A stretch of DNA of 64,000 nucleotides from Balneolaceae bacterium. GTDB taxonomy: Bacteria; Bacteroidota; Rhodothermia; Balneolales; Balneolaceae. Shown here piece after piece: positions 1 through 64,000 of this stretch (positions are counted from its first letter, which is position 1; every line of letters starts with the position of its first letter). The stretch covers positions 2,504,976-2,568,975 of the forward strand of contig CP051242.1 in the NCBI GenBank assembly GCA_017795005.1, read 5' to 3'. The notes beneath the pieces were generated by a model that was not told the origin of the DNA, ran no database searches, and worked only from the letters and a program-made list of their open reading frames with translations. The position numbers and the translations under genes are program-made.

Positions 1-427
1 TGTTGGGACAAATGCAGATATTGACCGACTTTTGAACGCTGTTCCTTCAAAATACAATGGTATAACACTTTGCACAGGATCCTACGCGGTTCGACCTGAA
101 AACGATCTGATTGAAATTGTAAGTAAACATGCTGAACGAATTCATTTTCTGCATTTCAGGAGTATTCAAAGAGAACCGGATCAAAGTTTCTACGAAGCGA
201 ATCACTTAAAAGGAGACTCAAATATTGTTTCTGTGATGAATGCGGTGATTAATTCAGACAAATTACACCCAGACCTTCATATTCCGGTACGTCCTGATCA
301 TGGTCACAAAATGCTTTACGATATTCCAATGCATCATTATCCCGGTTATTCCTTAATTGGCAGACTTCAGGGGTTAAGCGAGCTTAAGGGAATGGAACAA
401 GGGCTTCGTTATAACTTGAAAACATAA
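1..427 (+). CDS. uxuA: Mannonate dehydratase, C-terminal part (cut by left edge)
   Basis: The reading frame is open from the first bases, so only about the last 141 residues are visible. The motifs HFLHFRSI and PVRPDHGH are typical of UxuA, which dehydrates D-mannonate to 2-keto-3-deoxy-gluconate in glucuronate breakdown; the His/Asp/Arg residues of these motifs belong to the metal and substrate site of the TIM barrel. A TTG lies in frame near base 32, but it is not a credible start because conserved family sequence precedes it. It is followed after 51 bp by a KDPG aldolase and then a TRAP transporter, which supports one uronate operon. Identification is strong; the start lies outside the window. 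Confidence 0.9.
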   Translation, partial: VGTNADIDRLLNAVPSKYNGITLCTGSYAVRPENDLIEIVSKHAERIHFLHFRSIQREPDQSFYEANHLKGDSNIVSVMNAVINSDKLHPDLHIPVRPDHGHKMLYDIPMHHYPGYSLIGRLQGLSELKGMEQGLRYNLKT

Positions 428-478
428 GTGAAGTTTAAAAGGATTTAGTGTTTATTAACTGAAATTTTTATTTAACAC

Positions 479-1150
479 ATGGCAAGATTTTCACGCATAG
501 AAGTAGCATCGGTAATGGAAGAAACAGGATTAGTTCCTCTTTTCTTTCATCAAGAACTTGAAGTCAGTAAACAGGTACTGAAAGCTTGTTATAATGGTGG
601 TGCAAGACTTTTAGAGTTCACAAGTCGTGGAGATTTTGCGCATGAAATCTTTGGCGAATTAAATAAATATGCCGCCAAAGAACTTCCTGAAATGATTTTA
701 GGAGTAGGCTCTGTGACTGATGCAGCTTCAGCATCTTTATTTATGGGACTTGGTGCTAACTTTGTGGTAACCCCTGTTCTTAGGAAAGACATTGCCATTG
801 TTTGTAATCGAAGAAAATTACTTTGGTCACCGGGCTGTGGCTCGCTTACCGAAATTGCCCAAGCTGAAGAACTGGGAGCTGAAATTATTAAGGTTTTTCC
901 TGGCAGTTCCCTTGGACCGGATTTTGTTAAAGCGATCAAAGGTCCATGTCCCTGGACCAGTATTATGCCTACCGGTGGAGTTACTGCCGAAAAAGAGAAT
1001 TTGGAAGCATGGTTTAAGGCTGGAGTAACCTGTGTAGGTATGGGTTCTCAATTAATTACTAAGGAATATCTGGCTTCAAAAGACTTTGACGGGCTGGAAA
1101 ATCATATTCGCGCTACTGTTGAGCTTATCAAATCTATTCGAAATAAGTAA
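479..1150 (+). CDS. eda: KDPG/KHG aldolase
   Basis: This 223-residue class I aldolase would cleave 2-keto-3-deoxy-6-phosphogluconate to pyruvate and glyceraldehyde-3-phosphate in the cytoplasm, the last step of the uronate/Entner-Doudoroff route. The Schiff-base lysine is K138 in IIKVFPG, and the supporting residues E46 and R50 sit in LLEFTSR. GCGS and PTGGV carry the phosphate-binding loops. Length is normal for the family. It lies between uxuA and the TRAP genes on the same strand, only 4 bp from the next start, so it is very probably co-transcribed. A KDG kinase, needed between UxuA and this enzyme, is not in the window. Confidence 0.93.
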   Translation: MARFSRIEVASVMEETGLVPLFFHQELEVSKQVLKACYNGGARLLEFTSRGDFAHEIFGELNKYAAKELPEMILGVGSVTDAASASLFMGLGANFVVTPVLRKDIAIVCNRRKLLWSPGCGSLTEIAQAEELGAEIIKVFPGSSLGPDFVKAIKGPCPWTSIMPTGGVTAEKENLEAWFKAGVTCVGMGSQLITKEYLASKDFDGLENHIRATVELIKSIRNK

Positions 1151-1154
1151 TTCT

Positions 1155-2141
1155 ATGCGAAATAAAATCACGGTATTACTATTTATTTTCGTAAGCGCTT
1201 TTCTGAGTAGCTGTTCAAAATCTTCCTCTACAAAAACCATTCATCTGGCTCATGCATTGAATACTAAACATCCTGTTCATTTAGGAATTACCAGGATGGC
1301 AGAATTAGTTGAGGAAAATTCTGAAGGTCGTTTAACAATAAAAGTATACCCAAACCAACAATTGGGAACCGAACGTGAAGCATTAGAACTTTTGCAGATT
1401 GGAAGCATCGGTATGACAAAAGTATCTGCAGCTGCTATTGAAAATTTTGTTCCGGAGCTCAGAGTTTACAGTCTCCCTTATTTATTCAGAGATGACGCAC
1501 ATATACAATCTGTTTTAAATGGAGAAATCGGGAAAGAACTTCTTCTAGCAGGTGAAGAGTACTGGCTTAGGGGTTTAACCTATTATGATGCTGGTAAGCG
1601 AAGTTTTTACACTAAAGACCAACCCATCCTTACTCCCGACGACCTCCAGGGTTTAAAAATTCGTGTTATGGAAAGTCAGATGTCAATGAGTATGGTTCGC
1701 AGTTTGAATGGCTCCCCTACTCCTATCTCATTTGGCGAATTATATACCGCTTTACAACAGGGTGTAGTAGATGGAGCAGAAAATAATCCTCCTTCCTATT
1801 TCTCTTCCAGGCATTATGAAGTAGCAAAATATTATAGCCTGGACGAACACCTGATGATTCCTGATTTACTGATTATTAGTACATTGGTTTGGAATAATTT
1901 GACCATACAGGAACAAGAATGGATTCAGGCAGCTGCAGATTCTTCTTCCAGCTATCAGTTTCAGGTTTGGGCAGAATCTGAGAAAGAAGCTCTTGCTGAA
2001 GTTGAGGTATCCGGAGTAGAAATTTTTTATCCGGATAAAGAACCATTCATGGAAATGACTTCCTCTGTCTATGAGCAATTCAAAGAAGCGGACCCGGAAT
2101 TTTATCAATTAATTCAAAGAATTCGAGGTGCAGGACAGTGA
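1155..2141 (+). CDS. dctP: TRAP transporter solute-binding lipoprotein (DctP family)
   Basis: The 328-residue protein starts at MRNKIT, 4 bp after the aldolase stop; an upstream in-frame extension would overlap the aldolase and lacks a signal peptide, so I reject it. The N terminus is a lipoprotein signal with Cys at FLSSCSK, so the protein should be anchored by lipid and collect substrate in the periplasm. HALNTKHPVHLG, YPNQQLGTERE and the KIRVMES region are characteristic of DctP; the Arg in KIRV normally clamps the substrate carboxylate. Genomic context with uxuA and eda points to a uronate or related sugar acid as ligand, which is inference. Confidence 0.92.
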   Translation: MRNKITVLLFIFVSAFLSSCSKSSSTKTIHLAHALNTKHPVHLGITRMAELVEENSEGRLTIKVYPNQQLGTEREALELLQIGSIGMTKVSAAAIENFVPELRVYSLPYLFRDDAHIQSVLNGEIGKELLLAGEEYWLRGLTYYDAGKRSFYTKDQPILTPDDLQGLKIRVMESQMSMSMVRSLNGSPTPISFGELYTALQQGVVDGAENNPPSYFSSRHYEVAKYYSLDEHLMIPDLLIISTLVWNNLTIQEQEWIQAAADSSSSYQFQVWAESEKEALAEVEVSGVEIFYPDKEPFMEMTSSVYEQFKEADPEFYQLIQRIRGAGQ

Positions 2142-2623
2142 AAAAAGTGGATTCATTCCTTGGGTATTTCCTCGCCTTTCTTATGGCGGTGATGTTGCTA
2201 AGCGTATGCTGGCAGGTGTTCAGTCGATATATTCTGTCTTCACCAAGTTCTTTTACAGATGAATTGGCACGTTATCTTCTAATCTGGATTGGGCTTCTTG
2301 GTGGAGCCTACGCTGCAGGGCAAAGCATGCATTTATCTATTGATCTGCTCCCATCAAAACTCGTGGGAAAAGCAAAGCAACGACTTCAATTAGTTATTCA
2401 TGCACTGGTTATTGTTTTTGTTCTGGCTACTCTTGTATTTGGTGGCTTGCGATTGGTTTATATCACTTATTCACTTGGACAAACTTCTGCAGCCATGCAA
2501 ATTCCTTTGGCATGGGTATATATCATTTTACCAATCAGCGGGATTCTTATCATCGCTTATAAAATCAGAGATATTGGAATTACATTAAACGCTAGTAACA
2601 ACATTAAAACAGAAGAGGTCTGA
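2138..2623 (+). CDS. dctQ: TRAP transporter small permease (DctQ family)
   Basis: A 161-residue membrane protein with four hydrophobic segments, the usual DctQ layout. The motif SFTDELARYLLIWIGLLGG is the family signature in the second segment. It starts with GTG, and the start overlaps the upstream stop in GTGA, implying translational coupling to the binding protein. It partners the large permease that follows 2 bp later to form a Na+-coupled importer of organic or sugar acids in the inner membrane. Confidence 0.92.
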   Translation: MKKVDSFLGYFLAFLMAVMLLSVCWQVFSRYILSSPSSFTDELARYLLIWIGLLGGAYAAGQSMHLSIDLLPSKLVGKAKQRLQLVIHALVIVFVLATLVFGGLRLVYITYSLGQTSAAMQIPLAWVYIILPISGILIIAYKIRDIGITLNASNNIKTEEV

Positions 2624-2625
2624 GT

Positions 2626-3921
2626 ATGGAGTTCACTGAGATTTTAATTCTGGTTGTTAGTTTTTTGGTGTTACTTGGAATTGGAGTCCCCATTGCCTGG
2701 AGTATAGGACTTTCGGGACTGGTAACTTTACTTGTTAGTGTAGATTCCATTGCTGCTTTTACCACTATTGCACAACGTATGGCTACGGGATTGGACAGCT
2801 TCACGCTTCTTGCAATTCCCTTTTTCGTATTAGCCGGTCAGCTTATAAATAAAGGTGGGCTCGCCCAGCGGCTTATCCGACTTTCAAAAAACCTGATGGG
2901 TGCTCTTCCGGGTGGACTTGCACATGTTAATGTGGTAGCTGCCATGTTATTTGGGGCTATTGCAGGTTCCTCTGTTGCTGCTGCTACTGCAATTGGCTCT
3001 ATATTAGGTCCAAGAATGGAAGAAGAAGGATATACCAAAGAATTTGGAGCAGCAGTAAATATTACCTCTTCTACAACCGGATTACTTATACCTCCTTCCA
3101 ACATACTAATTGTCTATTCACTGGCAAGTGGTGGAGTTTCTATTGCTGCGCTTTTTATAGCCGGATATCTACCCGGAATACTTACGGGTCTATTATTGAT
3201 GCTAGTTGCTGCAATCTGGGCAAAATACCGGAAATTCCCTGTTGGAGAGCGAACTAAGTTTTCTGAATTAATTAAAAGTTTTATTGATGCAATACCTGCT
3301 CTTCTTCTTCTCATTATTGTAATTGGAGGAATTATCGCAGGAATTTTTACTGCTACAGAAGCCTCGGCTATTGCCGTTGTATATACTTTAGGATTAGGAT
3401 TCGTTTACAGAGAACTAAAAGTAAAAGAGCTCCCCAAAATCTTTCTCGATTCTGTTTCCACTACTTCCATTGTGATGTTACTTATAGCAACTTCCATTGC
3501 AATGAGTTGGGTAATGTCTTTCGAGGAAATCCCACAGAATGTAACCGAAGCTTTACTATCTGTAAGTGATAATCCAATTATCATTCTCCTGATGATTAAC
3601 TTCATTTTGCTGTTCGTTGGAACATTTATGGATATGACTCCGGCAGTATTGATCTTTACTCCAATCTTCCTTCCAATCGTAATGGAAATGGGAATTGATC
3701 CGATTCACTTTGGAATCATTATGATTTTAAATCTTTGTATTGGATTGTGCACTCCTCCGGTAGGTTCTCTTCTGTTTATAGGGGTTGGTGTGGCAGGAAC
3801 CTCAATCACAAAGGTAGTCAAACCTCTCCTTCCTCTTTTCATTGCTATGATAGTAGCATTGATGCTTATTACTTTCTTCCCTCAAATAAGTCTTTGGTTA
3901 CCAAGTGTATTTGGGTTTTAA
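2626..3921 (+). CDS. dctM: TRAP transporter large permease (DctM family)
   Basis: A 431-residue polytopic membrane protein of about a dozen hydrophobic segments, the transport channel of the TRAP system. Family motifs seen include the AGQLINKGG loop, LFGAIAGSSVAAATAIGSI and NLCIGLCTPPVG. Length is typical. It closes the operon uxuA-eda-dctP-dctQ-dctM and is followed directly by a hairpin terminator. Substrate is inferred from context to be a uronic acid or a ketodeoxy-acid derived from algal or plant polysaccharide. Confidence 0.93.
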   Translation: MEFTEILILVVSFLVLLGIGVPIAWSIGLSGLVTLLVSVDSIAAFTTIAQRMATGLDSFTLLAIPFFVLAGQLINKGGLAQRLIRLSKNLMGALPGGLAHVNVVAAMLFGAIAGSSVAAATAIGSILGPRMEEEGYTKEFGAAVNITSSTTGLLIPPSNILIVYSLASGGVSIAALFIAGYLPGILTGLLLMLVAAIWAKYRKFPVGERTKFSELIKSFIDAIPALLLLIIVIGGIIAGIFTATEASAIAVVYTLGLGFVYRELKVKELPKIFLDSVSTTSIVMLLIATSIAMSWVMSFEEIPQNVTEALLSVSDNPIIILLMINFILLFVGTFMDMTPAVLIFTPIFLPIVMEMGIDPIHFGIIMILNLCIGLCTPPVGSLLFIGVGVAGTSITKVVKPLLPLFIAMIVALMLITFFPQISLWLPSVFGF

Positions 3922-3952
3922 AAAAAGCCAACCCTTCCGGATTGGCTTCTTT
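3921..3952. terminator. Bidirectional intrinsic terminator
   Basis: An A-run, then AAGCCAA (3925-3931) pairing with TTGGCTT (3942-3948), then a T-rich tail. CCC/GGA-rich bases close the loop. It sits between the convergent TRAP operon and the SGNH esterase gene, so it can serve both strands. Confidence 0.8.
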
Positions 3953-3981
3953 ATGATAAGCTACAAGTTCTGGATATATAG

Positions 3982-5973
3982 CTACTTTATTAAAGTCATT
4001 CGTTTGGTTTCTGTAAATCCATCTGCTCTTAAACGATAGAAATAAATCCCTGATGATAGTTCAGAGGCATTGAAATCAACGTTGTAATTACCCGCAGGCC
4101 TCACTTCATCCACTAAACTAGCTATCTTCTTTCCGGCTAGATCAAATACTTCCAGAGAGACTTTGGATTGATTTGGTAGTTCAAATGAAATCTGAGTATT
4201 TGGGTTAAAAGGATTGGGATAATTCTGAGCAAGTTTGAATTTACCAGGTACTTCTGAATCAGGATATAAACTTGTTGTCTGACAAATATTAAGTGCCGCA
4301 TCTCCTTCCCCGGTTGGAGCAAAGAGCGCATTTGAAATTGCAATTTTATCTAAGGTTGCTCCATCTTCTCTATATCCGATGGTAAGCAAGTTATCACCCG
4401 CATCAAGATCATAATTCCCAAACTGAACCCATTCCCATCCACTGGTTACTAATCCGTTGTATAGTTCAAATTCACTGCCATTGACAGAAATCCAGAACGA
4501 ATCATCATCAAAAGTTGGATTATTAAGTCTTCCATAGATGGAATAATTACCACTACTATCGACACTAAAAGGAAGATATATACGTCCACTACTATCAGCC
4601 GGAGCCGAATTCAAACTTTGAATACCTGGTTTCACAGTAACATATTTTCCGTTTGAAGCTTGCCCATCATCTACAACATTCCAGTTATCTCCAATCTCAG
4701 CACATTCCGGTTCATAATAAATGGTTGAATAAGTTGGCTGAGCAAATACCGTATCAGCCCCGGTAAACAAACTTAGATCTACCGATTCCCCAAGTTTATT
4801 ATACCCGGCAATATTTGGATGAAGAAAATCATTGGAATATTCCTCCAGCATTCTTATCGGATTCTCAGGATCACGAAGGGCTTCGTCAAAATCGATAACT
4901 CCATCAAAATTTCCAGAAGTTCTTATCCAATCATTAACTTCCTGCCTTACTGCTTCACGAGCTGTTGAATAATATCCGTTCCCATTAAACGGGGTAATCG
5001 TTGCTCCATAAATTCGGATATTTCTGGAATGAGCTTGTGCAATAAGAGCCCGGTAGGAATCTATTACCGTTGATGCCGGCGCATTTCCTCCAATATCATT
5101 CACACCGTAAAAAATTACTGCGAATCTAATACCAGGCTGATCAAGCACATCACGTTCGAAACGACTTAATCCCGAAGTAGATACCAGAGTTGCTCCAATT
5201 CCCATATTCAAAACACTTATATGAGAAGTTGAAGTATCTGCGAGTAGGCGTTCAGAGAAAGTATCCGGCCATTTATTTCTTCCATCATGAATGCCATACC
5301 CGTCTGTGATTGAATTTCCCAGCACACCCACAGCTCCTGCTTTCTCCGGCGCTTTCACTTCTATTGAATTAATGGTATACCAACGTTCAACAACTGTTGG
5401 ACCTGAAAATTCCTCGGATGTTGATTGATCACCTTCAAGAATATATGAATCAGTTCGGGAACCATAGTGAAAGGTCATCTCAGAATTTGTTTCAATAGCT
5501 CCATAAAAGATAGTAATAGCAATGTGTTCACCCGGGTTTAAATCAAAAGCGACAGGATCTGATCTGATTTCATCATACGCATCAATAGTAACCGATTCAC
5601 TTCCATTGAAAGTCAACGGTGTTAATGTAGAGGAATTGATTACACTGGTACTGCTATCAACAGAAACAGCGATGTTCACTGAGTTAAAAGTAACAGGGGT
5701 AGGACTTGTTCTGTTTGAAAACTTAACCCGGAGGGTGTCTCCCCCAATAGAAACACGAACAATTTGCCGTAGTGTATTATTGGCCAAAAATGGTGCCGGC
5801 GGGGTATTATTATCTGCGGCATAAGGAGAAGTACTCCAGGTAGCTACCCATTTTGCATTTTCAGATTGAGCTTGTGCAGTATTAGTTGCAAAACCAATAA
5901 AAACTAACAAGCTGGCTGACAAGATTTTGAATACTGGTTTTTTAATGATAGAAATGAGTGAGTGAGACATCAA
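3982..5973 (-). CDS. Secreted SGNH/GDSL esterase with carbohydrate-binding-like module and type IX sorting domain
   Basis: A 663-residue exported hydrolase. A signal peptide ends near AQAQ (residue 36). The SGNH domain spans roughly 40-405: nucleophile S221 in GNSITDG, oxyanion Gly in NMGIG, Asn292 in GVND, and the Asp382/His385 pair in DFLHPN. Block I reads GNS rather than the usual GDS, which is seen in some esterases of this branch. Residues about 415-550 form a beta-rich module like carbohydrate-binding modules; it ends in a region expected to bind polysaccharide. The last 80 residues carry YPNPFNP and end KRMTLIK, a Por-secretion/T9SS type A sorting signal, so the protein is probably surface-attached or released. 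Likely role: deacylation of plant or algal polysaccharides. Substrate is not determinable here. Confidence 0.88.
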   Translation of the reverse strand: MMSHSLISIIKKPVFKILSASLLVFIGFATNTAQAQSENAKWVATWSTSPYAADNNTPPAPFLANNTLRQIVRVSIGGDTLRVKFSNRTSPTPVTFNSVNIAVSVDSSTSVINSSTLTPLTFNGSESVTIDAYDEIRSDPVAFDLNPGEHIAITIFYGAIETNSEMTFHYGSRTDSYILEGDQSTSEEFSGPTVVERWYTINSIEVKAPEKAGAVGVLGNSITDGYGIHDGRNKWPDTFSERLLADTSTSHISVLNMGIGATLVSTSGLSRFERDVLDQPGIRFAVIFYGVNDIGGNAPASTVIDSYRALIAQAHSRNIRIYGATITPFNGNGYYSTAREAVRQEVNDWIRTSGNFDGVIDFDEALRDPENPIRMLEEYSNDFLHPNIAGYNKLGESVDLSLFTGADTVFAQPTYSTIYYEPECAEIGDNWNVVDDGQASNGKYVTVKPGIQSLNSAPADSSGRIYLPFSVDSSGNYSIYGRLNNPTFDDDSFWISVNGSEFELYNGLVTSGWEWVQFGNYDLDAGDNLLTIGYREDGATLDKIAISNALFAPTGEGDAALNICQTTSLYPDSEVPGKFKLAQNYPNPFNPNTQISFELPNQSKVSLEVFDLAGKKIASLVDEVRPAGNYNVDFNASELSSGIYFYRLRADGFTETKRMTLIK

Positions 5974-6090
5974 TTTCGATGGATGTTTTATTGTTCCTGA
6001 GGTAACTCCAACATGTTCCTACAGAAGATTTATTTTCAATAAAAAGTGTAAAAAATACACCTAATCAGCAAATTAAATTTTTTAGCAATA

Positions 6091-6126
6091 AAAAAGCTAA
6101 CCTGAATTTCTTCAAGTTAGCTTTTT
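6091..6126 (-). terminator. Intrinsic terminator after FtsX-type permease
   Basis: Arms AAAAAGCTAACCTGAA (6091-6106) and TTCAAGTTAGCTTTTT (6111-6126) pair over 16 bp with one wobble, with a short loop. Read on the minus strand it ends in a U-run, just downstream of the permease stop. Confidence 0.85.
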
Positions 6127-6132
6127 ATTTCT

Positions 6133-8520
6133 TTATTCACTTCTGAGACTTTTGACTGGATTTTCAGTTGCAGCTTTAAAGGATTGAATACTTATCGTAA
6201 GAGCTGCAATCACCATGGAAATAACCAAAGCAATAACAAAAGGTGTGATTTCCAAATCAATACGATACCTGAAATTAGAAAGCCATTCCCTGAGTAAGAA
6301 CCAGGCTATTGGCAAGCCAATTATGTTTGAAATTAAAATCCACTTCAGAAAGTCTTTACCCAATAGCATACTTATTCCCTGAGTTGTTGAACCAAGTACT
6401 TTTCGAATGCCGATTTCTTTTCTTCTCTGTTGAACTGTGAACACCGATAAAATAAATAGCCCTAATGCGGCTATTGAGATAGCTAAAATTGAAAAATGGC
6501 GGATAATTCGTGCCAAGGTCTGCTCAGTGCTATATTGTTGAGCAAAGGAATCATCCAGAAATGAGTAATCAAATGGAGTACTGGAAATTAGTTCTTCCCA
6601 CGTACTTTCTAATCCTGAAATAGTAGCGTTCATATTTTCTGTTGCTACTTTTACAGAAATAATAGGTAATGAACGTGCATAAAGCATGATGAGGGGCTCT
6701 ACCTCATGTTTTACTGTAGCAAAATGAAAGTCTGACGCAACCCCCACTATTTCCAGAGTAGTCGGATTATTTCCGGTTGCCCCAAAAGTGAGTGTCTTAC
6801 CTACCCCGTCCTCCCAATCTAGCATTCTTAGAAAAGCTTCATTAACAATTGCAGATCTTCCTGAATCCGAAAAAGCTTCTGAAAAATTCCTGCCTTCTGC
6901 CATTTCCACACCCATAGTGGGTATATATTTTTCATTGATATTAGTAATACTGCTTATAATGTTTTCATCTGTTGATATTCCTTCGGGAGTAACACCTGTA
7001 CGACCATAACCGGAACCAATTTGTGAGGAAGTAGCACCCACCGAAATTACTCCCGGAACCTTTTCCAACTCTTCGTAGAGTGTTACAGACAGCTGAGGGT
7101 TATTAACCTGTCCCGTATTTAAAGTGATAATTTGCTCGCGTTCATATCCCAAATCAGCATTAAAAATAAACTGCATTTGCTGGTATACCACCAATGTCCC
7201 GGCAAGCAGTGCCACAGAAATCATAAATTGCAAAACAACAAGCGAATGTCTTAATAGAGAACCTCTTGAACCGGCATTAAAACTCCCTTTCAATACTACA
7301 GAAGGGGTAAATGAGGACAACACAAGTGATGGGTATATACCTGACAAAAAACCGATTAGTAGTATCCCAGAAACTGAGAATATGATAAATGAAGGATTTA
7401 ACAACCAGGCAACATCTGCATATCTGGAATACGTGTCATTAAAAAATGGTACCGTTATGTATACAATAAGTATCGATACTGCAAAAGCTAAGACAACCTG
7501 AAAAACGGATTCGGTGAGATGCTGAGAAATTAACTGACCTCTAACTCCTCCTGCTACTTTTCTGATTCCGATTTCTTTGGCTCTGGATGCAGATCGAGCT
7601 GTAACCAGATTCACATAATTAAAACAAGCCAGTACTAACACTAAAAAACCAATTGCAGACATTATAAACACATTACTCATATCGCTTTTTCGATTGTTGA
7701 TTTCAAATAATACATCCGATGAATTGAGATGGATATCTTCAAGCGATTGTAAGGTTGGATAAAACATTTCGTACCCACCGTTATCCATCGCTATTTCCCT
7801 TAATCTATCTGCATAAGGAGTGACGTCTCTGGGTTGATCAAAAAGTACATATGTTTGAACACTGATAGAATTCCATGATTGTAGAAACTGAGCAAAACCT
7901 TGCTGATCAGGAGTAGGAACCAGAGCCTGAAGTATTTCAAACTGAAAATGTGAACTTGGAGGAACATCTTCCATGACCCCAACTATCTCGAATAAAGTTC
8001 CTTGCTGATCTTCAATAGATTTACCTAAAACAGCGTTTGTACCAAATACTCGCTGAGCAAAATCCTGTGTTACAACCACTGTTTGAGGCTGAGTGAGTAC
8101 ATCTTCATAATTTCCTTCTAATAATTCGAAACTGAATATTTTAAAAAAGGCATTTTCTGTAGAATATCGACCATCAACAGAATAAAACTGATTTTCATAT
8201 TTAATTGGAGTAGTACCCTGACTCATTATTCGGGTCGTTTCAACAATCTCAGGTATGTTGTCTTTCATTGCAGTTGCCAGCGCTGGGTATGAAACACCTA
8301 CTCTTTGTGAAGAAACCCCGCGTGCTTTATCGATCGTTGCTACTCTGGCAATTTTGTCATAGTTGGAGTTGAACTTATTAAAACTCAAGTCTTCCCAAAC
8401 ATATAATCCCAGAATGATGAACGCGGAAATACCCAGAACAAGTCCAACCAGGTTTACAGCGGTATATCCTTTATACTTGATAATATTTCGCCATGAGGTA
8501 AGTAAATAATTCTTAAACAT
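6133..8520 (-). CDS. FtsX/MacB-family ABC permease, large Bacteroidota type
   Basis: A 795-residue inner-membrane protein beginning MFKNYLLTSWRNIIKYKGY, the characteristic opening of the Bacteroidota MacB-like permeases. One N-terminal membrane segment (about 20-42) is followed by a large periplasmic MacB-PCD-like domain, a central group of membrane segments with the ASRAKEIGIRKVAG coupling loop, a second periplasmic domain, and a final group with the RRKEIGIRKVLGS loop. The repeated EIGIRKV marks the duplicated FtsX fold. Such proteins move no solute; with a separate ATPase they drive mechanotransmission for lipoprotein, peptide or drug export. No ATPase gene is adjacent, so the partner is encoded elsewhere. 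It is followed by its own terminator and is probably monocistronic. Confidence 0.9.
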   Translation of the reverse strand: MFKNYLLTSWRNIIKYKGYTAVNLVGLVLGISAFIILGLYVWEDLSFNKFNSNYDKIARVATIDKARGVSSQRVGVSYPALATAMKDNIPEIVETTRIMSQGTTPIKYENQFYSVDGRYSTENAFFKIFSFELLEGNYEDVLTQPQTVVVTQDFAQRVFGTNAVLGKSIEDQQGTLFEIVGVMEDVPPSSHFQFEILQALVPTPDQQGFAQFLQSWNSISVQTYVLFDQPRDVTPYADRLREIAMDNGGYEMFYPTLQSLEDIHLNSSDVLFEINNRKSDMSNVFIMSAIGFLVLVLACFNYVNLVTARSASRAKEIGIRKVAGGVRGQLISQHLTESVFQVVLAFAVSILIVYITVPFFNDTYSRYADVAWLLNPSFIIFSVSGILLIGFLSGIYPSLVLSSFTPSVVLKGSFNAGSRGSLLRHSLVVLQFMISVALLAGTLVVYQQMQFIFNADLGYEREQIITLNTGQVNNPQLSVTLYEELEKVPGVISVGATSSQIGSGYGRTGVTPEGISTDENIISSITNINEKYIPTMGVEMAEGRNFSEAFSDSGRSAIVNEAFLRMLDWEDGVGKTLTFGATGNNPTTLEIVGVASDFHFATVKHEVEPLIMLYARSLPIISVKVATENMNATISGLESTWEELISSTPFDYSFLDDSFAQQYSTEQTLARIIRHFSILAISIAALGLFILSVFTVQQRRKEIGIRKVLGSTTQGISMLLGKDFLKWILISNIIGLPIAWFLLREWLSNFRYRIDLEITPFVIALVISMVIAALTISIQSFKAATENPVKSLRSE

Positions 8521-8646
8521 AGTTTATCCTTTAGATTGAAAGGAAACCCGAAAGCATCCTAATAGCAGATGACCGCTAAGATTATACTGATATGACGAAT
8601 CAACTCTCAGATAGTCTCGAAAAAAGGTGTAAATGAGATGTAAAAA

Positions 8647-8676
8647 AATCCATTCTGAATTGCTTCAGAATGGATT
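8647..8676 (-). terminator. Intrinsic terminator after subtilisin gene
   Basis: AATCCATTCTGAA (8647-8659) and TTCAGAATGGATT (8664-8676) form a perfect 13-bp stem with a 4-base loop; the minus-strand transcript continues into seven U residues. Confidence 0.88.
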
Positions 8677-8699
8677 GTAAAAAAACAACAATACCTCTC

Positions 8700-10859
8700 T
8701 TATTTAATAAGAGTCATTCTTTTAGTTTGAACGAAACTTCCTGCTTGTATTCTGTAAATATAAATACCTGAAGAAAGCTGGCCGGCATTAAAAGTAACGG
8801 TATGTTGACCTTGTTGTCTATGGCCATCAACAAGTATTGCTACTTTCTGTCCAACTAAATTAAATACCTCAAGTACAACATTTGACTGTTGAGGTAGCTC
8901 AAATGAAATTTGAGTACTCGGATTGAATGGGTTTGGATAGTTATTTGAAAGAGTAAAGGTATTTGGAGCCTGAGTTTCTTCCTCATTGTTATCATCACCC
9001 CCATCGGTAATTAAATCACTCTCACTATTTCCTGGAACTTTAGATACTCCGGAACTTCCAATTGAGACTGCTCCACCAGCAGACGTTATTGTAACTGTTC
9101 CAGTTGCTTCAATAGTAAGTGTTGACCCACTAACAACCCCAATATCTTCATTCAGGGTAAGATTGGAATAAAGAGGAAGTGAAACGTTTGACATTTCATT
9201 CCCAAGAGTAGCCCCGTGTTGTTCAATGGTATAAATTAAAGCTTGATAAGCATTAACTCTGCCATAACCCATTTCATTATTCCAGGTTAATCCAGAATGT
9301 TCTCCAGCACTAGCCGTATATGTGTAGCCCCCGACTTTTTCAGCTGAAGACTCAATAGCATACCTCACTTCTTCATGTGTTAAATCTGGGTTAATGGAAA
9401 TAATAAGTGCAGCTATGCCAGATACAAAAGGTGCAGCCGAAGAAGTACCGTTAAAATCAGAAACATAGTCTCCAGCTGTCCCGGAAGAGGTATTATACCC
9501 ATTCGTTCCTTGGCGATCAGTAGTATATATCTTTACTCCTGGGGCAACAACATCTAAACCTGTTCCGTAATTGCTTCCCCACCAATTTTCGCCGTCACAG
9601 GAAGAAGGAGATTTCCTTTCATCGCACATGCTCACAGCTCCTACTGCAATCACATCTGAATTTCCGGATGGGTATCTTATTGAACTATTGTTATCGTTAT
9701 GTGTTATAAACACAATAACAGTGCCCAAACCACCTCTTCCATAAGTAACTGCCTCATCTATGGCATCATCAATATATGATGAACTTAGTCCATTATGTGA
9801 CCATGAATTATTAATAACATCTGCTCCATTATCCCAGGCAAAGTTGAAACCATCTGCCACTTCGGCCGGTGTATTGACTCCTAACGTTAATTCATTACTT
9901 ATTGACATCAATGGGCTAGAAGGAGCTACACCTGCGATTCCAAGGCTATTATTTGCTTCGGCGCCAATTATTCCAGCTACTGCTGTTCCATGATTTCCTT
10001 CTATAATACTTGGTGAAGTCGCATTCTCTGTATCATAACTCGAGGATGACATATTTGACATATCAGGATGATCAAGTTCTATTCCATGATCAAAAACTGC
10101 TACTATTACATCTGAATCTCCCTGAGTTATATCCCAAGCATCCTCGATTTGAATATCGCTACCTGAAGTACCGCTATATTGACCTGTGTTAACCAGCCCC
10201 CATTGCGAGCTAAAATATGTATCATTAGCACTTTGAGTTAAATTAGTTACCATTAAATCAGGTTGTGAAGCTTTGAAAATACCGGTTTCAAAAAATAGAT
10301 TGGCCATTTCAAGTGCATTTCCTTTTGAATCCCTGTCACAAGCTAAAGTAAACCATAAAGGCATAAATCTGTTAGAACCTACAATTTCTACACCATTATT
10401 AATCGCCAGCTTTTCAAGTTCTAGGATGTCATCAGGCTTTTTTAGCTTAACATAAAATAAGTGAGATAGTCCCAGTTCATCTCCATCCTCAGAAAAAAAG
10501 AAAGGGGCTATATATTTTACTTCTTCTATATCAAGTTTTTCAGATTGATTTACATCAGAAACTATTGTCCAGTTAGAAGTCCCATAAGACTGGCTCTTAT
10601 TATATAAATTTAAGGTATTTCTTAAGTTCAGATTTTTTATTTCTCCTATTTTAGAAATTGAAATCCGAAGTCTTTCGGACAAATTTTGTTTTTCTAATCC
10701 CGTTTCTATCAGCACATAATTTTTAGTACTGTTAAGAGACAGGGGTTTTTTCTCATTTTTGTACCAGTAATAATACTCATTACTTTGAGCGTCGATTTTT
10801 ATTGGTACAAACATAAAAACTGCAACAAAAAAGAGCAGTACATGTTTGAAATTTTTCAT
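8700..10859 (-). CDS. Secreted subtilisin-like (S8) serine protease with type IX sorting domain
   Basis: A 719-residue preproprotease. A signal peptide ends near IDAQS (residue 25); residues about 30-205 look like an N-terminal propeptide. The S8 catalytic domain covers roughly 215-545 with D257 (VFDHG), H290 (GNHGTAVAG), oxyanion-hole candidate N388 (THNDNN) and nucleophile S473 (NGTSSAAPFVSG). The Asp motif has His where most subtilisins have Thr or Ser. The C terminus has YPNPFNP and ends KRMTLIK, a T9SS sorting signal, so the protease probably acts at the cell surface or is released. Likely role is extracellular protein degradation. It carries its own terminator. Confidence 0.93.
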   Translation of the reverse strand: MKNFKHVLLFFVAVFMFVPIKIDAQSNEYYYWYKNEKKPLSLNSTKNYVLIETGLEKQNLSERLRISISKIGEIKNLNLRNTLNLYNKSQSYGTSNWTIVSDVNQSEKLDIEEVKYIAPFFFSEDGDELGLSHLFYVKLKKPDDILELEKLAINNGVEIVGSNRFMPLWFTLACDRDSKGNALEMANLFFETGIFKASQPDLMVTNLTQSANDTYFSSQWGLVNTGQYSGTSGSDIQIEDAWDITQGDSDVIVAVFDHGIELDHPDMSNMSSSSYDTENATSPSIIEGNHGTAVAGIIGAEANNSLGIAGVAPSSPLMSISNELTLGVNTPAEVADGFNFAWDNGADVINNSWSHNGLSSSYIDDAIDEAVTYGRGGLGTVIVFITHNDNNSSIRYPSGNSDVIAVGAVSMCDERKSPSSCDGENWWGSNYGTGLDVVAPGVKIYTTDRQGTNGYNTSSGTAGDYVSDFNGTSSAAPFVSGIAALIISINPDLTHEEVRYAIESSAEKVGGYTYTASAGEHSGLTWNNEMGYGRVNAYQALIYTIEQHGATLGNEMSNVSLPLYSNLTLNEDIGVVSGSTLTIEATGTVTITSAGGAVSIGSSGVSKVPGNSESDLITDGGDDNNEEETQAPNTFTLSNNYPNPFNPSTQISFELPQQSNVVLEVFNLVGQKVAILVDGHRQQGQHTVTFNAGQLSSGIYIYRIQAGSFVQTKRMTLIK

Positions 10860-10921
10860 AATTAACCTACTAGAAGGTTGATATTTAAAATATTTTGAGG
10901 TTCAAAATGACCTTAGTACAA

Positions 10922-10940
10922 AAAGTGCATAAAACACTTT
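10922..10940 (-). terminator. Possible terminator after surface-repeat protein
   Basis: AAAGTG and CACTTT (10922-10927, 10935-10940) pair around a 7-base loop, and on the minus strand are followed by a short T-rich run. The stem is only 6 bp, so the call is weak. Confidence 0.4.
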
Positions 10941-10968
10941 CAGATTTAATGAGTTCTTAACTCTTGAT

Positions 10969-11925
10969 TCAATCTTTACCCAGCTTGAGTTGTAATTCCT
11001 CAATTAGCTTTTGTTGTGCTATAGTATGAAGAATCAATTCTTCGATCTTCAGTAACAATTTTTCATTCATTTCTGCGACTTTAATTCCATTTGCTTCAAC
11101 ATCGAGCGCAGAAGGAATACCAGGTAAATGCCCATTTTTTTCAATGAAAGCCTCTAATTCTGCCAGTGGCATCAAGTAGTAATCTTTTTCAAATACGTAA
11201 TCTGACCAGCCAGATGGTTGAACAACTACTTCTTCTGCTCTGATTGTACCTAATACATCCAGCTCATTATCAGGGGTAGTAGTACCTATTCCGACATTTC
11301 CATTCGAGTTCAATACAGTAATTCTTGTAGTTCCTGAAGTTCTGAGCTGAAGATTTTCATCATAGCTTCCAATCAAACCTTCGTTTACTCTTATTTCTTT
11401 ATCAAAATAGTATCGGGCTCTGTCTGTATTGAAATGAGCCCAATTTGTATTTTTTGGACCAATATCCATATATCCATAACCTGTACTTACTCTAACTGCT
11501 CCGCTCTGATTCCCTCTAATACTTCCATTCACATGGAGTTTTTCACTTGGAGATGTAGTTCCTATTCCAAAATTTCCATTGTCTTTTACCCTCATCCGTT
11601 CAGAACCATTTACAGTCAATGAGAAGTGATCATGATCAATTACATTCATTATCCAGGCTGTTCCTCCTCCGGTTCCCCCTTTTAAAATTGCAGAAGTTCC
11701 GCTTGGAGCTGGTAAATATCTGCTTATATGTACTCCAGAGCTAGTAAACTTCATAAATTGTTGTGAAGAATAGCCCACAGTTCCAACATGCAGTAAATCT
11801 GTAGGACTAGTAGTTCCGATTCCAACATTCCCGGAACTCGGAAATGTATTAGTTTGTGCAATCATAAGAGTAGAAGTAAGACTTATAACTACTATCAGGC
11901 TTAATAGATTTGCTAACTTTTTCAT
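10969..11925 (-). CDS. Exported surface protein with NVGIGTTSP repeats and C-terminal coiled coil
   Basis: I place the start at MKKLAN, preceded by a good GGGAGA ribosome-binding site; a longer in-frame reading lacks one. The 318-residue product has a signal peptide ending near IAQT. Three copies of a (N)xGIGTTxP...LHV/LDV motif occur near residues 34, 119 and 210, a repeat common in Bacteroidota surface and tail-fibre-like proteins. The end contains the LPGIPSA...NGIKVAEMNEKLLLKIEEL segment, typical of proteins ending in a trimerising helix, followed by a short coiled coil. Function is unknown; it is probably a trimeric surface fibre or adhesin. No phage genes are nearby. Confidence 0.75.
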   Translation of the reverse strand: MKKLANLLSLIVVISLTSTLMIAQTNTFPSSGNVGIGTTSPTDLLHVGTVGYSSQQFMKFTSSGVHISRYLPAPSGTSAILKGGTGGGTAWIMNVIDHDHFSLTVNGSERMRVKDNGNFGIGTTSPSEKLHVNGSIRGNQSGAVRVSTGYGYMDIGPKNTNWAHFNTDRARYYFDKEIRVNEGLIGSYDENLQLRTSGTTRITVLNSNGNVGIGTTTPDNELDVLGTIRAEEVVVQPSGWSDYVFEKDYYLMPLAELEAFIEKNGHLPGIPSALDVEANGIKVAEMNEKLLLKIEELILHTIAQQKLIEELQLKLGKD

Positions 11926-12076
11926 GATGTTCTCCCATTTGTTATTTGTTAAACTCAGTAATTTTATCACTAAGTTATTATATGAGTGAACTTTATGAAT
12001 ATTGTTACATTAAGAATATAAACTTAAAGCATTGATTGACTTACACTTAGATATATATAGTATATGATATACATAT

Positions 12077-12111
12077 AAAAAAAGCCAAACAGATACACTA
12101 TTCGGCTTTTT
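12077..12111 (-). terminator. Intrinsic terminator of ssrA
   Basis: On the minus strand, AAAAAGCCGAA pairs with TTTGGCTTTTT around a loop and is followed by T residues. It lies a few bases beyond the tmRNA 3' end. Confidence 0.8.
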
Positions 12112-12118
12112 ATAATTG

Positions 12119-12483
12119 TGGAGGTGCGGGGAGTCGAACCCCGGTCCGAAAAGGTAAACCTGCAAATATCTACATGTTTAGTTACTGATTAAATTTCGCA
12201 AGAAGCCGAGCCCGGTAACCAAGCGACTTCTCACTATTCTGTGAAAGATTCACGCAATTAAGACAGAAAACCGAATTACGCTATCCTATCTTGTATGGCG
12301 TTCAGTCTGGCAATGATAGGCACTTAACCAGAGGAACGGCTCAAGCAGTTTATGCTGCTAAGCGGTATGAATAATTGTTGTCAATTATTTTTGTATCCAT
12401 AATGGATGTTTTACGAGAACCATTGGACATCCTCGACATGCAACCTGCGGTGTTACTCATCCCGTCGAATCCAGTACACCCCC
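12119..12483 (-). ncRNA. ssrA: tmRNA (SsrA), one-piece
   Basis: The minus strand starts GGGGGTGTACTGGATTCGAC and ends GGTTCGACTCCCCGCACCTCC, the standard tRNA-like ends of tmRNA. GGGGGUG at the 5' end pairs with CACCUCC at the 3' end to make the 7-bp acceptor stem; the TψC arm carries GGTTCGACTCCC. CCA is not encoded, the bases after the discriminator being CAA. The internal reading frame encodes a proteolysis tag ending in YSYRLAA. Length about 365 nt is normal for a one-piece tmRNA. The RNA rescues stalled ribosomes with SmpB, which is not in this window. A TATTTTTG sequence at 12505-12512 may be the Bacteroidota-type -7 promoter element. Confidence 0.97.
12350..12382 (-). other. tmRNA tag-peptide reading frame
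   Basis: The frame reads Asp-Asn-Asn-Tyr-Ser-Tyr-Arg-Leu-Ala-Ala followed by TAA. LAA at the end is the standard degradation signal for ClpXP-type proteases. The exact resume codon cannot be fixed by eye; one or two further residues may precede the Asp. Confidence 0.8.
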
Positions 12484-12550
12484 AGTATGTCAAATAACAG
12501 ACCTCAAAAATACAAAAAACAATACTCTTTATTAAACAGGTTTAGTTAAT

Positions 12551-12601
12551 AGTTATTGGTTAATGGTTCATCTATTTTCCAATAACCATTAACCAATAAC
12601 T
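12551..12601. repeat. Perfect 18-bp inverted repeat upstream of DUF72 gene
   Basis: AGTTATTGGTTAATGGTT (12551-12568) is exactly inverted at 12584-12601 across a 15-base loop. The right arm ends 8 bases before the ATG of the next gene, so a hairpin could cover its ribosome-binding region. No T-run follows. It may be a small mobile repeat or a translational control element. Confidence 0.8.
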
Positions 12602-12609
12602 AAACGGCA

Positions 12610-13500
12610 ATGAAATTCGGTAGCGTCTCCAATCCAGAAGAAATAGACTTTACTCTTCCACAAGACCACCCTGATACTCTTAAAATTCTTAATCAGGGAA
12701 ACTCTGAAAATTTTGAAGCTTTTGTTGGATGTGCAAAATGGAATAAAGCGGATTTAAAAGGTTTTTATCCTCGTGGTACAAAAGACGAACTACAATATTA
12801 TTCACGACAGTTTAACTCTATTGAATTAAATGCCACTCATTATCGAATTTTCGGATCGGAAGTTGTAGAGGGATGGAAAGATAAAACTCCGGATGATTTC
12901 AAATTTTTCCCTAAAGTGGTAAATAGTATCAGTCATTATAAACGTCTAAAAGGTGTAGAAGCTCTCATTGAAGAATACACCCTCCCCATCCGGTCCTTCG
13001 AACATAAACTGGGTATGATTTTCCTACAGCTCAGGGATGATTTCAAACCTAAGGATATGGATCGGATTCGCTTATTTCTTGAAGCCTGGCCAAAAGATCT
13101 GCCCTTAGCAATAGAACTCCGACATACAGATTGGTTTAATGATGAAGCAGTAGCCAATCAAATTTACCAACTCTTTGAAGAATTTCAGGTTGCTAATATT
13201 ATCACAGACACAGCCGGTCGCAGAGATTTATTACATATGCGACTAACAACACCAGTTGCTTTTATAAGGTATGTTGGAGCCAATCACGAAAGTGATTACC
13301 CCAGACTTGATGATTGGGTTTATCGTATAAAAGAATGGAAAGATCTTGGTCTTGAAAAACTATATTTCTTTGTTCATCAAAATATTGAGAAAGAATCTCC
13401 CCTACTTTCCGCACACTTTATAAAACTTCTGAATAAGGAATTAGGAACTTCTTTAAAAATACCGAACGAAAATATCGCTCAACCGGGTTTAGGGTTCTGA
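12610..13500 (+). CDS. DUF72 (YecE-like) TIM-barrel protein
   Basis: A 296-residue cytoplasmic protein with family landmarks: FVGCAKWN near residue 38, RQFNSIELNATHYR, PDDFKFFPKV and the late segment LYFFVHQNIEKESPLL. DUF72 proteins fold as TIM barrels; their function has not been firmly established, though some have been linked to Fe-S or nuclease-like roles, so I assign none. The gene is alone, preceded by a strong inverted repeat and followed by a 97-bp gap before a TonB receptor gene. Confidence 0.88.
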   Translation: MKFGSVSNPEEIDFTLPQDHPDTLKILNQGNSENFEAFVGCAKWNKADLKGFYPRGTKDELQYYSRQFNSIELNATHYRIFGSEVVEGWKDKTPDDFKFFPKVVNSISHYKRLKGVEALIEEYTLPIRSFEHKLGMIFLQLRDDFKPKDMDRIRLFLEAWPKDLPLAIELRHTDWFNDEAVANQIYQLFEEFQVANIITDTAGRRDLLHMRLTTPVAFIRYVGANHESDYPRLDDWVYRIKEWKDLGLEKLYFFVHQNIEKESPLLSAHFIKLLNKELGTSLKIPNENIAQPGLGF

Positions 13501-13597
13501 TAAAAAAACAATTTCTTCACATTAAAATGTGAATTTCTTTCTAACTTTTTGATTCTACCTTCGTGTAAGTCGCCAATTAATTACGGTTCATAAGGTT

Positions 13598-15868
13598 ATG
13601 GTAAATAAAATATGGGTGTGTTTTGCGTTAATTTTAGCAGGCACATGGTCGAGTGAGGCAAGACAATCAGCATCTGTTAACGGATATGTTAAAGATGCTC
13701 AGACCGGGGAAACACTAATAAGCGCCAATGTTGCATTCCTTGAAAATAACCGGGGAGCATCAACAAATACTCTGGGATATTTTACTATTACCAATGTGCA
13801 ACCAGGCACTTATACACTTGCAGCTTCTTATATCGGGTACAAACTCTTTCAACAGGAAATAACCTTGTCTTCTGGTGAAAATCTAAGAATTGATATTGAG
13901 CTAATCCCGGATTTTGTACAAGGCGAAGAAATTGTAGTGGAGTCTGAAGCAGAAAAAGAAGAACTCAAGTCTATTGGAACTGCTCAGGTAAAAACTGAAC
14001 TTATAAAAGCATTACCGGCTATTTTCGAAGCGGATGTATTTCGTTCAATTCAATATTTACCGGGAGTAAAAGCAGCCTCCGACTTTTCAAGTGGATTATA
14101 TATCCGTGGTGGAAGTCCGGATCAAACTCTTATTCTGCTTGACCGAACTACCGTTTATAACCCAAGTCACTTTTTTGGATTCTTTTCTACTTTTAATCCC
14201 GATGCCATAAAAGATGTACGTTTATACAAAGGCGGTTATCCTGCCGAGTATGGAGGTCGCCTGGGATCTGTTCTTTCTATTTATAATAAAGATGGAAACA
14301 GTAAAGAAATGTCCGGTACAGTTACCTTGGGGATGCTCGCTTCACGTGCAGCAATTGAAGGTCCATATAAAAAAGGATCTTATATGTTTGCTGTACGTCG
14401 TTCCACACTGGAGCCTTTGTTGGCAGCGCTAAGACAAAACACCGATAATATCCCTTCTCTGTTCTACTTTTATGACTTCAATGGGAAAATTACACTTAAC
14501 GCTTCTAAAAACAATAAATTTTCTCTTGCCGCTTATACCGGTACAGATAAAGTCGTCTTCCCTTTTGCTACTGATGCTGAGTTCATACTTAATTATGGAA
14601 ATCAAACTGTAAGTGGTAATTGGACTCATATTTTTAATGAAAAACTATTTTCGAATTTTGTATTAACCGGATCAAGATATTTTAATTTCCCGGAATTTGA
14701 GTTTGGAGGAACACCATTTACCAGAGAAAACAATATTTATGATTACTCTCTAAAATCTGACCTCGAATACTTACCAAATGAAAAACATCAGATTTCAACT
14801 GGAATATGGGCCGGAGTATTTACTCTTAATCTTCAGGACAGATTTGATAATCAGGACAGTTTTAGTTCACGAATTCATTCCAGGTATGGTTCTCTTTATA
14901 TTCAGGATACGTGGCAACCAAATGATCTCTGGAAAATAATAGGAGGTTTAAGAGCAAACTATTTCTCTGATGGTGACTATTTAAGAATTGAACCAAGACT
15001 TTCTGTAGAGCATAAGCTAACCGAACGCGTTAGGTTACAAGCCGCATATGGACGTTATAACCAGTTCTTTACACTAATCACCAATGAAGCTTTTTCAGGA
15101 TTTGATATCTGGTTAACAAGCGATGACGGAATCAATCCTGCGTATGGAGATCAATATGTAATAGGTGCAAAAACCATTCCTTTTGAAGATTACGGATTAG
15201 ATATTGAAATCTATTATCGTAGTATGGAAGATCTTTTCGAGCTCGATCCTTTTCTACCAGACCCGGCCGGATTAGCTTATCCTGATTTATTCCGAATAGG
15301 AACCGGTTACGCTTACGGTATGGAAGTAATGTTCGAAAAACAGGTTGGTCGACTTAATGGATTCATCGGGTACACACTTGGGTATACCTGGCGTAAATTC
15401 CCTGGTTTTAATGTGGCTCCCGGTGATGAAGATAACCAGGCAAGGTTCTACCCTCCCAAATATGATCGAAGAAATGATGTCAATCTGATTCTGAATTATG
15501 ATCTGAGTAGAAAATGGAAGGTTACAAGTGCCTGGGTTTATGCAACAGGTCAGGCTTACACTCTTGCATTGGGACGTTATGCCAGATACGACGATCCTTT
15601 TTCCAGTGGAGATCCGATTGACAATTTTACGGTTGGAAAAGTTAATGCTTCACGTCTGCCGAGCTACCACAGATTAGATCTGTCTTTCTCCCGGCGTGGT
15701 ACTTTCTTTAACATTGGAGAATCTGAATTACAGCTCCAGATCATCAATGTTTATTCACGCAAAAATGTATGGTTCCAGAGCTTTGATTTTGAAGAAAACC
15801 CTGTTGTTAGAAATGACGTGAATCTTCTGCCAATACTACCAACTGTCTCTTACACAGTTAAATTCTAA
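13598..15868 (+). CDS. TonB-dependent receptor with carboxypeptidase-regulatory-like N-terminal domain
   Basis: A 756-residue outer-membrane protein. The signal peptide ends near SEARQ. Residues about 26-105 form the CarboxypepD_reg-like fold (VNGYVKDAQTGE...), followed by a plug domain (about 125-235, with YIRGGSPDQTLILLDR and YPAEYGGRLGSV) and a C-terminal beta-barrel ending in aromatic residues (YTVKF). It imports an unknown ligand, or displays one, using TonB energy. The next gene, 5 bp downstream, encodes a DUF4249 lipoprotein, a recurrent partner of such receptors in Bacteroidota. It is not a SusC/SusD pair, because no SusD is present. Confidence 0.93.
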   Translation: MVNKIWVCFALILAGTWSSEARQSASVNGYVKDAQTGETLISANVAFLENNRGASTNTLGYFTITNVQPGTYTLAASYIGYKLFQQEITLSSGENLRIDIELIPDFVQGEEIVVESEAEKEELKSIGTAQVKTELIKALPAIFEADVFRSIQYLPGVKAASDFSSGLYIRGGSPDQTLILLDRTTVYNPSHFFGFFSTFNPDAIKDVRLYKGGYPAEYGGRLGSVLSIYNKDGNSKEMSGTVTLGMLASRAAIEGPYKKGSYMFAVRRSTLEPLLAALRQNTDNIPSLFYFYDFNGKITLNASKNNKFSLAAYTGTDKVVFPFATDAEFILNYGNQTVSGNWTHIFNEKLFSNFVLTGSRYFNFPEFEFGGTPFTRENNIYDYSLKSDLEYLPNEKHQISTGIWAGVFTLNLQDRFDNQDSFSSRIHSRYGSLYIQDTWQPNDLWKIIGGLRANYFSDGDYLRIEPRLSVEHKLTERVRLQAAYGRYNQFFTLITNEAFSGFDIWLTSDDGINPAYGDQYVIGAKTIPFEDYGLDIEIYYRSMEDLFELDPFLPDPAGLAYPDLFRIGTGYAYGMEVMFEKQVGRLNGFIGYTLGYTWRKFPGFNVAPGDEDNQARFYPPKYDRRNDVNLILNYDLSRKWKVTSAWVYATGQAYTLALGRYARYDDPFSSGDPIDNFTVGKVNASRLPSYHRLDLSFSRRGTFFNIGESELQLQIINVYSRKNVWFQSFDFEENPVVRNDVNLLPILPTVSYTVKF

Positions 15869-15873
15869 GCACC

Positions 15874-16806
15874 ATGAAAAAACTAATTCTACTTTTTTTT
15901 CTTACTTCCGGAATCTATGCTGGATGTGACATCTACCCACAGGATGATTATGTGGAAGAATATGTAGTTGAATCTTACATCGTAGCTGGTAGAAATTTGC
16001 AGCAAGTCCGGCTTTCCACAACTGGCGAAGCTTTTGAATTTTACAGCTTCGAGAGTACAGCCGTAGCCGGTGCAACGGTGCAGATTAATCTGTTAACTCC
16101 AAATGGAAATGGTGTTGAGCAAACCTTTGCCTACCAAATGGCATCTCAAGGTATCTACACTCCTACTGTAGACCATTCCGTCCTACCGTCAAGAACGTAT
16201 CAGCTTTCCATTTCTGTTCCGACAGGGAGTGGATTTGATGAAATTAATGCAACTGCAATTGTACCTGGTAATTTTGATGTAATAGCTGGGATTCAGGATA
16301 CCCTGATATATCAAGCTTCTGAACAACTTGAAGTCACTTTATCAGAAAGTTCGTATCCTGGCAGACAAAACGTCTACATTTTTAATACTTTGGCTCTTAA
16401 CCCGATTGAAGAAAATCTCACTCCACTGTACGCAGATTTTTATGACAATGATATATCAGTAGATGAAAACGGAGAAAGAGATGATGACCTGTTAGAGGAA
16501 TTTTCAAATACCTCTTCAGGATTACTGAATGCTGGAAATTTTACTATTAATAATGATGGTTCTATCACTGTTCGTTACCCTTGGCTGGCAGTTGCCTTTT
16601 TTGAGGAAAACGAAATTGTAGCAACTACTGTAGATGATAATTTATACGATTTTATTCGATCAGCTGACGTTCAGTTTGGTGGGTCTACCCTATCCCCTGG
16701 TGAAATACAAAATGTGATTACCCATGTTGAGGGAGGAATAGGACTATTTGGTGCTATGGCTTCTGATACTATCCGAACCTATTTCAAAAGAAATCCAAAT
16801 TTCTAA
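15874..16806 (+). CDS. DUF4249 lipoprotein
   Basis: A 310-residue protein with a lipoprotein signal ending at Cys18 (GIYAGCD). The opening YVVESYIVAGRNLQQVRLS matches the beta-sandwich start of DUF4249, and the following region contains AVAGATVQINL and FDEINATAIVP strands. The function is unknown; the fold is thought to sit at the outer membrane beside its TonB receptor, and the 5-bp spacing implies co-translation. I infer a ligand-binding or stabilising role for the receptor. Confidence 0.85.
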   Translation: MKKLILLFFLTSGIYAGCDIYPQDDYVEEYVVESYIVAGRNLQQVRLSTTGEAFEFYSFESTAVAGATVQINLLTPNGNGVEQTFAYQMASQGIYTPTVDHSVLPSRTYQLSISVPTGSGFDEINATAIVPGNFDVIAGIQDTLIYQASEQLEVTLSESSYPGRQNVYIFNTLALNPIEENLTPLYADFYDNDISVDENGERDDDLLEEFSNTSSGLLNAGNFTINNDGSITVRYPWLAVAFFEENEIVATTVDDNLYDFIRSADVQFGGSTLSPGEIQNVITHVEGGIGLFGAMASDTIRTYFKRNPNF

Positions 16807-16847
16807 TTTTTGCAATTTTATTCCTGTTGGTTTGTTAGTTTAAACAC

Positions 16848-17519
16848 ATGAATATTGCTCTGAAATTATTACTACTTGTATTATCAGCCTTCTTTGTTCT
16901 ACCTGTTTACTCACAACAAACCGGGGAATTTGAAATAGCACGGGTAAAATATAGAGGTGGTGGCGATTGGTATAATGATCCTTCTTCCCTTAATAACTTA
17001 ATTGCATTTGCTAATCAGAATATGCCCATATCCATTGATCCCAACTATAAAGATATTGCTCTGGGAAGTTCTGAAATCCACTCATACCCTTTTCTTTTTC
17101 TTACCGGACATGGGACAATTACCGCAAATAACACAGAAGTGCGGAATCTCAGAGTCTATCTGGAAAATGGAGGTTTTCTCTATGTAGATGATGACTACGG
17201 GCTGGATGAGCATATAAGGGATGTATTAAACAGGGTTTTTCCTGATGAAGAATTAATGGAACTGCCTTTTAATCACCCTATTTATAATCAGGTTTTTGAT
17301 TTCCCAAGTGGACTTCCAAAAATTCATGAACATGATAATGAAAATCCAAGAGGATATGGTTTATTCAGAAATGGAAAACTGGTTGTGTATTATACCTACG
17401 AATCCAACTTAGGCGATGGCTGGGCTGATCCTGAAATCCATAATAACCCAGCAGAAGTAAGAGAAAAGGCGTTGAAAATGGGTGTAAATATTTTAGTATA
17501 TGCTTTAACGCGTATTTAA
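16848..17519 (+). CDS. DUF4159 domain protein, exported
   Basis: A 223-residue protein with a signal peptide ending near YSQQ (residue 23). The sequence contains the DUF4159 landmarks RGGGDWYNDPSSL, PFLFLTGHG and GGFLYVDDDYG, and ends VNILVYALTR. Members are often found as short periplasmic proteins, and the same domain is fused in larger MoxR/BatA-associated proteins. It appears to be related to the class I glutamine amidotransferase-like fold. No direct functional evidence is available. It follows the TonB/DUF4249 pair by 41 bp and may belong to the same transcript. Confidence 0.85.
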   Translation: MNIALKLLLLVLSAFFVLPVYSQQTGEFEIARVKYRGGGDWYNDPSSLNNLIAFANQNMPISIDPNYKDIALGSSEIHSYPFLFLTGHGTITANNTEVRNLRVYLENGGFLYVDDDYGLDEHIRDVLNRVFPDEELMELPFNHPIYNQVFDFPSGLPKIHEHDNENPRGYGLFRNGKLVVYYTYESNLGDGWADPEIHNNPAEVREKALKMGVNILVYALTRI

Positions 17520-17558
17520 TATCTTGTTGCTTTATACATTAGCACAAAAAAATTATTT

Positions 17559-17966
17559 ATGATTACTCCTTATCTGTATTTCCCGGGAAATTGTGAAGAA
17601 GCCATTAATTTTTACAAAGGGGTTTTTAAGGGTGAGATTACCTATTTGCAACGTTTTGGCGAAGCAAATATGCCCGTTGAAGAAGAATACAAAGACAAGA
17701 TTATGCATGCCACGTTGGAATTTGATGGTGGTCGGTTACAATTCTCGGACGGCGCTCCACATAAAGAAATTAATCCCGGAGATAATGTGCATTTGAGTTT
17801 ATCATTCGATAACGAAACAAAAATGAGGCTTACCTGGGGGAAATTAATAGAAGGTGGAAATGTGCATATGGAACTTCAGGATACTTTTTGGGGAGCAGTA
17901 TTCGGTCAACTTGAAGATAAATATGGAACTCGATGGATGTTTAATTTTCAAAAGGAAGAAAGCTAA
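17559..17966 (+). CDS. VOC-superfamily (PhnB/YjdN-like) protein
   Basis: A 135-residue small cytoplasmic protein. ITPYLYFPGNCEEAINFYKGVF at the start and AVFGQLEDKYGTRWMFNF at the end are the paired βαβββ halves of PhnB-like vicinal-oxygen-chelate folds. Members are related to glyoxalase/bleomycin-resistance proteins, but this branch generally lacks a proven reaction. Convergent with dnaG, with only 6 bp between stops. Confidence 0.85.
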   Translation: MITPYLYFPGNCEEAINFYKGVFKGEITYLQRFGEANMPVEEEYKDKIMHATLEFDGGRLQFSDGAPHKEINPGDNVHLSLSFDNETKMRLTWGKLIEGGNVHMELQDTFWGAVFGQLEDKYGTRWMFNFQKEES

Positions 17967-17972
17967 CACCTA

Positions 17973-19982
17973 TTAGCTTTTGTTCTTCATCTTATACTTA
18001 AACACCTTCTCATTCACAATATTTTCAGAAAAACCTTCCGGATCAGGGTAAAAATCACCTGAGTCCATATTTTCTCTTAGCGAGATTTTTGACTTTACAT
18101 CTGCCTGAGCTTCAGTGATTTTTCTTTTTTCATCTTCTGAAGCCGTTTTATACTTTTCTGACAGCTCAGTAAGTTTATTCTTAAAGAAAGTTAGCTCGAG
18201 TGTTTTTATGGTACTTTTAGCTGTCCTGTAAGGGTTTTTATCTTTCTCATATTTCAACCCGATTTTTTCGTGATGGCGCTCACTGGTGGTATGTTGTTCC
18301 AGAAGTACATCACCAACCAGCCTCGGAAAAGGATCTGGCTTCCTGGAATAATACTCTACCGAAACTTCCTCTTCCACCTTATATCGTTCAACAATATCAT
18401 TGTAAAACACCCGAAGCTCTTCGTCCTCTATAAGCCGATCATTAGTTAATGAACAAATGTACTTCACCATATCTTTACCGTAGGTAATCATTAACCGGAT
18501 TAACTCCTTTTCATAGTGTGGTTTTTTTTGCATCGAAGGCGATGGACGATTGACCACAGACGAACGCTCTTCACGTTTAGACTCAGTGGTCGTTGGTCTT
18601 TCGTCATCCGTCGCCACTTCCTGCCTGAACTGCTCTCTTTTTTTAGATCTTTGTTCCTCTCTTTTTTTATCAGATAATACTCTTTCTAATTCTACAAACA
18701 ATTCGCGGTCAGTTCCTCTTCTGTATTTTTGTGTTTTTTGATGAAGATGCTGTACATAAACCTGTCTTTGAATTGATTCCTTAATGTTAGCTATGGCTTC
18801 GAGGACTTCAGTTATCACTTTACTCTGTTGAGCAGGGTTTTCCATCCTTCCTTCTTCCTCTGCTTTCATGATTAAGAAATCCACAAAATCAGCTCCCTCA
18901 TCTTTTATTAACTCGAGAAAGGATTCCTTACCAAATTGTTTTACAAATGAATCGGGATCTTCACCGTCTGGCAGTTCCAATAACTGAACTTCCATTCCTT
19001 CCGCTAATGCGATATCAATTCCACGTTTCATTGCGTTTTGACCAGCGTTATCAGCATCATAAATCATGATAATCCGATCTCCATATCGATGCAGTATTTT
19101 CATCTGACCGGGGGTGAGTGCTGTACCGGAACTTGCAACTACATTTGAAATTCCATGTTGGTTCAGGGTAATAACATCAGTATAGCCTTCAACTAATATT
19201 ACCTCTTTATTCTTTCGAATTTCGTTCTTCGCAAAGTTTACCCCATACACTACTTCACTTTTATTGTAGACTTTAGTCTGTGCCGAATTGATGTACTTTG
19301 CGGTCTTTTCATTTCCTAAAACTCGTCCGGCAAAACCAATTACCTGATTCGTTGGGTTGAAAATCGGGAACATCAATCGCCCACGAAAAGTATCGTAAAA
19401 TCCGTCTCCCCTTTGACTAGGCTTGATTAAATCAGCTTCAACCAAATATTGCTCGTCAATTCCTGCATTTTTCGCCGCTTTCCAAAGGTCTTCCCCACCT
19501 GAAGGTGCATATCCTAAACCAAAACTCTTGATTACAGCCAAAGGATAGCCTCTTTGTTCAAGGTAATCAATTGCTTTTTTTGCATTTGGATTTTCAATAA
19601 GATTCATATAGAAATAACGTCCTGCAAACCTAAGCGCATGATAGATACCTTCTCGCAACTGATTCGCTTCATTTTGCTCGGGACTTTGCTCTTCTTCCGG
19701 AATAAAAACTCCATAACGATCAGCTATCTGTTTAACTGCTTCTGTAAACCCAATTCCTTCTTGATCCATCACAAATTTGAATACATCACCAGATTCCCCA
19801 CATCCAAAGCACTTAAAAATACCCAGTCTGGGAGTTACATGGAAAGAAGGAGTCTTTTCATTGTGGTATGGACATAAGCCTGTAAAACCACTTCCTGAAC
19901 GTTTCAGCTTTACATAGTCTGAGACTACCTCAACAATATCAGCGGCTTCACGTACTTCTTCTTTTTTAGAATCTGAGATCAT
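17973..19982 (-). CDS. dnaG: DNA primase
   Basis: A 669-residue primase that makes RNA primers at the replication fork. The CHC2 zinc finger is C37-x2-H40 ... C58-x2-C61 (CPYH, CFGC). The catalytic TOPRIM core follows, with EGYTDV at 265-270 and the metal-binding DADNAG at 309-314; between them the RNA polymerase basic patch reads RGRLMFPIFN. A low-complexity, charged linker (about 430-475) leads to a C-terminal helicase-interaction region that is less conserved. It starts at MISDSKKEEV, and is a single gene with no rpoD or rpsU beside it. Length is slightly greater than in E. coli. Confidence 0.97.
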   Translation of the reverse strand: MISDSKKEEVREAADIVEVVSDYVKLKRSGSGFTGLCPYHNEKTPSFHVTPRLGIFKCFGCGESGDVFKFVMDQEGIGFTEAVKQIADRYGVFIPEEEQSPEQNEANQLREGIYHALRFAGRYFYMNLIENPNAKKAIDYLEQRGYPLAVIKSFGLGYAPSGGEDLWKAAKNAGIDEQYLVEADLIKPSQRGDGFYDTFRGRLMFPIFNPTNQVIGFAGRVLGNEKTAKYINSAQTKVYNKSEVVYGVNFAKNEIRKNKEVILVEGYTDVITLNQHGISNVVASSGTALTPGQMKILHRYGDRIIMIYDADNAGQNAMKRGIDIALAEGMEVQLLELPDGEDPDSFVKQFGKESFLELIKDEGADFVDFLIMKAEEEGRMENPAQQSKVITEVLEAIANIKESIQRQVYVQHLHQKTQKYRRGTDRELFVELERVLSDKKREEQRSKKREQFRQEVATDDERPTTTESKREERSSVVNRPSPSMQKKPHYEKELIRLMITYGKDMVKYICSLTNDRLIEDEELRVFYNDIVERYKVEEEVSVEYYSRKPDPFPRLVGDVLLEQHTTSERHHEKIGLKYEKDKNPYRTAKSTIKTLELTFFKNKLTELSEKYKTASEDEKRKITEAQADVKSKISLRENMDSGDFYPDPEGFSENIVNEKVFKYKMKNKS

Positions 19983-20054
19983 TCACACAATATAAGATTT
20001 GTAAAAGCCTTAATTAAAAATAAAGTTATCTTTTTACTCAATAATATTTTTTTT

Positions 20055-20831
20055 GTGAAGCGATACTATTTATCATTTTTTCTAATTGTTATCATTTGTT
20101 GTCTGAACTCTGGATTTATTAAAGCCCAGAATAATACTCACTTGACTATGGGTATTTCAGATTATTATTCGAAAGACGAAATCGTTTCGAATTCAGTTTT
20201 TGAAGGTTTTACTACCAAGTTTACTGCAACACATACCCGGGGTTTAAATCATCACTTTTATTTCCATCATTTGTTTGGTGAACTGTATTCAGATCAGGAT
20301 CACCTTTGGCAAATGTTCTCTACCCAACTTTCCTATTCATTCCTCCCTGTAATTTTTGAGAATTCAATAGGAATTAACTCTACCGGTTTTTCCCTTTCAA
20401 CAAAGGGAATGTGGATTAACTCTACTTTTTATTCTGGCAACACTTCAAGAACTGGTCGTAAAAGTGGTTTTTTAAACTCAGCATTATCGCTCATCCATCT
20501 TTCCGAAATAAACATTACTGGCAAAATTACTTCGGAACTGAATATTGAAGTACCTGTAATTTATTACACCTTGAGGCCCGGATATTCAACTCTTGATCCT
20601 GATCAGACTATTGGAAATGGTGCCACTGCATTTAATGTAGCCAGATCTGGTAAGTTTAGGAGTATTTTAAATCAGCCTTCTTTTCAGATCGGATCTGATT
20701 TCTTTTATTCACTAAAAGAAAATTTCTTTCTAAAAGTAGGTTTTCGTTACCATTTTTTGAAAATTCAATTCCCGAAAGAGTTCTCTTCCATTGATCAATC
20801 TTTTAATTTTGGAGTAAGATGGACACTTTAA
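20055..20831 (+). CDS. Exported outer-membrane barrel-like protein, unknown
   Basis: I do not recognise the family. The 258-residue product starts with GTG, has a signal peptide ending near IKAQNN (residue 26), and then alternating aromatic/hydrophobic strands ending FNFGVRWTL, as expected for a small outer-membrane beta-barrel. Its end overlaps the next gene by 13 bp, so the two are translated together; an S41 protease partner suggests a cell-envelope role. No catalytic motif is visible. Confidence 0.65.
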   Translation: MKRYYLSFFLIVIICCLNSGFIKAQNNTHLTMGISDYYSKDEIVSNSVFEGFTTKFTATHTRGLNHHFYFHHLFGELYSDQDHLWQMFSTQLSYSFLPVIFENSIGINSTGFSLSTKGMWINSTFYSGNTSRTGRKSGFLNSALSLIHLSEINITGKITSELNIEVPVIYYTLRPGYSTLDPDQTIGNGATAFNVARSGKFRSILNQPSFQIGSDFFYSLKENFFLKVGFRYHFLKIQFPKEFSSIDQSFNFGVRWTL

Positions 20832-21835
20832 AAAATATCATTTATTTACTAGCTCTGTTTTTCTTCTTTGGACAAGGCTGTAAGGAAACATTAGTTGGAA
20901 GTTCTCCTGCTGATTCACCGAGGGAAAATTTCGACCAACTCTGGCAGGGATTTGATCAACATTATTCATATTTCGAAATTAAACCGTATAGTTGGGACTC
21001 CCTCTATCATTCATATTTTCAAACTATTGATACGATTTCGTCAGATAAACTATTATTTAACGTTTTATCCGACTTGTTAAGTAAACTATCAGATTTCCAT
21101 GTTACGCTTAGAAGTGATACCGAGTTTTACTCTAGTCCACCTGATCCGGGAACGCTGGATAAAATTTTACTAGAGCTTAAGTACTTAAACAACATATCCA
21201 GGTCATCTGATGAATCTCCTTTTTTAACTGCCGACATACGTGAAGATATATCTTACTTAAGAATTGATACTTTTCGTGGTAAAGAATATTTATTCAAAGA
21301 GATCGACTCCATTCTGGAAAATTTATACTATAAAAAAGGCCTTATCCTTGATCTAAGAAGCAATGGTGGCGGTAGCGATATAAATTCTCAAATTGTAATG
21401 TCACGTTTTGCCGATAAAAAAACGCTCATTAGAAAAATACGGTACCGAAATGGTCCCCAACATACCGATTTTTCGAAACCAATCTTTGATTACGTTGAAC
21501 CCAACGGCTTCTATTATGATAAACCTGTTGTATTATTAACAGACAGGAGTGTTTATAGCGCTGCAGAAGATTTTATTCTTGGGATGAGACAATTTCCCGA
21601 TGTTCTGGTTCTTGGAGAAAGAACTGCAGGTTCTTCGGGAAACCCTGCAACTTTTGATTTGCCTAATGGCTGGATATATACTGTTCCAAGATGGCAGATC
21701 TTACAGCCCGAAAATGACTCTCTTTATGAAAATACAGGGTTGATTCCGGATACTCTTGTATATCAAACTGAAAGGGATGACATCTTCCTTCAGGATGCGA
21801 AAATGGATGCTGCAGTTCGTCTGCTTTTACAATAG
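20819..21835 (+). CDS. S41-family peptidase lipoprotein
   Basis: A 338-residue protein with a lipoprotein Cys at residue 21 (FGQGCKE). The S41 fold is shown by the helical N-terminal cap, GLILDLRSNGGGS (174-186), and TDRSVYSAAED containing the expected nucleophile S247, then VLGERTAGSSG. PDZ sequence is not obvious, and the lysine of CtpA-type proteases is not where expected, so the catalytic pair may follow the tricorn-type arrangement. The start codon overlaps the upstream gene's 3' end. Role is likely periplasmic processing or turnover; targets are unknown. Confidence 0.85.
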   Translation: MDTLKNIIYLLALFFFFGQGCKETLVGSSPADSPRENFDQLWQGFDQHYSYFEIKPYSWDSLYHSYFQTIDTISSDKLLFNVLSDLLSKLSDFHVTLRSDTEFYSSPPDPGTLDKILLELKYLNNISRSSDESPFLTADIREDISYLRIDTFRGKEYLFKEIDSILENLYYKKGLILDLRSNGGGSDINSQIVMSRFADKKTLIRKIRYRNGPQHTDFSKPIFDYVEPNGFYYDKPVVLLTDRSVYSAAEDFILGMRQFPDVLVLGERTAGSSGNPATFDLPNGWIYTVPRWQILQPENDSLYENTGLIPDTLVYQTERDDIFLQDAKMDAAVRLLLQ

Positions 21836-21907
21836 GAAAGACTAACATTAGATTAGGAATGATGTTATATTCCTGCCCGCAAAATCAAGAATTTTAAAAC
21901 ATAGATA

Positions 21908-22783
21908 ATGAGCGTATTAGTTGGAAAGGATACCCGCCTTATAGTTCAGGGTTTTACCGGAAGTGAAGGAAGTTTTCATGCCGGACAAATGATAGAATAT
22001 GGAACCAATGTAGTTGGTGGAGTTACTCCTGGTAAAGGAGGGCAAACTCATCTGGACCGCCCTGTGTTCAATACTGTTGCCGATTCTGTCGAAAATGAGG
22101 GTGCTAACACTTCCGTTATTTTTGTACCTCCTGCTTTTGCTGCTGATGCAATTACAGAAGCTGCCTTTGCTGGAATAAAAGTAATTATCTGTATTACTGA
22201 GGGAATTCCTGTTAAAGATATGATTGTAGCTAAACAGGTTTGTAAAAGTCATGGCGCTACTTTAATCGGACCAAACTGCCCTGGTGTTATCACTCCTGGC
22301 GAAGCTAAAATTGGTATTATGCCCGGTAATATTTTCTCACCTGGTACAGTTGGATTGATTTCTCGTTCAGGAACTTTAACCTATGAAGCGGTTGATCAGC
22401 TCACAAAAGTCGGATTAGGGCAAAGTACAGCTATCGGAATTGGTGGTGATCCGGTAATTGGAACAACTCACCTTGATGCAGTAAAACTGTTTCAGGATGA
22501 TCCGGATACCGAGTCAATTGTTTTGATAGGTGAGATTGGTGGCTCTGCTGAAGAAGAAGCTGCTGCCTATATCAAAGATAATGTCACAAAACCGGTAGTT
22601 GCGTTTATTGCCGGTTCAACAGCGCCTCCGGGCCGAAGAATGGGTCACGCCGGTGCAATTATCTCTGGAGGACAGGGTACTGCACAGGCTAAAAAAGCAG
22701 CTTTAGCAGATGCCGGAATTACTGTAGTAGAAAGTCCTGCAGATATTGGAGTAACTCTTAAAGAAGTACTCGAAGCAGTATAA
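21908..22783 (+). CDS. sucD: Succinyl-CoA synthetase subunit alpha
   Basis: A 291-residue enzyme of the citric acid cycle that makes succinate, CoA and ATP or GTP with the beta subunit. The CoA-binding Rossmann domain opens with [13 protein letters not shown]; the phosphorylated histidine is H247 in [17 protein letters not shown] and GIGGDPVIG are also diagnostic. Length is standard. No sucC is adjacent, and the gene carries its own strong terminator, so alpha and beta subunits are encoded at separate loci here. Confidence 0.97.
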
Positions 22784-22802
22784 TTTTGTTCTTTAAAACT
22801 TG

Positions 22803-22839
22803 AAAGCCTTCTTCAATAGCCTGAAGAAGGCTTTTTTTT
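22803..22839 (+). terminator. Strong intrinsic terminator of sucD
   Basis: AAAGCCTTCTTCA (22803-22815) and TGAAGAAGGCTTT (22822-22834) form a perfect 13-bp stem with a 6-base loop, followed by a run of eight T. Confidence 0.95.
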
Positions 22840-22921
22840 GCGCAATATTCTCCTATTTGACTAATAGCTATTTGATGTATTAATTAGCCCTTACTTAATT
22901 AATCAGCCTAACCAACATCTT

Positions 22922-25393
22922 ATGTCGAAGTCAATATTAATCGGATTGTTTGCTCTCTTATTTGCTCACATTCCCTCATCCTCTTTTGCCCAAACACCAT
23001 TTTTAAATGAGTTAGAATATTTTGAAAGCCAGGGAGCGGATTATATCATTTTTAGCAATTGGTATAACGGGCTTTTTAGCGATTCTAAAATCAGTGGCAT
23101 TGAAATTATACATCATGGAGACCGGGTGGTTACCAATGGAGATATCCGATTGGATAATACTCCAGAACAATGGGACCTAATCCCAACATTTATAAAACGC
23201 GAAGTTGATTCACTGAATGGGTATATAAATACCTATAACTCTTACCCTGAATACGAATTTGAATATATTATTCGTGGTGAAGCAATTGAGGGCGGAGTTG
23301 CTATCAGCATTCATATTGAGGAAGAATTACCGAATGCTTTACAAGGTGTTGCAGGCTTTAATCTGGAATTTATTCCTTCTGCTTTCTGGGAATATAGCTA
23401 TATGATGAATGGTAAATCGTTCAATTTTCCTCATTATCCATTCAGTGATATGGGTGAGGACGATGAAGGTAACACCTATCCATTGGCAATGTCTTCCGGT
23501 TCCAGTTTTGTTGCAGCTCCTGAAAATCCGGAAAGGATGATAACAGTGAAGACTAATGGTTCCTTTAGTTTATATGACGGCCGCGATAAAGCCCAGAATG
23601 GTTGGTTTGTATTAAGAGAGCTTCTTCCATCTAACAAAACAGGGGAAGTCCTTAGATGGGAAATAAGCGCTAATACAATTGAAGGCTGGCTACGAGAGCC
23701 AATGATTGCTTACTCTCAGGTCGGCTACCATCCCGATCAGTCTAAAAAAGCAACGATTGAGTTGGATAAAAGAGATACAAAAAGACCGAAAATGTCATTG
23801 ATTAGGTATAATTCTAATGGGACTTCAACAATTATCAAATCCAATCAAGCTGAAGAATGGGGACGATATAAACGCTATAATTATCTCCAATTCGATTTTT
23901 CAGAGGTAACAGAAGAAGGGGTTTATGCTTTCAAATTTGGGGACAAAACTACCAGCTCATTCAGAATAGCCGCAGATGTCTATGATGATGTCTGGAAACA
24001 AACTTCTGACATTTTCATGCCTGTTCAAATGGATCACGTTCTTGTGAATGAAGCTTATAGGGTCTGGCACGGTGCTTCGCACCTCGATGATGCTTTACAG
24101 GCTCCGATAAATCATGAGCATTTTGATTTATATGCTCAAGGCGATTCAACAGATTCTCCTTTTAAACCCGGTGAACATATTCCCGGTTTAAATGTGGGTG
24201 GGTGGTATGATGCTGGTGACTATGATATACGTACACAATCGCAGTACAGCACTGTTCAAAATCTTGTAATTCTTTATGAAATGTTTGGGATAGACCGTGA
24301 TCAGACTACAGTTGATCAGGCAGCTAAATATGTGGATTTGCATAATCCGGATGGAATGCCTGATGTGTTACAGCAAATAGAACATGGAGTCCTTTTTCTT
24401 CTATCACCTTATGAATCAATTGGTCATGCCATACCCGGAGTTATAGTTCCTGATATCTCTCAATATACGCACCTTGGTGATGGGTTAACTATGACAGACA
24501 ACCTGATTTATAATGCTGAAATGGGTGAACTGGAATCCAATGGAATTGAAAGCGGCAAGTTTGACGATCGTTGGGCATTTACTAATAAAAGTTCGACTCT
24601 GGATTACGGAACTGCAGGTTCGTTGGCGGCAGCAAGCAGAGTATTGGGTTCAATTAATCCGGAATTGGCAGAAAAAGCATTTAATAAAGCCATAGAAATC
24701 TGGGAGCATGAACAGAACAACGAACCAATTGTATATCGCTATGGAAATACTACAGGTGGTAGTTTATTTGGAGAAGAACTTAAAGCCACTATTGAGTTAC
24801 TGATTACCACTCAGGAAAAAAAATATTCAGATCATTTAAGAACATTAATTCCGGAACTTGGTGAAGGCTTCTTCTTCCCTTCTACTCTACTTATCCGTGC
24901 AATACCTTACATGGATCAGGATTATTCTGATTGGCTTGAAAGTAGATTATCTGAAAGAGCAGAACAGTTCTCTCAATTTCAAAATCAAAACCCATTTGGG
25001 GTATTTATTTCAGAAGGCGGATGGGCCGGTAATGGCGGAATTATGAATCAGGGATTTGCTAATTATATGATTCATAAAACTTTCCCTGACTTGGCAGACA
25101 AAGATCAGGTTTTTAATGCGTTAAATTATATGTTTGGACATCATCCCGACCATAATCTTTCTTTTGTAACCGGAGTTGGGACAAAAACAAAGAAAGTAGC
25201 CTATGGAATGAACAGGGCTGATTTCTCATATATACCCGGTGGACCTATTCCCGGTGTATTAATTCTAAATCCTGATTTTCCTGAAAACCGGGAAGACTGG
25301 CCATTCTTCTGGGGACAAAATGAATATGTTATTCCAATGGGGCCAAGTTATATGTTGCTCGCTAATGCAGTGAAGGATTTACTCAGAGATTAA
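22922..25393 (+). CDS. Glycoside hydrolase family 9 (endoglucanase-like), exported
   Basis: An 823-residue secreted enzyme. A signal peptide ends near SFAQT (residue 24). Residues about 30-260 form an N-terminal beta-rich domain I do not recognise. A CelD-N/Ig-like domain spans about 265-350 (SQVGYHPDQSKKATIEL...). The GH9 (alpha/alpha)6 barrel follows: WYDAGDYD with D430 and D433, GTAGSLAAASR, and FFWGQNEYVI with the candidate acid E801. The usual NPHHR-type motif is replaced by VTGVGTKTKKVAYG. Substrate is probably a beta-1,4- or mixed-linkage glucan. Unlike its neighbours it has no T9SS sorting domain and is thus predicted periplasmic. Convergent with the FG-GAP gene. Confidence 0.9.
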   Translation: MSKSILIGLFALLFAHIPSSSFAQTPFLNELEYFESQGADYIIFSNWYNGLFSDSKISGIEIIHHGDRVVTNGDIRLDNTPEQWDLIPTFIKREVDSLNGYINTYNSYPEYEFEYIIRGEAIEGGVAISIHIEEELPNALQGVAGFNLEFIPSAFWEYSYMMNGKSFNFPHYPFSDMGEDDEGNTYPLAMSSGSSFVAAPENPERMITVKTNGSFSLYDGRDKAQNGWFVLRELLPSNKTGEVLRWEISANTIEGWLREPMIAYSQVGYHPDQSKKATIELDKRDTKRPKMSLIRYNSNGTSTIIKSNQAEEWGRYKRYNYLQFDFSEVTEEGVYAFKFGDKTTSSFRIAADVYDDVWKQTSDIFMPVQMDHVLVNEAYRVWHGASHLDDALQAPINHEHFDLYAQGDSTDSPFKPGEHIPGLNVGGWYDAGDYDIRTQSQYSTVQNLVILYEMFGIDRDQTTVDQAAKYVDLHNPDGMPDVLQQIEHGVLFLLSPYESIGHAIPGVIVPDISQYTHLGDGLTMTDNLIYNAEMGELESNGIESGKFDDRWAFTNKSSTLDYGTAGSLAAASRVLGSINPELAEKAFNKAIEIWEHEQNNEPIVYRYGNTTGGSLFGEELKATIELLITTQEKKYSDHLRTLIPELGEGFFFPSTLLIRAIPYMDQDYSDWLESRLSERAEQFSQFQNQNPFGVFISEGGWAGNGGIMNQGFANYMIHKTFPDLADKDQVFNALNYMFGHHPDHNLSFVTGVGTKTKKVAYGMNRADFSYIPGGPIPGVLILNPDFPENREDWPFFWGQNEYVIPMGPSYMLLANAVKDLLRD

Positions 25394-25408
25394 TTCACTA
25401 TTAAGTTT

Positions 25409-28153
25409 TCACTTAATTAAAAGCATTTTTCTGGTTTGAACCCCTGACCCAACTCTTAGTTGATAAATATATACTCCGCTGGAAAGCCAGTCGCCTTCGA
25501 ACTGAACATTATACTCCCCTGCACTCTGAGTACGATCGACAAGAGTATAAACCAGTTGCCCGACAATGTTATACACTTTCAACTCTACATGAGCTGAATT
25601 CGGGATTGAATAGTTAATCTGAGTAACAGGGTTAAAAGGGTTGGGATAATTTTGAAATAATTCGATTCGATCTGGCGATTCGGGAGATTCTATTTCATTG
25701 TTAGTTAACAATTGAATCTCATTACCATCATAAATTGCCACGTTTCCATCCAGTTGTTGAACAGATAATAATTCAGGAATACCATCATTATTAATGTCGG
25801 AAGAGATAATATTTCCAGCATTTACAATGTCTCTGGCAATAAAATCCTGCTTTATAAAACTTCTGTTTCCTAAATTTTTGTACCAGATAATATTTTGTGA
25901 ATTACCAACATCTATGGAAACTTCTTGTTCAATAGAAGCTATGACATCCAGAAACCCATCTTCATTAATATCAGCAAATACTACATTAGTAAAGCTATCA
26001 CCAGTGGAATCTATAATAACAGATTCATAGTTATTAAAGGAATTTCTAAAGATCGCTGTGAGTTTTTGCGGACTTCCTGTCTGAATTTTTCGATCAACAT
26101 AAGCTCCAAAAACGACATCTATATTTTCATCATTATCAAGATCTCCAAAAGCATAATTTATACCGCTAAAAAGGTCATCAAGATTTTCCATCATAAATAC
26201 TTCGGAGGCATCTTCACTTTCTATTACTTCAGAATCTAAAAGGCTATCGATATTAAATACGTAAAGTGTGGGCTGAAACCGGGTTGGTCTTCCTGGCAAA
26301 ATTTCAGTCGTAGGAGTTACCAGTTCGTCAACTCCATCGTTATCAAAATCAAGTAGCTCTATAAATGAGAAAGGCGGTAAGTATATGAACTCGTTTCTAT
26401 TCAAAGGCTCACCAACAAAATTATTTTCAATAATATACAAATAAGGCTGTTCAACAAACTTTGGACTATAGATGAGAACTATATCTTTATCACCATCTCC
26501 TTCTATATCTCCCAGTCCAAAAAATACTGCCTCGTTATTAGATTCATTCTGAGTTATAATCTTAGGAAAATTAAACGTGCCGTCTCCCAGATTTTCATAC
26601 CAATTTACTTTGAAACTATATTCGCGTTTAATTGCAGAAAACTCTCTTATGGTTTTAGTAAAAGATAATAAGTCTTCACGTCCATCTCTGTCCCAGTCAT
26701 AATGATGGAGTTCAATTGCAGTAAAATCAGAAGTATCAATTACCACAGGATCGCTAAATTCAAATTCATTCTCATTCTTAAAATGAAGAACACTTCTATC
26801 GGAAGAACCTGTAGCAACAAAAACATCATTTCTGGTTCCAAAAGTGTTAAAATGAACAATATCAAGAGGTGCTGAAATTGAAGGATTACTTATGGATTCT
26901 TTGACAAGAATGGAGTTTCCTTCATCTGTGTTTCTAAACCAATCAATTCTACCATTCAAAATACTCGAAGCAACCAGATCATTAATTCCATCACCATCTA
27001 CATCATGAATTTGTACATTATTATAGTTTGATCGTGATTGAGGAATAATTTTGGGCTCAGAAAACGTAGTATCTTTCAAATTTTCAAGCCATAAAAGCCT
27101 GCCCGTTTTCCATCCTTTTTTTTCATCTATTAATACAATATCCTCCCAACCATCATTATTCAAATCTATTGAAGCTGATAGCCGAGTAGCTCGAAAAAGG
27201 TTATTAAATCTTTTGTTTGTTAAATTAGGAATAGATGCTATTAATCGTCTATCCGAGAAATCTCCATTACCCATATTTTTATAGAGATAGATAAAATTAA
27301 GTGTATCAACTTCAGAATTTAATCTTGAACCTGTGCTCACTATAATATCCATATCCTCATCATTATCGATATCTGAATAGATTAACGACTTAATTCCAGT
27401 ATCAGAATCTTTTTCTTCGACAAGTTGTATATCCATAAAATCAGAACCATCTGTTACCAATAGTTTTATATCTGAAACAGACTGAATTGTAGAGTAGGTT
27501 AAAAGGTCCTGATATCCGTCCTCATTAATGTCATAATTCAATAAAGCGCCGGTATATCCTGTCACTTGATTAAGAGAGTCAATAATTACGACGTCTTCTT
27601 CAATTGAAAGCTTCAATAAATCGAAGTAGTTGTCTCCAGGCACAGACAAGAAAAGTGCATTTAAACTATCCACATGTTGCTTAAACAGGTTAATGTCAAA
27701 TACCCGAAATCTTGGTTTTTCAAATAATCGTTCCGATTCTGTGAACTCAGCAGCACCATTATTTAAATACATTCCTATTTCGGTATCACGGGAAAATGTT
27801 ACCAACTGATAAATAACATCCTCGTCTCCATCATTATCAAGATCTCCTATTTCAAAAGTATGAAGTATGGTTTCGAAATTGTTTATAAGCTTTGGAGTAG
27901 AAAAACTTCCGTTACCAGTGTTTTCCATCCAACTAATCGAAAGCTTGGTAGCAAATACTAAATCATCATCACCATCACCATCCAAATCAGCAAATTCGAT
28001 TTTAAACACACCTTGAGTCTGGTTCTGACCTAACAAGGTTCTTAATTCATTCTCTTCCTCCTGAGCTTTTAATCCAGTATTAAAAAATAGAAACAATAAG
28101 GTGATAATTAAATAAATAACTCTCTTGGAATCGGATGGGATATAAGGTTTCAT
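25409..28153 (-). CDS. FG-GAP/VCBS-repeat beta-propeller surface protein with type IX sorting domain
   Basis: A 914-residue exported protein with a signal peptide ending near GLKAQEE. It contains at least 12 calcium-loop-like repeats of the form D(L/I)DxDGxxD(I/L), such as DLDGDGDDD, DINEDGYQD, DVDGDGIND and DFDNDGVDE, at fairly regular spacing. These are integrin-alpha-like FG-GAP/VCBS blades, so one or two propellers are likely. The C terminus has YPNPFNP and ends RKMLLIK, a T9SS sorting signal. Role is probably adhesion or scaffolding on the cell surface; no enzyme motif seen. Confidence 0.88.
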   Translation of the reverse strand: MKPYIPSDSKRVIYLIITLLFLFFNTGLKAQEEENELRTLLGQNQTQGVFKIEFADLDGDGDDDLVFATKLSISWMENTGNGSFSTPKLINNFETILHTFEIGDLDNDGDEDVIYQLVTFSRDTEIGMYLNNGAAEFTESERLFEKPRFRVFDINLFKQHVDSLNALFLSVPGDNYFDLLKLSIEEDVVIIDSLNQVTGYTGALLNYDINEDGYQDLLTYSTIQSVSDIKLLVTDGSDFMDIQLVEEKDSDTGIKSLIYSDIDNDEDMDIIVSTGSRLNSEVDTLNFIYLYKNMGNGDFSDRRLIASIPNLTNKRFNNLFRATRLSASIDLNNDGWEDIVLIDEKKGWKTGRLLWLENLKDTTFSEPKIIPQSRSNYNNVQIHDVDGDGINDLVASSILNGRIDWFRNTDEGNSILVKESISNPSISAPLDIVHFNTFGTRNDVFVATGSSDRSVLHFKNENEFEFSDPVVIDTSDFTAIELHHYDWDRDGREDLLSFTKTIREFSAIKREYSFKVNWYENLGDGTFNFPKIITQNESNNEAVFFGLGDIEGDGDKDIVLIYSPKFVEQPYLYIIENNFVGEPLNRNEFIYLPPFSFIELLDFDNDGVDELVTPTTEILPGRPTRFQPTLYVFNIDSLLDSEVIESEDASEVFMMENLDDLFSGINYAFGDLDNDENIDVVFGAYVDRKIQTGSPQKLTAIFRNSFNNYESVIIDSTGDSFTNVVFADINEDGFLDVIASIEQEVSIDVGNSQNIIWYKNLGNRSFIKQDFIARDIVNAGNIISSDINNDGIPELLSVQQLDGNVAIYDGNEIQLLTNNEIESPESPDRIELFQNYPNPFNPVTQINYSIPNSAHVELKVYNIVGQLVYTLVDRTQSAGEYNVQFEGDWLSSGVYIYQLRVGSGVQTRKMLLIK

Positions 28154-28336
28154 ATTTTTAAACCTACATATTGATGTGAATTAATTTTAATAGCTACAAC
28201 TTCAGTATAAACAATTTTTAAGAAGATTTTATGAATTCTTAAAATTCAATATAACAGAGAATGTATCAGTAGCATAATTATGTGATGTAATGAACGTATT
28301 TTTTACCTTTCCTTTACTCAGTCTTAATCCATTACA

Positions 28337-29257
28337 ATGAAAAACATATCAATCTTTTCACCCACACAATTCATAACAGGTAATTCATTTCAAAAAATAT
28401 TCTTTGCATTAATTACTCTGATTTCTAGTCCGATTCTTGCTCAGAATAATTTTAACACATACGAATTTGAAGCCGATACCTATTATAAAATCACCTTAAT
28501 TGATGGATCTGAATTTGTAGGTACTTTTGTTGAAAAAAATTCATCCGCCATTACAATATCAACAAGGTCACTTCCTAAGGTAGAAATACCGATTGCTCAA
28601 ATAAAATCAATTATTGTAGTAGAGCCCTCTGAGTTTAACAATGGTGAATACTGGTTCCCAAACCCAAACGCTACCCGGTATTTCTTCTCTCCTTCTGCAT
28701 TTAATTTAAAGTCTGGTGAAGGTTATTATCAAAATAGTTATCTGGTGTTTAATTCATTTAATTATGGAGTAACAGATTTCTTTTCGATTGGAGCCGGTTT
28801 TGAACTTACTTCAACATTCTCAGCCGCCGAACCTATTTTTTATTTTACTCCTAAAGTTGGGTTCGAAGTAGCTGATAACTTTAATGTAGGTGGAGGCTTA
28901 CTCTACTTAAATGCAGCAGGAGAAGCTAATCTAGGAATTACCTATGGAGTCGCAACGTACGGAAACCGAAATGATAATTTAACGCTTGGATTGGGCTGGG
29001 GCTTTTTTGAAGGAGATTTCTCCAGCAGGCCAAACATAACTATCAGCGGTATGAAGCGAATGAAACGTAAGTTTTCTCTGGTTACCGAAAACTGGTTTAT
29101 TCCCATTTATGAAGACTCTTATTACGAAGTATTATCATATGGCTTCCGTTTTTTCAGTGAAAAAATTTCGGTTGATTTAGGATTTATAAACAACAGAGAT
29201 ATAGCTGAAGGTATTCTAATAGGTGTTCCCTATGTAGATTTTGTAATCAACTTTTAA
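28337..29257 (+). CDS. Exported beta-rich protein, possible outer-membrane barrel
   Basis: I do not recognise a named family. The 306-residue protein has a signal sequence ending near ILAQNN (residue 36), then a small fold reading YYKITLIDGSEFVGTF that resembles the LSm/SH3-like strand pattern seen in Bacteroidota barrel proteins, and a C-terminal half of repeated amphipathic strands (GYYQNSYLVFN, FSIGAGFELTS, GLGWGFFEGDF) ending VDFVINF. The aromatic end fits outer-membrane insertion. Its stop lies directly against that of glgC on the other strand. Confidence 0.65.
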   Translation: MKNISIFSPTQFITGNSFQKIFFALITLISSPILAQNNFNTYEFEADTYYKITLIDGSEFVGTFVEKNSSAITISTRSLPKVEIPIAQIKSIIVVEPSEFNNGEYWFPNPNATRYFFSPSAFNLKSGEGYYQNSYLVFNSFNYGVTDFFSIGAGFELTSTFSAAEPIFYFTPKVGFEVADNFNVGGGLLYLNAAGEANLGITYGVATYGNRNDNLTLGLGWGFFEGDFSSRPNITISGMKRMKRKFSLVTENWFIPIYEDSYYEVLSYGFRFFSEKISVDLGFINNRDIAEGILIGVPYVDFVINF

Positions 29258-30541
29258 TCAACCGCTTATGCCAATAATAGTACCGTCCGGAATTACCGTA
29301 CCTTTCTTAACGATTACAATTCCATCTCTCACATAATGGTATTTATGGTCCCCATCCTCAAGATGATCGCCACCGACAATTCGCACATCGTTTCCAATAC
29401 ATACATTTTTATCAATGATACAATGACTTACGTAACATCTTTGACCAAGTCCTTTTGCAGGTTTATCGGGTGAAGCATTGTCAATAAACTCTCTGCTTTG
29501 AAAACTATCATTACCCATGATGATTGAATTTTCAACAGTAGTACCTTTTCCAATTCTGGATCGAATTCCAATAACCGATCTTACAATTCTGCTCGCCTCA
29601 ATGATACACCCTTCTGCCATAAGACAGTGCTCCATAGTGGTACCCATAATCTTAGATGCAGGAAGTAAACGAGCTCTGGTATAAATGTAATTGTCATTAT
29701 CATAAAGATTGAATTCCGGAACGGTATCAGCCAAAGCAAGATTGCAATCAAAAAATGCTTTTATTGTACCTATATCTTCCCAGTATCCACCAAATTCGTA
29801 GCTACTTACTCTTAGCCCCTCACTCAATGTTTTTGGAATAATTTCTTTACCAAAATCCGTTGCATGTGGGTTATCATCAAATAGTTTAATGAGTGTTTCC
29901 CTGTTAAAAATGTAAATACCCATTGAGGCCAGATAATGTTTCCCTTGCGATGCATAGGGCTCAGAAACATTTGATTTCCAATCTTTAAGTTCATCTAAAC
30001 TCGGTTTTTCAACAAAGCTATCAATCATACCTTCTTTGTTGGTTTTCATGATACCAAATCCAGTTGCATCGTTTGCTACTACAGGAATTGTTGCAACAGT
30101 CAGGTCAGATTTATTCTCTTTATGCCTTTCCAACATTTTACGGTAGTCCATCTGATAGAGCTGATCACCTGATAGTATCAAAACGTGCTCATAACTATGA
30201 TTTTCCATGTGGTGTATAGACTGTCTTACCGCATCTGCAGTTCCCTGAAACCACTCATAATTATCCGCAGTTTGCTCAGCGGCCAAAATATCAACGAAGC
30301 CATTACTGAATACATCAAAGTTATAGGTGTTTTTAATATGACGATTCAGAGAAGCTGAGTTAAACTGAGTAAGCACATAGATTCTTCGAATATCGGAATT
30401 CAGGCAGTTTGAAATTGGAATATCCACCAACCTGTATTTACCACCTACAGGAACAGCTGGCTTAGACCTATGATCTGTTAACGGGAACAATCGTGTTCCT
30501 CTTCCGCCACCTAATATGATTGATATAACTGAATCCTTCAT
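29258..30541 (-). CDS. glgC: Glucose-1-phosphate adenylyltransferase
   Basis: A 427-residue enzyme that makes ADP-glucose for glycogen from ATP and glucose-1-phosphate. The nucleotidyltransferase domain opens SVISIILGGGRGTRLFPLT, and the later FVEKPS and SGDQLYQMDY motifs carry metal and substrate residues. A left-handed beta-helix (hexapeptide repeats such as IIEASRIV, CIGNDVRIVGG) forms the C-terminal third. The start ATG lies directly against the glgA stop with no gap, so the two are co-translated. Cytoplasmic; often regulated by sugar-phosphate effectors in the family. Confidence 0.97.
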   Translation of the reverse strand: MKDSVISIILGGGRGTRLFPLTDHRSKPAVPVGGKYRLVDIPISNCLNSDIRRIYVLTQFNSASLNRHIKNTYNFDVFSNGFVDILAAEQTADNYEWFQGTADAVRQSIHHMENHSYEHVLILSGDQLYQMDYRKMLERHKENKSDLTVATIPVVANDATGFGIMKTNKEGMIDSFVEKPSLDELKDWKSNVSEPYASQGKHYLASMGIYIFNRETLIKLFDDNPHATDFGKEIIPKTLSEGLRVSSYEFGGYWEDIGTIKAFFDCNLALADTVPEFNLYDNDNYIYTRARLLPASKIMGTTMEHCLMAEGCIIEASRIVRSVIGIRSRIGKGTTVENSIIMGNDSFQSREFIDNASPDKPAKGLGQRCYVSHCIIDKNVCIGNDVRIVGGDHLEDGDHKYHYVRDGIVIVKKGTVIPDGTIIGISG

Positions 30542-31987
30542 TTATGCACTCTGTAATTTTAGTTGGTTATACATGTTAAAATATTCTTTCGCAGACTTAT
30601 CCCAGGAGAAATCCAGATTTACAATTTTTCTAACAACTTCCGCATGTCTTTTTGAATCTGAATATAAATCAACTGCTCTATGAATGGCATTTTCCGCTTC
30701 ATGCAGGTTAAACTCCTTAAATTTAATACCATACCCACCTTCTTCATCAAGATCAATAATAGTATCCTTCAATCCTCCAACAGCTCTTACAATGGGAACA
30801 GTTCCATAACGCATTGCATACATTTGATTTAATCCACATGGCTCAACCCTGGAAGGCATCAAAATGAAATCGGTTCCTGCATAAATTTCATGAGCCAGTT
30901 TTTCATTATACTCTAAAGTAGCATCAAAATAACCTACATGATCGTTCTCCATGCGAGTAAAAATATCATGTAAACCCGGATCGCCTGTTCCTAATAAAAC
31001 AAAGTTAACTTCTTTCTCATTATGCATGAATGTAGAAATTAGGTCAGGTAAAAGATCAGCTCCTTTTTCCCTTACAAGTCGACCAATAAATGAAATAGTG
31101 GGCAGATCAGGATTCAGTCCAAACTGCGAACAAATTTTATCTTTATTTTTCCTTTTTCCTGCTTTTACCCCTCTTTTTGTGAAATTTATATCCAGAAGTG
31201 GGTCTGTTACAGGATCCCATACTTCGGCGTCCATCCCATTTACAATTCCAACTGATTTTGATTTCTCCTGGGCGAATAAAAATTCCAATCCGTTACTATT
31301 TGTACTCAGCTCATCCATATAACTTTGAGATACAGTAGAAATTTTCCAAGCACATTTTAATGCTGATCCCAATGAGTTCAATCTGCCATCCCAATCCAAA
31401 AGTCCCAACTTAGAATGATCAAAATCAGGCAACATATGATGCCTGTCCAAATCATGCTGTCCATGATATTCTGCATTATGAACTGTAATGATCGAAGGAA
31501 TCTCGGAAAGGCTTTCATATCGGTAACAATTAGAAAGCATGAAAGGAATTAATCCGGTATGATGATCATGACAATGAACAATATCCGGTTTTTCTTCCCG
31601 ATTCAGAATCCATTCCAACGCACCAATCTGAAAACTTAGAAAACGCTCAAATTCATCCCAATATCCATGACCCGACCATGGATCGATATACACACCCGGT
31701 CTATCTAGTCTACCAGGTACATCAACCACATAAAGTGGGAATCCCAATGGATCATTTTCTACTTTTAATATTTTGAATCCAAAGTATTCATGTCCCAAAC
31801 GTGCATCACTTTCCCATATAATTTCATAATCCTGAGATTCGAGCCAGTTTGTTTTGTATTTGGGCATAATTACTTCACATGATTCTCCTAATTTATTCAG
31901 GTATTTTGGTAATGCTCCGACAACATCCCCTAATCCTCCTGCTTTTGCAGCAGGATAACATTCCGCACTTAAATGAGTAATATGCAT
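30542..31987 (-). CDS. glgA: Glycogen synthase (GT5)
   Basis: A 481-residue glycosyltransferase that adds ADP-glucose units to a growing alpha-1,4-glucan. It begins MHITHLSAECYPAAKAGGLGDVVG, containing the KAGGLGDV loop that binds ADP-glucose. IVHCHDHHTG, TVHNAEYHGQ, FIGRLVREKGAD and MPSRVEPCGLNQMYAMRYG are GT5/GT-B signatures; Glu in the last motif is the conserved catalytic-site residue. It is the first gene of the glgA-glgC pair on the minus strand. An inverted repeat lies just upstream in the 139-bp region shared with a divergent ABC operon. Confidence 0.97.
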   Translation of the reverse strand: MHITHLSAECYPAAKAGGLGDVVGALPKYLNKLGESCEVIMPKYKTNWLESQDYEIIWESDARLGHEYFGFKILKVENDPLGFPLYVVDVPGRLDRPGVYIDPWSGHGYWDEFERFLSFQIGALEWILNREEKPDIVHCHDHHTGLIPFMLSNCYRYESLSEIPSIITVHNAEYHGQHDLDRHHMLPDFDHSKLGLLDWDGRLNSLGSALKCAWKISTVSQSYMDELSTNSNGLEFLFAQEKSKSVGIVNGMDAEVWDPVTDPLLDINFTKRGVKAGKRKNKDKICSQFGLNPDLPTISFIGRLVREKGADLLPDLISTFMHNEKEVNFVLLGTGDPGLHDIFTRMENDHVGYFDATLEYNEKLAHEIYAGTDFILMPSRVEPCGLNQMYAMRYGTVPIVRAVGGLKDTIIDLDEEGGYGIKFKEFNLHEAENAIHRAVDLYSDSKRHAEVVRKIVNLDFSWDKSAKEYFNMYNQLKLQSA

Positions 31988-32126
31988 TTATATAGAAAAA
32001 TTTTTTTCCGTTTGTAATAACTCTGATATTATTACAACAAATAAGAAAAGTTTGTACTTGTTGCAAAACTTAAAATCAGTTTCTATTAAATTTTAACTTC
32101 GCTTAAAACTAAAATAACAAAGAAGT

Positions 32127-33044
32127 ATGGTCATCATCAAAGTAGAGAATGTTACTAAAGCATTTGGTAGCAATATTGCGGTAAATGATGTGAGCTTTGA
32201 AGTTGAAAAAGGTCGGATTTTTGGTTTACTGGGTCCTAACGGAGCCGGGAAAACTACAACGATTCGAATGATCAACAACATCCTTGCACCAGATTCCGGT
32301 CAAATTACCATTAATGGACATATAGCAAGTCCACTTACCCAGAAAATGATTGGTTACATGCCCGAAGAACGTGGTTTGTACAAAAAAATGAAAGTAGGAG
32401 AACAACTACTTTATCTTACACAACTAAAGGGAATGAAAACATCAGAAGCTAAAAAAGCGATAGATTTTTGGCTTGAACGCTTTGAAGCTTCAGACTGGAA
32501 AAAGAAAGAACTCGGAGAACTTTCTAAAGGAATGTCCCAAAAGATTCAGTTCATTGCCACGATTGCTCATAATCCGGATATCTATATTTTTGATGAACCT
32601 TTTTCCGGGCTTGATCCAATAAACAGCGAAACTCTTAAAGAGGTCATAATTGAATTAAAAAATCAGGGCAAAACCATTTTATTTTCTACCCATCGAATGG
32701 AACAGGTAGAACAAATGTGTGATGATATCTGTCTTTTCAACCGGGGAAAAGCAGTACTTCAGGGAAGTCTCAGAGAAGTAAAGGCTTCTTTTGGTGAAAA
32801 TACTATAAATCTTGAATTTGAAGGTGATGGATCATTTCTCGATAAACTCACCGACGTTCGAATCAATAACAGATCTACTAATTTCGCAGAAATAAGAGTG
32901 TTAAACGGTCAATCAATGCAGGATATCTTAAAACTGGCTATGGAACATGCTGAAATTCATAAGTTTGAACGAGTTCAGCCATCCTTGAATGAAATCTTCA
33001 TCTCAACTGTGGGTGAAGACAATATCAAAAACGAGGAGGCTTAA
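32127..33044 (+). CDS. ABC exporter ATPase, NatA-like
   Basis: A 305-residue cytoplasmic ATPase. Walker A is GPNGAGKTT (36-44), the signature is LSKGMSQK, and Walker B is IYIFDEPFSGLDP, followed by a conserved H in STHRMEQ. A C-terminal extension of about 80 residues (ending VGEDNIKNEEA) is typical of the NatA/ABC-2 exporter branch. The next gene starts 2 bp later and encodes its permease. Na+ or drug export is the family's usual assignment; the substrate is not determined here. Confidence 0.93.
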   Translation: MVIIKVENVTKAFGSNIAVNDVSFEVEKGRIFGLLGPNGAGKTTTIRMINNILAPDSGQITINGHIASPLTQKMIGYMPEERGLYKKMKVGEQLLYLTQLKGMKTSEAKKAIDFWLERFEASDWKKKELGELSKGMSQKIQFIATIAHNPDIYIFDEPFSGLDPINSETLKEVIIELKNQGKTILFSTHRMEQVEQMCDDICLFNRGKAVLQGSLREVKASFGENTINLEFEGDGSFLDKLTDVRINNRSTNFAEIRVLNGQSMQDILKLAMEHAEIHKFERVQPSLNEIFISTVGEDNIKNEEA

Positions 33045-33046
33045 TC

Positions 33047-34348
33047 ATGGACCTGAATAAAATACTACTCGTTTTAAAACGTGAATATTTAACACGTGTT
33101 CGCACCAAGGCTTTTATCCTTTCTACTCTACTTACTCCACTTGTATTTATTGCATTCTTAGCAATTGTGGTATTTGTAACCATTTCAGATAATGAAGTAA
33201 AAAAAACAGTTGGTGTAATTGATGAAACAGGTGTTCTGTTTGAAAGACTTATTGAAATCGACAGTCTTCGGTATCAGGATGTAAGTTATCTTTCTATAGA
33301 TACCGTCCGTGCAAATGTGTTGGCGGGCGAAATTGATGGATATGTAATACTTAGTAATTCATTCATTGATTCTTCCGAAAGTCCTACTCTGGTATATGGT
33401 GGTAGTGGCGGACTAAGCTTTATAGATTCCATTCAGGATAATCTCCGAGAAGTAGTACGTGAGGAACGCCTTTCCAGAAGCCAGGTTTCTCCTGAAGTGC
33501 GGGAAATTTTTGAATCGCGTCCACGACTTAAATCAGTTAAGCTTACTGAAGAAGGTGAAGAAGAAGATAATGCAGTATTTGGAGCAGCATTTGGCTTTAT
33601 TCTTGGACTTCTGATATTTATTGGAGTATTCGGATATGGAGCATTATTAATGAGAGGTGTTATTGAAGAAAAGACCAATCGAATTGTAGAAGTAATTGCC
33701 TCTTCAATCAAACCAATTGAGTTAATGCTTGGTAAGCTATTTGGAATCCTTGCATTGGCAGTAACTCAATTTGGAGTTTGGATTGCTTCATACATTGGAC
33801 TTTCTATTCTTGCTGCACCGGTAGCCGCAATGATCGTAGAAGCACAAATGCGCAATCTTCCTGAAGAGGCCAGGTCAGCTGCAGCAAGTGAAGCTTTTGA
33901 TCCTTCAGCATTAGAACAATTCATAGTAGAACCAAGCATTTTCCTTTACTTTTTCCTTTTCTTCTTTATAGGATTTTTGATTTATGCAGGGATATTTGCG
34001 GCAATTGGTTCAGCAGTTGACTCGGAACAGGATACTCAACAATTCATGTTACCGGTTATGGCACCTATTATGATCGGTTATTTCCTGAACCTGAGAGTAA
34101 TGGAAAACCCTGATTCAACGATATCAACAATTGCCTCCCTCTTCCCGTTAACGGCACCTATAAATATGATATCCAGAATCGCAGCGACAGAAGTTCCCTT
34201 CTGGCAAATAGGTCTTTCACTGTTACTTATGATTGGGACTTTTGCAGGGTTGATGTGGCTGGCCGCAAAAATCTATCGCGTCGGAATTCTAATGTATGGT
34301 AAAAAGCCTTCTTATAAAGAACTTGCTAAATGGATTAAGCAAGGATAA
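33047..34348 (+). CDS. ABC-2 type permease, NatB-like
   Basis: A 433-residue inner-membrane protein. An N-terminal membrane segment (about 23-47) is followed by a large soluble domain (about 50-170) and then six hydrophobic segments, the standard NatB layout. The motif GVIEEKTNRIVEVIASSIKP is the ABC-2 coupling sequence. It pairs with the ATPase just upstream. The gene ends beside a 32-bp perfect palindrome. Confidence 0.92.
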   Translation: MDLNKILLVLKREYLTRVRTKAFILSTLLTPLVFIAFLAIVVFVTISDNEVKKTVGVIDETGVLFERLIEIDSLRYQDVSYLSIDTVRANVLAGEIDGYVILSNSFIDSSESPTLVYGGSGGLSFIDSIQDNLREVVREERLSRSQVSPEVREIFESRPRLKSVKLTEEGEEEDNAVFGAAFGFILGLLIFIGVFGYGALLMRGVIEEKTNRIVEVIASSIKPIELMLGKLFGILALAVTQFGVWIASYIGLSILAAPVAAMIVEAQMRNLPEEARSAAASEAFDPSALEQFIVEPSIFLYFFLFFFIGFLIYAGIFAAIGSAVDSEQDTQQFMLPVMAPIMIGYFLNLRVMENPDSTISTIASLFPLTAPINMISRIAATEVPFWQIGLSLLLMIGTFAGLMWLAAKIYRVGILMYGKKPSYKELAKWIKQG

Positions 34349-34355
34349 ATAATCT

Positions 34356-34387
34356 CAGTAAGATCGTTGCATGCAACGATCTTACTG
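34356..34387. terminator. Perfect 32-bp palindrome between convergent genes
   Basis: The sequence from C34356 to G87 is self-complementary over all 32 bases, centred on GCATGC. There is no loop other than the centre bases and no strong T-run. It separates the ABC permease from the convergent M1-like gene, so a bidirectional termination or attenuation hairpin is likely. The core CGTTGCATGCAACG resembles palindromes reported widely in intergenic DNA of this phylum, which is a recollection, not a search. Confidence 0.7.
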
Positions 34388-34409
34388 GTTTATGCCAAAT
34401 ACGGCGATA

Positions 34410-36719
34410 TTAATTCGATAATTTCTCTAGTAGATTATCAACTTTAATTAACACACGGGCATCAAATTCATTCCGCTCAACGGAGCTGAGAATATCGAAA
34501 GCTTCGGATGCGCGGAATAACCGATAACCGCTTAACGATTCATATCTAATTCTTGGATCCCTATCCTCTAGAAGGTTAATAAGTCTTCCTTTCCAGTTTT
34601 CCGGGTTCGAATCGTTTATTATTAAAAATTGAAGAGCTTTTTTTCTGATTGAATAGGAATAAGAATTAGTTAGATAATCTTCAGCGATAGAAACAAATAC
34701 AGAAGAAGTGTCGGGATCCGGATAATTTTCTAAAATTGTTAAGGTTTTAAATCCTGTGCTATCTATCCTCTGTAGTCTTCTCGCCAATGATATTAACTCT
34801 TCACCGGTCACAACTTCAGCGAAACTTGTTAAAGCTAGCTTAAAAATCTCCTCATTTTGAGCTCTTAGCACATTCGAACGAATTGAACTAATAACCATAT
34901 CATTACCAGGATAATTGGTTAATGCAGTAAGAGATGCTCTTTTGATCTCCAAATCATCTGAACTCAATGAATTAATAAACATCTGCTCAGTTCCGGTAGC
35001 TCCATCCGTTATTTTTGCCATAGTCAAAAGCAGTTCAGCTCGGACTTCTGGATTTTCCTCAAATGATAACACATCATTTAAGGCAAGCTGGAGATCGGGG
35101 TTTCCTCCATGATCTGAAAGTAATGTCGCAGCCATCTTTCGATCTTCTGCATTTGTACTCCTTAATTGATTTAGTAAAAAGAAAAGCGGCATTTCAAAGA
35201 TTTCGACCTGATTCAAAGAGATACTTTCTCCGTCGAAACTAATATACTCGACCGAAGGTGTTAGTTCGATAGAAAGAGTATCAATTTCACCGGTAAAACT
35301 AAGTTCATGGGCGACAGAATTATCAAAAGTAAATTCTTTCATAATTAGGCTATACAAAGGTGACCCATCTCCACTTTGCAGTTCAAAAATAAGATTCAGG
35401 TTTGAACTAACTTCATCATATTGTGCCTTAAGAGAATACTTTGTTTCCAGTGCACTTTCTTTTTCTTTCAAAGAAAAGTTTTCAGGTGTAACATCATGCC
35501 ATGAAATTCCGGTTTCATCATACCAAAAGTCTGCAAAATCATTGAAACTGGTGATACCCTTTTCTTCTCTGATTAACTCAGGCAATGAAGTTTTAACGGT
35601 TTCTTGAAACAGTTCAGATTTTTTTTGAAAAGATTGCTGCCATAAGTTCCAGGAATGAACAGTGTTCAAAGAATCAGAATTTTCAATCAAAAAGGGTTCG
35701 TTATGTATTGCGAAATGAAGAGTTGTTCTCATCAATTCTTCTCCAGCATGATCAAAGTCGAAGAATTGCTCATTTCTTACATACTCACCAAGCCATTGAC
35801 TGTAGATTCCTCTTTTTAGCTGATTCGAAAAAGACCCCATATTCTCATACAGAAAAATCGTTCCGGAACCATGGGTTCTCTCTTCCCAATAGTTATCGGA
35901 AAGAATAACAATGTTCAGCCCCTTCCACGGATATTCCATAGACAGAACTTTTTCTACGTCTTTCTTGAGTTGAGAAGCTTCCCTAATTAAGGAAGTTCGT
36001 ACCTCTTCAGAAACTTTCACTTGTGAGCTGAATAAACGTACTGTTGTTAAACCGGAAGTGACCTCAGAAATAAGAAAATCTCCCATAGCAAAGCCAAGTC
36101 CAGTAACAGGAATAGGCACATCGGAAGTGTAATGAATTTTCTTTCTGTTTCCAGCCTGAGCCTCATCATTTACAAAATCCCCATTGAATAAAACCTCGTA
36201 TTCATATGGAATTGAAATATGAGCCTCAAAAGTTAATTCATTCCGAGGGTGATCAAATACCGGGAACCAATGGCGATGAGCAAGAGGGTTTTTAGAAGAC
36301 CAAAAATTCCCTTCATGATCCTTATACAATCCAAAACTGGAATTTGATTGCCAGGTAACAGCAATCTCAAACTCCTGATCTTTTATTGATGAATCAGGCA
36401 GTATAATGATCAGACTCTCTCCTTCCAGCTTATAATCTGCTTCCATTTGATCAATGAGTACTCCATCAATCGCTGACTCTTCTGTAAATAAGACAAGCTG
36501 AGTTTGACCATCAATTTTAGGATTCACTGAATATGTGACTACTCCCCGGGCAAGATTCAACTCAGGTTCAAGCCTGATTTCCAAATCCATATGTTCAAAA
36601 TCAAATGGTTGCTCAGGATATGATGGGTAATCAAACGGAGGGACATCTTCACAGTTCTGAACTACTGCAAAAATCAGAGATATTAACCCTAAAGAATAAC
36701 GAAAGAACGTTCTGATCAT
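34410..36719 (-). CDS. M1-aminopeptidase-like protein, catalytically degenerate, with HEAT-like repeats
   Basis: A 769-residue exported protein, possibly a lipoprotein (hydrophobic N terminus, VVQNCED). Residues about 40-230 follow the N-terminal saddle domain of M1 peptidases (HMDLEIRLEPE..., HRHWFPVFDHP), but the active site is lost: where HExxH(W.G) is expected, the sequence reads RGIYSQWLGEY, without histidines and without the glutamate ligand, and the GxMEN loop is replaced by HGSGTIFLYENMG. From about 520 onward the sequence is helical, with HEAT-like repeats (LLSDHGGNPDLQLAL, LLTMAKITDG, SLTALTNYPGND). A role as a binding scaffold rather than an enzyme is inferred. Confidence 0.8.
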   Translation of the reverse strand: MIRTFFRYSLGLISLIFAVVQNCEDVPPFDYPSYPEQPFDFEHMDLEIRLEPELNLARGVVTYSVNPKIDGQTQLVLFTEESAIDGVLIDQMEADYKLEGESLIIILPDSSIKDQEFEIAVTWQSNSSFGLYKDHEGNFWSSKNPLAHRHWFPVFDHPRNELTFEAHISIPYEYEVLFNGDFVNDEAQAGNRKKIHYTSDVPIPVTGLGFAMGDFLISEVTSGLTTVRLFSSQVKVSEEVRTSLIREASQLKKDVEKVLSMEYPWKGLNIVILSDNYWEERTHGSGTIFLYENMGSFSNQLKRGIYSQWLGEYVRNEQFFDFDHAGEELMRTTLHFAIHNEPFLIENSDSLNTVHSWNLWQQSFQKKSELFQETVKTSLPELIREEKGITSFNDFADFWYDETGISWHDVTPENFSLKEKESALETKYSLKAQYDEVSSNLNLIFELQSGDGSPLYSLIMKEFTFDNSVAHELSFTGEIDTLSIELTPSVEYISFDGESISLNQVEIFEMPLFFLLNQLRSTNAEDRKMAATLLSDHGGNPDLQLALNDVLSFEENPEVRAELLLTMAKITDGATGTEQMFINSLSSDDLEIKRASLTALTNYPGNDMVISSIRSNVLRAQNEEIFKLALTSFAEVVTGEELISLARRLQRIDSTGFKTLTILENYPDPDTSSVFVSIAEDYLTNSYSYSIRKKALQFLIINDSNPENWKGRLINLLEDRDPRIRYESLSGYRLFRASEAFDILSSVERNEFDARVLIKVDNLLEKLSN

Positions 36720-36722
36720 ATA

Positions 36723-37496
36723 TTATTTGTGTGCGTCAAAAATTGCTTTTACCTGAAGATATAATGCCTTATTTGTTGAAAACCCGTTTCCAGAATGGAT
36801 GGTTTCCTCACCATTTGTATCACTAAAGATTCCACCAGATTCTTTTAACACGGGTAATAACGCTGCAGCATCCCAAATGTTGAGAATTGGGTCAAACATC
36901 ACATCGGCTCTACCAATTGCCACCATCATGTGTCCATAGGCATCACCCCAGGTTCTGTGTAGTTTGGTTTTCGCCATAAGTTCCTGAAACTGAGGTTCCA
37001 TTCCACAATCCTGAAATCTCTTAATTTCAGTAACCAACAGAGTTGCATCTTTCAGCTCTGATGTATTTCTAACCTGACATGGTTTTCCATTCAAGGTCGC
37101 CCCAATTCCTATACCTGCAGCACAAAGTTCATCAAGCGCAGGAGCATTGATAATCCCAACAACTGGTTCATTATCGATCATTATACCAATCAACGTGGTA
37201 TAGAAAGGCACTCCATGGATAAAGGATTTTGTACCATCAATAGGATCTAACACCCATTGAATATTACTTTCTTCATTCGTTCGTCCATATTCCTCACCAA
37301 TGATTCCATGATCAGGGTATCGCTTGAGAATTTCTTCCCGAATGATTTGCTCTGTTTCGCGATCTGCAATGGTTACTGGAGAATCATCGGCTTTGCTTAT
37401 AACTTCAAAATCCTTTTTAAAATAGTTGAGAGTATGTTTACCCCCGATCGTCGCAATTTCTATTGCTGCGTTAAGCAACTCTTTGATGTCAGCCAT
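36723..37496 (-). CDS. hisN: Inositol-monophosphatase-family phosphatase, HisN-like
   Basis: A 257-residue Mg2+-dependent phosphatase. The metal ligands are E68 or E69 (GIIGEEYG), D84 and D87 (WVLDPIDGTKSF) and D208 (NIWDAAAL), all in the standard order. The sequence WGDAYGHMMVAIGRADVMFDP matches the HisN histidinol-phosphatase branch better than the plain inositol type, because of the GDAYG loop. It could make histidinol from histidinol phosphate, but no other his genes are near, so the exact substrate is uncertain. It lies 3 bp upstream of the M1-like gene on the same strand. Confidence 0.85.
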   Translation of the reverse strand: MADIKELLNAAIEIATIGGKHTLNYFKKDFEVISKADDSPVTIADRETEQIIREEILKRYPDHGIIGEEYGRTNEESNIQWVLDPIDGTKSFIHGVPFYTTLIGIMIDNEPVVGIINAPALDELCAAGIGIGATLNGKPCQVRNTSELKDATLLVTEIKRFQDCGMEPQFQELMAKTKLHRTWGDAYGHMMVAIGRADVMFDPILNIWDAAALLPVLKESGGIFSDTNGEETIHSGNGFSTNKALYLQVKAIFDAHK

Positions 37497-37550
37497 GTTT
37501 TAATGTATTTTCGATGTTGATGTAAGTGAGTTTAATATTGAAAATCATCT

Positions 37551-38144
37551 ATGAAAGGCGGAAAGATAACTATCCTTATTTTGGGTGTTCTGTATTTGTG
37601 TACAGGAACTGAACTTTCCATTGCCCGTCAAACTAATAATGTTTCATTCTTCATTAATGAGGACAGTAAATTAAGAATTAATGGCACATCAAATGTGAAT
37701 GATTTTGAATGTTTTTATAATGCGCCAATCTCATCTGATTCTGTATTTCAATCTGTTACTTTTGGTGATTCCTTGTTTTTTGAAGGCAAGCCTATCCAGT
37801 TTAAAACAAGCTCGTTCGATTGTGGTAAGCGAGCGATAAACCGGGATCTTCAAAAAACCTTGAAAGCAGATGATTTCCCTTTTATGGAGTTGTCTATTAA
37901 GACCGCCGAAATTGCAGACTCAGTCCCCTTTTCTTCAGATTTAAGGGTAAGTATCGCCGGCAAAACAAATATCCGCCCAGTTACAATAACAGCCTATTCT
38001 TCTTCTGATTCTAAGATCACATTTTCCGGGAATGGCCAAATACTGTTAACCGATTTTGGATTAGAACCTCCTACAGCTTTATTCGGCTTGGTAAAAGTAA
38101 ATGATGAGATCGAAATAAACTTTGAATTGAGCATCGAGCTATAA
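37551..38144 (+). CDS. YceI-family periplasmic protein
   Basis: A 197-residue exported lipocalin-like protein; the signal peptide ends near ARQTNN (residue 25). LRINGTSNVNDFEC, FKTSSFDCGKRAINRDLQKTLKADDFPFMELSI and the end LLTDFGLEPPTALFGLVKVNDEIEINF match YceI. Known members bind long isoprenoid or fatty chains. It is divergent from the HisN gene. A second YceI gene lies on the opposite strand on the other side of a porin-like gene, so the three may work together. Confidence 0.85.
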   Translation: MKGGKITILILGVLYLCTGTELSIARQTNNVSFFINEDSKLRINGTSNVNDFECFYNAPISSDSVFQSVTFGDSLFFEGKPIQFKTSSFDCGKRAINRDLQKTLKADDFPFMELSIKTAEIADSVPFSSDLRVSIAGKTNIRPVTITAYSSSDSKITFSGNGQILLTDFGLEPPTALFGLVKVNDEIEINFELSIEL

Positions 38145-38146
38145 AA

Positions 38147-38176
38147 AAAGGGCGACCCTTTCACGGGGCACCCTTT
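38147..38176 (-). terminator. Intrinsic terminator of the porin-YceI transcript
   Basis: AAAGGG (38147-38152) pairs with CCCTTT (38171-38176), continued by an inner CCC/GGG stem with two mismatches. On the minus strand the hairpin is followed by a run of seven or eight U. It lies just downstream of the porin-like stop. Confidence 0.72.
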
Positions 38177-38195
38177 GGTTAATAGAGGTATTATT

Positions 38196-39482
38196 TTAGA
38201 AAGCAATCACAGCTTCTAATACTAATCCGCTAAATTCAGCACCTTGTGCTATTGATCCGTCGAATCCTGAGCCACTATAAGTCTGATTCACGAATTCCAA
38301 CTTGGTTAGAATGTTATTTGTTAAGAACCAACCACCACCTACGTTAATTCTGGAGACTTCCTGATCTGTATCATCACCGGTTACAGTATTGAATCGACCA
38401 CCTAAGTAGAAGTTTTCAGTTGCACCGAATCGGTAAAGTAATTCTGCACCCAAATGAGTAAATGAAGCATCACTACCACCATTATCTGAAGTCATTTCAA
38501 AAAGTCCGAAAAACTCAATTCCTGAAAATTTAACGAAAGGATTCACCATGAATGCAGTTTGGCTGGCAAATCCTGGATTAAATCTTCCTCCAAAATCATT
38601 AGTAGAAACTGCACGGCTACTTATCTGTTCCTGGTAGTTCATAACACCATAGTAACGTGAACCTGCACGGTCTCCACCATATAGATAATCGCGGGTACCT
38701 TTATCAGTGCTGTTGTAGAATGAGCCAGTAATTCTGAAGCGTAGATCATCATTCACTTGAGTGTCGTAACCAAGTTTTCCATAGACTACGAAACCATCGT
38801 CACCAGGAGTTGGGCTTTGATTTAATCTACCATTGGTAGCTCCAAGAACGCCGATAATACCATTACTTAAGTAAGTTACTTCAAAGAAAGGTTCTGTAGT
38901 GAACGAATCCATTAAGTAATTTCCTACAAAAGGATTATAGAAAGCCGCGGCATTATCTGATCTGCGATGGATAGCATCCCCATAGTTGATGTCATCCATA
39001 CCTACTTTTATTCTTACAACTTCCATCAAATCAGAAAGAAAACCTTCTTCAATGAAATCAAGTTTATCAATTTGAAGGTAGCCACCTTTAACATATGCTT
39101 CTGTATGGTGACGTGATGACATATATGTTCTGAGATGCATTCTTACACCATCTTCCAGCTGAACATCAATATTTAGATTTGCGGTAGGAAGGCTGAAATT
39201 ATTACTTAATTCTGCCATACTTGTAACATCAGGTCGAACACCATTCACAAAGTCGTTTGATTGTGAAAGTGTCTGGAACTGTAATGCGAAATCTCCTCCA
39301 ACATGTACTTTTAGTCCATTGAACTCAACTGTATTTGTTTTTGGAGTTTCAAATAAGTTGATTCTTTCTTTTCCAGGATCAACAAAATATTGTATTGTAC
39401 TTGCTTGTCTTGCTACTCCACTGGCAACGAACAACAAAGCCAAGGTAAACACTGCTGCGATATGTTTTACTGTAGTTTTCAT
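38196..39482 (-). CDS. Porin-like outer-membrane protein
   Basis: A 428-residue protein with a clear signal peptide (to about ARQ, residue 26) and a GAGGAAA ribosome-binding site 6-8 bases from the ATG. The mature protein is beta-rich with repeated glycine/aromatic strand ends (NFYLGGRFNT, INVGGGWFLTN, FSGLVLEAVIAF) and ends with Phe, a sign of outer-membrane barrels. It resembles porin/outer-membrane channel proteins of Bacteroidota but I cannot name a family. It lies 27 bp downstream of a YceI gene on the same strand, indicating an operon of a lipid-binding carrier and an outer-membrane channel. Confidence 0.75.
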   Translation of the reverse strand: MKTTVKHIAAVFTLALLFVASGVARQASTIQYFVDPGKERINLFETPKTNTVEFNGLKVHVGGDFALQFQTLSQSNDFVNGVRPDVTSMAELSNNFSLPTANLNIDVQLEDGVRMHLRTYMSSRHHTEAYVKGGYLQIDKLDFIEEGFLSDLMEVVRIKVGMDDINYGDAIHRRSDNAAAFYNPFVGNYLMDSFTTEPFFEVTYLSNGIIGVLGATNGRLNQSPTPGDDGFVVYGKLGYDTQVNDDLRFRITGSFYNSTDKGTRDYLYGGDRAGSRYYGVMNYQEQISSRAVSTNDFGGRFNPGFASQTAFMVNPFVKFSGIEFFGLFEMTSDNGGSDASFTHLGAELLYRFGATENFYLGGRFNTVTGDDTDQEVSRINVGGGWFLTNNILTKLEFVNQTYSGSGFDGSIAQGAEFSGLVLEAVIAF

Positions 39483-39509
39483 GATATTTCCTCTATTGAA
39501 GGTTGTTTG

Positions 39510-40073
39510 TTAGTTTTGTGAAAATCTGATCCGGTATTCTATGTTCACATCTTTACCGGTTTTAAGAGCTCCCATCATTGCTGTAGGAGGTTTGATGTTA
39601 TAGTCTTCCATATCCACTGGCTGGCTTCCGGAAACCCATACCGAACCGTTTTCTTCGACTTCATAAACACCGGTAAGAATGATTTCCTCAGATACACCTG
39701 CCAGACTCAAGTTTCCTTTTACCCAAAGTGTGTCATTTTCTATTCTTTCCAGTGAAATAAAATCGAATTGAATTTGGGGATGATCTTTGGCTTCAAGCGC
39801 ATCTTTAGTCTTATTATCCATGATGCGTTTTCCACTTTTAATGGATTGAGCTTCCACACTAAAATTCAACGCTGCCAGAGATTCAATTACCCCGTCGGTT
39901 ATTGTGAAAATTGCCGACCCGGTAAAATTCTCCACGTTACTTTCCCAGTCATGTACACTGGATGTTCCCTTAATTAGAACACTACTTTCATTTAAAGAGA
40001 CAGAATAAGTTTGTTGAGCTTTAACAATTGTGATCAGAAAAAATGAGACGAGAAAAATATATAATACCTTCAT
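39510..40073 (-). CDS. YceI-family periplasmic protein
   Basis: A 187-residue exported protein; the signal peptide ends near VKAQQ (residue 20). The motifs SVLIKGTSSVHDWESNV, IKSGKRIMDNKTKDALEAKDHPQIQF and DYNIKPPTAMMGALKTGKDVNIEY are classical YceI. A ribosome-binding site GAGG precedes the ATG. It is the first gene of the minus-strand YceI-porin pair. Similar in domain but clearly diverged from the YceI at 37551-38144. Confidence 0.9.
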   Translation of the reverse strand: MKVLYIFLVSFFLITIVKAQQTYSVSLNESSVLIKGTSSVHDWESNVENFTGSAIFTITDGVIESLAALNFSVEAQSIKSGKRIMDNKTKDALEAKDHPQIQFDFISLERIENDTLWVKGNLSLAGVSEEIILTGVYEVEENGSVWVSGSQPVDMEDYNIKPPTAMMGALKTGKDVNIEYRIRFSQN

Positions 40074-40210
40074 GATGTAATACCTCTATTACCTGGGTTA
40101 AGTCCATGTAGGACAATTACTCGTGAAGGTTGATCAACCTCTTTTGAACATTAGAAATGTAGAAGAGAAAAATGAAGAAACTGTGAAGAGCGAAAAGATT
40201 TTTTCTTTAA

Positions 40211-40385
40211 AAGTCATTGCGAGCAAAGCGAAGCAATCTCTTGGTTTAAGCCCCCACAAGTCCTCTCCCTGAGCCAAAACAAGTTTTGACTCTGTCCCTC
40301 TCCAAAGAGGGACAATCTTCTGTCTCCCCTTGGGGGGAGACAGAAATCAAACGTGTTTGATTTCAGAGGGAGGACGATTTCGGGA
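40211..40385. repeat. Composite intergenic element of consecutive hairpins (REP-like)
   Basis: This gene-free stretch (40074-40449) holds a block of inverted repeats: ATTGC/GCAAT around 40215-40237; a 10-bp near-perfect repeat at 40271-40280/40283-40292 (GAGCCAAAAC / GTTTTGACTC); GTCCCTCT / AGAGGGAC at 40294-40301/40306-40313; TCTGTCTCCCC / GGGGAGACAGA at 40319-40329/40334-40344; and GAAATCAAAC / GTTTGATTTC at 40343-40352/40355-40364. Nothing in it codes convincingly. The tiling of hairpins suggests a REP-like or MITE-like element. Nothing else is seen in the remainder of the gap apart from ordinary promoter-sized sequence. Confidence 0.8.
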
Positions 40386-40449
40386 TAATAGCATTCCCCA
40401 ATTCCTGAATTAATAGTATACTCGAAGATAATTCTCAATCATATTTGCT

Positions 40450-40878
40450 ATGAAACGATACCACTTCATTCTTCCGGTTATTTTACTTACCGCAATCTCA
40501 CCTTTATTATCAGCTCAGCAACTTCCTTCTGTAGAACTTCCTGATGAACTGCAATTCGTGCTCACGAATTATGAAACGCATTGGGCAAATAATGATGCGA
40601 AAGCTCTTGCGAATCTTTTTACTGAAGATGGGTTTATTCTACGCCCAAGGAATTCACCGACCAGAGGTCATGCTGATATCGAAGAAGCGTATAAAAACTC
40701 TGGCGGTGATTTAAAACTTAGGGCTTTTGATTATTCCATTGAGGGAAACCTCGGATATATTTTAGGAGGATATACCTATGGCAGCCGAACTGAAGATGTT
40801 GGAAAGTTCACACTCGTCCTTAAAAAAGTAGAAGGAATCTGGCTGATTCATTCGGATATGGATAATGGAAATGGCTAA
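40450..40878 (+). CDS. Exported NTF2-like (SnoaL/DUF4440) protein
   Basis: A 142-residue protein with a signal peptide ending near LLSAQQ (residue 23). ETHWANNDAKALANLFTEDGFILRPRN is the NTF2-like helix-strand start, and GKFTLVLKKVEGIWLIHSDMDNGN is the usual DUF4440 ending. Such folds bind or turn over small molecules; specific function unknown. It lies 38 bp upstream of the aminotransferase gene. Confidence 0.82.
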   Translation: MKRYHFILPVILLTAISPLLSAQQLPSVELPDELQFVLTNYETHWANNDAKALANLFTEDGFILRPRNSPTRGHADIEEAYKNSGGDLKLRAFDYSIEGNLGYILGGYTYGSRTEDVGKFTLVLKKVEGIWLIHSDMDNGNG

Positions 40879-40916
40879 ATTCTCAATCATTTAAATTCAG
40901 CTCTTACTATTTGTCT

Positions 40917-42083
40917 ATGGATCACGCCCAGCAAATCGAAAAACAGCATCACTTTCAGGTCTATAACCGATTTCCAGTTACTATTGAACGTGGTTCCGGA
41001 GCCAAAGTATGGGATACTAACAACGTTGAGTACATTGACCTGCTTGCAGGTATTGCAGTAAATAACCTCGGACATTCACATCCTGCAATTGTTGAAGCAA
41101 TTAAAAATCAGGCAGAAAAACTGCTTCATGTTTCTAACTTCTATTATACTGAAGCTCAGAGTGAGTTTATTGAACGACTTTCCTATTTGTCGGGATTAGA
41201 ACGTGTATTCCTTTGCAACAGTGGTCTGGAAGCCATGGAAGGGACACTCAAGTTAGCTCGTAAATGGGGACATGTACACGGTAAAACAGGGAATGTGATT
41301 TCATTAACCAATGGATTCCATGGACGATCTCTTGCAAGTATCACATTAAGTAAGCCGAATTATCAGGAAGGTTTTGCTCCTCTACCTTCAGGATTTATTC
41401 AATCTCCTTTTAATGATTATGAAACATTACTTGAAGTAATCGACGATCAAATTATAGCCATTGCATTTGAACTCATCCAGGGTAATAGTGGAGTAAATGT
41501 AGCAGATAAAGACTTTGTGAAGAAAGTTAGAGCATTGTGTGATGAGAAAAATATTTTAATGATCATTGATGAAGTTCAAACAGGAGTAGCTCGAACAGGA
41601 AAATTCTGGTGTTATGAACATTATGGAATAAAACCTGATATCGTCGCGGCAGCAAAAGCCTTGGCAGGAGGAATACCGATTGGAGCTATTATGGCGAAAG
41701 AGGAAGTTGCTTCGGTTTTAGGACACGGGAATCATGGAACTACTTTTGGAGGAAACCCATTCGCCTGTGTCGTCGGAAATGCCTGTCTTAAGACTATCCA
41801 AAAAGAAAACCTCACCGAACAGGCAGCAGAAAAAGGTGATTATATGATGAAGCTGATTAAAGATAAAACTGCCGGTAATGATAAAGTGCTTGACGTTCGT
41901 GGGATGGGGCTGATGATTGGGGTTGAATTATCAATTCCCGGAAGACCTGTGGTGGAACGGATGTTTGAGCAGCGAGTACTTTCAAATGCGGCGGGTGGTA
42001 ATGTATTGAGAATTGTACCTCCAATTGTTATCTCACAAATCGAAATTCAACAAGCCGTTGACGTTTTAATTACTTCACTTTAA
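40917..42083 (+). CDS. argD: Class III aminotransferase, acetylornithine-aminotransferase-like
   Basis: A 388-residue PLP enzyme counting from the ATG; a TTG two codons earlier is possible. PLP lysine is K247 in AAAKALAGGIPIGA, with D219 in IIDEVQTGVARTG. CNSGLEAMEGTLKLAR and GHGNHGTTFGGNPFA are diagnostic of the ArgD/GabT class. It fits N-acetylornithine or succinylornithine transamination in arginine synthesis, but no other arg genes are present and other 4-aminobutyrate or lysine activities cannot be excluded. Convergent with the TIR island after 20 bp. Confidence 0.85.
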   Translation: MDHAQQIEKQHHFQVYNRFPVTIERGSGAKVWDTNNVEYIDLLAGIAVNNLGHSHPAIVEAIKNQAEKLLHVSNFYYTEAQSEFIERLSYLSGLERVFLCNSGLEAMEGTLKLARKWGHVHGKTGNVISLTNGFHGRSLASITLSKPNYQEGFAPLPSGFIQSPFNDYETLLEVIDDQIIAIAFELIQGNSGVNVADKDFVKKVRALCDEKNILMIIDEVQTGVARTGKFWCYEHYGIKPDIVAAAKALAGGIPIGAIMAKEEVASVLGHGNHGTTFGGNPFACVVGNACLKTIQKENLTEQAAEKGDYMMKLIKDKTAGNDKVLDVRGMGLMIGVELSIPGRPVVERMFEQRVLSNAAGGNVLRIVPPIVISQIEIQQAVDVLITSL

Positions 42084-42103
42084 TGAGTAACCTATTCGAC
42101 TAA

Positions 42104-42763
42104 TTAGACTTGCTTTACCAACTCATAGTTTTCAATATTTTCTCTTATTTGTAAAGCTTTTTCGATATGAGTATTCATATCTTTTTTAAAATCATCCCAC
42201 CTAACGCAATGGATGTATGAACAATCAGCATCCTTATATATAGTTTGACCTTTCCAATTTTCCTGATCCTTATCTATGCAATTAAACAGGTTTTTTTGAA
42301 TTATCCCGAATGTCTTATTCGTGTAGATAGTTCTACCCTTCCCTTTTTTACTCTTTCTGTAAAAATATCCATAACTACCTTTTTCATCTGGGATTACAAC
42401 CCCAACTAAGGCATTTTCTATACTGCTTTTATCTTTTCTTGATTTTTTTCTAAGTGAATAAGATACCTCCCACGGAATCCATTGATCTGACTCTTCTTTG
42501 GCATGATTTTTCATTCCCTTGGATATCACAATAATAGTTACAGAGCTATCAAAAATTTTGTCTTTTAATTTTCCACGTACGGTGGATTCCTTAAACTCTT
42601 CCAGCGACTCGTCTTCAGATTCTCCTTTAAAGATGTGATTTCCCTCTCCTATTATTTCCTGAATTCTATCAACGTAAGTTCTTGCTGTTGTGTCTTCATC
42701 GCCAGCTATTGGCTTCACTTTATTATCACTGTATTTATATGTAACAAAAACTTTTCGCCCCAA
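42104..42763 (-). CDS. ThsB-like TIR-fold protein (DUF1863/MTH538 type)
   Basis: A 219-residue protein of the ThsB/MTH538 TIR-like class. Strand beta-A is KVFVTYKYSD, the SSVTIIVIS strand is beta-D-like, and QWIPWEVSYSL contains the conserved Trp-x-x-Trp-Glu with E99 as the likely NADase glutamate. In Thoeris, ThsB senses infection and makes a cyclic ADP-ribose-type signal from NAD+. It is the last gene of a three-gene minus operon (5 bp after the SLOG gene). The C-terminal half (about 135-219) is less conserved. Assignment to Thoeris function is inference from family and context. Confidence 0.8.
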   Translation of the reverse strand: MGRKVFVTYKYSDNKVKPIAGDEDTTARTYVDRIQEIIGEGNHIFKGESEDESLEEFKESTVRGKLKDKIFDSSVTIIVISKGMKNHAKEESDQWIPWEVSYSLRKKSRKDKSSIENALVGVVIPDEKGSYGYFYRKSKKGKGRTIYTNKTFGIIQKNLFNCIDKDQENWKGQTIYKDADCSYIHCVRWDDFKKDMNTHIEKALQIRENIENYELVKQV

Positions 42764-42768
42764 AACAT

Positions 42769-43356
42769 TTACAGTTCAAGAAGTGAGCGGAATAAAGACA
42801 TATAGCCCAATTCTGTTTTTAAACCTGAGTCAAGTTCTGATTTATGATTGGTATATATGATATTTGCCGCACCACCCGTATTTGCAATCGGTAGAATTTT
42901 CGCATTTGGATGAGTAGCCAAAAAAAGATCGAATTCTTTTTGAACTCCGTTCATGCCTCCTATAAATACACCAGCATAATAATCATGTTCTTTAATCATG
43001 CTCTCTCTCATCAATTTCAGACTCTCTGATTTAGAATCCAGCTTTGGAGTGAAAATCTTATTAAGAAACAGGTGATTTTCTTCCGGGAAGAAATCTTCGA
43101 AAAACTCAGATTGGTATAAAATTATATTTCCCGATGCTTCAGGTTCTTGTGTTGATACTACTTCGTGTATTAGTCTTGTAATTACAGGCTGACCACCATA
43201 CACAAGATTGGCTTTAGCGATTATAACCGAAGCGAGGGCTTTTATCGCATCTCTGATATTTGTACGATCGAGCGTTTCAAAATATTTCTTTTCCGTTTCT
43301 TCGGGAATACTTGCCGAAAGAAATATCTTTTTTAGATTTTGTTTTTCATTAGCCAT
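42769..43356 (-). CDS. Standalone SLOG-like Rossmann protein
   Basis: A 195-residue protein with landmarks of the SLOG (LOG/SMF-like) fold: beta-1 KIFLSASIP (residues 10-18), the glycine-rich LVYGGQPVITRLI (51-63), VFIGGMNGVQKEFDLF (130-145) and PIANTGGAANII (156-167). In Thoeris ThsA proteins a SLOG domain binds the cyclic ADP-ribose product. Here it is separate, with no SIR2 or transmembrane part. The gene overlaps the upstream TIR gene by 25 bp and is followed after 5 bp by the ThsB-like gene, implying tight co-expression. Ligand binding is inferred from the fold, not shown. Confidence 0.75.
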   Translation of the reverse strand: MANEKQNLKKIFLSASIPEETEKKYFETLDRTNIRDAIKALASVIIAKANLVYGGQPVITRLIHEVVSTQEPEASGNIILYQSEFFEDFFPEENHLFLNKIFTPKLDSKSESLKLMRESMIKEHDYYAGVFIGGMNGVQKEFDLFLATHPNAKILPIANTGGAANIIYTNHKSELDSGLKTELGYMSLFRSLLEL

Positions 43357-44504
43357 TCTTCCACTTCTGTAATTTTAATCGATTTAATGGGAAGATGTTC
43401 ATCCAACCATGAAAGATGTTCAAGCCACTTTTCCTGTACATGCCTGTTATCATATAAAAGCCATATTGAATCAATATTTTCTTTTCTGATCTCCTTCACC
43501 AACTCAGCGCTTTGATTATATGTAAATGCATCAGGTACCCCTACACTTGGAATAATTACATCTTTCGAATTTTTTATAGTAATAAACTTATGAGGTTGTA
43601 AATCAGCCTCAACTTCAAATTTCTTCGCTGACGAAAAAAACTCGGTGATAATAGTATCCCTTCTCGATGCAAGACTTCTGGCCCGCATAGATTCAACCAA
43701 CCAGGTAAATTCTTTTACAACTTTCCTTTTAAGTACACTTCGTTGAGTATCAAATGTTCCTGATTTAAAATGTTTATGGGAAAGAAACATTGGTGTCATT
43801 AACTCAGTTCCACGGTCTGGTTGATGTTCAGGCCAAATTAATTGAACAATGCTTATACCCATTGAATTAGCTTTTGCAAGTTCCTGCGAAGTCCAGTTAC
43901 TCTCCAAAAATTTTGGAGTATTAAGTATTACCGCGATATCTGTATCCGAAAAACGATGCCATAACTCATCCTGAAAATGATCTCCTGGTTTAATGCTGTG
44001 AGTATCCAGAAAAACATCAAAACCTGCTTTTTCCAGAGCTTCGTATAATTGAATGGCTACACCTGAAGATTCATTTCGTTTATAGCTAATGAATAACCGT
44101 CTGGCAATTCTTAACAGCCCAACACCTTCTAAAATAATATTTACAATTTTGTTGAAGTCCTGCTTGATTTCAAATCTTGCCCCATTTAATGGATATAAAA
44201 TTTCAGGTACCTGATCTTTATAATCTTTATCAAACGAGTAAACAGGAATTATTAGAGCTGAATCGTTTTTAAGTTTTTGAAGTAAGTTTTCATCACTCTC
44301 TTCCTCTTCTCCACCAAAATAAATTACTACAGTTGGGCTGGTAACATCATAGAGGGAATTAAAATCCGCACCATAAATAATACTTATTAGTTTTCGATCA
44401 AGTCCCAACTCATCAACCTGAAAGTAGAACTCCCTTAACAATAATTTTTTAAAAGGCTTTATATTGCCAAGGAGAATAAGTTGATATTTTGAATCGCGGA
44501 TCAT
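43332..44504 (-). CDS. TIR-domain protein with unknown flanking domains
   Basis: A 390-residue protein. The central TIR domain spans about 135-232: RRLFISYKR (beta-A), FDVFLDTHSIKPGDHFQDE (box 2-like), DIAVILNTPKFL and NWTSQELAKAN with the candidate catalytic E208. The N-terminal 130 residues are an unfamiliar alpha/beta region (LILLGNIKPFKK..., TVVIYFGGEEE), and the C-terminal 150 (with IWLLYDNRHVQEKWLEHLSWLDEHLP) match no family I know. The first gene of an operon with the SLOG-like and ThsB-like genes. By analogy with other prokaryotic TIR proteins it may degrade NAD+ on infection, or make a signal; which role is unknown. Confidence 0.8.
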   Translation of the reverse strand: MIRDSKYQLILLGNIKPFKKLLLREFYFQVDELGLDRKLISIIYGADFNSLYDVTSPTVVIYFGGEEEESDENLLQKLKNDSALIIPVYSFDKDYKDQVPEILYPLNGARFEIKQDFNKIVNIILEGVGLLRIARRLFISYKRNESSGVAIQLYEALEKAGFDVFLDTHSIKPGDHFQDELWHRFSDTDIAVILNTPKFLESNWTSQELAKANSMGISIVQLIWPEHQPDRGTELMTPMFLSHKHFKSGTFDTQRSVLKRKVVKEFTWLVESMRARSLASRRDTIITEFFSSAKKFEVEADLQPHKFITIKNSKDVIIPSVGVPDAFTYNQSAELVKEIRKENIDSIWLLYDNRHVQEKWLEHLSWLDEHLPIKSIKITEVEEWLMKNKI

Positions 44505-44679
44505 TAAAAATCTTTTGCTATGCCTTTCTTGCAGGAGAAGAACTCTGATAACCCGCTATATAAAGAGATTTAACTATAAAGTTAGTGACAACATTCCTAT
44601 TAATTTATTTTCCTCCAATAAGTTACAGGAATATATTTTTTAGTGTAGATTATAAATCAATTGCTGTTATTTTAGGTTT

Positions 44680-45879
44680 ATGAAAGGATTTAGTCTCGCT
44701 TTTGTTTTAGTACTTATTGTACAGAGTTGTACTTCATCTTCTTATTTCAAAGATGGGTATTTGTTACCGTCAGATTCTGAACCCGTTGAGATTCCGTTTA
44801 CATTGGAAAAAGGCTTAATTGTTTTGAATGCAGAAGTAAATGGAGTTTCGGGAAGGTTTCTTTTTGATAACGGTTTTTCGCTTAGCGCTGTTGACCCCGA
44901 ATTCGCACAAAAAGCGGGGATACAATTTGATCAAAAGTCTACCATTTCTGATGCAAACAGTAAAAGCCAGAAGATAAGTCGTACAAATGTTGATTCTATA
45001 GAGGTTGGAACCCAAAAGTTTATGAATACTGGTTTCTATGAAATTGAAACTTCAAATTTTTGGTCCTGTACCGAACTTGATGGTATAATAGGCGCCTCAA
45101 TTATCAACAAAGCAAATTGGAAAATTGATTTTCAGGATTCTTTACTCTGGATTTCTTCAACTCCTTTTGAAGATAAAGGTATCCAATTTGATTATAGGAT
45201 AAGCACTAACAACGGGAGTTTTATAGAACTTCAAATAGATGGGAAAACCTTCAAAACAAAAATTGATTTTGGTAAGTCAGGAGAACTCGATCTTGATTTT
45301 AATCGTGCAAAAAGATTATTTGAAAATGATTCAGTTGAAGTTCAAAAAGGAATTATGTCCCTTTCTGCCACTGGACCAGGGGAAACAGAAATGTTATATT
45401 CTCTTGCTGAATATCAACCTGTTATAGTTGATGGAATTACCCTCCCCTTGCAAACAAAAACTGAACTCTCTCATGATTTAAAATATCAAGGTTATCTTGG
45501 CGCCGGATATTTTAAACATTATCAAGTGATCATAAATTCAAATGAACAAAAGTATATTCTGAGAAATGAACAACCGTCTCCTCAGTTAAGCAGCCTTTCG
45601 TATGGTTTTGCGATATACCCTCTTAACGAAGAATGGAAAATAATCCGGAAAAACCCTATTGATTCTGACTTAATCGGAGTCAATCTAATGGATACAATAG
45701 TTGAAATAGATGGGCTTTCTGTTTCACAATTTGCCGATAACTGTGAATTAAATAACTTGCTAACTCAAAAGAAAAAAGCTCAAGAATCTATACGAATAAA
45801 AACGTTACAACGAGAAACTGAATTAAACATACCCTACAACAAAACCACTCTTACAACATTTAATTCAAGAGAAGAATAA
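44680..45879 (+). CDS. Retropepsin-like aspartyl protease lipoprotein with PDZ-like end
   Basis: A 399-residue protein with a probable lipoprotein signal (Cys17 in IVQSCTSS). The first half reads GRFLFDNGFSLSAVDP, the retropepsin motif, but with D63-N64-G65 in place of DTG. A second, weaker copy (KTKIDFGKSGELDLDF) suggests a two-lobed fold. Residues about 305-390 resemble a PDZ domain (IIRKNPIDSDLIGVNLMDTIVEIDG). It is divergent from the TIR operon. DNG may still be catalytic, since Asp is kept, but activity is uncertain. Confidence 0.78.
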   Translation: MKGFSLAFVLVLIVQSCTSSSYFKDGYLLPSDSEPVEIPFTLEKGLIVLNAEVNGVSGRFLFDNGFSLSAVDPEFAQKAGIQFDQKSTISDANSKSQKISRTNVDSIEVGTQKFMNTGFYEIETSNFWSCTELDGIIGASIINKANWKIDFQDSLLWISSTPFEDKGIQFDYRISTNNGSFIELQIDGKTFKTKIDFGKSGELDLDFNRAKRLFENDSVEVQKGIMSLSATGPGETEMLYSLAEYQPVIVDGITLPLQTKTELSHDLKYQGYLGAGYFKHYQVIINSNEQKYILRNEQPSPQLSSLSYGFAIYPLNEEWKIIRKNPIDSDLIGVNLMDTIVEIDGLSVSQFADNCELNNLLTQKKKAQESIRIKTLQRETELNIPYNKTTLTTFNSREE

Positions 45880-45944
45880 ATCAGTGTGGCATCACTAAAT
45901 TTTTTACCCTTTATTAGGCTAAACAAAAAAACCAACCATAGCCT

Positions 45945-46511
45945 ATGAAACGACGGGAAGTACTAAAATATGTAGCATATGCTACAGGTACAGCAATTAG
46001 TAGTCCGTTGCTTACTTCTTTCTTATCTGAAAGTACAGTTGACTTCTTTATTACCGATTTAAACTACAAACCTGCTTTCTTTGATGAGCAAGAGTTTATG
46101 CTTCTTGTACATTTTGCGGATGTAATCCTTCCCAAAACAGACAGTCCTTCTGCTTCTGAGGTTGGAGTCCCGGGCACTATTGATTCTATAATCTCTAATG
46201 TGTATTCATCAGATGATCAAAAATCATTAAGAAGAAAGTTTTCTGCTCTGGATGTTTATTTAAAGAGGAAAAACTTTCTCAAATCCGATCAAAACAAAAA
46301 AGTGGAAATCCTTAAGGAAATTGAATCAGGACAACAAGGGACTTCAGGATTGATAGTGCAAGCATATTTTGATCTTAAACAACAAATTATTGCTTATTAC
46401 CTCTCATCAGAAGAAATAGGTGAGAACTATTTGAATTATCTCCCGGTACCGGGTTATTATGATCCCTGTATTACTCTTGAATCAGTAAATGGAAAGGCTT
46501 GGTCAATATGA
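45945..46511 (+). CDS. Gluconate 2-dehydrogenase subunit 3-family protein
   Basis: A 188-residue small subunit with a twin-arginine-like N terminus (MKRREVLKYVAYATGTAISS), so probably exported folded. The region LLVHFADVILPKTDSPSASEVGVPGTIDSI is the family signature. It overlaps the next gene by 4 bp (ATGA), and the pair forms a membrane-bound or periplasmic dehydrogenase: the small subunit helps exporting and assembling the FAD subunit. Confidence 0.9.
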   Translation: MKRREVLKYVAYATGTAISSPLLTSFLSESTVDFFITDLNYKPAFFDEQEFMLLVHFADVILPKTDSPSASEVGVPGTIDSIISNVYSSDDQKSLRRKFSALDVYLKRKNFLKSDQNKKVEILKEIESGQQGTSGLIVQAYFDLKQQIIAYYLSSEEIGENYLNYLPVPGYYDPCITLESVNGKAWSI

Positions 46512-48217
46512 ATCTGAATATTAAAGCTAAACAGCAAAACACCTTTGATGCCATTGTAATTGGCTCAGGCATCAGTGGTGGATATGCCGCAATGGAACTT
46601 ACTACCAAGGGATATAAAACCCTTGTGCTCGAACGGGGTAGGAATGTAAAACATGGCGAGTATCCGACCGCTCATTTAGACACATGGGATTTGCCTAACA
46701 GAGGTATGGTTACAGCAGAGGAAAAAGCTGCACATTATTTTAAGCAAAACCGACTTAACTGGTGGGTGAATGAAGACAATAAGCCCTGGATTGTTAAAGA
46801 TGATGAATATCCATACGACGAAGTTGAGCGTTTCGACTGGATCCGGGGACATCATGTTGGAGGTCGTTCAATTATGTGGGGGCGGCATTGCTATCGTTGG
46901 AGTGATATTGATTTCGAAGCTAATTTGAAAGAAGGCATTGCGGTCGACTGGCCTATAAGGTATAAAGACATTGAACCCTGGTACGACCGTGTGGAAACAT
47001 TTGTTGGTGTATCAGGACAAAAAGAGGGTCTTAAGCAAGTTCCGGATGGAAAGTTTTTGAAGCCCTTTCCTCTAAACTGTGCGGAACAACATCTGAGGGA
47101 AAAGATTAAGGAGAAATTCCCAGACCGTGTTCTCACTCCGGGTCGACTTGCCAATCTTAGCGAATACAATCCCGAAATTCATAAAGGAACTCGAGGAAGT
47201 TGCCAAAGCAGGGATCGGTGCTGGAGAGGATGTCCTTACGGAGCCTCTTTTTGCAGTCTGTCCTCCACCCTTGCGGTTGCTGATGAAACCGGAAATATGA
47301 CTCTACGCCCTTTCAGTATCGTGAGTGAAATTATCTATGATGATTCCAGTCGAAAGGCAACCGGAGTTCGTGTTATTGATGCAGAGAATGGTGATGTGAT
47401 TGAGTTCTATTCAAAAATAATCTTCTGCAACGCAAGTACCATCGGTACTACCGCAATCCTGTTAAATAGTACTTCAGACGCGTTCCCTACCGGACTTGGA
47501 AACGAAAGTGGCGAATTGGGTCACAATATGATGGATCATCATTATGGGATGGGAATAAGTGGAATACTCCTTGGAATGGAAGACACTTATTATTATGGTC
47601 GCAGACCCGGAAGTTTCTACATCGCTCCTTTCAGAAATATTGATGAGAATTCAAGAATGGATTATCTCCGAAGATTTGGCTATCAGGGAAATGCACGTAG
47701 AGGGTCAAATATACCTAATGGAAAACTGGGTACTGACTTGAAAGAGGAAATCTTTAAACCGGGTCCTTACTATGTGAGCATTACTTGCTTTGGTGAGATG
47801 CTTCCCTATCATGAAAACAAAATGTTTCTACACCCAGATAAAAAAGATAAGCATGGAATTCCTGTTCTTGTTTTTGATGCTAAACTCAGAGAAAACGAAA
47901 TGAAGCTTCGCGAAGATGGAGTAGCCTGTGGTATAGAAATGCTCGAAGCTGCCGGATGTGAAAATATCAGCTCTTACAACAGTGCAACCGCTCCTGGTGC
48001 CTGCATTCACGAAATGGGAACGGCGCGAATGGGACATGATTCTGAAACAAGCGTTCTGAACAAATGGAACCAGATTCATAACGTCCCAAATGTTTTTGTA
48101 ACCGATGGTGCATGTATGACAAGCGCCGGAACGCAAAACCCAAGTATCACGTATATGGCGTTAACTGCACGTGCAGTAGATTATGCTGATAAACAAATCA
48201 AAAAAGGTGAATTGTAG
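46508..48217 (+). CDS. GMC-type FAD oxidoreductase (gluconate/sugar dehydrogenase large subunit)
   Basis: A 569-residue flavoprotein. I take ATG 46508, which overlaps the previous stop, over an upstream TTG. The FAD dinucleotide-binding motif is VIGSGISGGYAAMEL; GHHVGGRSIMWGRH is the second FAD motif, and CQSRDRCWRGCPYGASFC is a cysteine-rich segment that could hold a metal or Fe-S cluster. The C-terminal HEMGTARMGHD and TQNPSITYMALTARA carry the catalytic His/Asn of the GMC/glucose-dehydrogenase family. It would oxidise a sugar or sugar alcohol, feeding electrons to a cytochrome not present here. Confidence 0.9.
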   Translation: MNLNIKAKQQNTFDAIVIGSGISGGYAAMELTTKGYKTLVLERGRNVKHGEYPTAHLDTWDLPNRGMVTAEEKAAHYFKQNRLNWWVNEDNKPWIVKDDEYPYDEVERFDWIRGHHVGGRSIMWGRHCYRWSDIDFEANLKEGIAVDWPIRYKDIEPWYDRVETFVGVSGQKEGLKQVPDGKFLKPFPLNCAEQHLREKIKEKFPDRVLTPGRLANLSEYNPEIHKGTRGSCQSRDRCWRGCPYGASFCSLSSTLAVADETGNMTLRPFSIVSEIIYDDSSRKATGVRVIDAENGDVIEFYSKIIFCNASTIGTTAILLNSTSDAFPTGLGNESGELGHNMMDHHYGMGISGILLGMEDTYYYGRRPGSFYIAPFRNIDENSRMDYLRRFGYQGNARRGSNIPNGKLGTDLKEEIFKPGPYYVSITCFGEMLPYHENKMFLHPDKKDKHGIPVLVFDAKLRENEMKLREDGVACGIEMLEAAGCENISSYNSATAPGACIHEMGTARMGHDSETSVLNKWNQIHNVPNVFVTDGACMTSAGTQNPSITYMALTARAVDYADKQIKKGEL

Positions 48218-48349
48218 TTTTTATCAAGCCCCCTCTATCTCTTTTATTTCTTCATTCATACCAAAATTCATTGACTTCATAACATTGGTTTAGAAAACCT
48301 AAGGCTCTGCTTTATCCTTGGATAGAGTTTATTCCAAAATCGAAGAGTC

Positions 48350-49243
48350 ATGAATTCATTATCAATCAAAAACCTGAGTAAACAATACCCTAACGGCGTT
48401 AAAGCCCTCTCGGATATTAGTCTGGATATTTCTGATGGAATGTTTGGCTTACTTGGTCCTAACGGAGCAGGAAAATCAACGTTAATGAGAACCATCGCTA
48501 CCCTCCAGCAACCGGATTCCGGATCTTTGTTTTTTAATGGCATCGATATTTGTTCTGATCAAACTCAACTTAGAAGACAATTAGGATACCTTCCACAGGA
48601 ATTCGGAGTGTATCCCGGTGAATCCGCCGAACGGCTTTTGAATTACTTTGGAATACTAAAGGGTATTGATTCGAATAAAGAAAGAGCATCAAAAATTCGG
48701 GAAGTTCTTGAGCTCACTAATTTATTTGATGTGCGTAAGAATGCCGTAAGTGATTACTCAGGAGGAATGCGCCAACGTTTCGGAATCGCTCAACTTCTCT
48801 TGAATGACCCTAAGCTCATTGTCGTAGACGAACCAACAGCAGGTCTTGATCCTGAAGAGCGCAGACGGTTTTTAAATTTGTTGAGGGAAATAAGTGAAAA
48901 CAGTGTTGTTATCTTCTCTACTCACCTGGTTGAAGATGTAACCGAATTATGCCAGAACCTTGCTATGATTAATAAGGGAATGGCACTAATGAAAGGAACT
49001 CCGCCTGGATTAGTTGGTCACATTGACTCTAAGATTTGGGTCTGCGAAATAAAAGCGGCCGAGCTGGACTCATACAAAGCAATCTATCATGTTCTATCCT
49101 CTTCGTTTACTTCTCAGCAGAAAGTTAAGATCAGAGTGTTTTCTGAATCGAAGCCTTCTCCTGATTTTTCTGCCACAAATGCTTCACTTGAAGACGCATA
49201 TTTCATTGCCTTACAAGGTGTGAGGGTCGATCATGCTTACTAG
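48350..49243 (+). CDS. ABC exporter ATPase
   Basis: A 297-residue ATPase: Walker A GPNGAGKST, Q-loop LPQEFG, signature YSGGMRQR, Walker B IVVDEPTAGLDP, and H-loop STHLVEDV. It overlaps the next gene, a permease fused to a peptidase, by 11 bp. Together with the downstream kinase and regulator it forms one operon. Substrate unknown. Confidence 0.92.
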   Translation: MNSLSIKNLSKQYPNGVKALSDISLDISDGMFGLLGPNGAGKSTLMRTIATLQQPDSGSLFFNGIDICSDQTQLRRQLGYLPQEFGVYPGESAERLLNYFGILKGIDSNKERASKIREVLELTNLFDVRKNAVSDYSGGMRQRFGIAQLLLNDPKLIVVDEPTAGLDPEERRRFLNLLREISENSVVIFSTHLVEDVTELCQNLAMINKGMALMKGTPPGLVGHIDSKIWVCEIKAAELDSYKAIYHVLSSSFTSQQKVKIRVFSESKPSPDFSATNASLEDAYFIALQGVRVDHAY

Positions 49244-52200
49244 TAAAATCCTTACGTATGAGCTCAAGCATTGGATAAAGCAGCCTGTCTTCGGCATATT
49301 TTTGATTCTTTTCTTTTGTGCGGGGCTGGGCATGATGGCCTTTTCTGCCGATATATTTGGAGAGAGTGTGTTATCTCAAAACACCACTCCTTTTGCGAAT
49401 GCATCTTCAAGCATCTTCTCCTATTTTTTTGATATTCAAATCTTCTCTTTATTTCTGATCCCTCTTTTCTTGTGTGGCACCATCTACAGGGATTTCCAGA
49501 GTAATACCTATCTGGTTATGTACTCCTACCCTTTTTCGAAAACTCAATATATAAGTGGGAAATTCATATCCGGTTTTATTCTTGTCATAATGATCCAACT
49601 ATCCTTTTGTATTGGATTATTTACCGGAAGTATCATCCCGGGTGTGAATGAGACTCTGATTGGAGGGAACATCATACAATCCTATGCTTTCCCTTTCTTG
49701 AGTATTTCTCTGGTTAATACTCTTTGGATTGGTATTTTGACGTTCTCAATTGTTTTACTTTCCAGGAGCATTCATACCGGTTTTGTTACTGTTATCCTAC
49801 TGTTTGTACTTCGCAGAGTTATTCTTTTCGTTTTTTCCGGACCTGATAATATCTCTACGATAACGGTGATTGATCCTTTTGGAGAGTTCGCCGTTCTTTC
49901 AGCTACTTCTCAATGGACAATTTCAGAGATTAACTCGCAGACAGTACCTTTAACAAACACATTCTTACTAAACAGGTTACTTTGGACGGGCTTTTCTTTA
50001 GTTATTGGATTAGCAACATATTTCTCATTCAACCCAACCCATTCACAATCCTTCTTTTCTTTCCTTAAGAGTTCGAAGAAGACTCAAAAATTCCTGGAAC
50101 TTTCGTTTGAGTTCTCTCAGATATTGCCAAAAGGAATACGAAGTATCTGGCAGCTTTCCTCTTTTCAGTTTAGATCCATCATAAAAAGTAAAACCTTCAT
50201 CGTATTGATGGTTGTGAGCTTACTATTCATGTTTTTGTTACTTGGTCAGGTAAATCCGGAATACACTACGCGGATTTATCCCTTGACTCAGATACTGTTG
50301 CTCATCCCGTCTCTGTTCTTCTCTTTTATCGTGATGATTGTGACTTTTTTATACGCCGGATTCCTGGTAAATAAAAATCTCAAAACCGGAATGAATACTC
50401 TGGTCGATTCGACTCAGGTTGCGAATCATACCCTCTTATTTTCAAGATTATTCACGCTACTGAAATTACAAGCAGTGCTACTGTCGCTGATAATCATAGG
50501 CGGAGTTTCTGTTCAGTTATGGAAAGGATATACGCTGTTTGAATGGTCATTGTATTTCTTTCATGTATATGGAATCCTTTTTATTAGTCTCGCAATCTGG
50601 GCATCCATGTCTCTTTTTGTACAAACCGTTCTAAAAAATCAGTATCTGGGTTTTTTTCTTCTGGTTGTTTTTGCATTTGGATTGACAGGCATCGATTCAA
50701 TTGGAATTGAGAAAGATATCTTTGCCTTTAATGAGGCGCCTATTCCCCAATACTCCGATTTATCCGGGTATGGTGCTTCTTTACGATCATTTTTTGCTCA
50801 CAAGTTTTATTGGGCATTAGTTGGTGGAATATTATTGGTTGGAACTCTGCTCCTTACCCGTCGAGGTTTTGTTTTCTCAATAAAGGAGCGTTTTCAAATT
50901 GCAATTGATAGGTTTTCCGGAAAAATATCTTTCTTGCTCCTCTTGCTATCGATTCTGTTTGTTGGCACCGGATTCTCAATCTCCAGTTTTGTTTATCCAA
51001 AAGATGATATGTCGACTGTTGAGATCGAAAAAAGAAAAGTAGTAGCTGAAATAGAAATTGGACATCTGAAGGATATGCCTCAGCCACGATTGAAAGGTGT
51101 CCAGTTGAATATAGATTTGTACCCGGATGAACGAAGTTATACATCAAATGGGACGCTCTTCTTCGTAAATGAAGGAAGCCGTGCTATAGACACGCTGCTC
51201 TTTTCTTATCCAAATGATGTAACACTTACAGGAATTCAGAGACGAACATACTCGAAAATTTTTACAGACTCTGTACTGCGTGTTGAAGTACTAACACTAT
51301 CCACTCCTCTGCTCCCTTATGATACCTTAAAAATAAACTTTAGTGCATTCCACAAACCTGATAATTGGTTTTCTGAAGATTCGAAAGTAATTAATAATGG
51401 AACCTTTTTTCTGGCAGACTTTCCGATTATAGGTTACCCGGAATTGGTAGCCAGTAATTCATCTAACAAATCCATCCCATCTGATAGTGATGCTTCCTCT
51501 AACAGTTACATAGGTAAACATATTGATTTGTTAGATACCGATATCACCGTAAGTACTGCTCTTAACCAGACTGCTTTTGCTCCGGGGAAACTTACAGCAC
51601 AATGGACAGAAAAAAATCGGGTTTTTTTCAGGTATGTATCGTCAAGTCCAATTCGAAATGGATTCCCAATACAATCCGGTATTTATAATGTATTTAATGA
51701 TTCTCTGAACGACATTCAGTTTAAGATTTATCATCATCCTACCCATGCCTTTAATCTAGACCGCATGATGGAGGCAATGAAGACCACTTTCAGCTATGCC
51801 GATTCCAGCTTTGGATCTTATCCCTTTGAAGAGCTCAGAATCGTTGAGTTTTCCAGATTTTATGGAAACTTTGCTCAATCCTTCTCTCAGACGATTCCAT
51901 TTTCAGAATTTGCAGGATTTTTCAGCAGACAGGATTCCAGTGAAAACCGGTTTGATGATGTCTTCAGGTTAACAGCCCATGAAACCGCTCATCAATGGTG
52001 GGGACATCAAATTATTCCAGCAGATGTTTTGGGAAGCCGGTTTTTAACGGAGAGCTTCGCTGAGTTAACCGCATTGAATGTACTTGAACAACAATACGGA
52101 CCTGAAAAAAGTGCACTTTATTTGGAGACCATTAAAACGCGATATTTCCGTCAAAGGAACAGAAGCGATAGAGAATCGCAGCTGGTATTAGTTGCACCGG

Positions 52201-52757
52201 AAGAAACCAATGTAAGTTATGCAAGAGGACTTCTGGCTCTAAATTCTATGTATGAGCATCTGGGTAAAGAAACGTTTAACCGGGTTCTTAGAAATTTTAT
52301 TTCTGATTTCGCATTTCAAGAAGCTCCTTACCCTACTTCCTACGATTTCATTACTCAACTGAAAAGTGAAATACCCGATTCACTCACCTACCTGATATAT
52401 GATTTATTCGAAACATCAACGGTATATAAAAATGAAGTGAAAGGATACTCAAGCAGGTTATCACCCAACAATGAATTTGAAATCGAATTTCAAGTCATTG
52501 CCTCTAAAGAAAGAAAAAAATCGGTTCACCAAGACACGGAATTGATTCCCAACGACGAAAATATATCCGGCTATTACCTTCAAATCGGAGCATATGATAG
52601 CGATGACAAACTCATCTCTTTATCAACTGTTAGGGTTGAAGAAGGAGAAAATTCTCTGAATATTAGATTACCACAAAAGCCTTTCAGAATCGTACTGGAT
52701 CCACATCATATATTAATAGAGCAAAATATCTCTGATAATACTCTTATCATCGAGTGA
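49233..52757 (+). CDS. ABC permease fused to active M1 metallopeptidase
   Basis: A 1174-residue membrane protein. Residues 1-about 580 contain two sets of ABC-2-like membrane segments. The C-terminal part (about 590-1174) is an M1 aminopeptidase: N-terminal saddle domain with YPDERSYTSNGTLFF, then the zinc motif H916-E917-x-x-H920 and W of QWWGH, and the third ligand E940 in TESFAEL. This fusion is a recognised type in Bacteroidota, thought to place the peptidase on the outer side of the membrane. Unlike the M1-like protein at 34410-36719 its active site is complete. Function may be peptide export combined with trimming; no substrate is evident. Confidence 0.9.
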   Translation: MLTSKILTYELKHWIKQPVFGIFLILFFCAGLGMMAFSADIFGESVLSQNTTPFANASSSIFSYFFDIQIFSLFLIPLFLCGTIYRDFQSNTYLVMYSYPFSKTQYISGKFISGFILVIMIQLSFCIGLFTGSIIPGVNETLIGGNIIQSYAFPFLSISLVNTLWIGILTFSIVLLSRSIHTGFVTVILLFVLRRVILFVFSGPDNISTITVIDPFGEFAVLSATSQWTISEINSQTVPLTNTFLLNRLLWTGFSLVIGLATYFSFNPTHSQSFFSFLKSSKKTQKFLELSFEFSQILPKGIRSIWQLSSFQFRSIIKSKTFIVLMVVSLLFMFLLLGQVNPEYTTRIYPLTQILLLIPSLFFSFIVMIVTFLYAGFLVNKNLKTGMNTLVDSTQVANHTLLFSRLFTLLKLQAVLLSLIIIGGVSVQLWKGYTLFEWSLYFFHVYGILFISLAIWASMSLFVQTVLKNQYLGFFLLVVFAFGLTGIDSIGIEKDIFAFNEAPIPQYSDLSGYGASLRSFFAHKFYWALVGGILLVGTLLLTRRGFVFSIKERFQIAIDRFSGKISFLLLLLSILFVGTGFSISSFVYPKDDMSTVEIEKRKVVAEIEIGHLKDMPQPRLKGVQLNIDLYPDERSYTSNGTLFFVNEGSRAIDTLLFSYPNDVTLTGIQRRTYSKIFTDSVLRVEVLTLSTPLLPYDTLKINFSAFHKPDNWFSEDSKVINNGTFFLADFPIIGYPELVASNSSNKSIPSDSDASSNSYIGKHIDLLDTDITVSTALNQTAFAPGKLTAQWTEKNRVFFRYVSSSPIRNGFPIQSGIYNVFNDSLNDIQFKIYHHPTHAFNLDRMMEAMKTTFSYADSSFGSYPFEELRIVEFSRFYGNFAQSFSQTIPFSEFAGFFSRQDSSENRFDDVFRLTAHETAHQWWGHQIIPADVLGSRFLTESFAELTALNVLEQQYGPEKSALYLETIKTRYFRQRNRSDRESQLVLVAPEETNVSYARGLLALNSMYEHLGKETFNRVLRNFISDFAFQEAPYPTSYDFITQLKSEIPDSLTYLIYDLFETSTVYKNEVKGYSSRLSPNNEFEIEFQVIASKERKKSVHQDTELIPNDENISGYYLQIGAYDSDDKLISLSTVRVEEGENSLNIRLPQKPFRIVLDPHHILIEQNISDNTLIIE

Positions 52758-52758
52758 A

Positions 52759-53805
52759 ATGACAAGCCGTATCGCATACATACTGAAAAATCATACTACA
52801 GAAGCCTTCGTGCATCTTATACTATTTATGCTTTTTCTGTGGTTTATGGAATCCGGAATGGGAAGTTCCATCGATGAGAAATCGAAGAATATTATCCGGA
52901 TGAATTTCCTTGCTTTTCCGATTGTGTTCTATCTCAACTCATTTTACCTGATTCCAAACTTTCTTTCAAAAAAGAAATGGATTGGCTATGTCGGAATGTT
53001 GATTCTTTCAGTCATCTTCATAGAAGTCGGGCGTTCAACTTTTCATGTTTTGGTTCTGAACGATAGTCATGCCCCTGAACAACTAACTTTCCTGGAAGTC
53101 CTTTTCAGCAATAATTCGGTTTCCGGGGGGATCTTTTTAGGCTTCTTACTTTCTTTCGCATACACCTTTACCAAAGACTGGCTTCGAAATCTCACCCTGG
53201 TAGAGCGACTCAAATCAGAGCGCGCTGAGATGAAACTCGCCTACCTGAAAACTCAGATCGATCCTCATTTTCTGTTCAATACACTGAATAATATTTATGC
53301 GATCGCCTTGAAAGAAGACAGTAAAGAGACTGCGGAAGCAATAACAAAGCTTGGAACACTAATGCGTTATAATTTGGAGTATGCTGAGAAAAATATTGTT
53401 CCACTTTCCAATGAAATTGAATTTCTAAGGAAATACATCGAACTGCAAAGTTTAAGAGCTGAAGAAAAGAATAAAATAAAAGTAAAGTTTGATATCCCTG
53501 AAGATCAACTGAACACATTAAAAATCTCTCCTTTACTTCTGATCCCGGTAATTGAAAACGCATTTAAATATGGGATTAATCCGGCTAAGGAATCTGTTAT
53601 CTCTATTTCAATCACCCTTAAAGAAGACACTTTAATATTAACGTCTAACAACACCATTGTTAGAAATATTAAAAATTCAACTAAAACAGGTCTAACTAAT
53701 TTGAATGAGCAACTATCATTGATGTATCCGAATAAATATACTTTCGAATATTCACAGAAAGGATCTGATTACATTGTAAATCTTCAATTAACTTTGTCGA
53801 AATGA
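52759..53805 (+). CDS. LytS/YehU-type sensor histidine kinase
   Basis: A 348-residue inner-membrane kinase with about four N-terminal hydrophobic segments (residues 10-150), then the His-kinase domain: H170 in IDPHFLFNTLNN is the phospho-acceptor and the ATP-binding end contains PLLLIPVIENAFKYG. It starts 2 bp after the permease-peptidase stop and overlaps the LytTR regulator by 4 bp (ATGA). Signal unknown; presumably related to the ABC-peptidase in the same operon. Confidence 0.92.
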   Translation: MTSRIAYILKNHTTEAFVHLILFMLFLWFMESGMGSSIDEKSKNIIRMNFLAFPIVFYLNSFYLIPNFLSKKKWIGYVGMLILSVIFIEVGRSTFHVLVLNDSHAPEQLTFLEVLFSNNSVSGGIFLGFLLSFAYTFTKDWLRNLTLVERLKSERAEMKLAYLKTQIDPHFLFNTLNNIYAIALKEDSKETAEAITKLGTLMRYNLEYAEKNIVPLSNEIEFLRKYIELQSLRAEEKNKIKVKFDIPEDQLNTLKISPLLLIPVIENAFKYGINPAKESVISISITLKEDTLILTSNNTIVRNIKNSTKTGLTNLNEQLSLMYPNKYTFEYSQKGSDYIVNLQLTLSK

Positions 53806-54491
53806 TTACTTGTATCGCCATTGATGATGAACCGAATGCACTTGAAGTGATTCAAATCCTTTCATCGAAAGTTGGTTCTCTTGAACTGAAAGAAACATTT
53901 ACAGATCCGCTCGAAGCTATTAATTATCTGAAATCAAATACTATTGATTTTCTTTTTCTTGATATCAATATGCCGGAATTAACGGGCTTTAATGTTCTCA
54001 GCCTCCTCCCTGATCACGTTGACGTGATTTTTACCACTGCATATAGCGAGCACGCTGTTAAAAGTTATGAGGTAAATGCTGTAGACTATTTACTCAAACC
54101 TTTTACTTTAGCACGGTTTATTCAGGCAGTTGACAAAGTAAAGAAATCGAAAAATGCAGAACAAGAATCTCTAAATGAAGATTTCTTTTTTGTAAATACC
54201 GGGACTTCAAAACAAAAAATTCTACTACGTGAAATTCAGTACATAGAAAGTGACGGAAATTATGTCTATTACGTAACTCAGACTCAAAAATTAATGGTCA
54301 GAGCTTCTATTAAGGAGATTCTTAAATCACTACCAAGAAACCGGTTTATTCAGGTACAACGCTCTTTCGCTATCGCTTTCTCATGGATCAAAAAAATAGA
54401 AAGTAATCATGTGTATATCGCTGATAGAGAAATTCCCATTGGAAAAACATTTAAAGTGGATTTTCAATCCGCACTAAAAAAATTCTCTTGA
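53802..54491 (+). CDS. LytTR-family response regulator
   Basis: A 229-residue protein. Receiver domain 1-120 with phospho-acceptor D54 (FLDINMPE), T/S and K switch residues in TTAYSEHAVKSYEVNAVDYLLKP, followed by a LytTR DNA-binding domain (about 137-229, REIQYIESDGNYVYY... RSFAIAFSWIKKI). With the kinase just upstream it forms a two-component pair. Its targets may be the operon itself; no clear LytTR direct repeat was identified by eye. Confidence 0.93.
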   Translation: MITCIAIDDEPNALEVIQILSSKVGSLELKETFTDPLEAINYLKSNTIDFLFLDINMPELTGFNVLSLLPDHVDVIFTTAYSEHAVKSYEVNAVDYLLKPFTLARFIQAVDKVKKSKNAEQESLNEDFFFVNTGTSKQKILLREIQYIESDGNYVYYVTQTQKLMVRASIKEILKSLPRNRFIQVQRSFAIAFSWIKKIESNHVYIADREIPIGKTFKVDFQSALKKFS

Positions 54492-54555
54492 TAGTTTTCT
54501 ATAATGTTGACTTAGCAATCAATTAGTTTTTTATTGCCAAAAATAAATTCTATTC

Positions 54556-55263
54556 ATGAACTTTCTACGAAAATTAAGACGAGGAAATACCGAAACCTTC
54601 AGTTATCTGGCCTATGGTATAGGGGAAATCGTACTTGTTGTGATAGGAATACTGATTGCGGTATCTATTAACAACTGGAATGAAGACCGCCTGAAAAAGA
54701 ATGAACTGGAAAATATTTACAACATCGTTAAACAAGATTTAGAGAATGATCTCGAAGAGATTGACGAAATACTTGGTTTTTATGAAGACAGAAAACCACT
54801 TTTCCAAAATGTATTGCAAGACTCAGTAACCCGAATTGATTATATCTATAATCCGGTATACTACTTCCTGATTCTTGGATATCCTGAAATCTCTTTCGAT
54901 AAACGTGGTTTTAGTCTGCTCAGTGAATTCCGAAGTAACAGTGATAATTCTTCTGATACATTAGTAACCAAAATTATCGACTTCTATACTGAACGGTTTC
55001 TTGAAATCGAAATAGATGACAACTTTAGAGCCGAGGATTTTAAAGACAATTATTTTTATTGGAAGAATAACTTTGATTGGTGGTCGGATTATATAATGAG
55101 AAAAGATGTAACCGGGTTTCTGGATTATGCACTTAATGATCCTGATTATAAAAACCGAGTTGCAAACGCTTATTTCCTTGCTTACGACGTTTTTCTTCCG
55201 GAACTGGATATCTTCAAAGAACGAGCAACAACTATTATTGAAAGCATTGATTCAGCGAATTAA
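54556..55263 (+). CDS. DUF6090 membrane protein
   Basis: A 235-residue protein with the DUF6090 hallmark GIGEIVLVVIGILIAVSINNWNE near residues 22-43, a single membrane segment, then an acidic soluble part likely outside the cytoplasm. Function unknown; members are common in Bacteroidota and typically stand alone. It is 9 bp ahead of a serine-hydrolase gene and may be its partner. Confidence 0.85.
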   Translation: MNFLRKLRRGNTETFSYLAYGIGEIVLVVIGILIAVSINNWNEDRLKKNELENIYNIVKQDLENDLEEIDEILGFYEDRKPLFQNVLQDSVTRIDYIYNPVYYFLILGYPEISFDKRGFSLLSEFRSNSDNSSDTLVTKIIDFYTERFLEIEIDDNFRAEDFKDNYFYWKNNFDWWSDYIMRKDVTGFLDYALNDPDYKNRVANAYFLAYDVFLPELDIFKERATTIIESIDSAN

Positions 55264-55271
55264 TTTACATT

Positions 55272-56354
55272 ATGATTAAAAAGTTAATGATTGGTCTGGG
55301 AATCATCGTCGGTATTATCATTGTGCTTATTTCAATCTCTGTATACTACTTCTATCCCAGTGAAGATCGGATTCTGAATTTCATCTCCGAAAACCTTGAT
55401 AAAACTTCTATTTCAATCATAAAGAATGATTCTTTAATAGTTGATATCAACTCTTCAGAAATAACGCCTTTGGCAAGCACTGTTAAAATTATTCTGGCTA
55501 TAGAATATGCTGAACAAGCTGCGGATGGTTTAATAGACCCGGATGAAATGATCCCTCTTATTGAACTGGAAAAATTTCATGTTAAAAATACTGATGGAGG
55601 TGCACATCCTGCATGGCTAAACTCTCTTTCAAAGAAAGATTCCTCCATTGGAGTACCGGTCCGCGAAATAGCAAAAGGAATGATCCGCTACAGTTCAAAT
55701 GCGAATACCGAGTGGTTGTCTAAGAAGCTGGGTTTGGAGAATATCAACTCAAGACTGGACAGCGTAGGAATCTCTAATCATACCGAAATCTATTATATCG
55801 TATCAGCATTATTCGTACGAAAAGAATTATTTCCAGATCTAAATGGAACAGAACTGGTACAACAACTTAGGGAGCTAAGCGAGGCTGTGTATATCGATAC
55901 AATTAATTCGATACACTTGAAATTATCTGCTGATACAACATATCGTAACCAGCTTGGAGATCTGCCAATGAATGTTCAGGAAGTATGGTCTGACAGACTT
56001 CCTGCTTCTACAACCTCAGAATATGCAAATCTGATGAAGAAACTTAATTCCAAAACGTATTTCTCCGATTCAGTGCACGTATATCTCGATGAAGTGATGG
56101 AAGGTCTGATGGAAAGCAAAGCAAATCAGGAGCTTTTTAGCCATGCCGGGATGAAAGGGGGATCTACTGCATTTGTTTTAACCAAAGCCATGTATGCCAC
56201 CGATAAAGAGGGCAATACTTTCAGCATCGCATATTTCTTAAATGATTTAAGCATGTTGGAAAATACTCGACTAAGTATGAGTATGAATAGTTTTGAACTT
56301 GCTCTTCTGTCAAATGATGATTTTTTAGAAAAACTTACAGCTGAATTGAACTAG
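55272..56354 (+). CDS. Class A beta-lactamase-like serine hydrolase, membrane-anchored
   Basis: A 360-residue protein with an N-terminal membrane segment (about 5-27). The class A motifs are present: S69-T-V-K72 (SxxK), S141-S-N143 (SxN) and KGG in HAGMKGGST as the KTG-like box. The usual Glu of the omega loop is not obvious. It may be a beta-lactamase, a carboxypeptidase or an esterase; in this family many members act on peptidoglycan. Its stop overlaps the threonine aldolase stop on the other strand (CTAG). Confidence 0.82.
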   Translation: MIKKLMIGLGIIVGIIIVLISISVYYFYPSEDRILNFISENLDKTSISIIKNDSLIVDINSSEITPLASTVKIILAIEYAEQAADGLIDPDEMIPLIELEKFHVKNTDGGAHPAWLNSLSKKDSSIGVPVREIAKGMIRYSSNANTEWLSKKLGLENINSRLDSVGISNHTEIYYIVSALFVRKELFPDLNGTELVQQLRELSEAVYIDTINSIHLKLSADTTYRNQLGDLPMNVQEVWSDRLPASTTSEYANLMKKLNSKTYFSDSVHVYLDEVMEGLMESKANQELFSHAGMKGGSTAFVLTKAMYATDKEGNTFSIAYFLNDLSMLENTRLSMSMNSFELALLSNDDFLEKLTAELN

Positions 56355-57367
56355 GTAATTTGGTTAATACCCGTAGTTACTTTTTCTAAATCCTCATCCC
56401 CCACCTGAAAATGAAACGTTGCCCTTATTGTATTCGCACCAAAGGGAACCAAGCGAATTCCATGATCTTCAAAACGGGAAATTACGGTAATGGCATCTTC
56501 ATTCAGAGTATCAAATAACACAATGTTGGTCTCCACTGAGTCCATATCAATTGAAAATGCGCTATTCGATGAAATGGCTTTGGCAAACTCTTTTGCTCTG
56601 CGATGATCATCTTTCATTAAATCCCAGTGATTATCTAACGCATATTCTGCAGCAGCAGCTATAAGACCAATCTGTCTCATTCCTCCCCCCCACATTTTAC
56701 GAAACCTTCGAGCTTTTGCAATATTCTCTTCGTTTGAAAGTAACATAGATCCAATCGGTGCTCCTAATCCTTTACTAAAACACACAGAAATAGTATCAGC
56801 AACTTCGCCAAAAAAACCAGGCTCAATTTCTGTAGCGGTCATCGCATTCCAGATTCTGGCTCCATCCAAATGAACAAAAAGATTATGCTGGTCTGCGAAA
56901 TATTTTATTGCTGCCAACTCGTCTTTCGAATAGCACGCACCTCCCCCTTTATTAGTAGAGTTTTCAACACAAATTACTTTAGTTTTGGCTTCCCAATCAA
57001 ATTTCCCTTTCACCTGGTTTTCCAGATAAGCCAGTTCAAGCTTACCATTTATTCCTTTTAAGGGTTTTATTTGTATCCCCGAAAGAAAAGCTGCGCCACC
57101 TGTTTCATAATTATAAATATGTCCCTTTTCCTCAATGAGAATTTCATCTCCGGGTTCGGTAAGAACTTTCAATCCCAGTTGATTACTCATAACCCCACTT
57201 GGAACAAATAACCCTGCTTGCATACCAAACATTGAAGCCACTCTTTTCTGAAAAGCGTTCACAGTCGGATCTTCTCCAAAAACATCGTCCCCGACCTCAG
57301 CTCTCAACATGGTCTCAAGCATTTCCCGTGTTGGCTTTGTAACTGTATCGCTACGTAAATCAATCAT
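56351..57367 (-). CDS. ltaE: Low-specificity threonine aldolase
   Basis: A 338-residue PLP enzyme cleaving threonine or allo-threonine to glycine and acetaldehyde. I use the ATG of MIDLRSDTVTKPT, the normal family start; a TTG seven codons earlier also exists. PLP lysine is K199 in SVCFSKGLGAPIGS, and other motifs are FVPSGVMSNQ, HLDGARIWNA and the GGAAFLSGIQ loop. Monocistronic, tail-to-tail with the beta-lactamase-like gene. Confidence 0.93.
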   Translation of the reverse strand: MIDLRSDTVTKPTREMLETMLRAEVGDDVFGEDPTVNAFQKRVASMFGMQAGLFVPSGVMSNQLGLKVLTEPGDEILIEEKGHIYNYETGGAAFLSGIQIKPLKGINGKLELAYLENQVKGKFDWEAKTKVICVENSTNKGGGACYSKDELAAIKYFADQHNLFVHLDGARIWNAMTATEIEPGFFGEVADTISVCFSKGLGAPIGSMLLSNEENIAKARRFRKMWGGGMRQIGLIAAAAEYALDNHWDLMKDDHRRAKEFAKAISSNSAFSIDMDSVETNIVLFDTLNEDAITVISRFEDHGIRLVPFGANTIRATFHFQVGDEDLEKVTTGINQIT

Positions 57368-57437
57368 ATTTTTACTTTGCTTTTTCAAAGGGATGGAATA
57401 TACTGATTCAATTGCGAGTAGAAATTAAAAATCTGTT

Positions 57438-58418
57438 TTGGATCAATTCTATAAAGTAGCACTAGTTCAGCACCCTCCCGTATTCCTGAATATTTCGGAA
57501 AGTGTGAATTTGGCAATAAAGTACATTGATGAATCAGTAAAAGAAGGTGCAAAGCTTATTGTTTTTCCCGAAACCTGGCTTCCCGGATATCCGGTTTGGT
57601 TGGATTATGCTCCAAATGCTGGTATATGGGATCACCCTCCTGCCAAAGCGTTATTTAAAATTCTTTCCGAGAATTCAATTTCAATTGGAGATGATCATTT
57701 TAAGATTCTTCAACAAAAAGCTATGGATGGAAATTGTGTGATAGTGATGGGCTCTCACGAAAAAGTTGGTCGCACTTTGTACAACACCATCTTCTATTTC
57801 AACTCTGATGGCACTTACAGCTTACATCGAAAACTAATGCCTACTTATACTGAACGTTTAGTATGGGGGATGGGTGACGGAAGTACTCTCGCTACCATTG
57901 AACATGAATCTGTAAAAATAGGTGGTTTAATTTGCTGGGAACACTGGATGCCACTTGCCAGAGCAGCAATGCATGATCTAGGTGAACACATTCATATAGC
58001 ACAATGGCCCATGGTTAAAGATTTGCATCACATTGCAAGCCGACAATATGCATTTGAGGCTCAATGTTTTGTGCTTGCGGTTGGATGCACACTTACAAAA
58101 AAAGAAATGCTGGATGGTCTCCATTCTGCCATTAGTGATAAGAAAGATGAGATTGCTTTAGAGTTGATTAACAGTATTCCTGTGGACGATAGTCATTTAG
58201 TTTTAAATGGAGGAAGTGCAATTATAAATCCCGATACCTCCTATTTAGTTAGTCCTTTGTATGATGAAAACACTATCATGTATGAAAGTTTAGATTTAAG
58301 TGAACTTTCGAAAGGGAATTTATTTTTAGATACCAATGGTCACTATTCCCGACCAGATGTTTTTACATTAAAGGTGGATACACGACCAAAAACCAATGTG
58401 ACTTTTGAGCACGAATAA
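57438..58418 (+). CDS. Nitrilase-family carbon-nitrogen hydrolase
   Basis: A 326-residue enzyme starting with TTG (no ATG is in frame upstream). The catalytic triad is E45 (FPETWLPGYP), K132 (HRKLMPTYTE) and C166 (GLICWEHW). The WE after the catalytic Cys and the length fit true nitrilases, which turn nitriles into carboxylic acids and ammonia; cyanide-type relatives cannot be excluded. Its end overlaps the lycopene cyclase start by 14 bp, so they are co-translated. Confidence 0.9.
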   Translation: MDQFYKVALVQHPPVFLNISESVNLAIKYIDESVKEGAKLIVFPETWLPGYPVWLDYAPNAGIWDHPPAKALFKILSENSISIGDDHFKILQQKAMDGNCVIVMGSHEKVGRTLYNTIFYFNSDGTYSLHRKLMPTYTERLVWGMGDGSTLATIEHESVKIGGLICWEHWMPLARAAMHDLGEHIHIAQWPMVKDLHHIASRQYAFEAQCFVLAVGCTLTKKEMLDGLHSAISDKKDEIALELINSIPVDDSHLVLNGGSAIINPDTSYLVSPLYDENTIMYESLDLSELSKGNLFLDTNGHYSRPDVFTLKVDTRPKTNVTFEHE

Positions 58419-59562
58419 GTTTGATATCATAATTGCAGGGGGAGGTCTTTCGGGACTAAGTTTAGCATGGAACCTGGCTAAAGGTGGTTATGAAGGTGAA
58501 GTGCTGGTTATTGATTCCACCTTCGCACCTCAAAACACTAAAACCTGGTGTTTTTGGGATAAAGCTGATCCTCCTTTCCCTGAAATCATTTTCAAAAAAT
58601 GGAAAAAAACCTATTTCTCTGCCCTCGATTTTGAAGGTTTTCTCTATATGAATAAATACAGTTACTATTGCATCAGGCAGAGTGACTTTAAAGAATTTGT
58701 TCTTACCGAATTAAAGAAGCGAAAGAACTTTACACTTCTTGAGGAAAATGTTCTCGACTTCTCATCAAACAAAAACAAAGCTGCCCTAGTAACAAAAAAC
58801 AGCGATACCTATCTGGCAGATTATATCTTTCAAAGTATATTTAAACCTGAAGTAGACAGAGAATCAAAGTATCCATTAGTTCAGCATTTCCTGGGTTTTG
58901 AAATAAAGACAACTATTCCAGTATTTGATCCTGCTACTATCACCCTCATGGACTTTGATGAGAGTTTTGAAGGTGGTGTTGCCTTTATGTATGTACTTCC
59001 TTTTAAAGGAAACCGAGCGCTTATCGAGTACACTGTTTTCTCTCAAGAACCTCTTAAAAGTAAAAAGGAGTACCGTTCTAAAATCCGCACTTACTTAAAG
59101 GAAAAATACAATCTGGAAAAAGAAGACTATGAAGTAAAAAGAAAAGAATACGGCGAGATTCCCATGGAAGATCAAAAGTACCCAGCTACCTATTCCAGTA
59201 AAGTTATAAACCTCGGAACTATGGGAGGATTTACAAAACCTTCAACCGGTTATACGTTCAAAAGGGTTCAGAATTATGTAAAAATACTTTCTGAATCGTT
59301 GATCAAAGGAAAAGAACCTGTATTACCAGCTGGATCTGAATTCAGATACCGGTATTATGATTTGCTGATTCTTCATATTCTTTCAAACTCTGACAAAGAA
59401 AGTTTGAAAGTATTCAGAGATTTGTTCAAAAATAACACGCTTGATGATGTATTCGATTTCCTGTCCGAGAATACTTCAATACTCGAAGACTTGAAGATTA
59501 TGAGCAGTGTACCCTCCATCCCCTTTATTAAAGCAATTGGGAAAAATCTTAAAGTGAAATAG
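58405..59562 (+). CDS. crtY: Lycopene cyclase-family flavoprotein
   Basis: A 385-residue protein starting with TTG, no ATG being in frame early enough. IIAGGGLSGLSLAWNLAKGG is the dinucleotide-binding start, and KTWCFWDK plus YSYYCIRQSDFKEFV resemble the CrtY/CrtL family that turns lycopene into beta-carotene. The late segment LGTMGGFTKPSTGYTFKRVQ is also typical. No crtB, crtI or crtE is here, so this would be a lone carotenoid gene; overlap with the nitrilase gene is unusual. Name is probable rather than proven. Confidence 0.82.
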   Translation: MSTNKFDIIIAGGGLSGLSLAWNLAKGGYEGEVLVIDSTFAPQNTKTWCFWDKADPPFPEIIFKKWKKTYFSALDFEGFLYMNKYSYYCIRQSDFKEFVLTELKKRKNFTLLEENVLDFSSNKNKAALVTKNSDTYLADYIFQSIFKPEVDRESKYPLVQHFLGFEIKTTIPVFDPATITLMDFDESFEGGVAFMYVLPFKGNRALIEYTVFSQEPLKSKKEYRSKIRTYLKEKYNLEKEDYEVKRKEYGEIPMEDQKYPATYSSKVINLGTMGGFTKPSTGYTFKRVQNYVKILSESLIKGKEPVLPAGSEFRYRYYDLLILHILSNSDKESLKVFRDLFKNNTLDDVFDFLSENTSILEDLKIMSSVPSIPFIKAIGKNLKVK

Positions 59563-59588
59563 TAAGATAAAAAAATTTTTGAAATTAA

Positions 59589-59602
59589 ATACCGATCGGT
59601 AT
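59589..59602. promoter_or_regulatory. TetR operator, site 1
   Basis: ATACCGATCGGTAT is a perfect 14-bp palindrome 11 bases upstream of the TetR start. TTTTTG at 59576-59581 and TATATTTA at 59600-59607 look like Bacteroidota -33/-7 elements, 18 bases apart, so the operator lies on the spacer and -7 box and would block transcription when occupied. Confidence 0.78.
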
Positions 59603-59612
59603 ATTTATAGTT

Positions 59613-60197
59613 ATGAAAAATACCGGTTCATATATTATCCAGACAGTCGCCCCTATTTTTAATAAGAAGGGATACTCAGGAACCAGTCTTTCAGATTTAA
59701 CCTCCGCAACGGGATTAACCAAGGGTGCGATTTACGGAAACTTTGTAAATAAAGAGCAGCTTGCTGTAGAAGCATTCAAGTATAATGTTCGATTAATACT
59801 CAAAGATATTTCGAATTCAGTAAATAAAGCAGACCGAGCCATCGATAAACTTTTCGCCATTACTAATTACTACCGCGGATATTATGATATTACCAAATCT
59901 ACCGGCGGTTGCCCTATTTTGAATGTAGGAAATGATACCAGGCACATTAACCCTACTCTGTTCAGGATGGTTAAACGTACTGCAAAAATACTTGAACAAA
60001 GTATCGCTAACATCATACTTGGTGGAGTAAAAAGTGGTGAATTCAAAATACAAACAGATGTCTATAAACTGGCTAAAAATATTTATTCGATGATAGAAGG
60101 CAGCGTATTCATGTCCATTACTCATGATGATCGATCCTACATATTAACAATGACGGATCATATCGAATCACATATCAACCAACATATACGAACATAA
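59613..60197 (+). CDS. TetR/AcrR-family transcription regulator
   Basis: A 194-residue regulator. The helix-turn-helix is at about 22-45: TSLSDLTSATGLTKGAIYGNFVNKEQL. The ligand domain is variable, so the inducer cannot be read. A perfect palindrome sits on its promoter and a close relative precedes the thioesterase gene, so it most likely represses both. Acyl-CoA or a fatty compound is a reasonable ligand guess from the thioesterase target, inference only. Confidence 0.92.
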   Translation: MKNTGSYIIQTVAPIFNKKGYSGTSLSDLTSATGLTKGAIYGNFVNKEQLAVEAFKYNVRLILKDISNSVNKADRAIDKLFAITNYYRGYYDITKSTGGCPILNVGNDTRHINPTLFRMVKRTAKILEQSIANIILGGVKSGEFKIQTDVYKLAKNIYSMIEGSVFMSITHDDRSYILTMTDHIESHINQHIRT

Positions 60198-60212
60198 AAA
60201 TTTTAACTAAAA

Positions 60213-60228
60213 TATACCAATCGGTATA
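60213..60228. promoter_or_regulatory. TetR operator, site 2
   Basis: TATACCAATCGGTATA repeats the half-sites ATACC and GGTAT of site 1, with the same 14-base architecture but one central base changed. It ends 10 bases before the thioesterase ATG and overlaps the TATAAT-like promoter sequence. Confidence 0.75.
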
Positions 60229-60238
60229 ATATATAATT

Positions 60239-60724
60239 ATGAAAAAGATCCTTACCAGTATCAAACAAATCCGATTTCAGGACTGTGACCCTTTTAATCA
60301 TCTAAATAACTCGAAATATATCGACTACTTTATGAATGCCAGAGAAGATCACCTGATTGAGCATTATGATTTAAATGTATATGAAGAAGCACAAAAACAT
60401 GAAATAAGTTGGGTAGTTGCAAATAATTTGATTACTTATATAAACCCCGCTGTAAACATGGAAGAAGTACTCATCGAAACTCAGCTTATCAAATTTGGTC
60501 CCAAAAACTTAACTGTTGAGATGAGAATGTGGGATAAGGAAAGAACTAAAATTAAAGCGCTACTATGGTCTACTTTTGTCCATTATAATCTCGCAAAGAA
60601 TCATTCGCACATTCATGACCAAAGATTTATTGATTTATTTGAACAAGTTGTTTCTCCTGTAGAACAAAATTCTTTTGAACAAAGAAGCAGATTCCTAAGT
60701 GTTAAATATGCCCGGGCATCCTGA
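60239..60724 (+). CDS. Hotdog-fold acyl-CoA thioesterase
   Basis: A 161-residue protein of the 4HBT/FabZ-like hotdog fold. QIRFQDCDPFNHLNNSKYIDYFM contains the Asp-x-x-x-x-His-Leu-Asn core, in which the Asp or nearby residue activates water. It would release fatty acids or hydroxybenzoate-type acyl groups from CoA. A TetR operator in its promoter region makes it the likely regulated target of the neighbouring TetR gene. Confidence 0.88.
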   Translation: MKKILTSIKQIRFQDCDPFNHLNNSKYIDYFMNAREDHLIEHYDLNVYEEAQKHEISWVVANNLITYINPAVNMEEVLIETQLIKFGPKNLTVEMRMWDKERTKIKALLWSTFVHYNLAKNHSHIHDQRFIDLFEQVVSPVEQNSFEQRSRFLSVKYARAS

Positions 60725-60780
60725 TGTGTCCCCTTTTCTTACTCAAATTTGTTATTCTGTAAACTCACTAAAGTTTTAGT

Positions 60781-61128
60781 ATGGCTTATAATGAAATACT
60801 GGCAGAACGAGTCCAAACGGTTCTGGATAACAAAAATATTCAGTTTGAGGATAAAAAGATGTTTGGAGGACTATGCATACTTGTTGATGATAAGATGTGT
60901 GTAGGTATAATAAATAACGATTTAATGGCAAGAGTGGGTCCTGATGCAGAATCAGCTCGCCAGGATCGTAAGGGCGTACGACCTATGGACTTCACTAAGA
61001 AGAAAATGAAAGGCTTTCTATATGTGAATAACGAAGCCTTAGATAAAGAAGAAGAATTAGAGTTTTGGGTTGATTTGTGCCTGGCTTTTAATCCAGAGGC
61101 TACTTCCAGTAAAAAGAAAAAGAAATAG
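60781..61128 (+). CDS. TfoX/Sxy N-terminal-domain protein
   Basis: A 115-residue protein with KKMFGGLCILVDDKMCVGIINNDLMARVGP, the TfoX-N motif, and a lysine-rich tail (KKKKK). In Gammaproteobacteria TfoX regulates competence, but lone short domains such as this are common and their role is unclear. No neighbours suggest competence genes. Confidence 0.85.
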   Translation: MAYNEILAERVQTVLDNKNIQFEDKKMFGGLCILVDDKMCVGIINNDLMARVGPDAESARQDRKGVRPMDFTKKKMKGFLYVNNEALDKEEELEFWVDLCLAFNPEATSSKKKKK

Positions 61129-61151
61129 TTTTTTTGAATCCTTTTTGAGTA

Positions 61152-61171
61152 TTTAACATCTACATGTTAAA
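61152..61171. promoter_or_regulatory. Dyad upstream of the cysteine-rich gene
   Basis: TTTAACAT (61152-61159) and ATGTTAAA (61164-61171) are perfect 8-bp inverted repeats with a 4-base spacer, about 20 bases before the cysteine-rich gene's ATG. No T-run follows, so an operator is more likely than a terminator. Confidence 0.55.
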
Positions 61172-61192
61172 CCTTAAATAAATCATACGAAA

Positions 61193-61303
61193 ATGAGTAC
61201 CAAAGGAACATGCACCTGTACTAATTGTGAATGCTCTAATTGTGACTGTGTAAATTGTAAAACCAACAACTGTACATGCAATAATTGCAATTGCTGTAAT
61301 TAA
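61193..61303 (+). CDS. Small cysteine-rich, metallothionein-like protein
   Basis: A 36-residue ORF with twelve cysteines (positions 7, 9, 12, 14, 17, 19, 22, 27, 29, 32, 34, 35), arranged as CxC separated by two residues: TCTCTNCECSNCDCVNC and CTCNNCNCCN. No aromatic residues occur, as in metallothioneins. The ATG is followed by STKG, and the stop lies 4 bp before the SigZ-like start, so both are in one transcript. It likely binds several Zn, Cd or Cu ions; metal and role are inferred. An inverted repeat lies upstream. It is only 111 bases long and easily overlooked. Confidence 0.8.
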   Translation: MSTKGTCTCTNCECSNCDCVNCKTNNCTCNNCNCCN

Positions 61304-61307
61304 TTCA

Positions 61308-61853
61308 ATGCCGCAAAATACCCACGAAATATGGGATTCTTTAAAAGAGTCACTTTTTTATTTCATTCTTAAGGAAGTTAAAGACGAAGAGCTCTCCAAA
61401 GATCTCCTTCAAGAGGTATTCCTCAAAGTCCATGTGAAACTCGATCAGTTGAATAGCCCTGACAAAGCCAAAGCATGGGCTTTTCAGATTACCCGAAATC
61501 AAATAGCTGAACACTTCAGAAAAACAAAGGATACTGTCGATCTTTCTGTTCTCAGCCAAGTACAGATATCTAACGACTTGGAATATGAAGAAATCAATTT
61601 TTGTTGTTTTGAAAGTTTTGTGAATGAGCTTCCTCCAAAATATGGGGAAGTTATTACCCTGATAAATATCGAAGGCAAAAAGCAACTAGAAGCCGCTGAA
61701 GAATTAAATATAAACCTGTCGAATGTGAAATCGAGAGTATATCGGGCTAAAGAAATGCTCAAACAAAAGTTTGTGGAATGCTGTCAGTTTGATCTGGATG
61801 AAGATGGACTTCTGGTGGGAGAACAAGACTGTATTCGTTGTAACTCTATTTGA
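61308..61853 (+). CDS. sigZ: SigZ-type ECF sigma factor with cysteine-rich tail
   Basis: A 181-residue sigma factor. Region 2 is about 5-75 (LLQEVFLKVHVKLDQL, AWAFQITRNQIAEHFR), region 4 about 105-155 (LPPKYGEVITLINIEGKKQLEAAEELNI, NVKSRVYRAKEML). The C-terminal tail has C158, C159, C175 and C178 (ECCQFDLDED..., DCIRC), a pattern of SigZ-type factors, and C99-C100 lie in the linker. This could be a built-in metal or redox sensor. It is preceded in the same transcript by the metallothionein-like gene. No anti-sigma factor is adjacent, consistent with a self-sensing factor. Confidence 0.88.
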   Translation: MPQNTHEIWDSLKESLFYFILKEVKDEELSKDLLQEVFLKVHVKLDQLNSPDKAKAWAFQITRNQIAEHFRKTKDTVDLSVLSQVQISNDLEYEEINFCCFESFVNELPPKYGEVITLINIEGKKQLEAAEELNINLSNVKSRVYRAKEMLKQKFVECCQFDLDEDGLLVGEQDCIRCNSI

Positions 61854-62547
61854 TAAAAAGATATTGAGAAAGAAAAGCCATCGCCGCCGTTTCAGCTCGT
61901 AACCTGTTATCACCTAATGTAACCAAGCTCCCTCCTTTTGCGAGGTGAAGTTCTTTCTCTCGTACCGAAAACCCTCCTTCCGGACCGACCAGCAGTACGT
62001 TGTTTTCTTCTTTCAATTCTGAAGGTTCGTGTTCTTCATTTGCCTCCACGTGAGCCATCAGAAAATTACTCCCCTGAAATTTGTCAAAAACTTCATCCAT
62101 TGAGTCAAGTATTTTCAGTTTTGGAAGCCAGAATCTTCCACTTTGCTTGAAGGCACTTATTATCTGAGTATCTAATCTTTCTTTATTAATTTTATTCCTC
62201 TCAGAATGATCAGCATTAAATAATACAACCTCCCAGGCTCCTAATTCTACTGCCTTTTCAATCGCAAACTCTAACCTGTCTCTTTTTTTAACTACTCCCA
62301 ATGCAAGAATTTTCTTCTTTGATGGAACCGGTTTACAAGTTGTAGTTAACTTTTTCCCAAGAACTAATTTTTTTGTTATCTCCAGAATTTCAACTTCAAA
62401 TCTGGCACCTTCACCATCTGCTACCAGAATTACATCACCTATTTTATGGCGCAATACTTTGCTAATGTGAAGAGCTTCCTGATCTTTTATTTCTACTGAA
62501 TCGTCGGCATTAAAATCAGAAGGAGATATAAAGAAGATGTTGTTCAT
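61846..62547 (-). CDS. rsmE: 16S rRNA m3U1498 methyltransferase
   Basis: A 233-residue SPOUT-class enzyme from the ATG of MNNIFFISPSDF; an upstream TTG is less likely. HHISKVLRHKIGD-like start (ALHISKVLRHK), RDRLEFAIEKAVELGAWE, LLVGPEGGFS and TLGDNRLRAETAAMAFL are diagnostic, the latter two forming the AdoMet knot. It would methylate uracil 1498 of 16S rRNA. Its stop overlaps the SigZ 3' end by 8 bp on opposite strands. Confidence 0.96.
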   Translation of the reverse strand: MNNIFFISPSDFNADDSVEIKDQEALHISKVLRHKIGDVILVADGEGARFEVEILEITKKLVLGKKLTTTCKPVPSKKKILALGVVKKRDRLEFAIEKAVELGAWEVVLFNADHSERNKINKERLDTQIISAFKQSGRFWLPKLKILDSMDEVFDKFQGSNFLMAHVEANEEHEPSELKEENNVLLVGPEGGFSVREKELHLAKGGSLVTLGDNRLRAETAAMAFLSQYLFIK

Positions 62548-62591
62548 GGTAAAGTATTTATGTAACAATAATAAGTTAAAGCCAGAATAAA

Positions 62592-62751
62592 TCTCCCTTC
62601 GAAGGGAGACGGTTCATTTAAGTCACATTTATGAGAACTTTAATGAACCAGAGGAATGTCCACTCAAATCCAATTTACATTCCCCGCCTCGGGTCTTCCT
62701 ACCAAATGATTTAAAATTGCTTGAGGCACCCCCTTCAAATGGGGACTCATT
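62592..62751. repeat. Hairpin-rich intergenic element
   Basis: TCTCCCTTCGAAGGGAGA (62592-62609) is a perfect 18-bp palindrome, followed by GGTTCATT / AATGAACC and AATGT / ACATT inverted pairs and a CCCCTTCAAATGGGG repeat. The arrangement recalls the element at 40211-40385, with related CTCCC/GGGAG cores. Probably REP-like; no coding potential seen. Confidence 0.6.
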
Positions 62752-62973
62752 CTACTCAGAACCAACCTTCAAATACTCACCAGGTTCAAAAGCGGTTCGA
62801 CCGGTTTCAAGCATCATTTCGATGTAGGGTTTACACATTTTACAGTTTGTGCTGCATACATCTTCAGCCTGTAATTCCTCTACCGATTTAAAACCGGCAG
62901 ATTCAGAAATAGATTGTATCTCTTCAAAACTTACGGCATGACAAATACAATGTGTTACGAGTAATTTACTCAT
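62752..62973 (-). CDS. Bfd-like (2Fe-2S)-binding protein
   Basis: A 73-residue protein with C9-x-C11 and C44-x-x-C47 (HCICH, CKMC), the four ligands of the Bfd/Fer2-BFD fold, plus an extra C40. Such proteins hold a [2Fe-2S] cluster used in electron transfer. The start overlaps the dCTP-deaminase stop by 4 bp (ATGA), so the two are translated together; the functional link is not obvious. Confidence 0.85.
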   Translation of the reverse strand: MSKLLVTHCICHAVSFEEIQSISESAGFKSVEELQAEDVCSTNCKMCKPYIEMMLETGRTAFEPGEYLKVGSE

Positions 62974-64000
62974 GCCTGTTTAAAATGCTTTCCTAATTTC
63001 AGCCCCTGTCCCTGATAATTACTGTCAATTTCCGTTCCGTAAATGAATTCAGGAATTTCAGTATTTGGCTCAAACTGCATGCTGAATAATGTCTGTCCGT
63101 CTTCAATCATGAATGGGACATCATGAGACCGAACTTCTAATACAGCTCTTGCTCCTTTATCATCAACTGAGCCACCAAAACCACTATCAAAAAAACCGGC
63201 GTAATGAGTTCTGAGCTCTCCTGAGCCGGTATCATAAGCCATCATTTCGCAAGCAAGATTTGCGGGCACTCTGATTCGTTCTTTTGATGCAAAAATATAG
63301 AAGGCTTCCGGTTCTAAAATAAATTGCTTGCTTTGCTGAGCATAAATCGGCTCCCAATATTCATCTACACCATAATATCCAATGTTCTCGAGATCAATGT
63401 AATTATTATGCTTTTTAGCTTTATAGCCTATGATCTCGCCTTTCTTACCCTTCAGTTGAACACTCATAAATAAACCCTGATTTACCTTGATCTGCTCCAT
63501 GGAAACAGGTTTAATATTCTCATCGAACAATAAAGGGTCTGTTGAATGAATACGTAGTAAATCCTGATCCGGTACTACTTCAAATCCGTGACGAATACGC
63601 AGTTGATTTAATCTTTGCCCTGTTCTCACTTTCACAGAAAAAGATTTCGGAACAACTTCCAGATACAAGTTCCCTTTATATCCCGGAGCTATTTCTTCAA
63701 AGCGGTGAGAATAATCGGTGATTACACGGGTAAATACATCCAGTCTGCCGGTCGAACTTTTGGGATTAGCTTTAGCAGATAAATTTTCAAGTGCATGAAG
63801 CTGGACCTCTCCATCTTGAGGATGTCCGTTTTTATATCCCTGATTTATGGAATAATGAGAACTTGGCAAATTGAGTTTTTCCAACAAAGGAATGATATAC
63901 ACACAATTCTCTTCCAAAACAGCTCCATCCTTCAGAGAAAAAGAATACTGAGACAGTTTTTCGATTTTCTCCTCCACCGTTTCATTTTCAGGAAGAAAAC
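62970..64000 (-). CDS. dcd: 2'-deoxycytidine 5'-triphosphate deaminase family (cut by right edge)
   Basis: About 343 residues are visible and the frame stays open to the edge, so the start lies beyond; a GTG at MEEKIEKL exists but conserved-looking sequence precedes it. The dUTPase/Dcd beta-barrel is visible in two halves: RLDVFTRVITDYSHRFEEIAPGYKG with YLEVVPKSF, and ERIRVPANLACEMMAYDTGSGELRTHYAGFFDSGFGG (Dcd-type active site). The long, duplicated form fits Dcd of some alphaproteobacteria and Bacteroidota-side bacteria. It converts dCTP to dUTP in thymidylate synthesis. Confidence 0.88.
   Translation of the reverse strand, partial: FLPENETVEEKIEKLSQYSFSLKDGAVLEENCVYIIPLLEKLNLPSSHYSINQGYKNGHPQDGEVQLHALENLSAKANPKSSTGRLDVFTRVITDYSHRFEEIAPGYKGNLYLEVVPKSFSVKVRTGQRLNQLRIRHGFEVVPDQDLLRIHSTDPLLFDENIKPVSMEQIKVNQGLFMSVQLKGKKGEIIGYKAKKHNNYIDLENIGYYGVDEYWEPIYAQQSKQFILEPEAFYIFASKERIRVPANLACEMMAYDTGSGELRTHYAGFFDSGFGGSVDDKGARAVLEVRSHDVPFMIEDGQTLFSMQFEPNTEIPEFIYGTEIDSNYQGQGLKLGKHFKQA

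Follow-up and report, generated by a model that had tools for sequence, protein, structure and literature searches.

In type I Thoeris, ThsB makes an isomer of cyclic ADP-ribose (cADPR) that is bound by the SLOG domain of ThsA (PMC10022894, PMC11204291), and the ThsA residues R371, K388 and E403 have been reported to coordinate 3'cADPR (PMC10022894). The signals of Thoeris types II and IV are His-ADPR and N7-cADPR (PMC12847820). The name "Thoeris type III" is used in PMC12390725, where it is linked to the phage inhibitor TadIII; our literature search found neither the phrase "type III Thoeris" nor a description of the mechanism of this type. Here, we describe a three-gene operon from a 64,000-nucleotide stretch of a Balneolaceae genome (hereafter, the window) that we identify from its sequence as type III Thoeris, in a minimal form and with all three genes intact.

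Operon Layout and Classification

All three genes are on the minus strand. thcB4 (43332..44504; 390 aa, ATG start) lies directly upstream of thcA (42769..43356; 195 aa, ATG start) and overlaps it by 25 bp; after a 5-bp gap, thcA is followed by a further TIR gene of ThsB type (42104..42763; 219 aa, TTG start). An ORF check reproduced exactly the coordinates, the overlap and the gap given in a first-pass annotation made by a model from the letters alone, and its assignment of the products as TIR, SLOG and ThsB-like proteins agrees with profile matches in Pfam, PADLOC and NCBIfam that are far beyond chance. ThcA scores 206.5 bits against NCBIfam NF058525 (curated cut-off 110) and matches Pfam LD_cluster3 over nearly the whole protein (1e-53). 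ThcB4 scores 404.8 bits against NF058526 (curated cut-off 220) and matches the PADLOC ThsB model PDLC00434 over its full length. The 219-aa TIR matches the PADLOC ThsB model PDLC00428 over its full length with 246.6 bits, its score for Pfam ThsB_TIR being just at the cut-off (21.3 vs. 21.2 bits).

Because models of ThcA and ThcB4 already exist in NCBIfam under Thoeris type III, we rejected a new "split Thoeris" class, and the window operon is a further example of a catalogued system. The first-pass annotation had correctly recognised that the operon is of Thoeris type, the roles of sensor, ligand-binding module and TIR effector being divided among separate polypeptides, and its mechanistic guess is plausible; the anatomy thus stood, whereas the novelty was overstated for a type that is catalogued in NCBIfam and named in PMC12390725. 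Like its type III relatives, the window has ThcA and ThcB4 above curated cut-offs, in one operon and in the same order, together with a ThsB-type TIR, but it has one extra TIR where most relatives have two or more. The other types were discarded, as the three proteins lack the effector domains that define them: in Pfam, they contain no SIR2 (fused to the SLOG in the ThsA of type I, the SLOG here standing alone), no macro domain (present with transmembrane segments in the ThsA of type II) and no caspase-type match (the effector of type IV being a caspase-like protease), and the gene adjoining the operon at 44680 is of the aspartyl-protease type and on the opposite strand. Type I is nevertheless echoed in the ThsB-like TIR and in a SLOG carrying the ligand-site glutamate of ThsA; in contrast to type I, the SLOG of the window is a separate polypeptide lacking SIR2, and the place of the effector is probably taken by a TIR protein. 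Models for Thc proteins other than ThcA and ThcB4 were sought at the adjacent NCBIfam accessions, which held only unrelated families. Scans for promoters and terminators gave signals at shuffle level.

ThcA as a Putative Signal Receptor

The SLOG fold of the 195-aa protein, set beforehand as a test that could refute the annotation, was confirmed by structure prediction (mean pLDDT 93.6; proteins from plasmid records were left out of the alignments used for prediction). The model was most similar to the 3'cADPR-bound SLOG domain of B. cereus ThsA (Z 15.2, 154 residues, 2.5 A), a match found in a second look with VIA-align, Foldseek alone giving no match under E 0.001. As other SLOG-fold proteins follow closely, with LOG, the Moco carrier, DprA and the TRPM N-termini at Z 11–14, the predicted fold is by itself no proof of the ligand of ThcA. 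In a profile alignment, which was weak (E 0.38), ThcA E141 aligned to E403 of B. cereus ThsA (BcThsA). E141 and R117 are each present in 62 of 62 homologues, and R117 is likely the counterpart of BcThsA R371. According to both Pfam and the predicted structure, ThcA consists of the SLOG fold only and has no killing domain; we propose that it serves as a receptor of a nucleotide signal.

Two TIR Proteins

ThcB4 combines an N-terminal alpha/beta domain, a central TIR domain (residues about 134–275, Pfam match 138–214) and a C-terminal alpha/beta domain (pLDDT of the prediction 89.7). The two flanking domains have no family assignment. Glu 208 in the motif NWTSQEL, a candidate glutamate of the first-pass annotation, is kept in 67 of 67 aligned homologues. 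The TIR domains of RPP1, SARM1 and AbTir cleave NAD+. The predicted structure of the ThcB4 TIR domain matched best those of RPP1 and SARM1 (Z 14–15), with AbTir lower among the matches; ThcB4 has the TIR fold and the catalytic glutamate in common with these NADases and differs from them in its own flanking alpha/beta domains and in having a SLOG partner. By analogy, ThcB4 probably degrades NAD+, and we propose it as the NADase half of the effector. Both databases, NCBIfam as well as PADLOC, place ThcB4 among the TIR "B" (ThsB) proteins, a placement that alone does not make it the effector.

For the 219-aa TIR we propose the role of sensor and signal synthase. The protein is a full-length homologue of PDB 9vyl (E 4.8e-55), named by its depositors as "putative cyclic ADP-D-ribose synthase TIR1"; the two are not the same protein, but the homology extends throughout and includes the motif WIPWE. 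A literature search found no publication on this entry. The homologues, PDB 9vyl included, begin with MGRK as does the 219-aa TIR, which supports its TTG start. The other candidate glutamate of the annotation, E99 (WIPWEV), is the putative catalytic residue of this protein and is kept in 44 of 45 aligned homologues. In a further locus, a TIR of this type (L044:6593-7279) has Gly in the place of the catalytic Glu (QWMPWGISYSL) and may therefore be an inactive sensor. The genome of the window also encodes a second TIR_2 protein (G000:C1:226442-226795), which by its score is not ThcB4.

Gene Order and Co-divergence among Relatives

We searched for relatives of ThcA in a phylum sample, plasmids, bacterial genomes and viral contigs. 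Relatives were found in 5 of the 394 genomes of the phylum sample (the window's own included), in 29 plasmid records and, with three proteins, in the viral contigs of IMG/VR; from bacterial genomes, we kept 80 ThcA loci of the 307 confirmed. Gene order was surveyed in 95 loci, including that of the window. Loss of the three-gene order in homologues had also been named in advance as refuting the annotation; the order recurs in the survey. Of the 95 loci, 91 have ThcB4, and in each of these its gene immediately precedes that of ThcA in the same orientation, within 60 nt in 85 loci and overlapping by 72–96 nt in six (with the longest ORF called). The number of other TIR genes, on the other hand, ranges from none to five per locus, and several kinds occur: the kind found in the window is present in 54 loci, and the minimal trio in 12, the window's included. 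At four ThcB4 loci, no recognised sensor TIR was found within 4 kb, possibly because the stretches were short or ORFs were missed.

Four loci have no ThcB4. In one of them (L003), the fetched stretch ends early; the others are two Chitinophagaceae loci (L050:6004-6954 and L072:5950-6957) and one from a Cytophagaceae MAG (L057:5998-6564), whose contig ends just past ThcA. The two Chitinophagaceae loci have a 125-aa ThsB-type TIR after ThcA, and all three have similar non-defence neighbours and are possibly a domesticated or reduced system. These three Bacteroidota loci mean that ThcA does not always need ThcB4.

In a Klebsiella plasmid (NZ_PP376100.1), a protein labelled "CBASS cGAMP-activated phospholipase" (L006:2306-3922) is encoded inside a type III Thoeris cluster and has an N-terminal SLOG (LD_cluster2) region followed by a patatin domain; it is perhaps an additional membrane effector, gated by its SLOG. 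Of 5,426 E. coli genomes, 4 carry this cluster with an identity of at least 99%.

We computed pairwise protein distances for the 53 loci having all three proteins. The distances of ThcA correlate with those of ThcB4 at r 0.76 and with those of the 219-aa TIR at r 0.40, and when corrected for the third protein, the partial correlations are 0.71 and 0.08, respectively; the bootstrap interval of the difference in r (0.19–0.57) excludes zero. Across these sequences, the co-divergence is what a fixed ThcA–ThcB4 partnership with exchangeable sensors would give, and it supports a model in which an exchangeable sensor TIR would signal to a ThcA–ThcB4 effector pair; as a correlation over related sequences, it is no proof of contact between the two proteins. 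We consider it somewhat more probable than not that the effector is made of two obligate chains, ThcA and ThcB4, the SLOG receptor switching on a TIR NADase in trans and the sensor TIRs being freely exchanged.

The roles could also be distributed differently, with ThcB4 itself sensing or making the signal, the 219-aa TIR being an additional sensor and ThcA working by itself as an effector or a regulator. The names ThcB4 in NCBIfam and ThsB in PADLOC are in keeping with this, a catalytic Glu is needed by signal-making TIRs too, and ThcA occurs at some loci without ThcB4. We regard such an arrangement as unlikely, as the SLOG-only ThcA would have to act without a killing domain, and it is ThcB4 that is the constant partner co-diverging with ThcA while the other TIRs vary.

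Insertion and Distribution

The operon shares an AT-rich segment (42084..45944) with an aspartyl-protease-like gene on the plus strand (44680-45879). The GC content of the segment is 33–36%, compared with 37–45% outside, and the segment is absent from two congeners (G139 and G077), where about 86 and 260 bp separate the flanking aminotransferase gene from the homologue of the 45945-46511 gene that comes after it. Among the 92 genomes of the family, only the window's own has ThcB4 above the cut-off, and the aspartyl-protease-like gene was found in none of 18 relatives. Given the absence of the insert from two congeners and the patchy presence of the system, the simplest reading of the sequences is that the operon was acquired by insertion in the lineage of the window. 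A search for terminal repeats on either side of the insert gave no convincing pair, and no mobility genes were seen. A phage origin is not supported: ThcB4 was found in 0 of 50,697 phage records, and the IMG/VR relatives of ThcA are only the three mentioned. The "inserted defence island" of the first-pass annotation holds as an insertion and fails as a multi-system island, the insert comprising one operon and one protease-like gene.

A TIR–SLOG operon might instead serve the host outside phage defence, for example in NAD+ or stress signalling, and the few genomes with a chromosomal ThcA and a short TIR, similar neighbours and no ThcB4 fit such a use. For the window operon we find this highly improbable, as the patchy presence (1/92 genomes of the family and 5/394 of the phylum sample, each count including the window's own), the insertion relative to congeners and the relatives on plasmids together form the pattern typical of a set of mobile defence genes. 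Decay or loss of function of the window operon is less credible still: the TTG start of its third gene is the only oddity in the sequence, against three intact ORFs that are as long as their homologues and keep the catalytic and ligand residues.

Proposed Mechanism and Significance

We consider it likely that a type III Thoeris pathway, leading from a sensor TIR through ThcA to NAD+ cleavage by ThcB4, explains the operon as a whole. By analogy with the described systems, we infer that the 219-aa TIR would sense infection and turn NAD+ into a signal that would resemble cyclic ADP-ribose; that ThcA would bind this signal through its SLOG fold and, as the constant partner of ThcB4 and presumably in contact with it, activate ThcB4; and that ThcB4 would then cleave NAD+, the depletion aborting the infection and so providing defence. 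Production of the signal thus falls most likely to the 219-aa TIR, its reception to ThcA and the response, cleavage of NAD+, to ThcB4.

The survey suggests a simple and testable rule, in which the ThcA–ThcB4 pair stays fixed as the core and the sensor TIRs are the parts that can be exchanged. The window operon is a clean three-gene version of what is usually a multi-sensor defence system, and therefore a convenient minimal set for asking which protein is the sensor, which is the killer and what the signal is.
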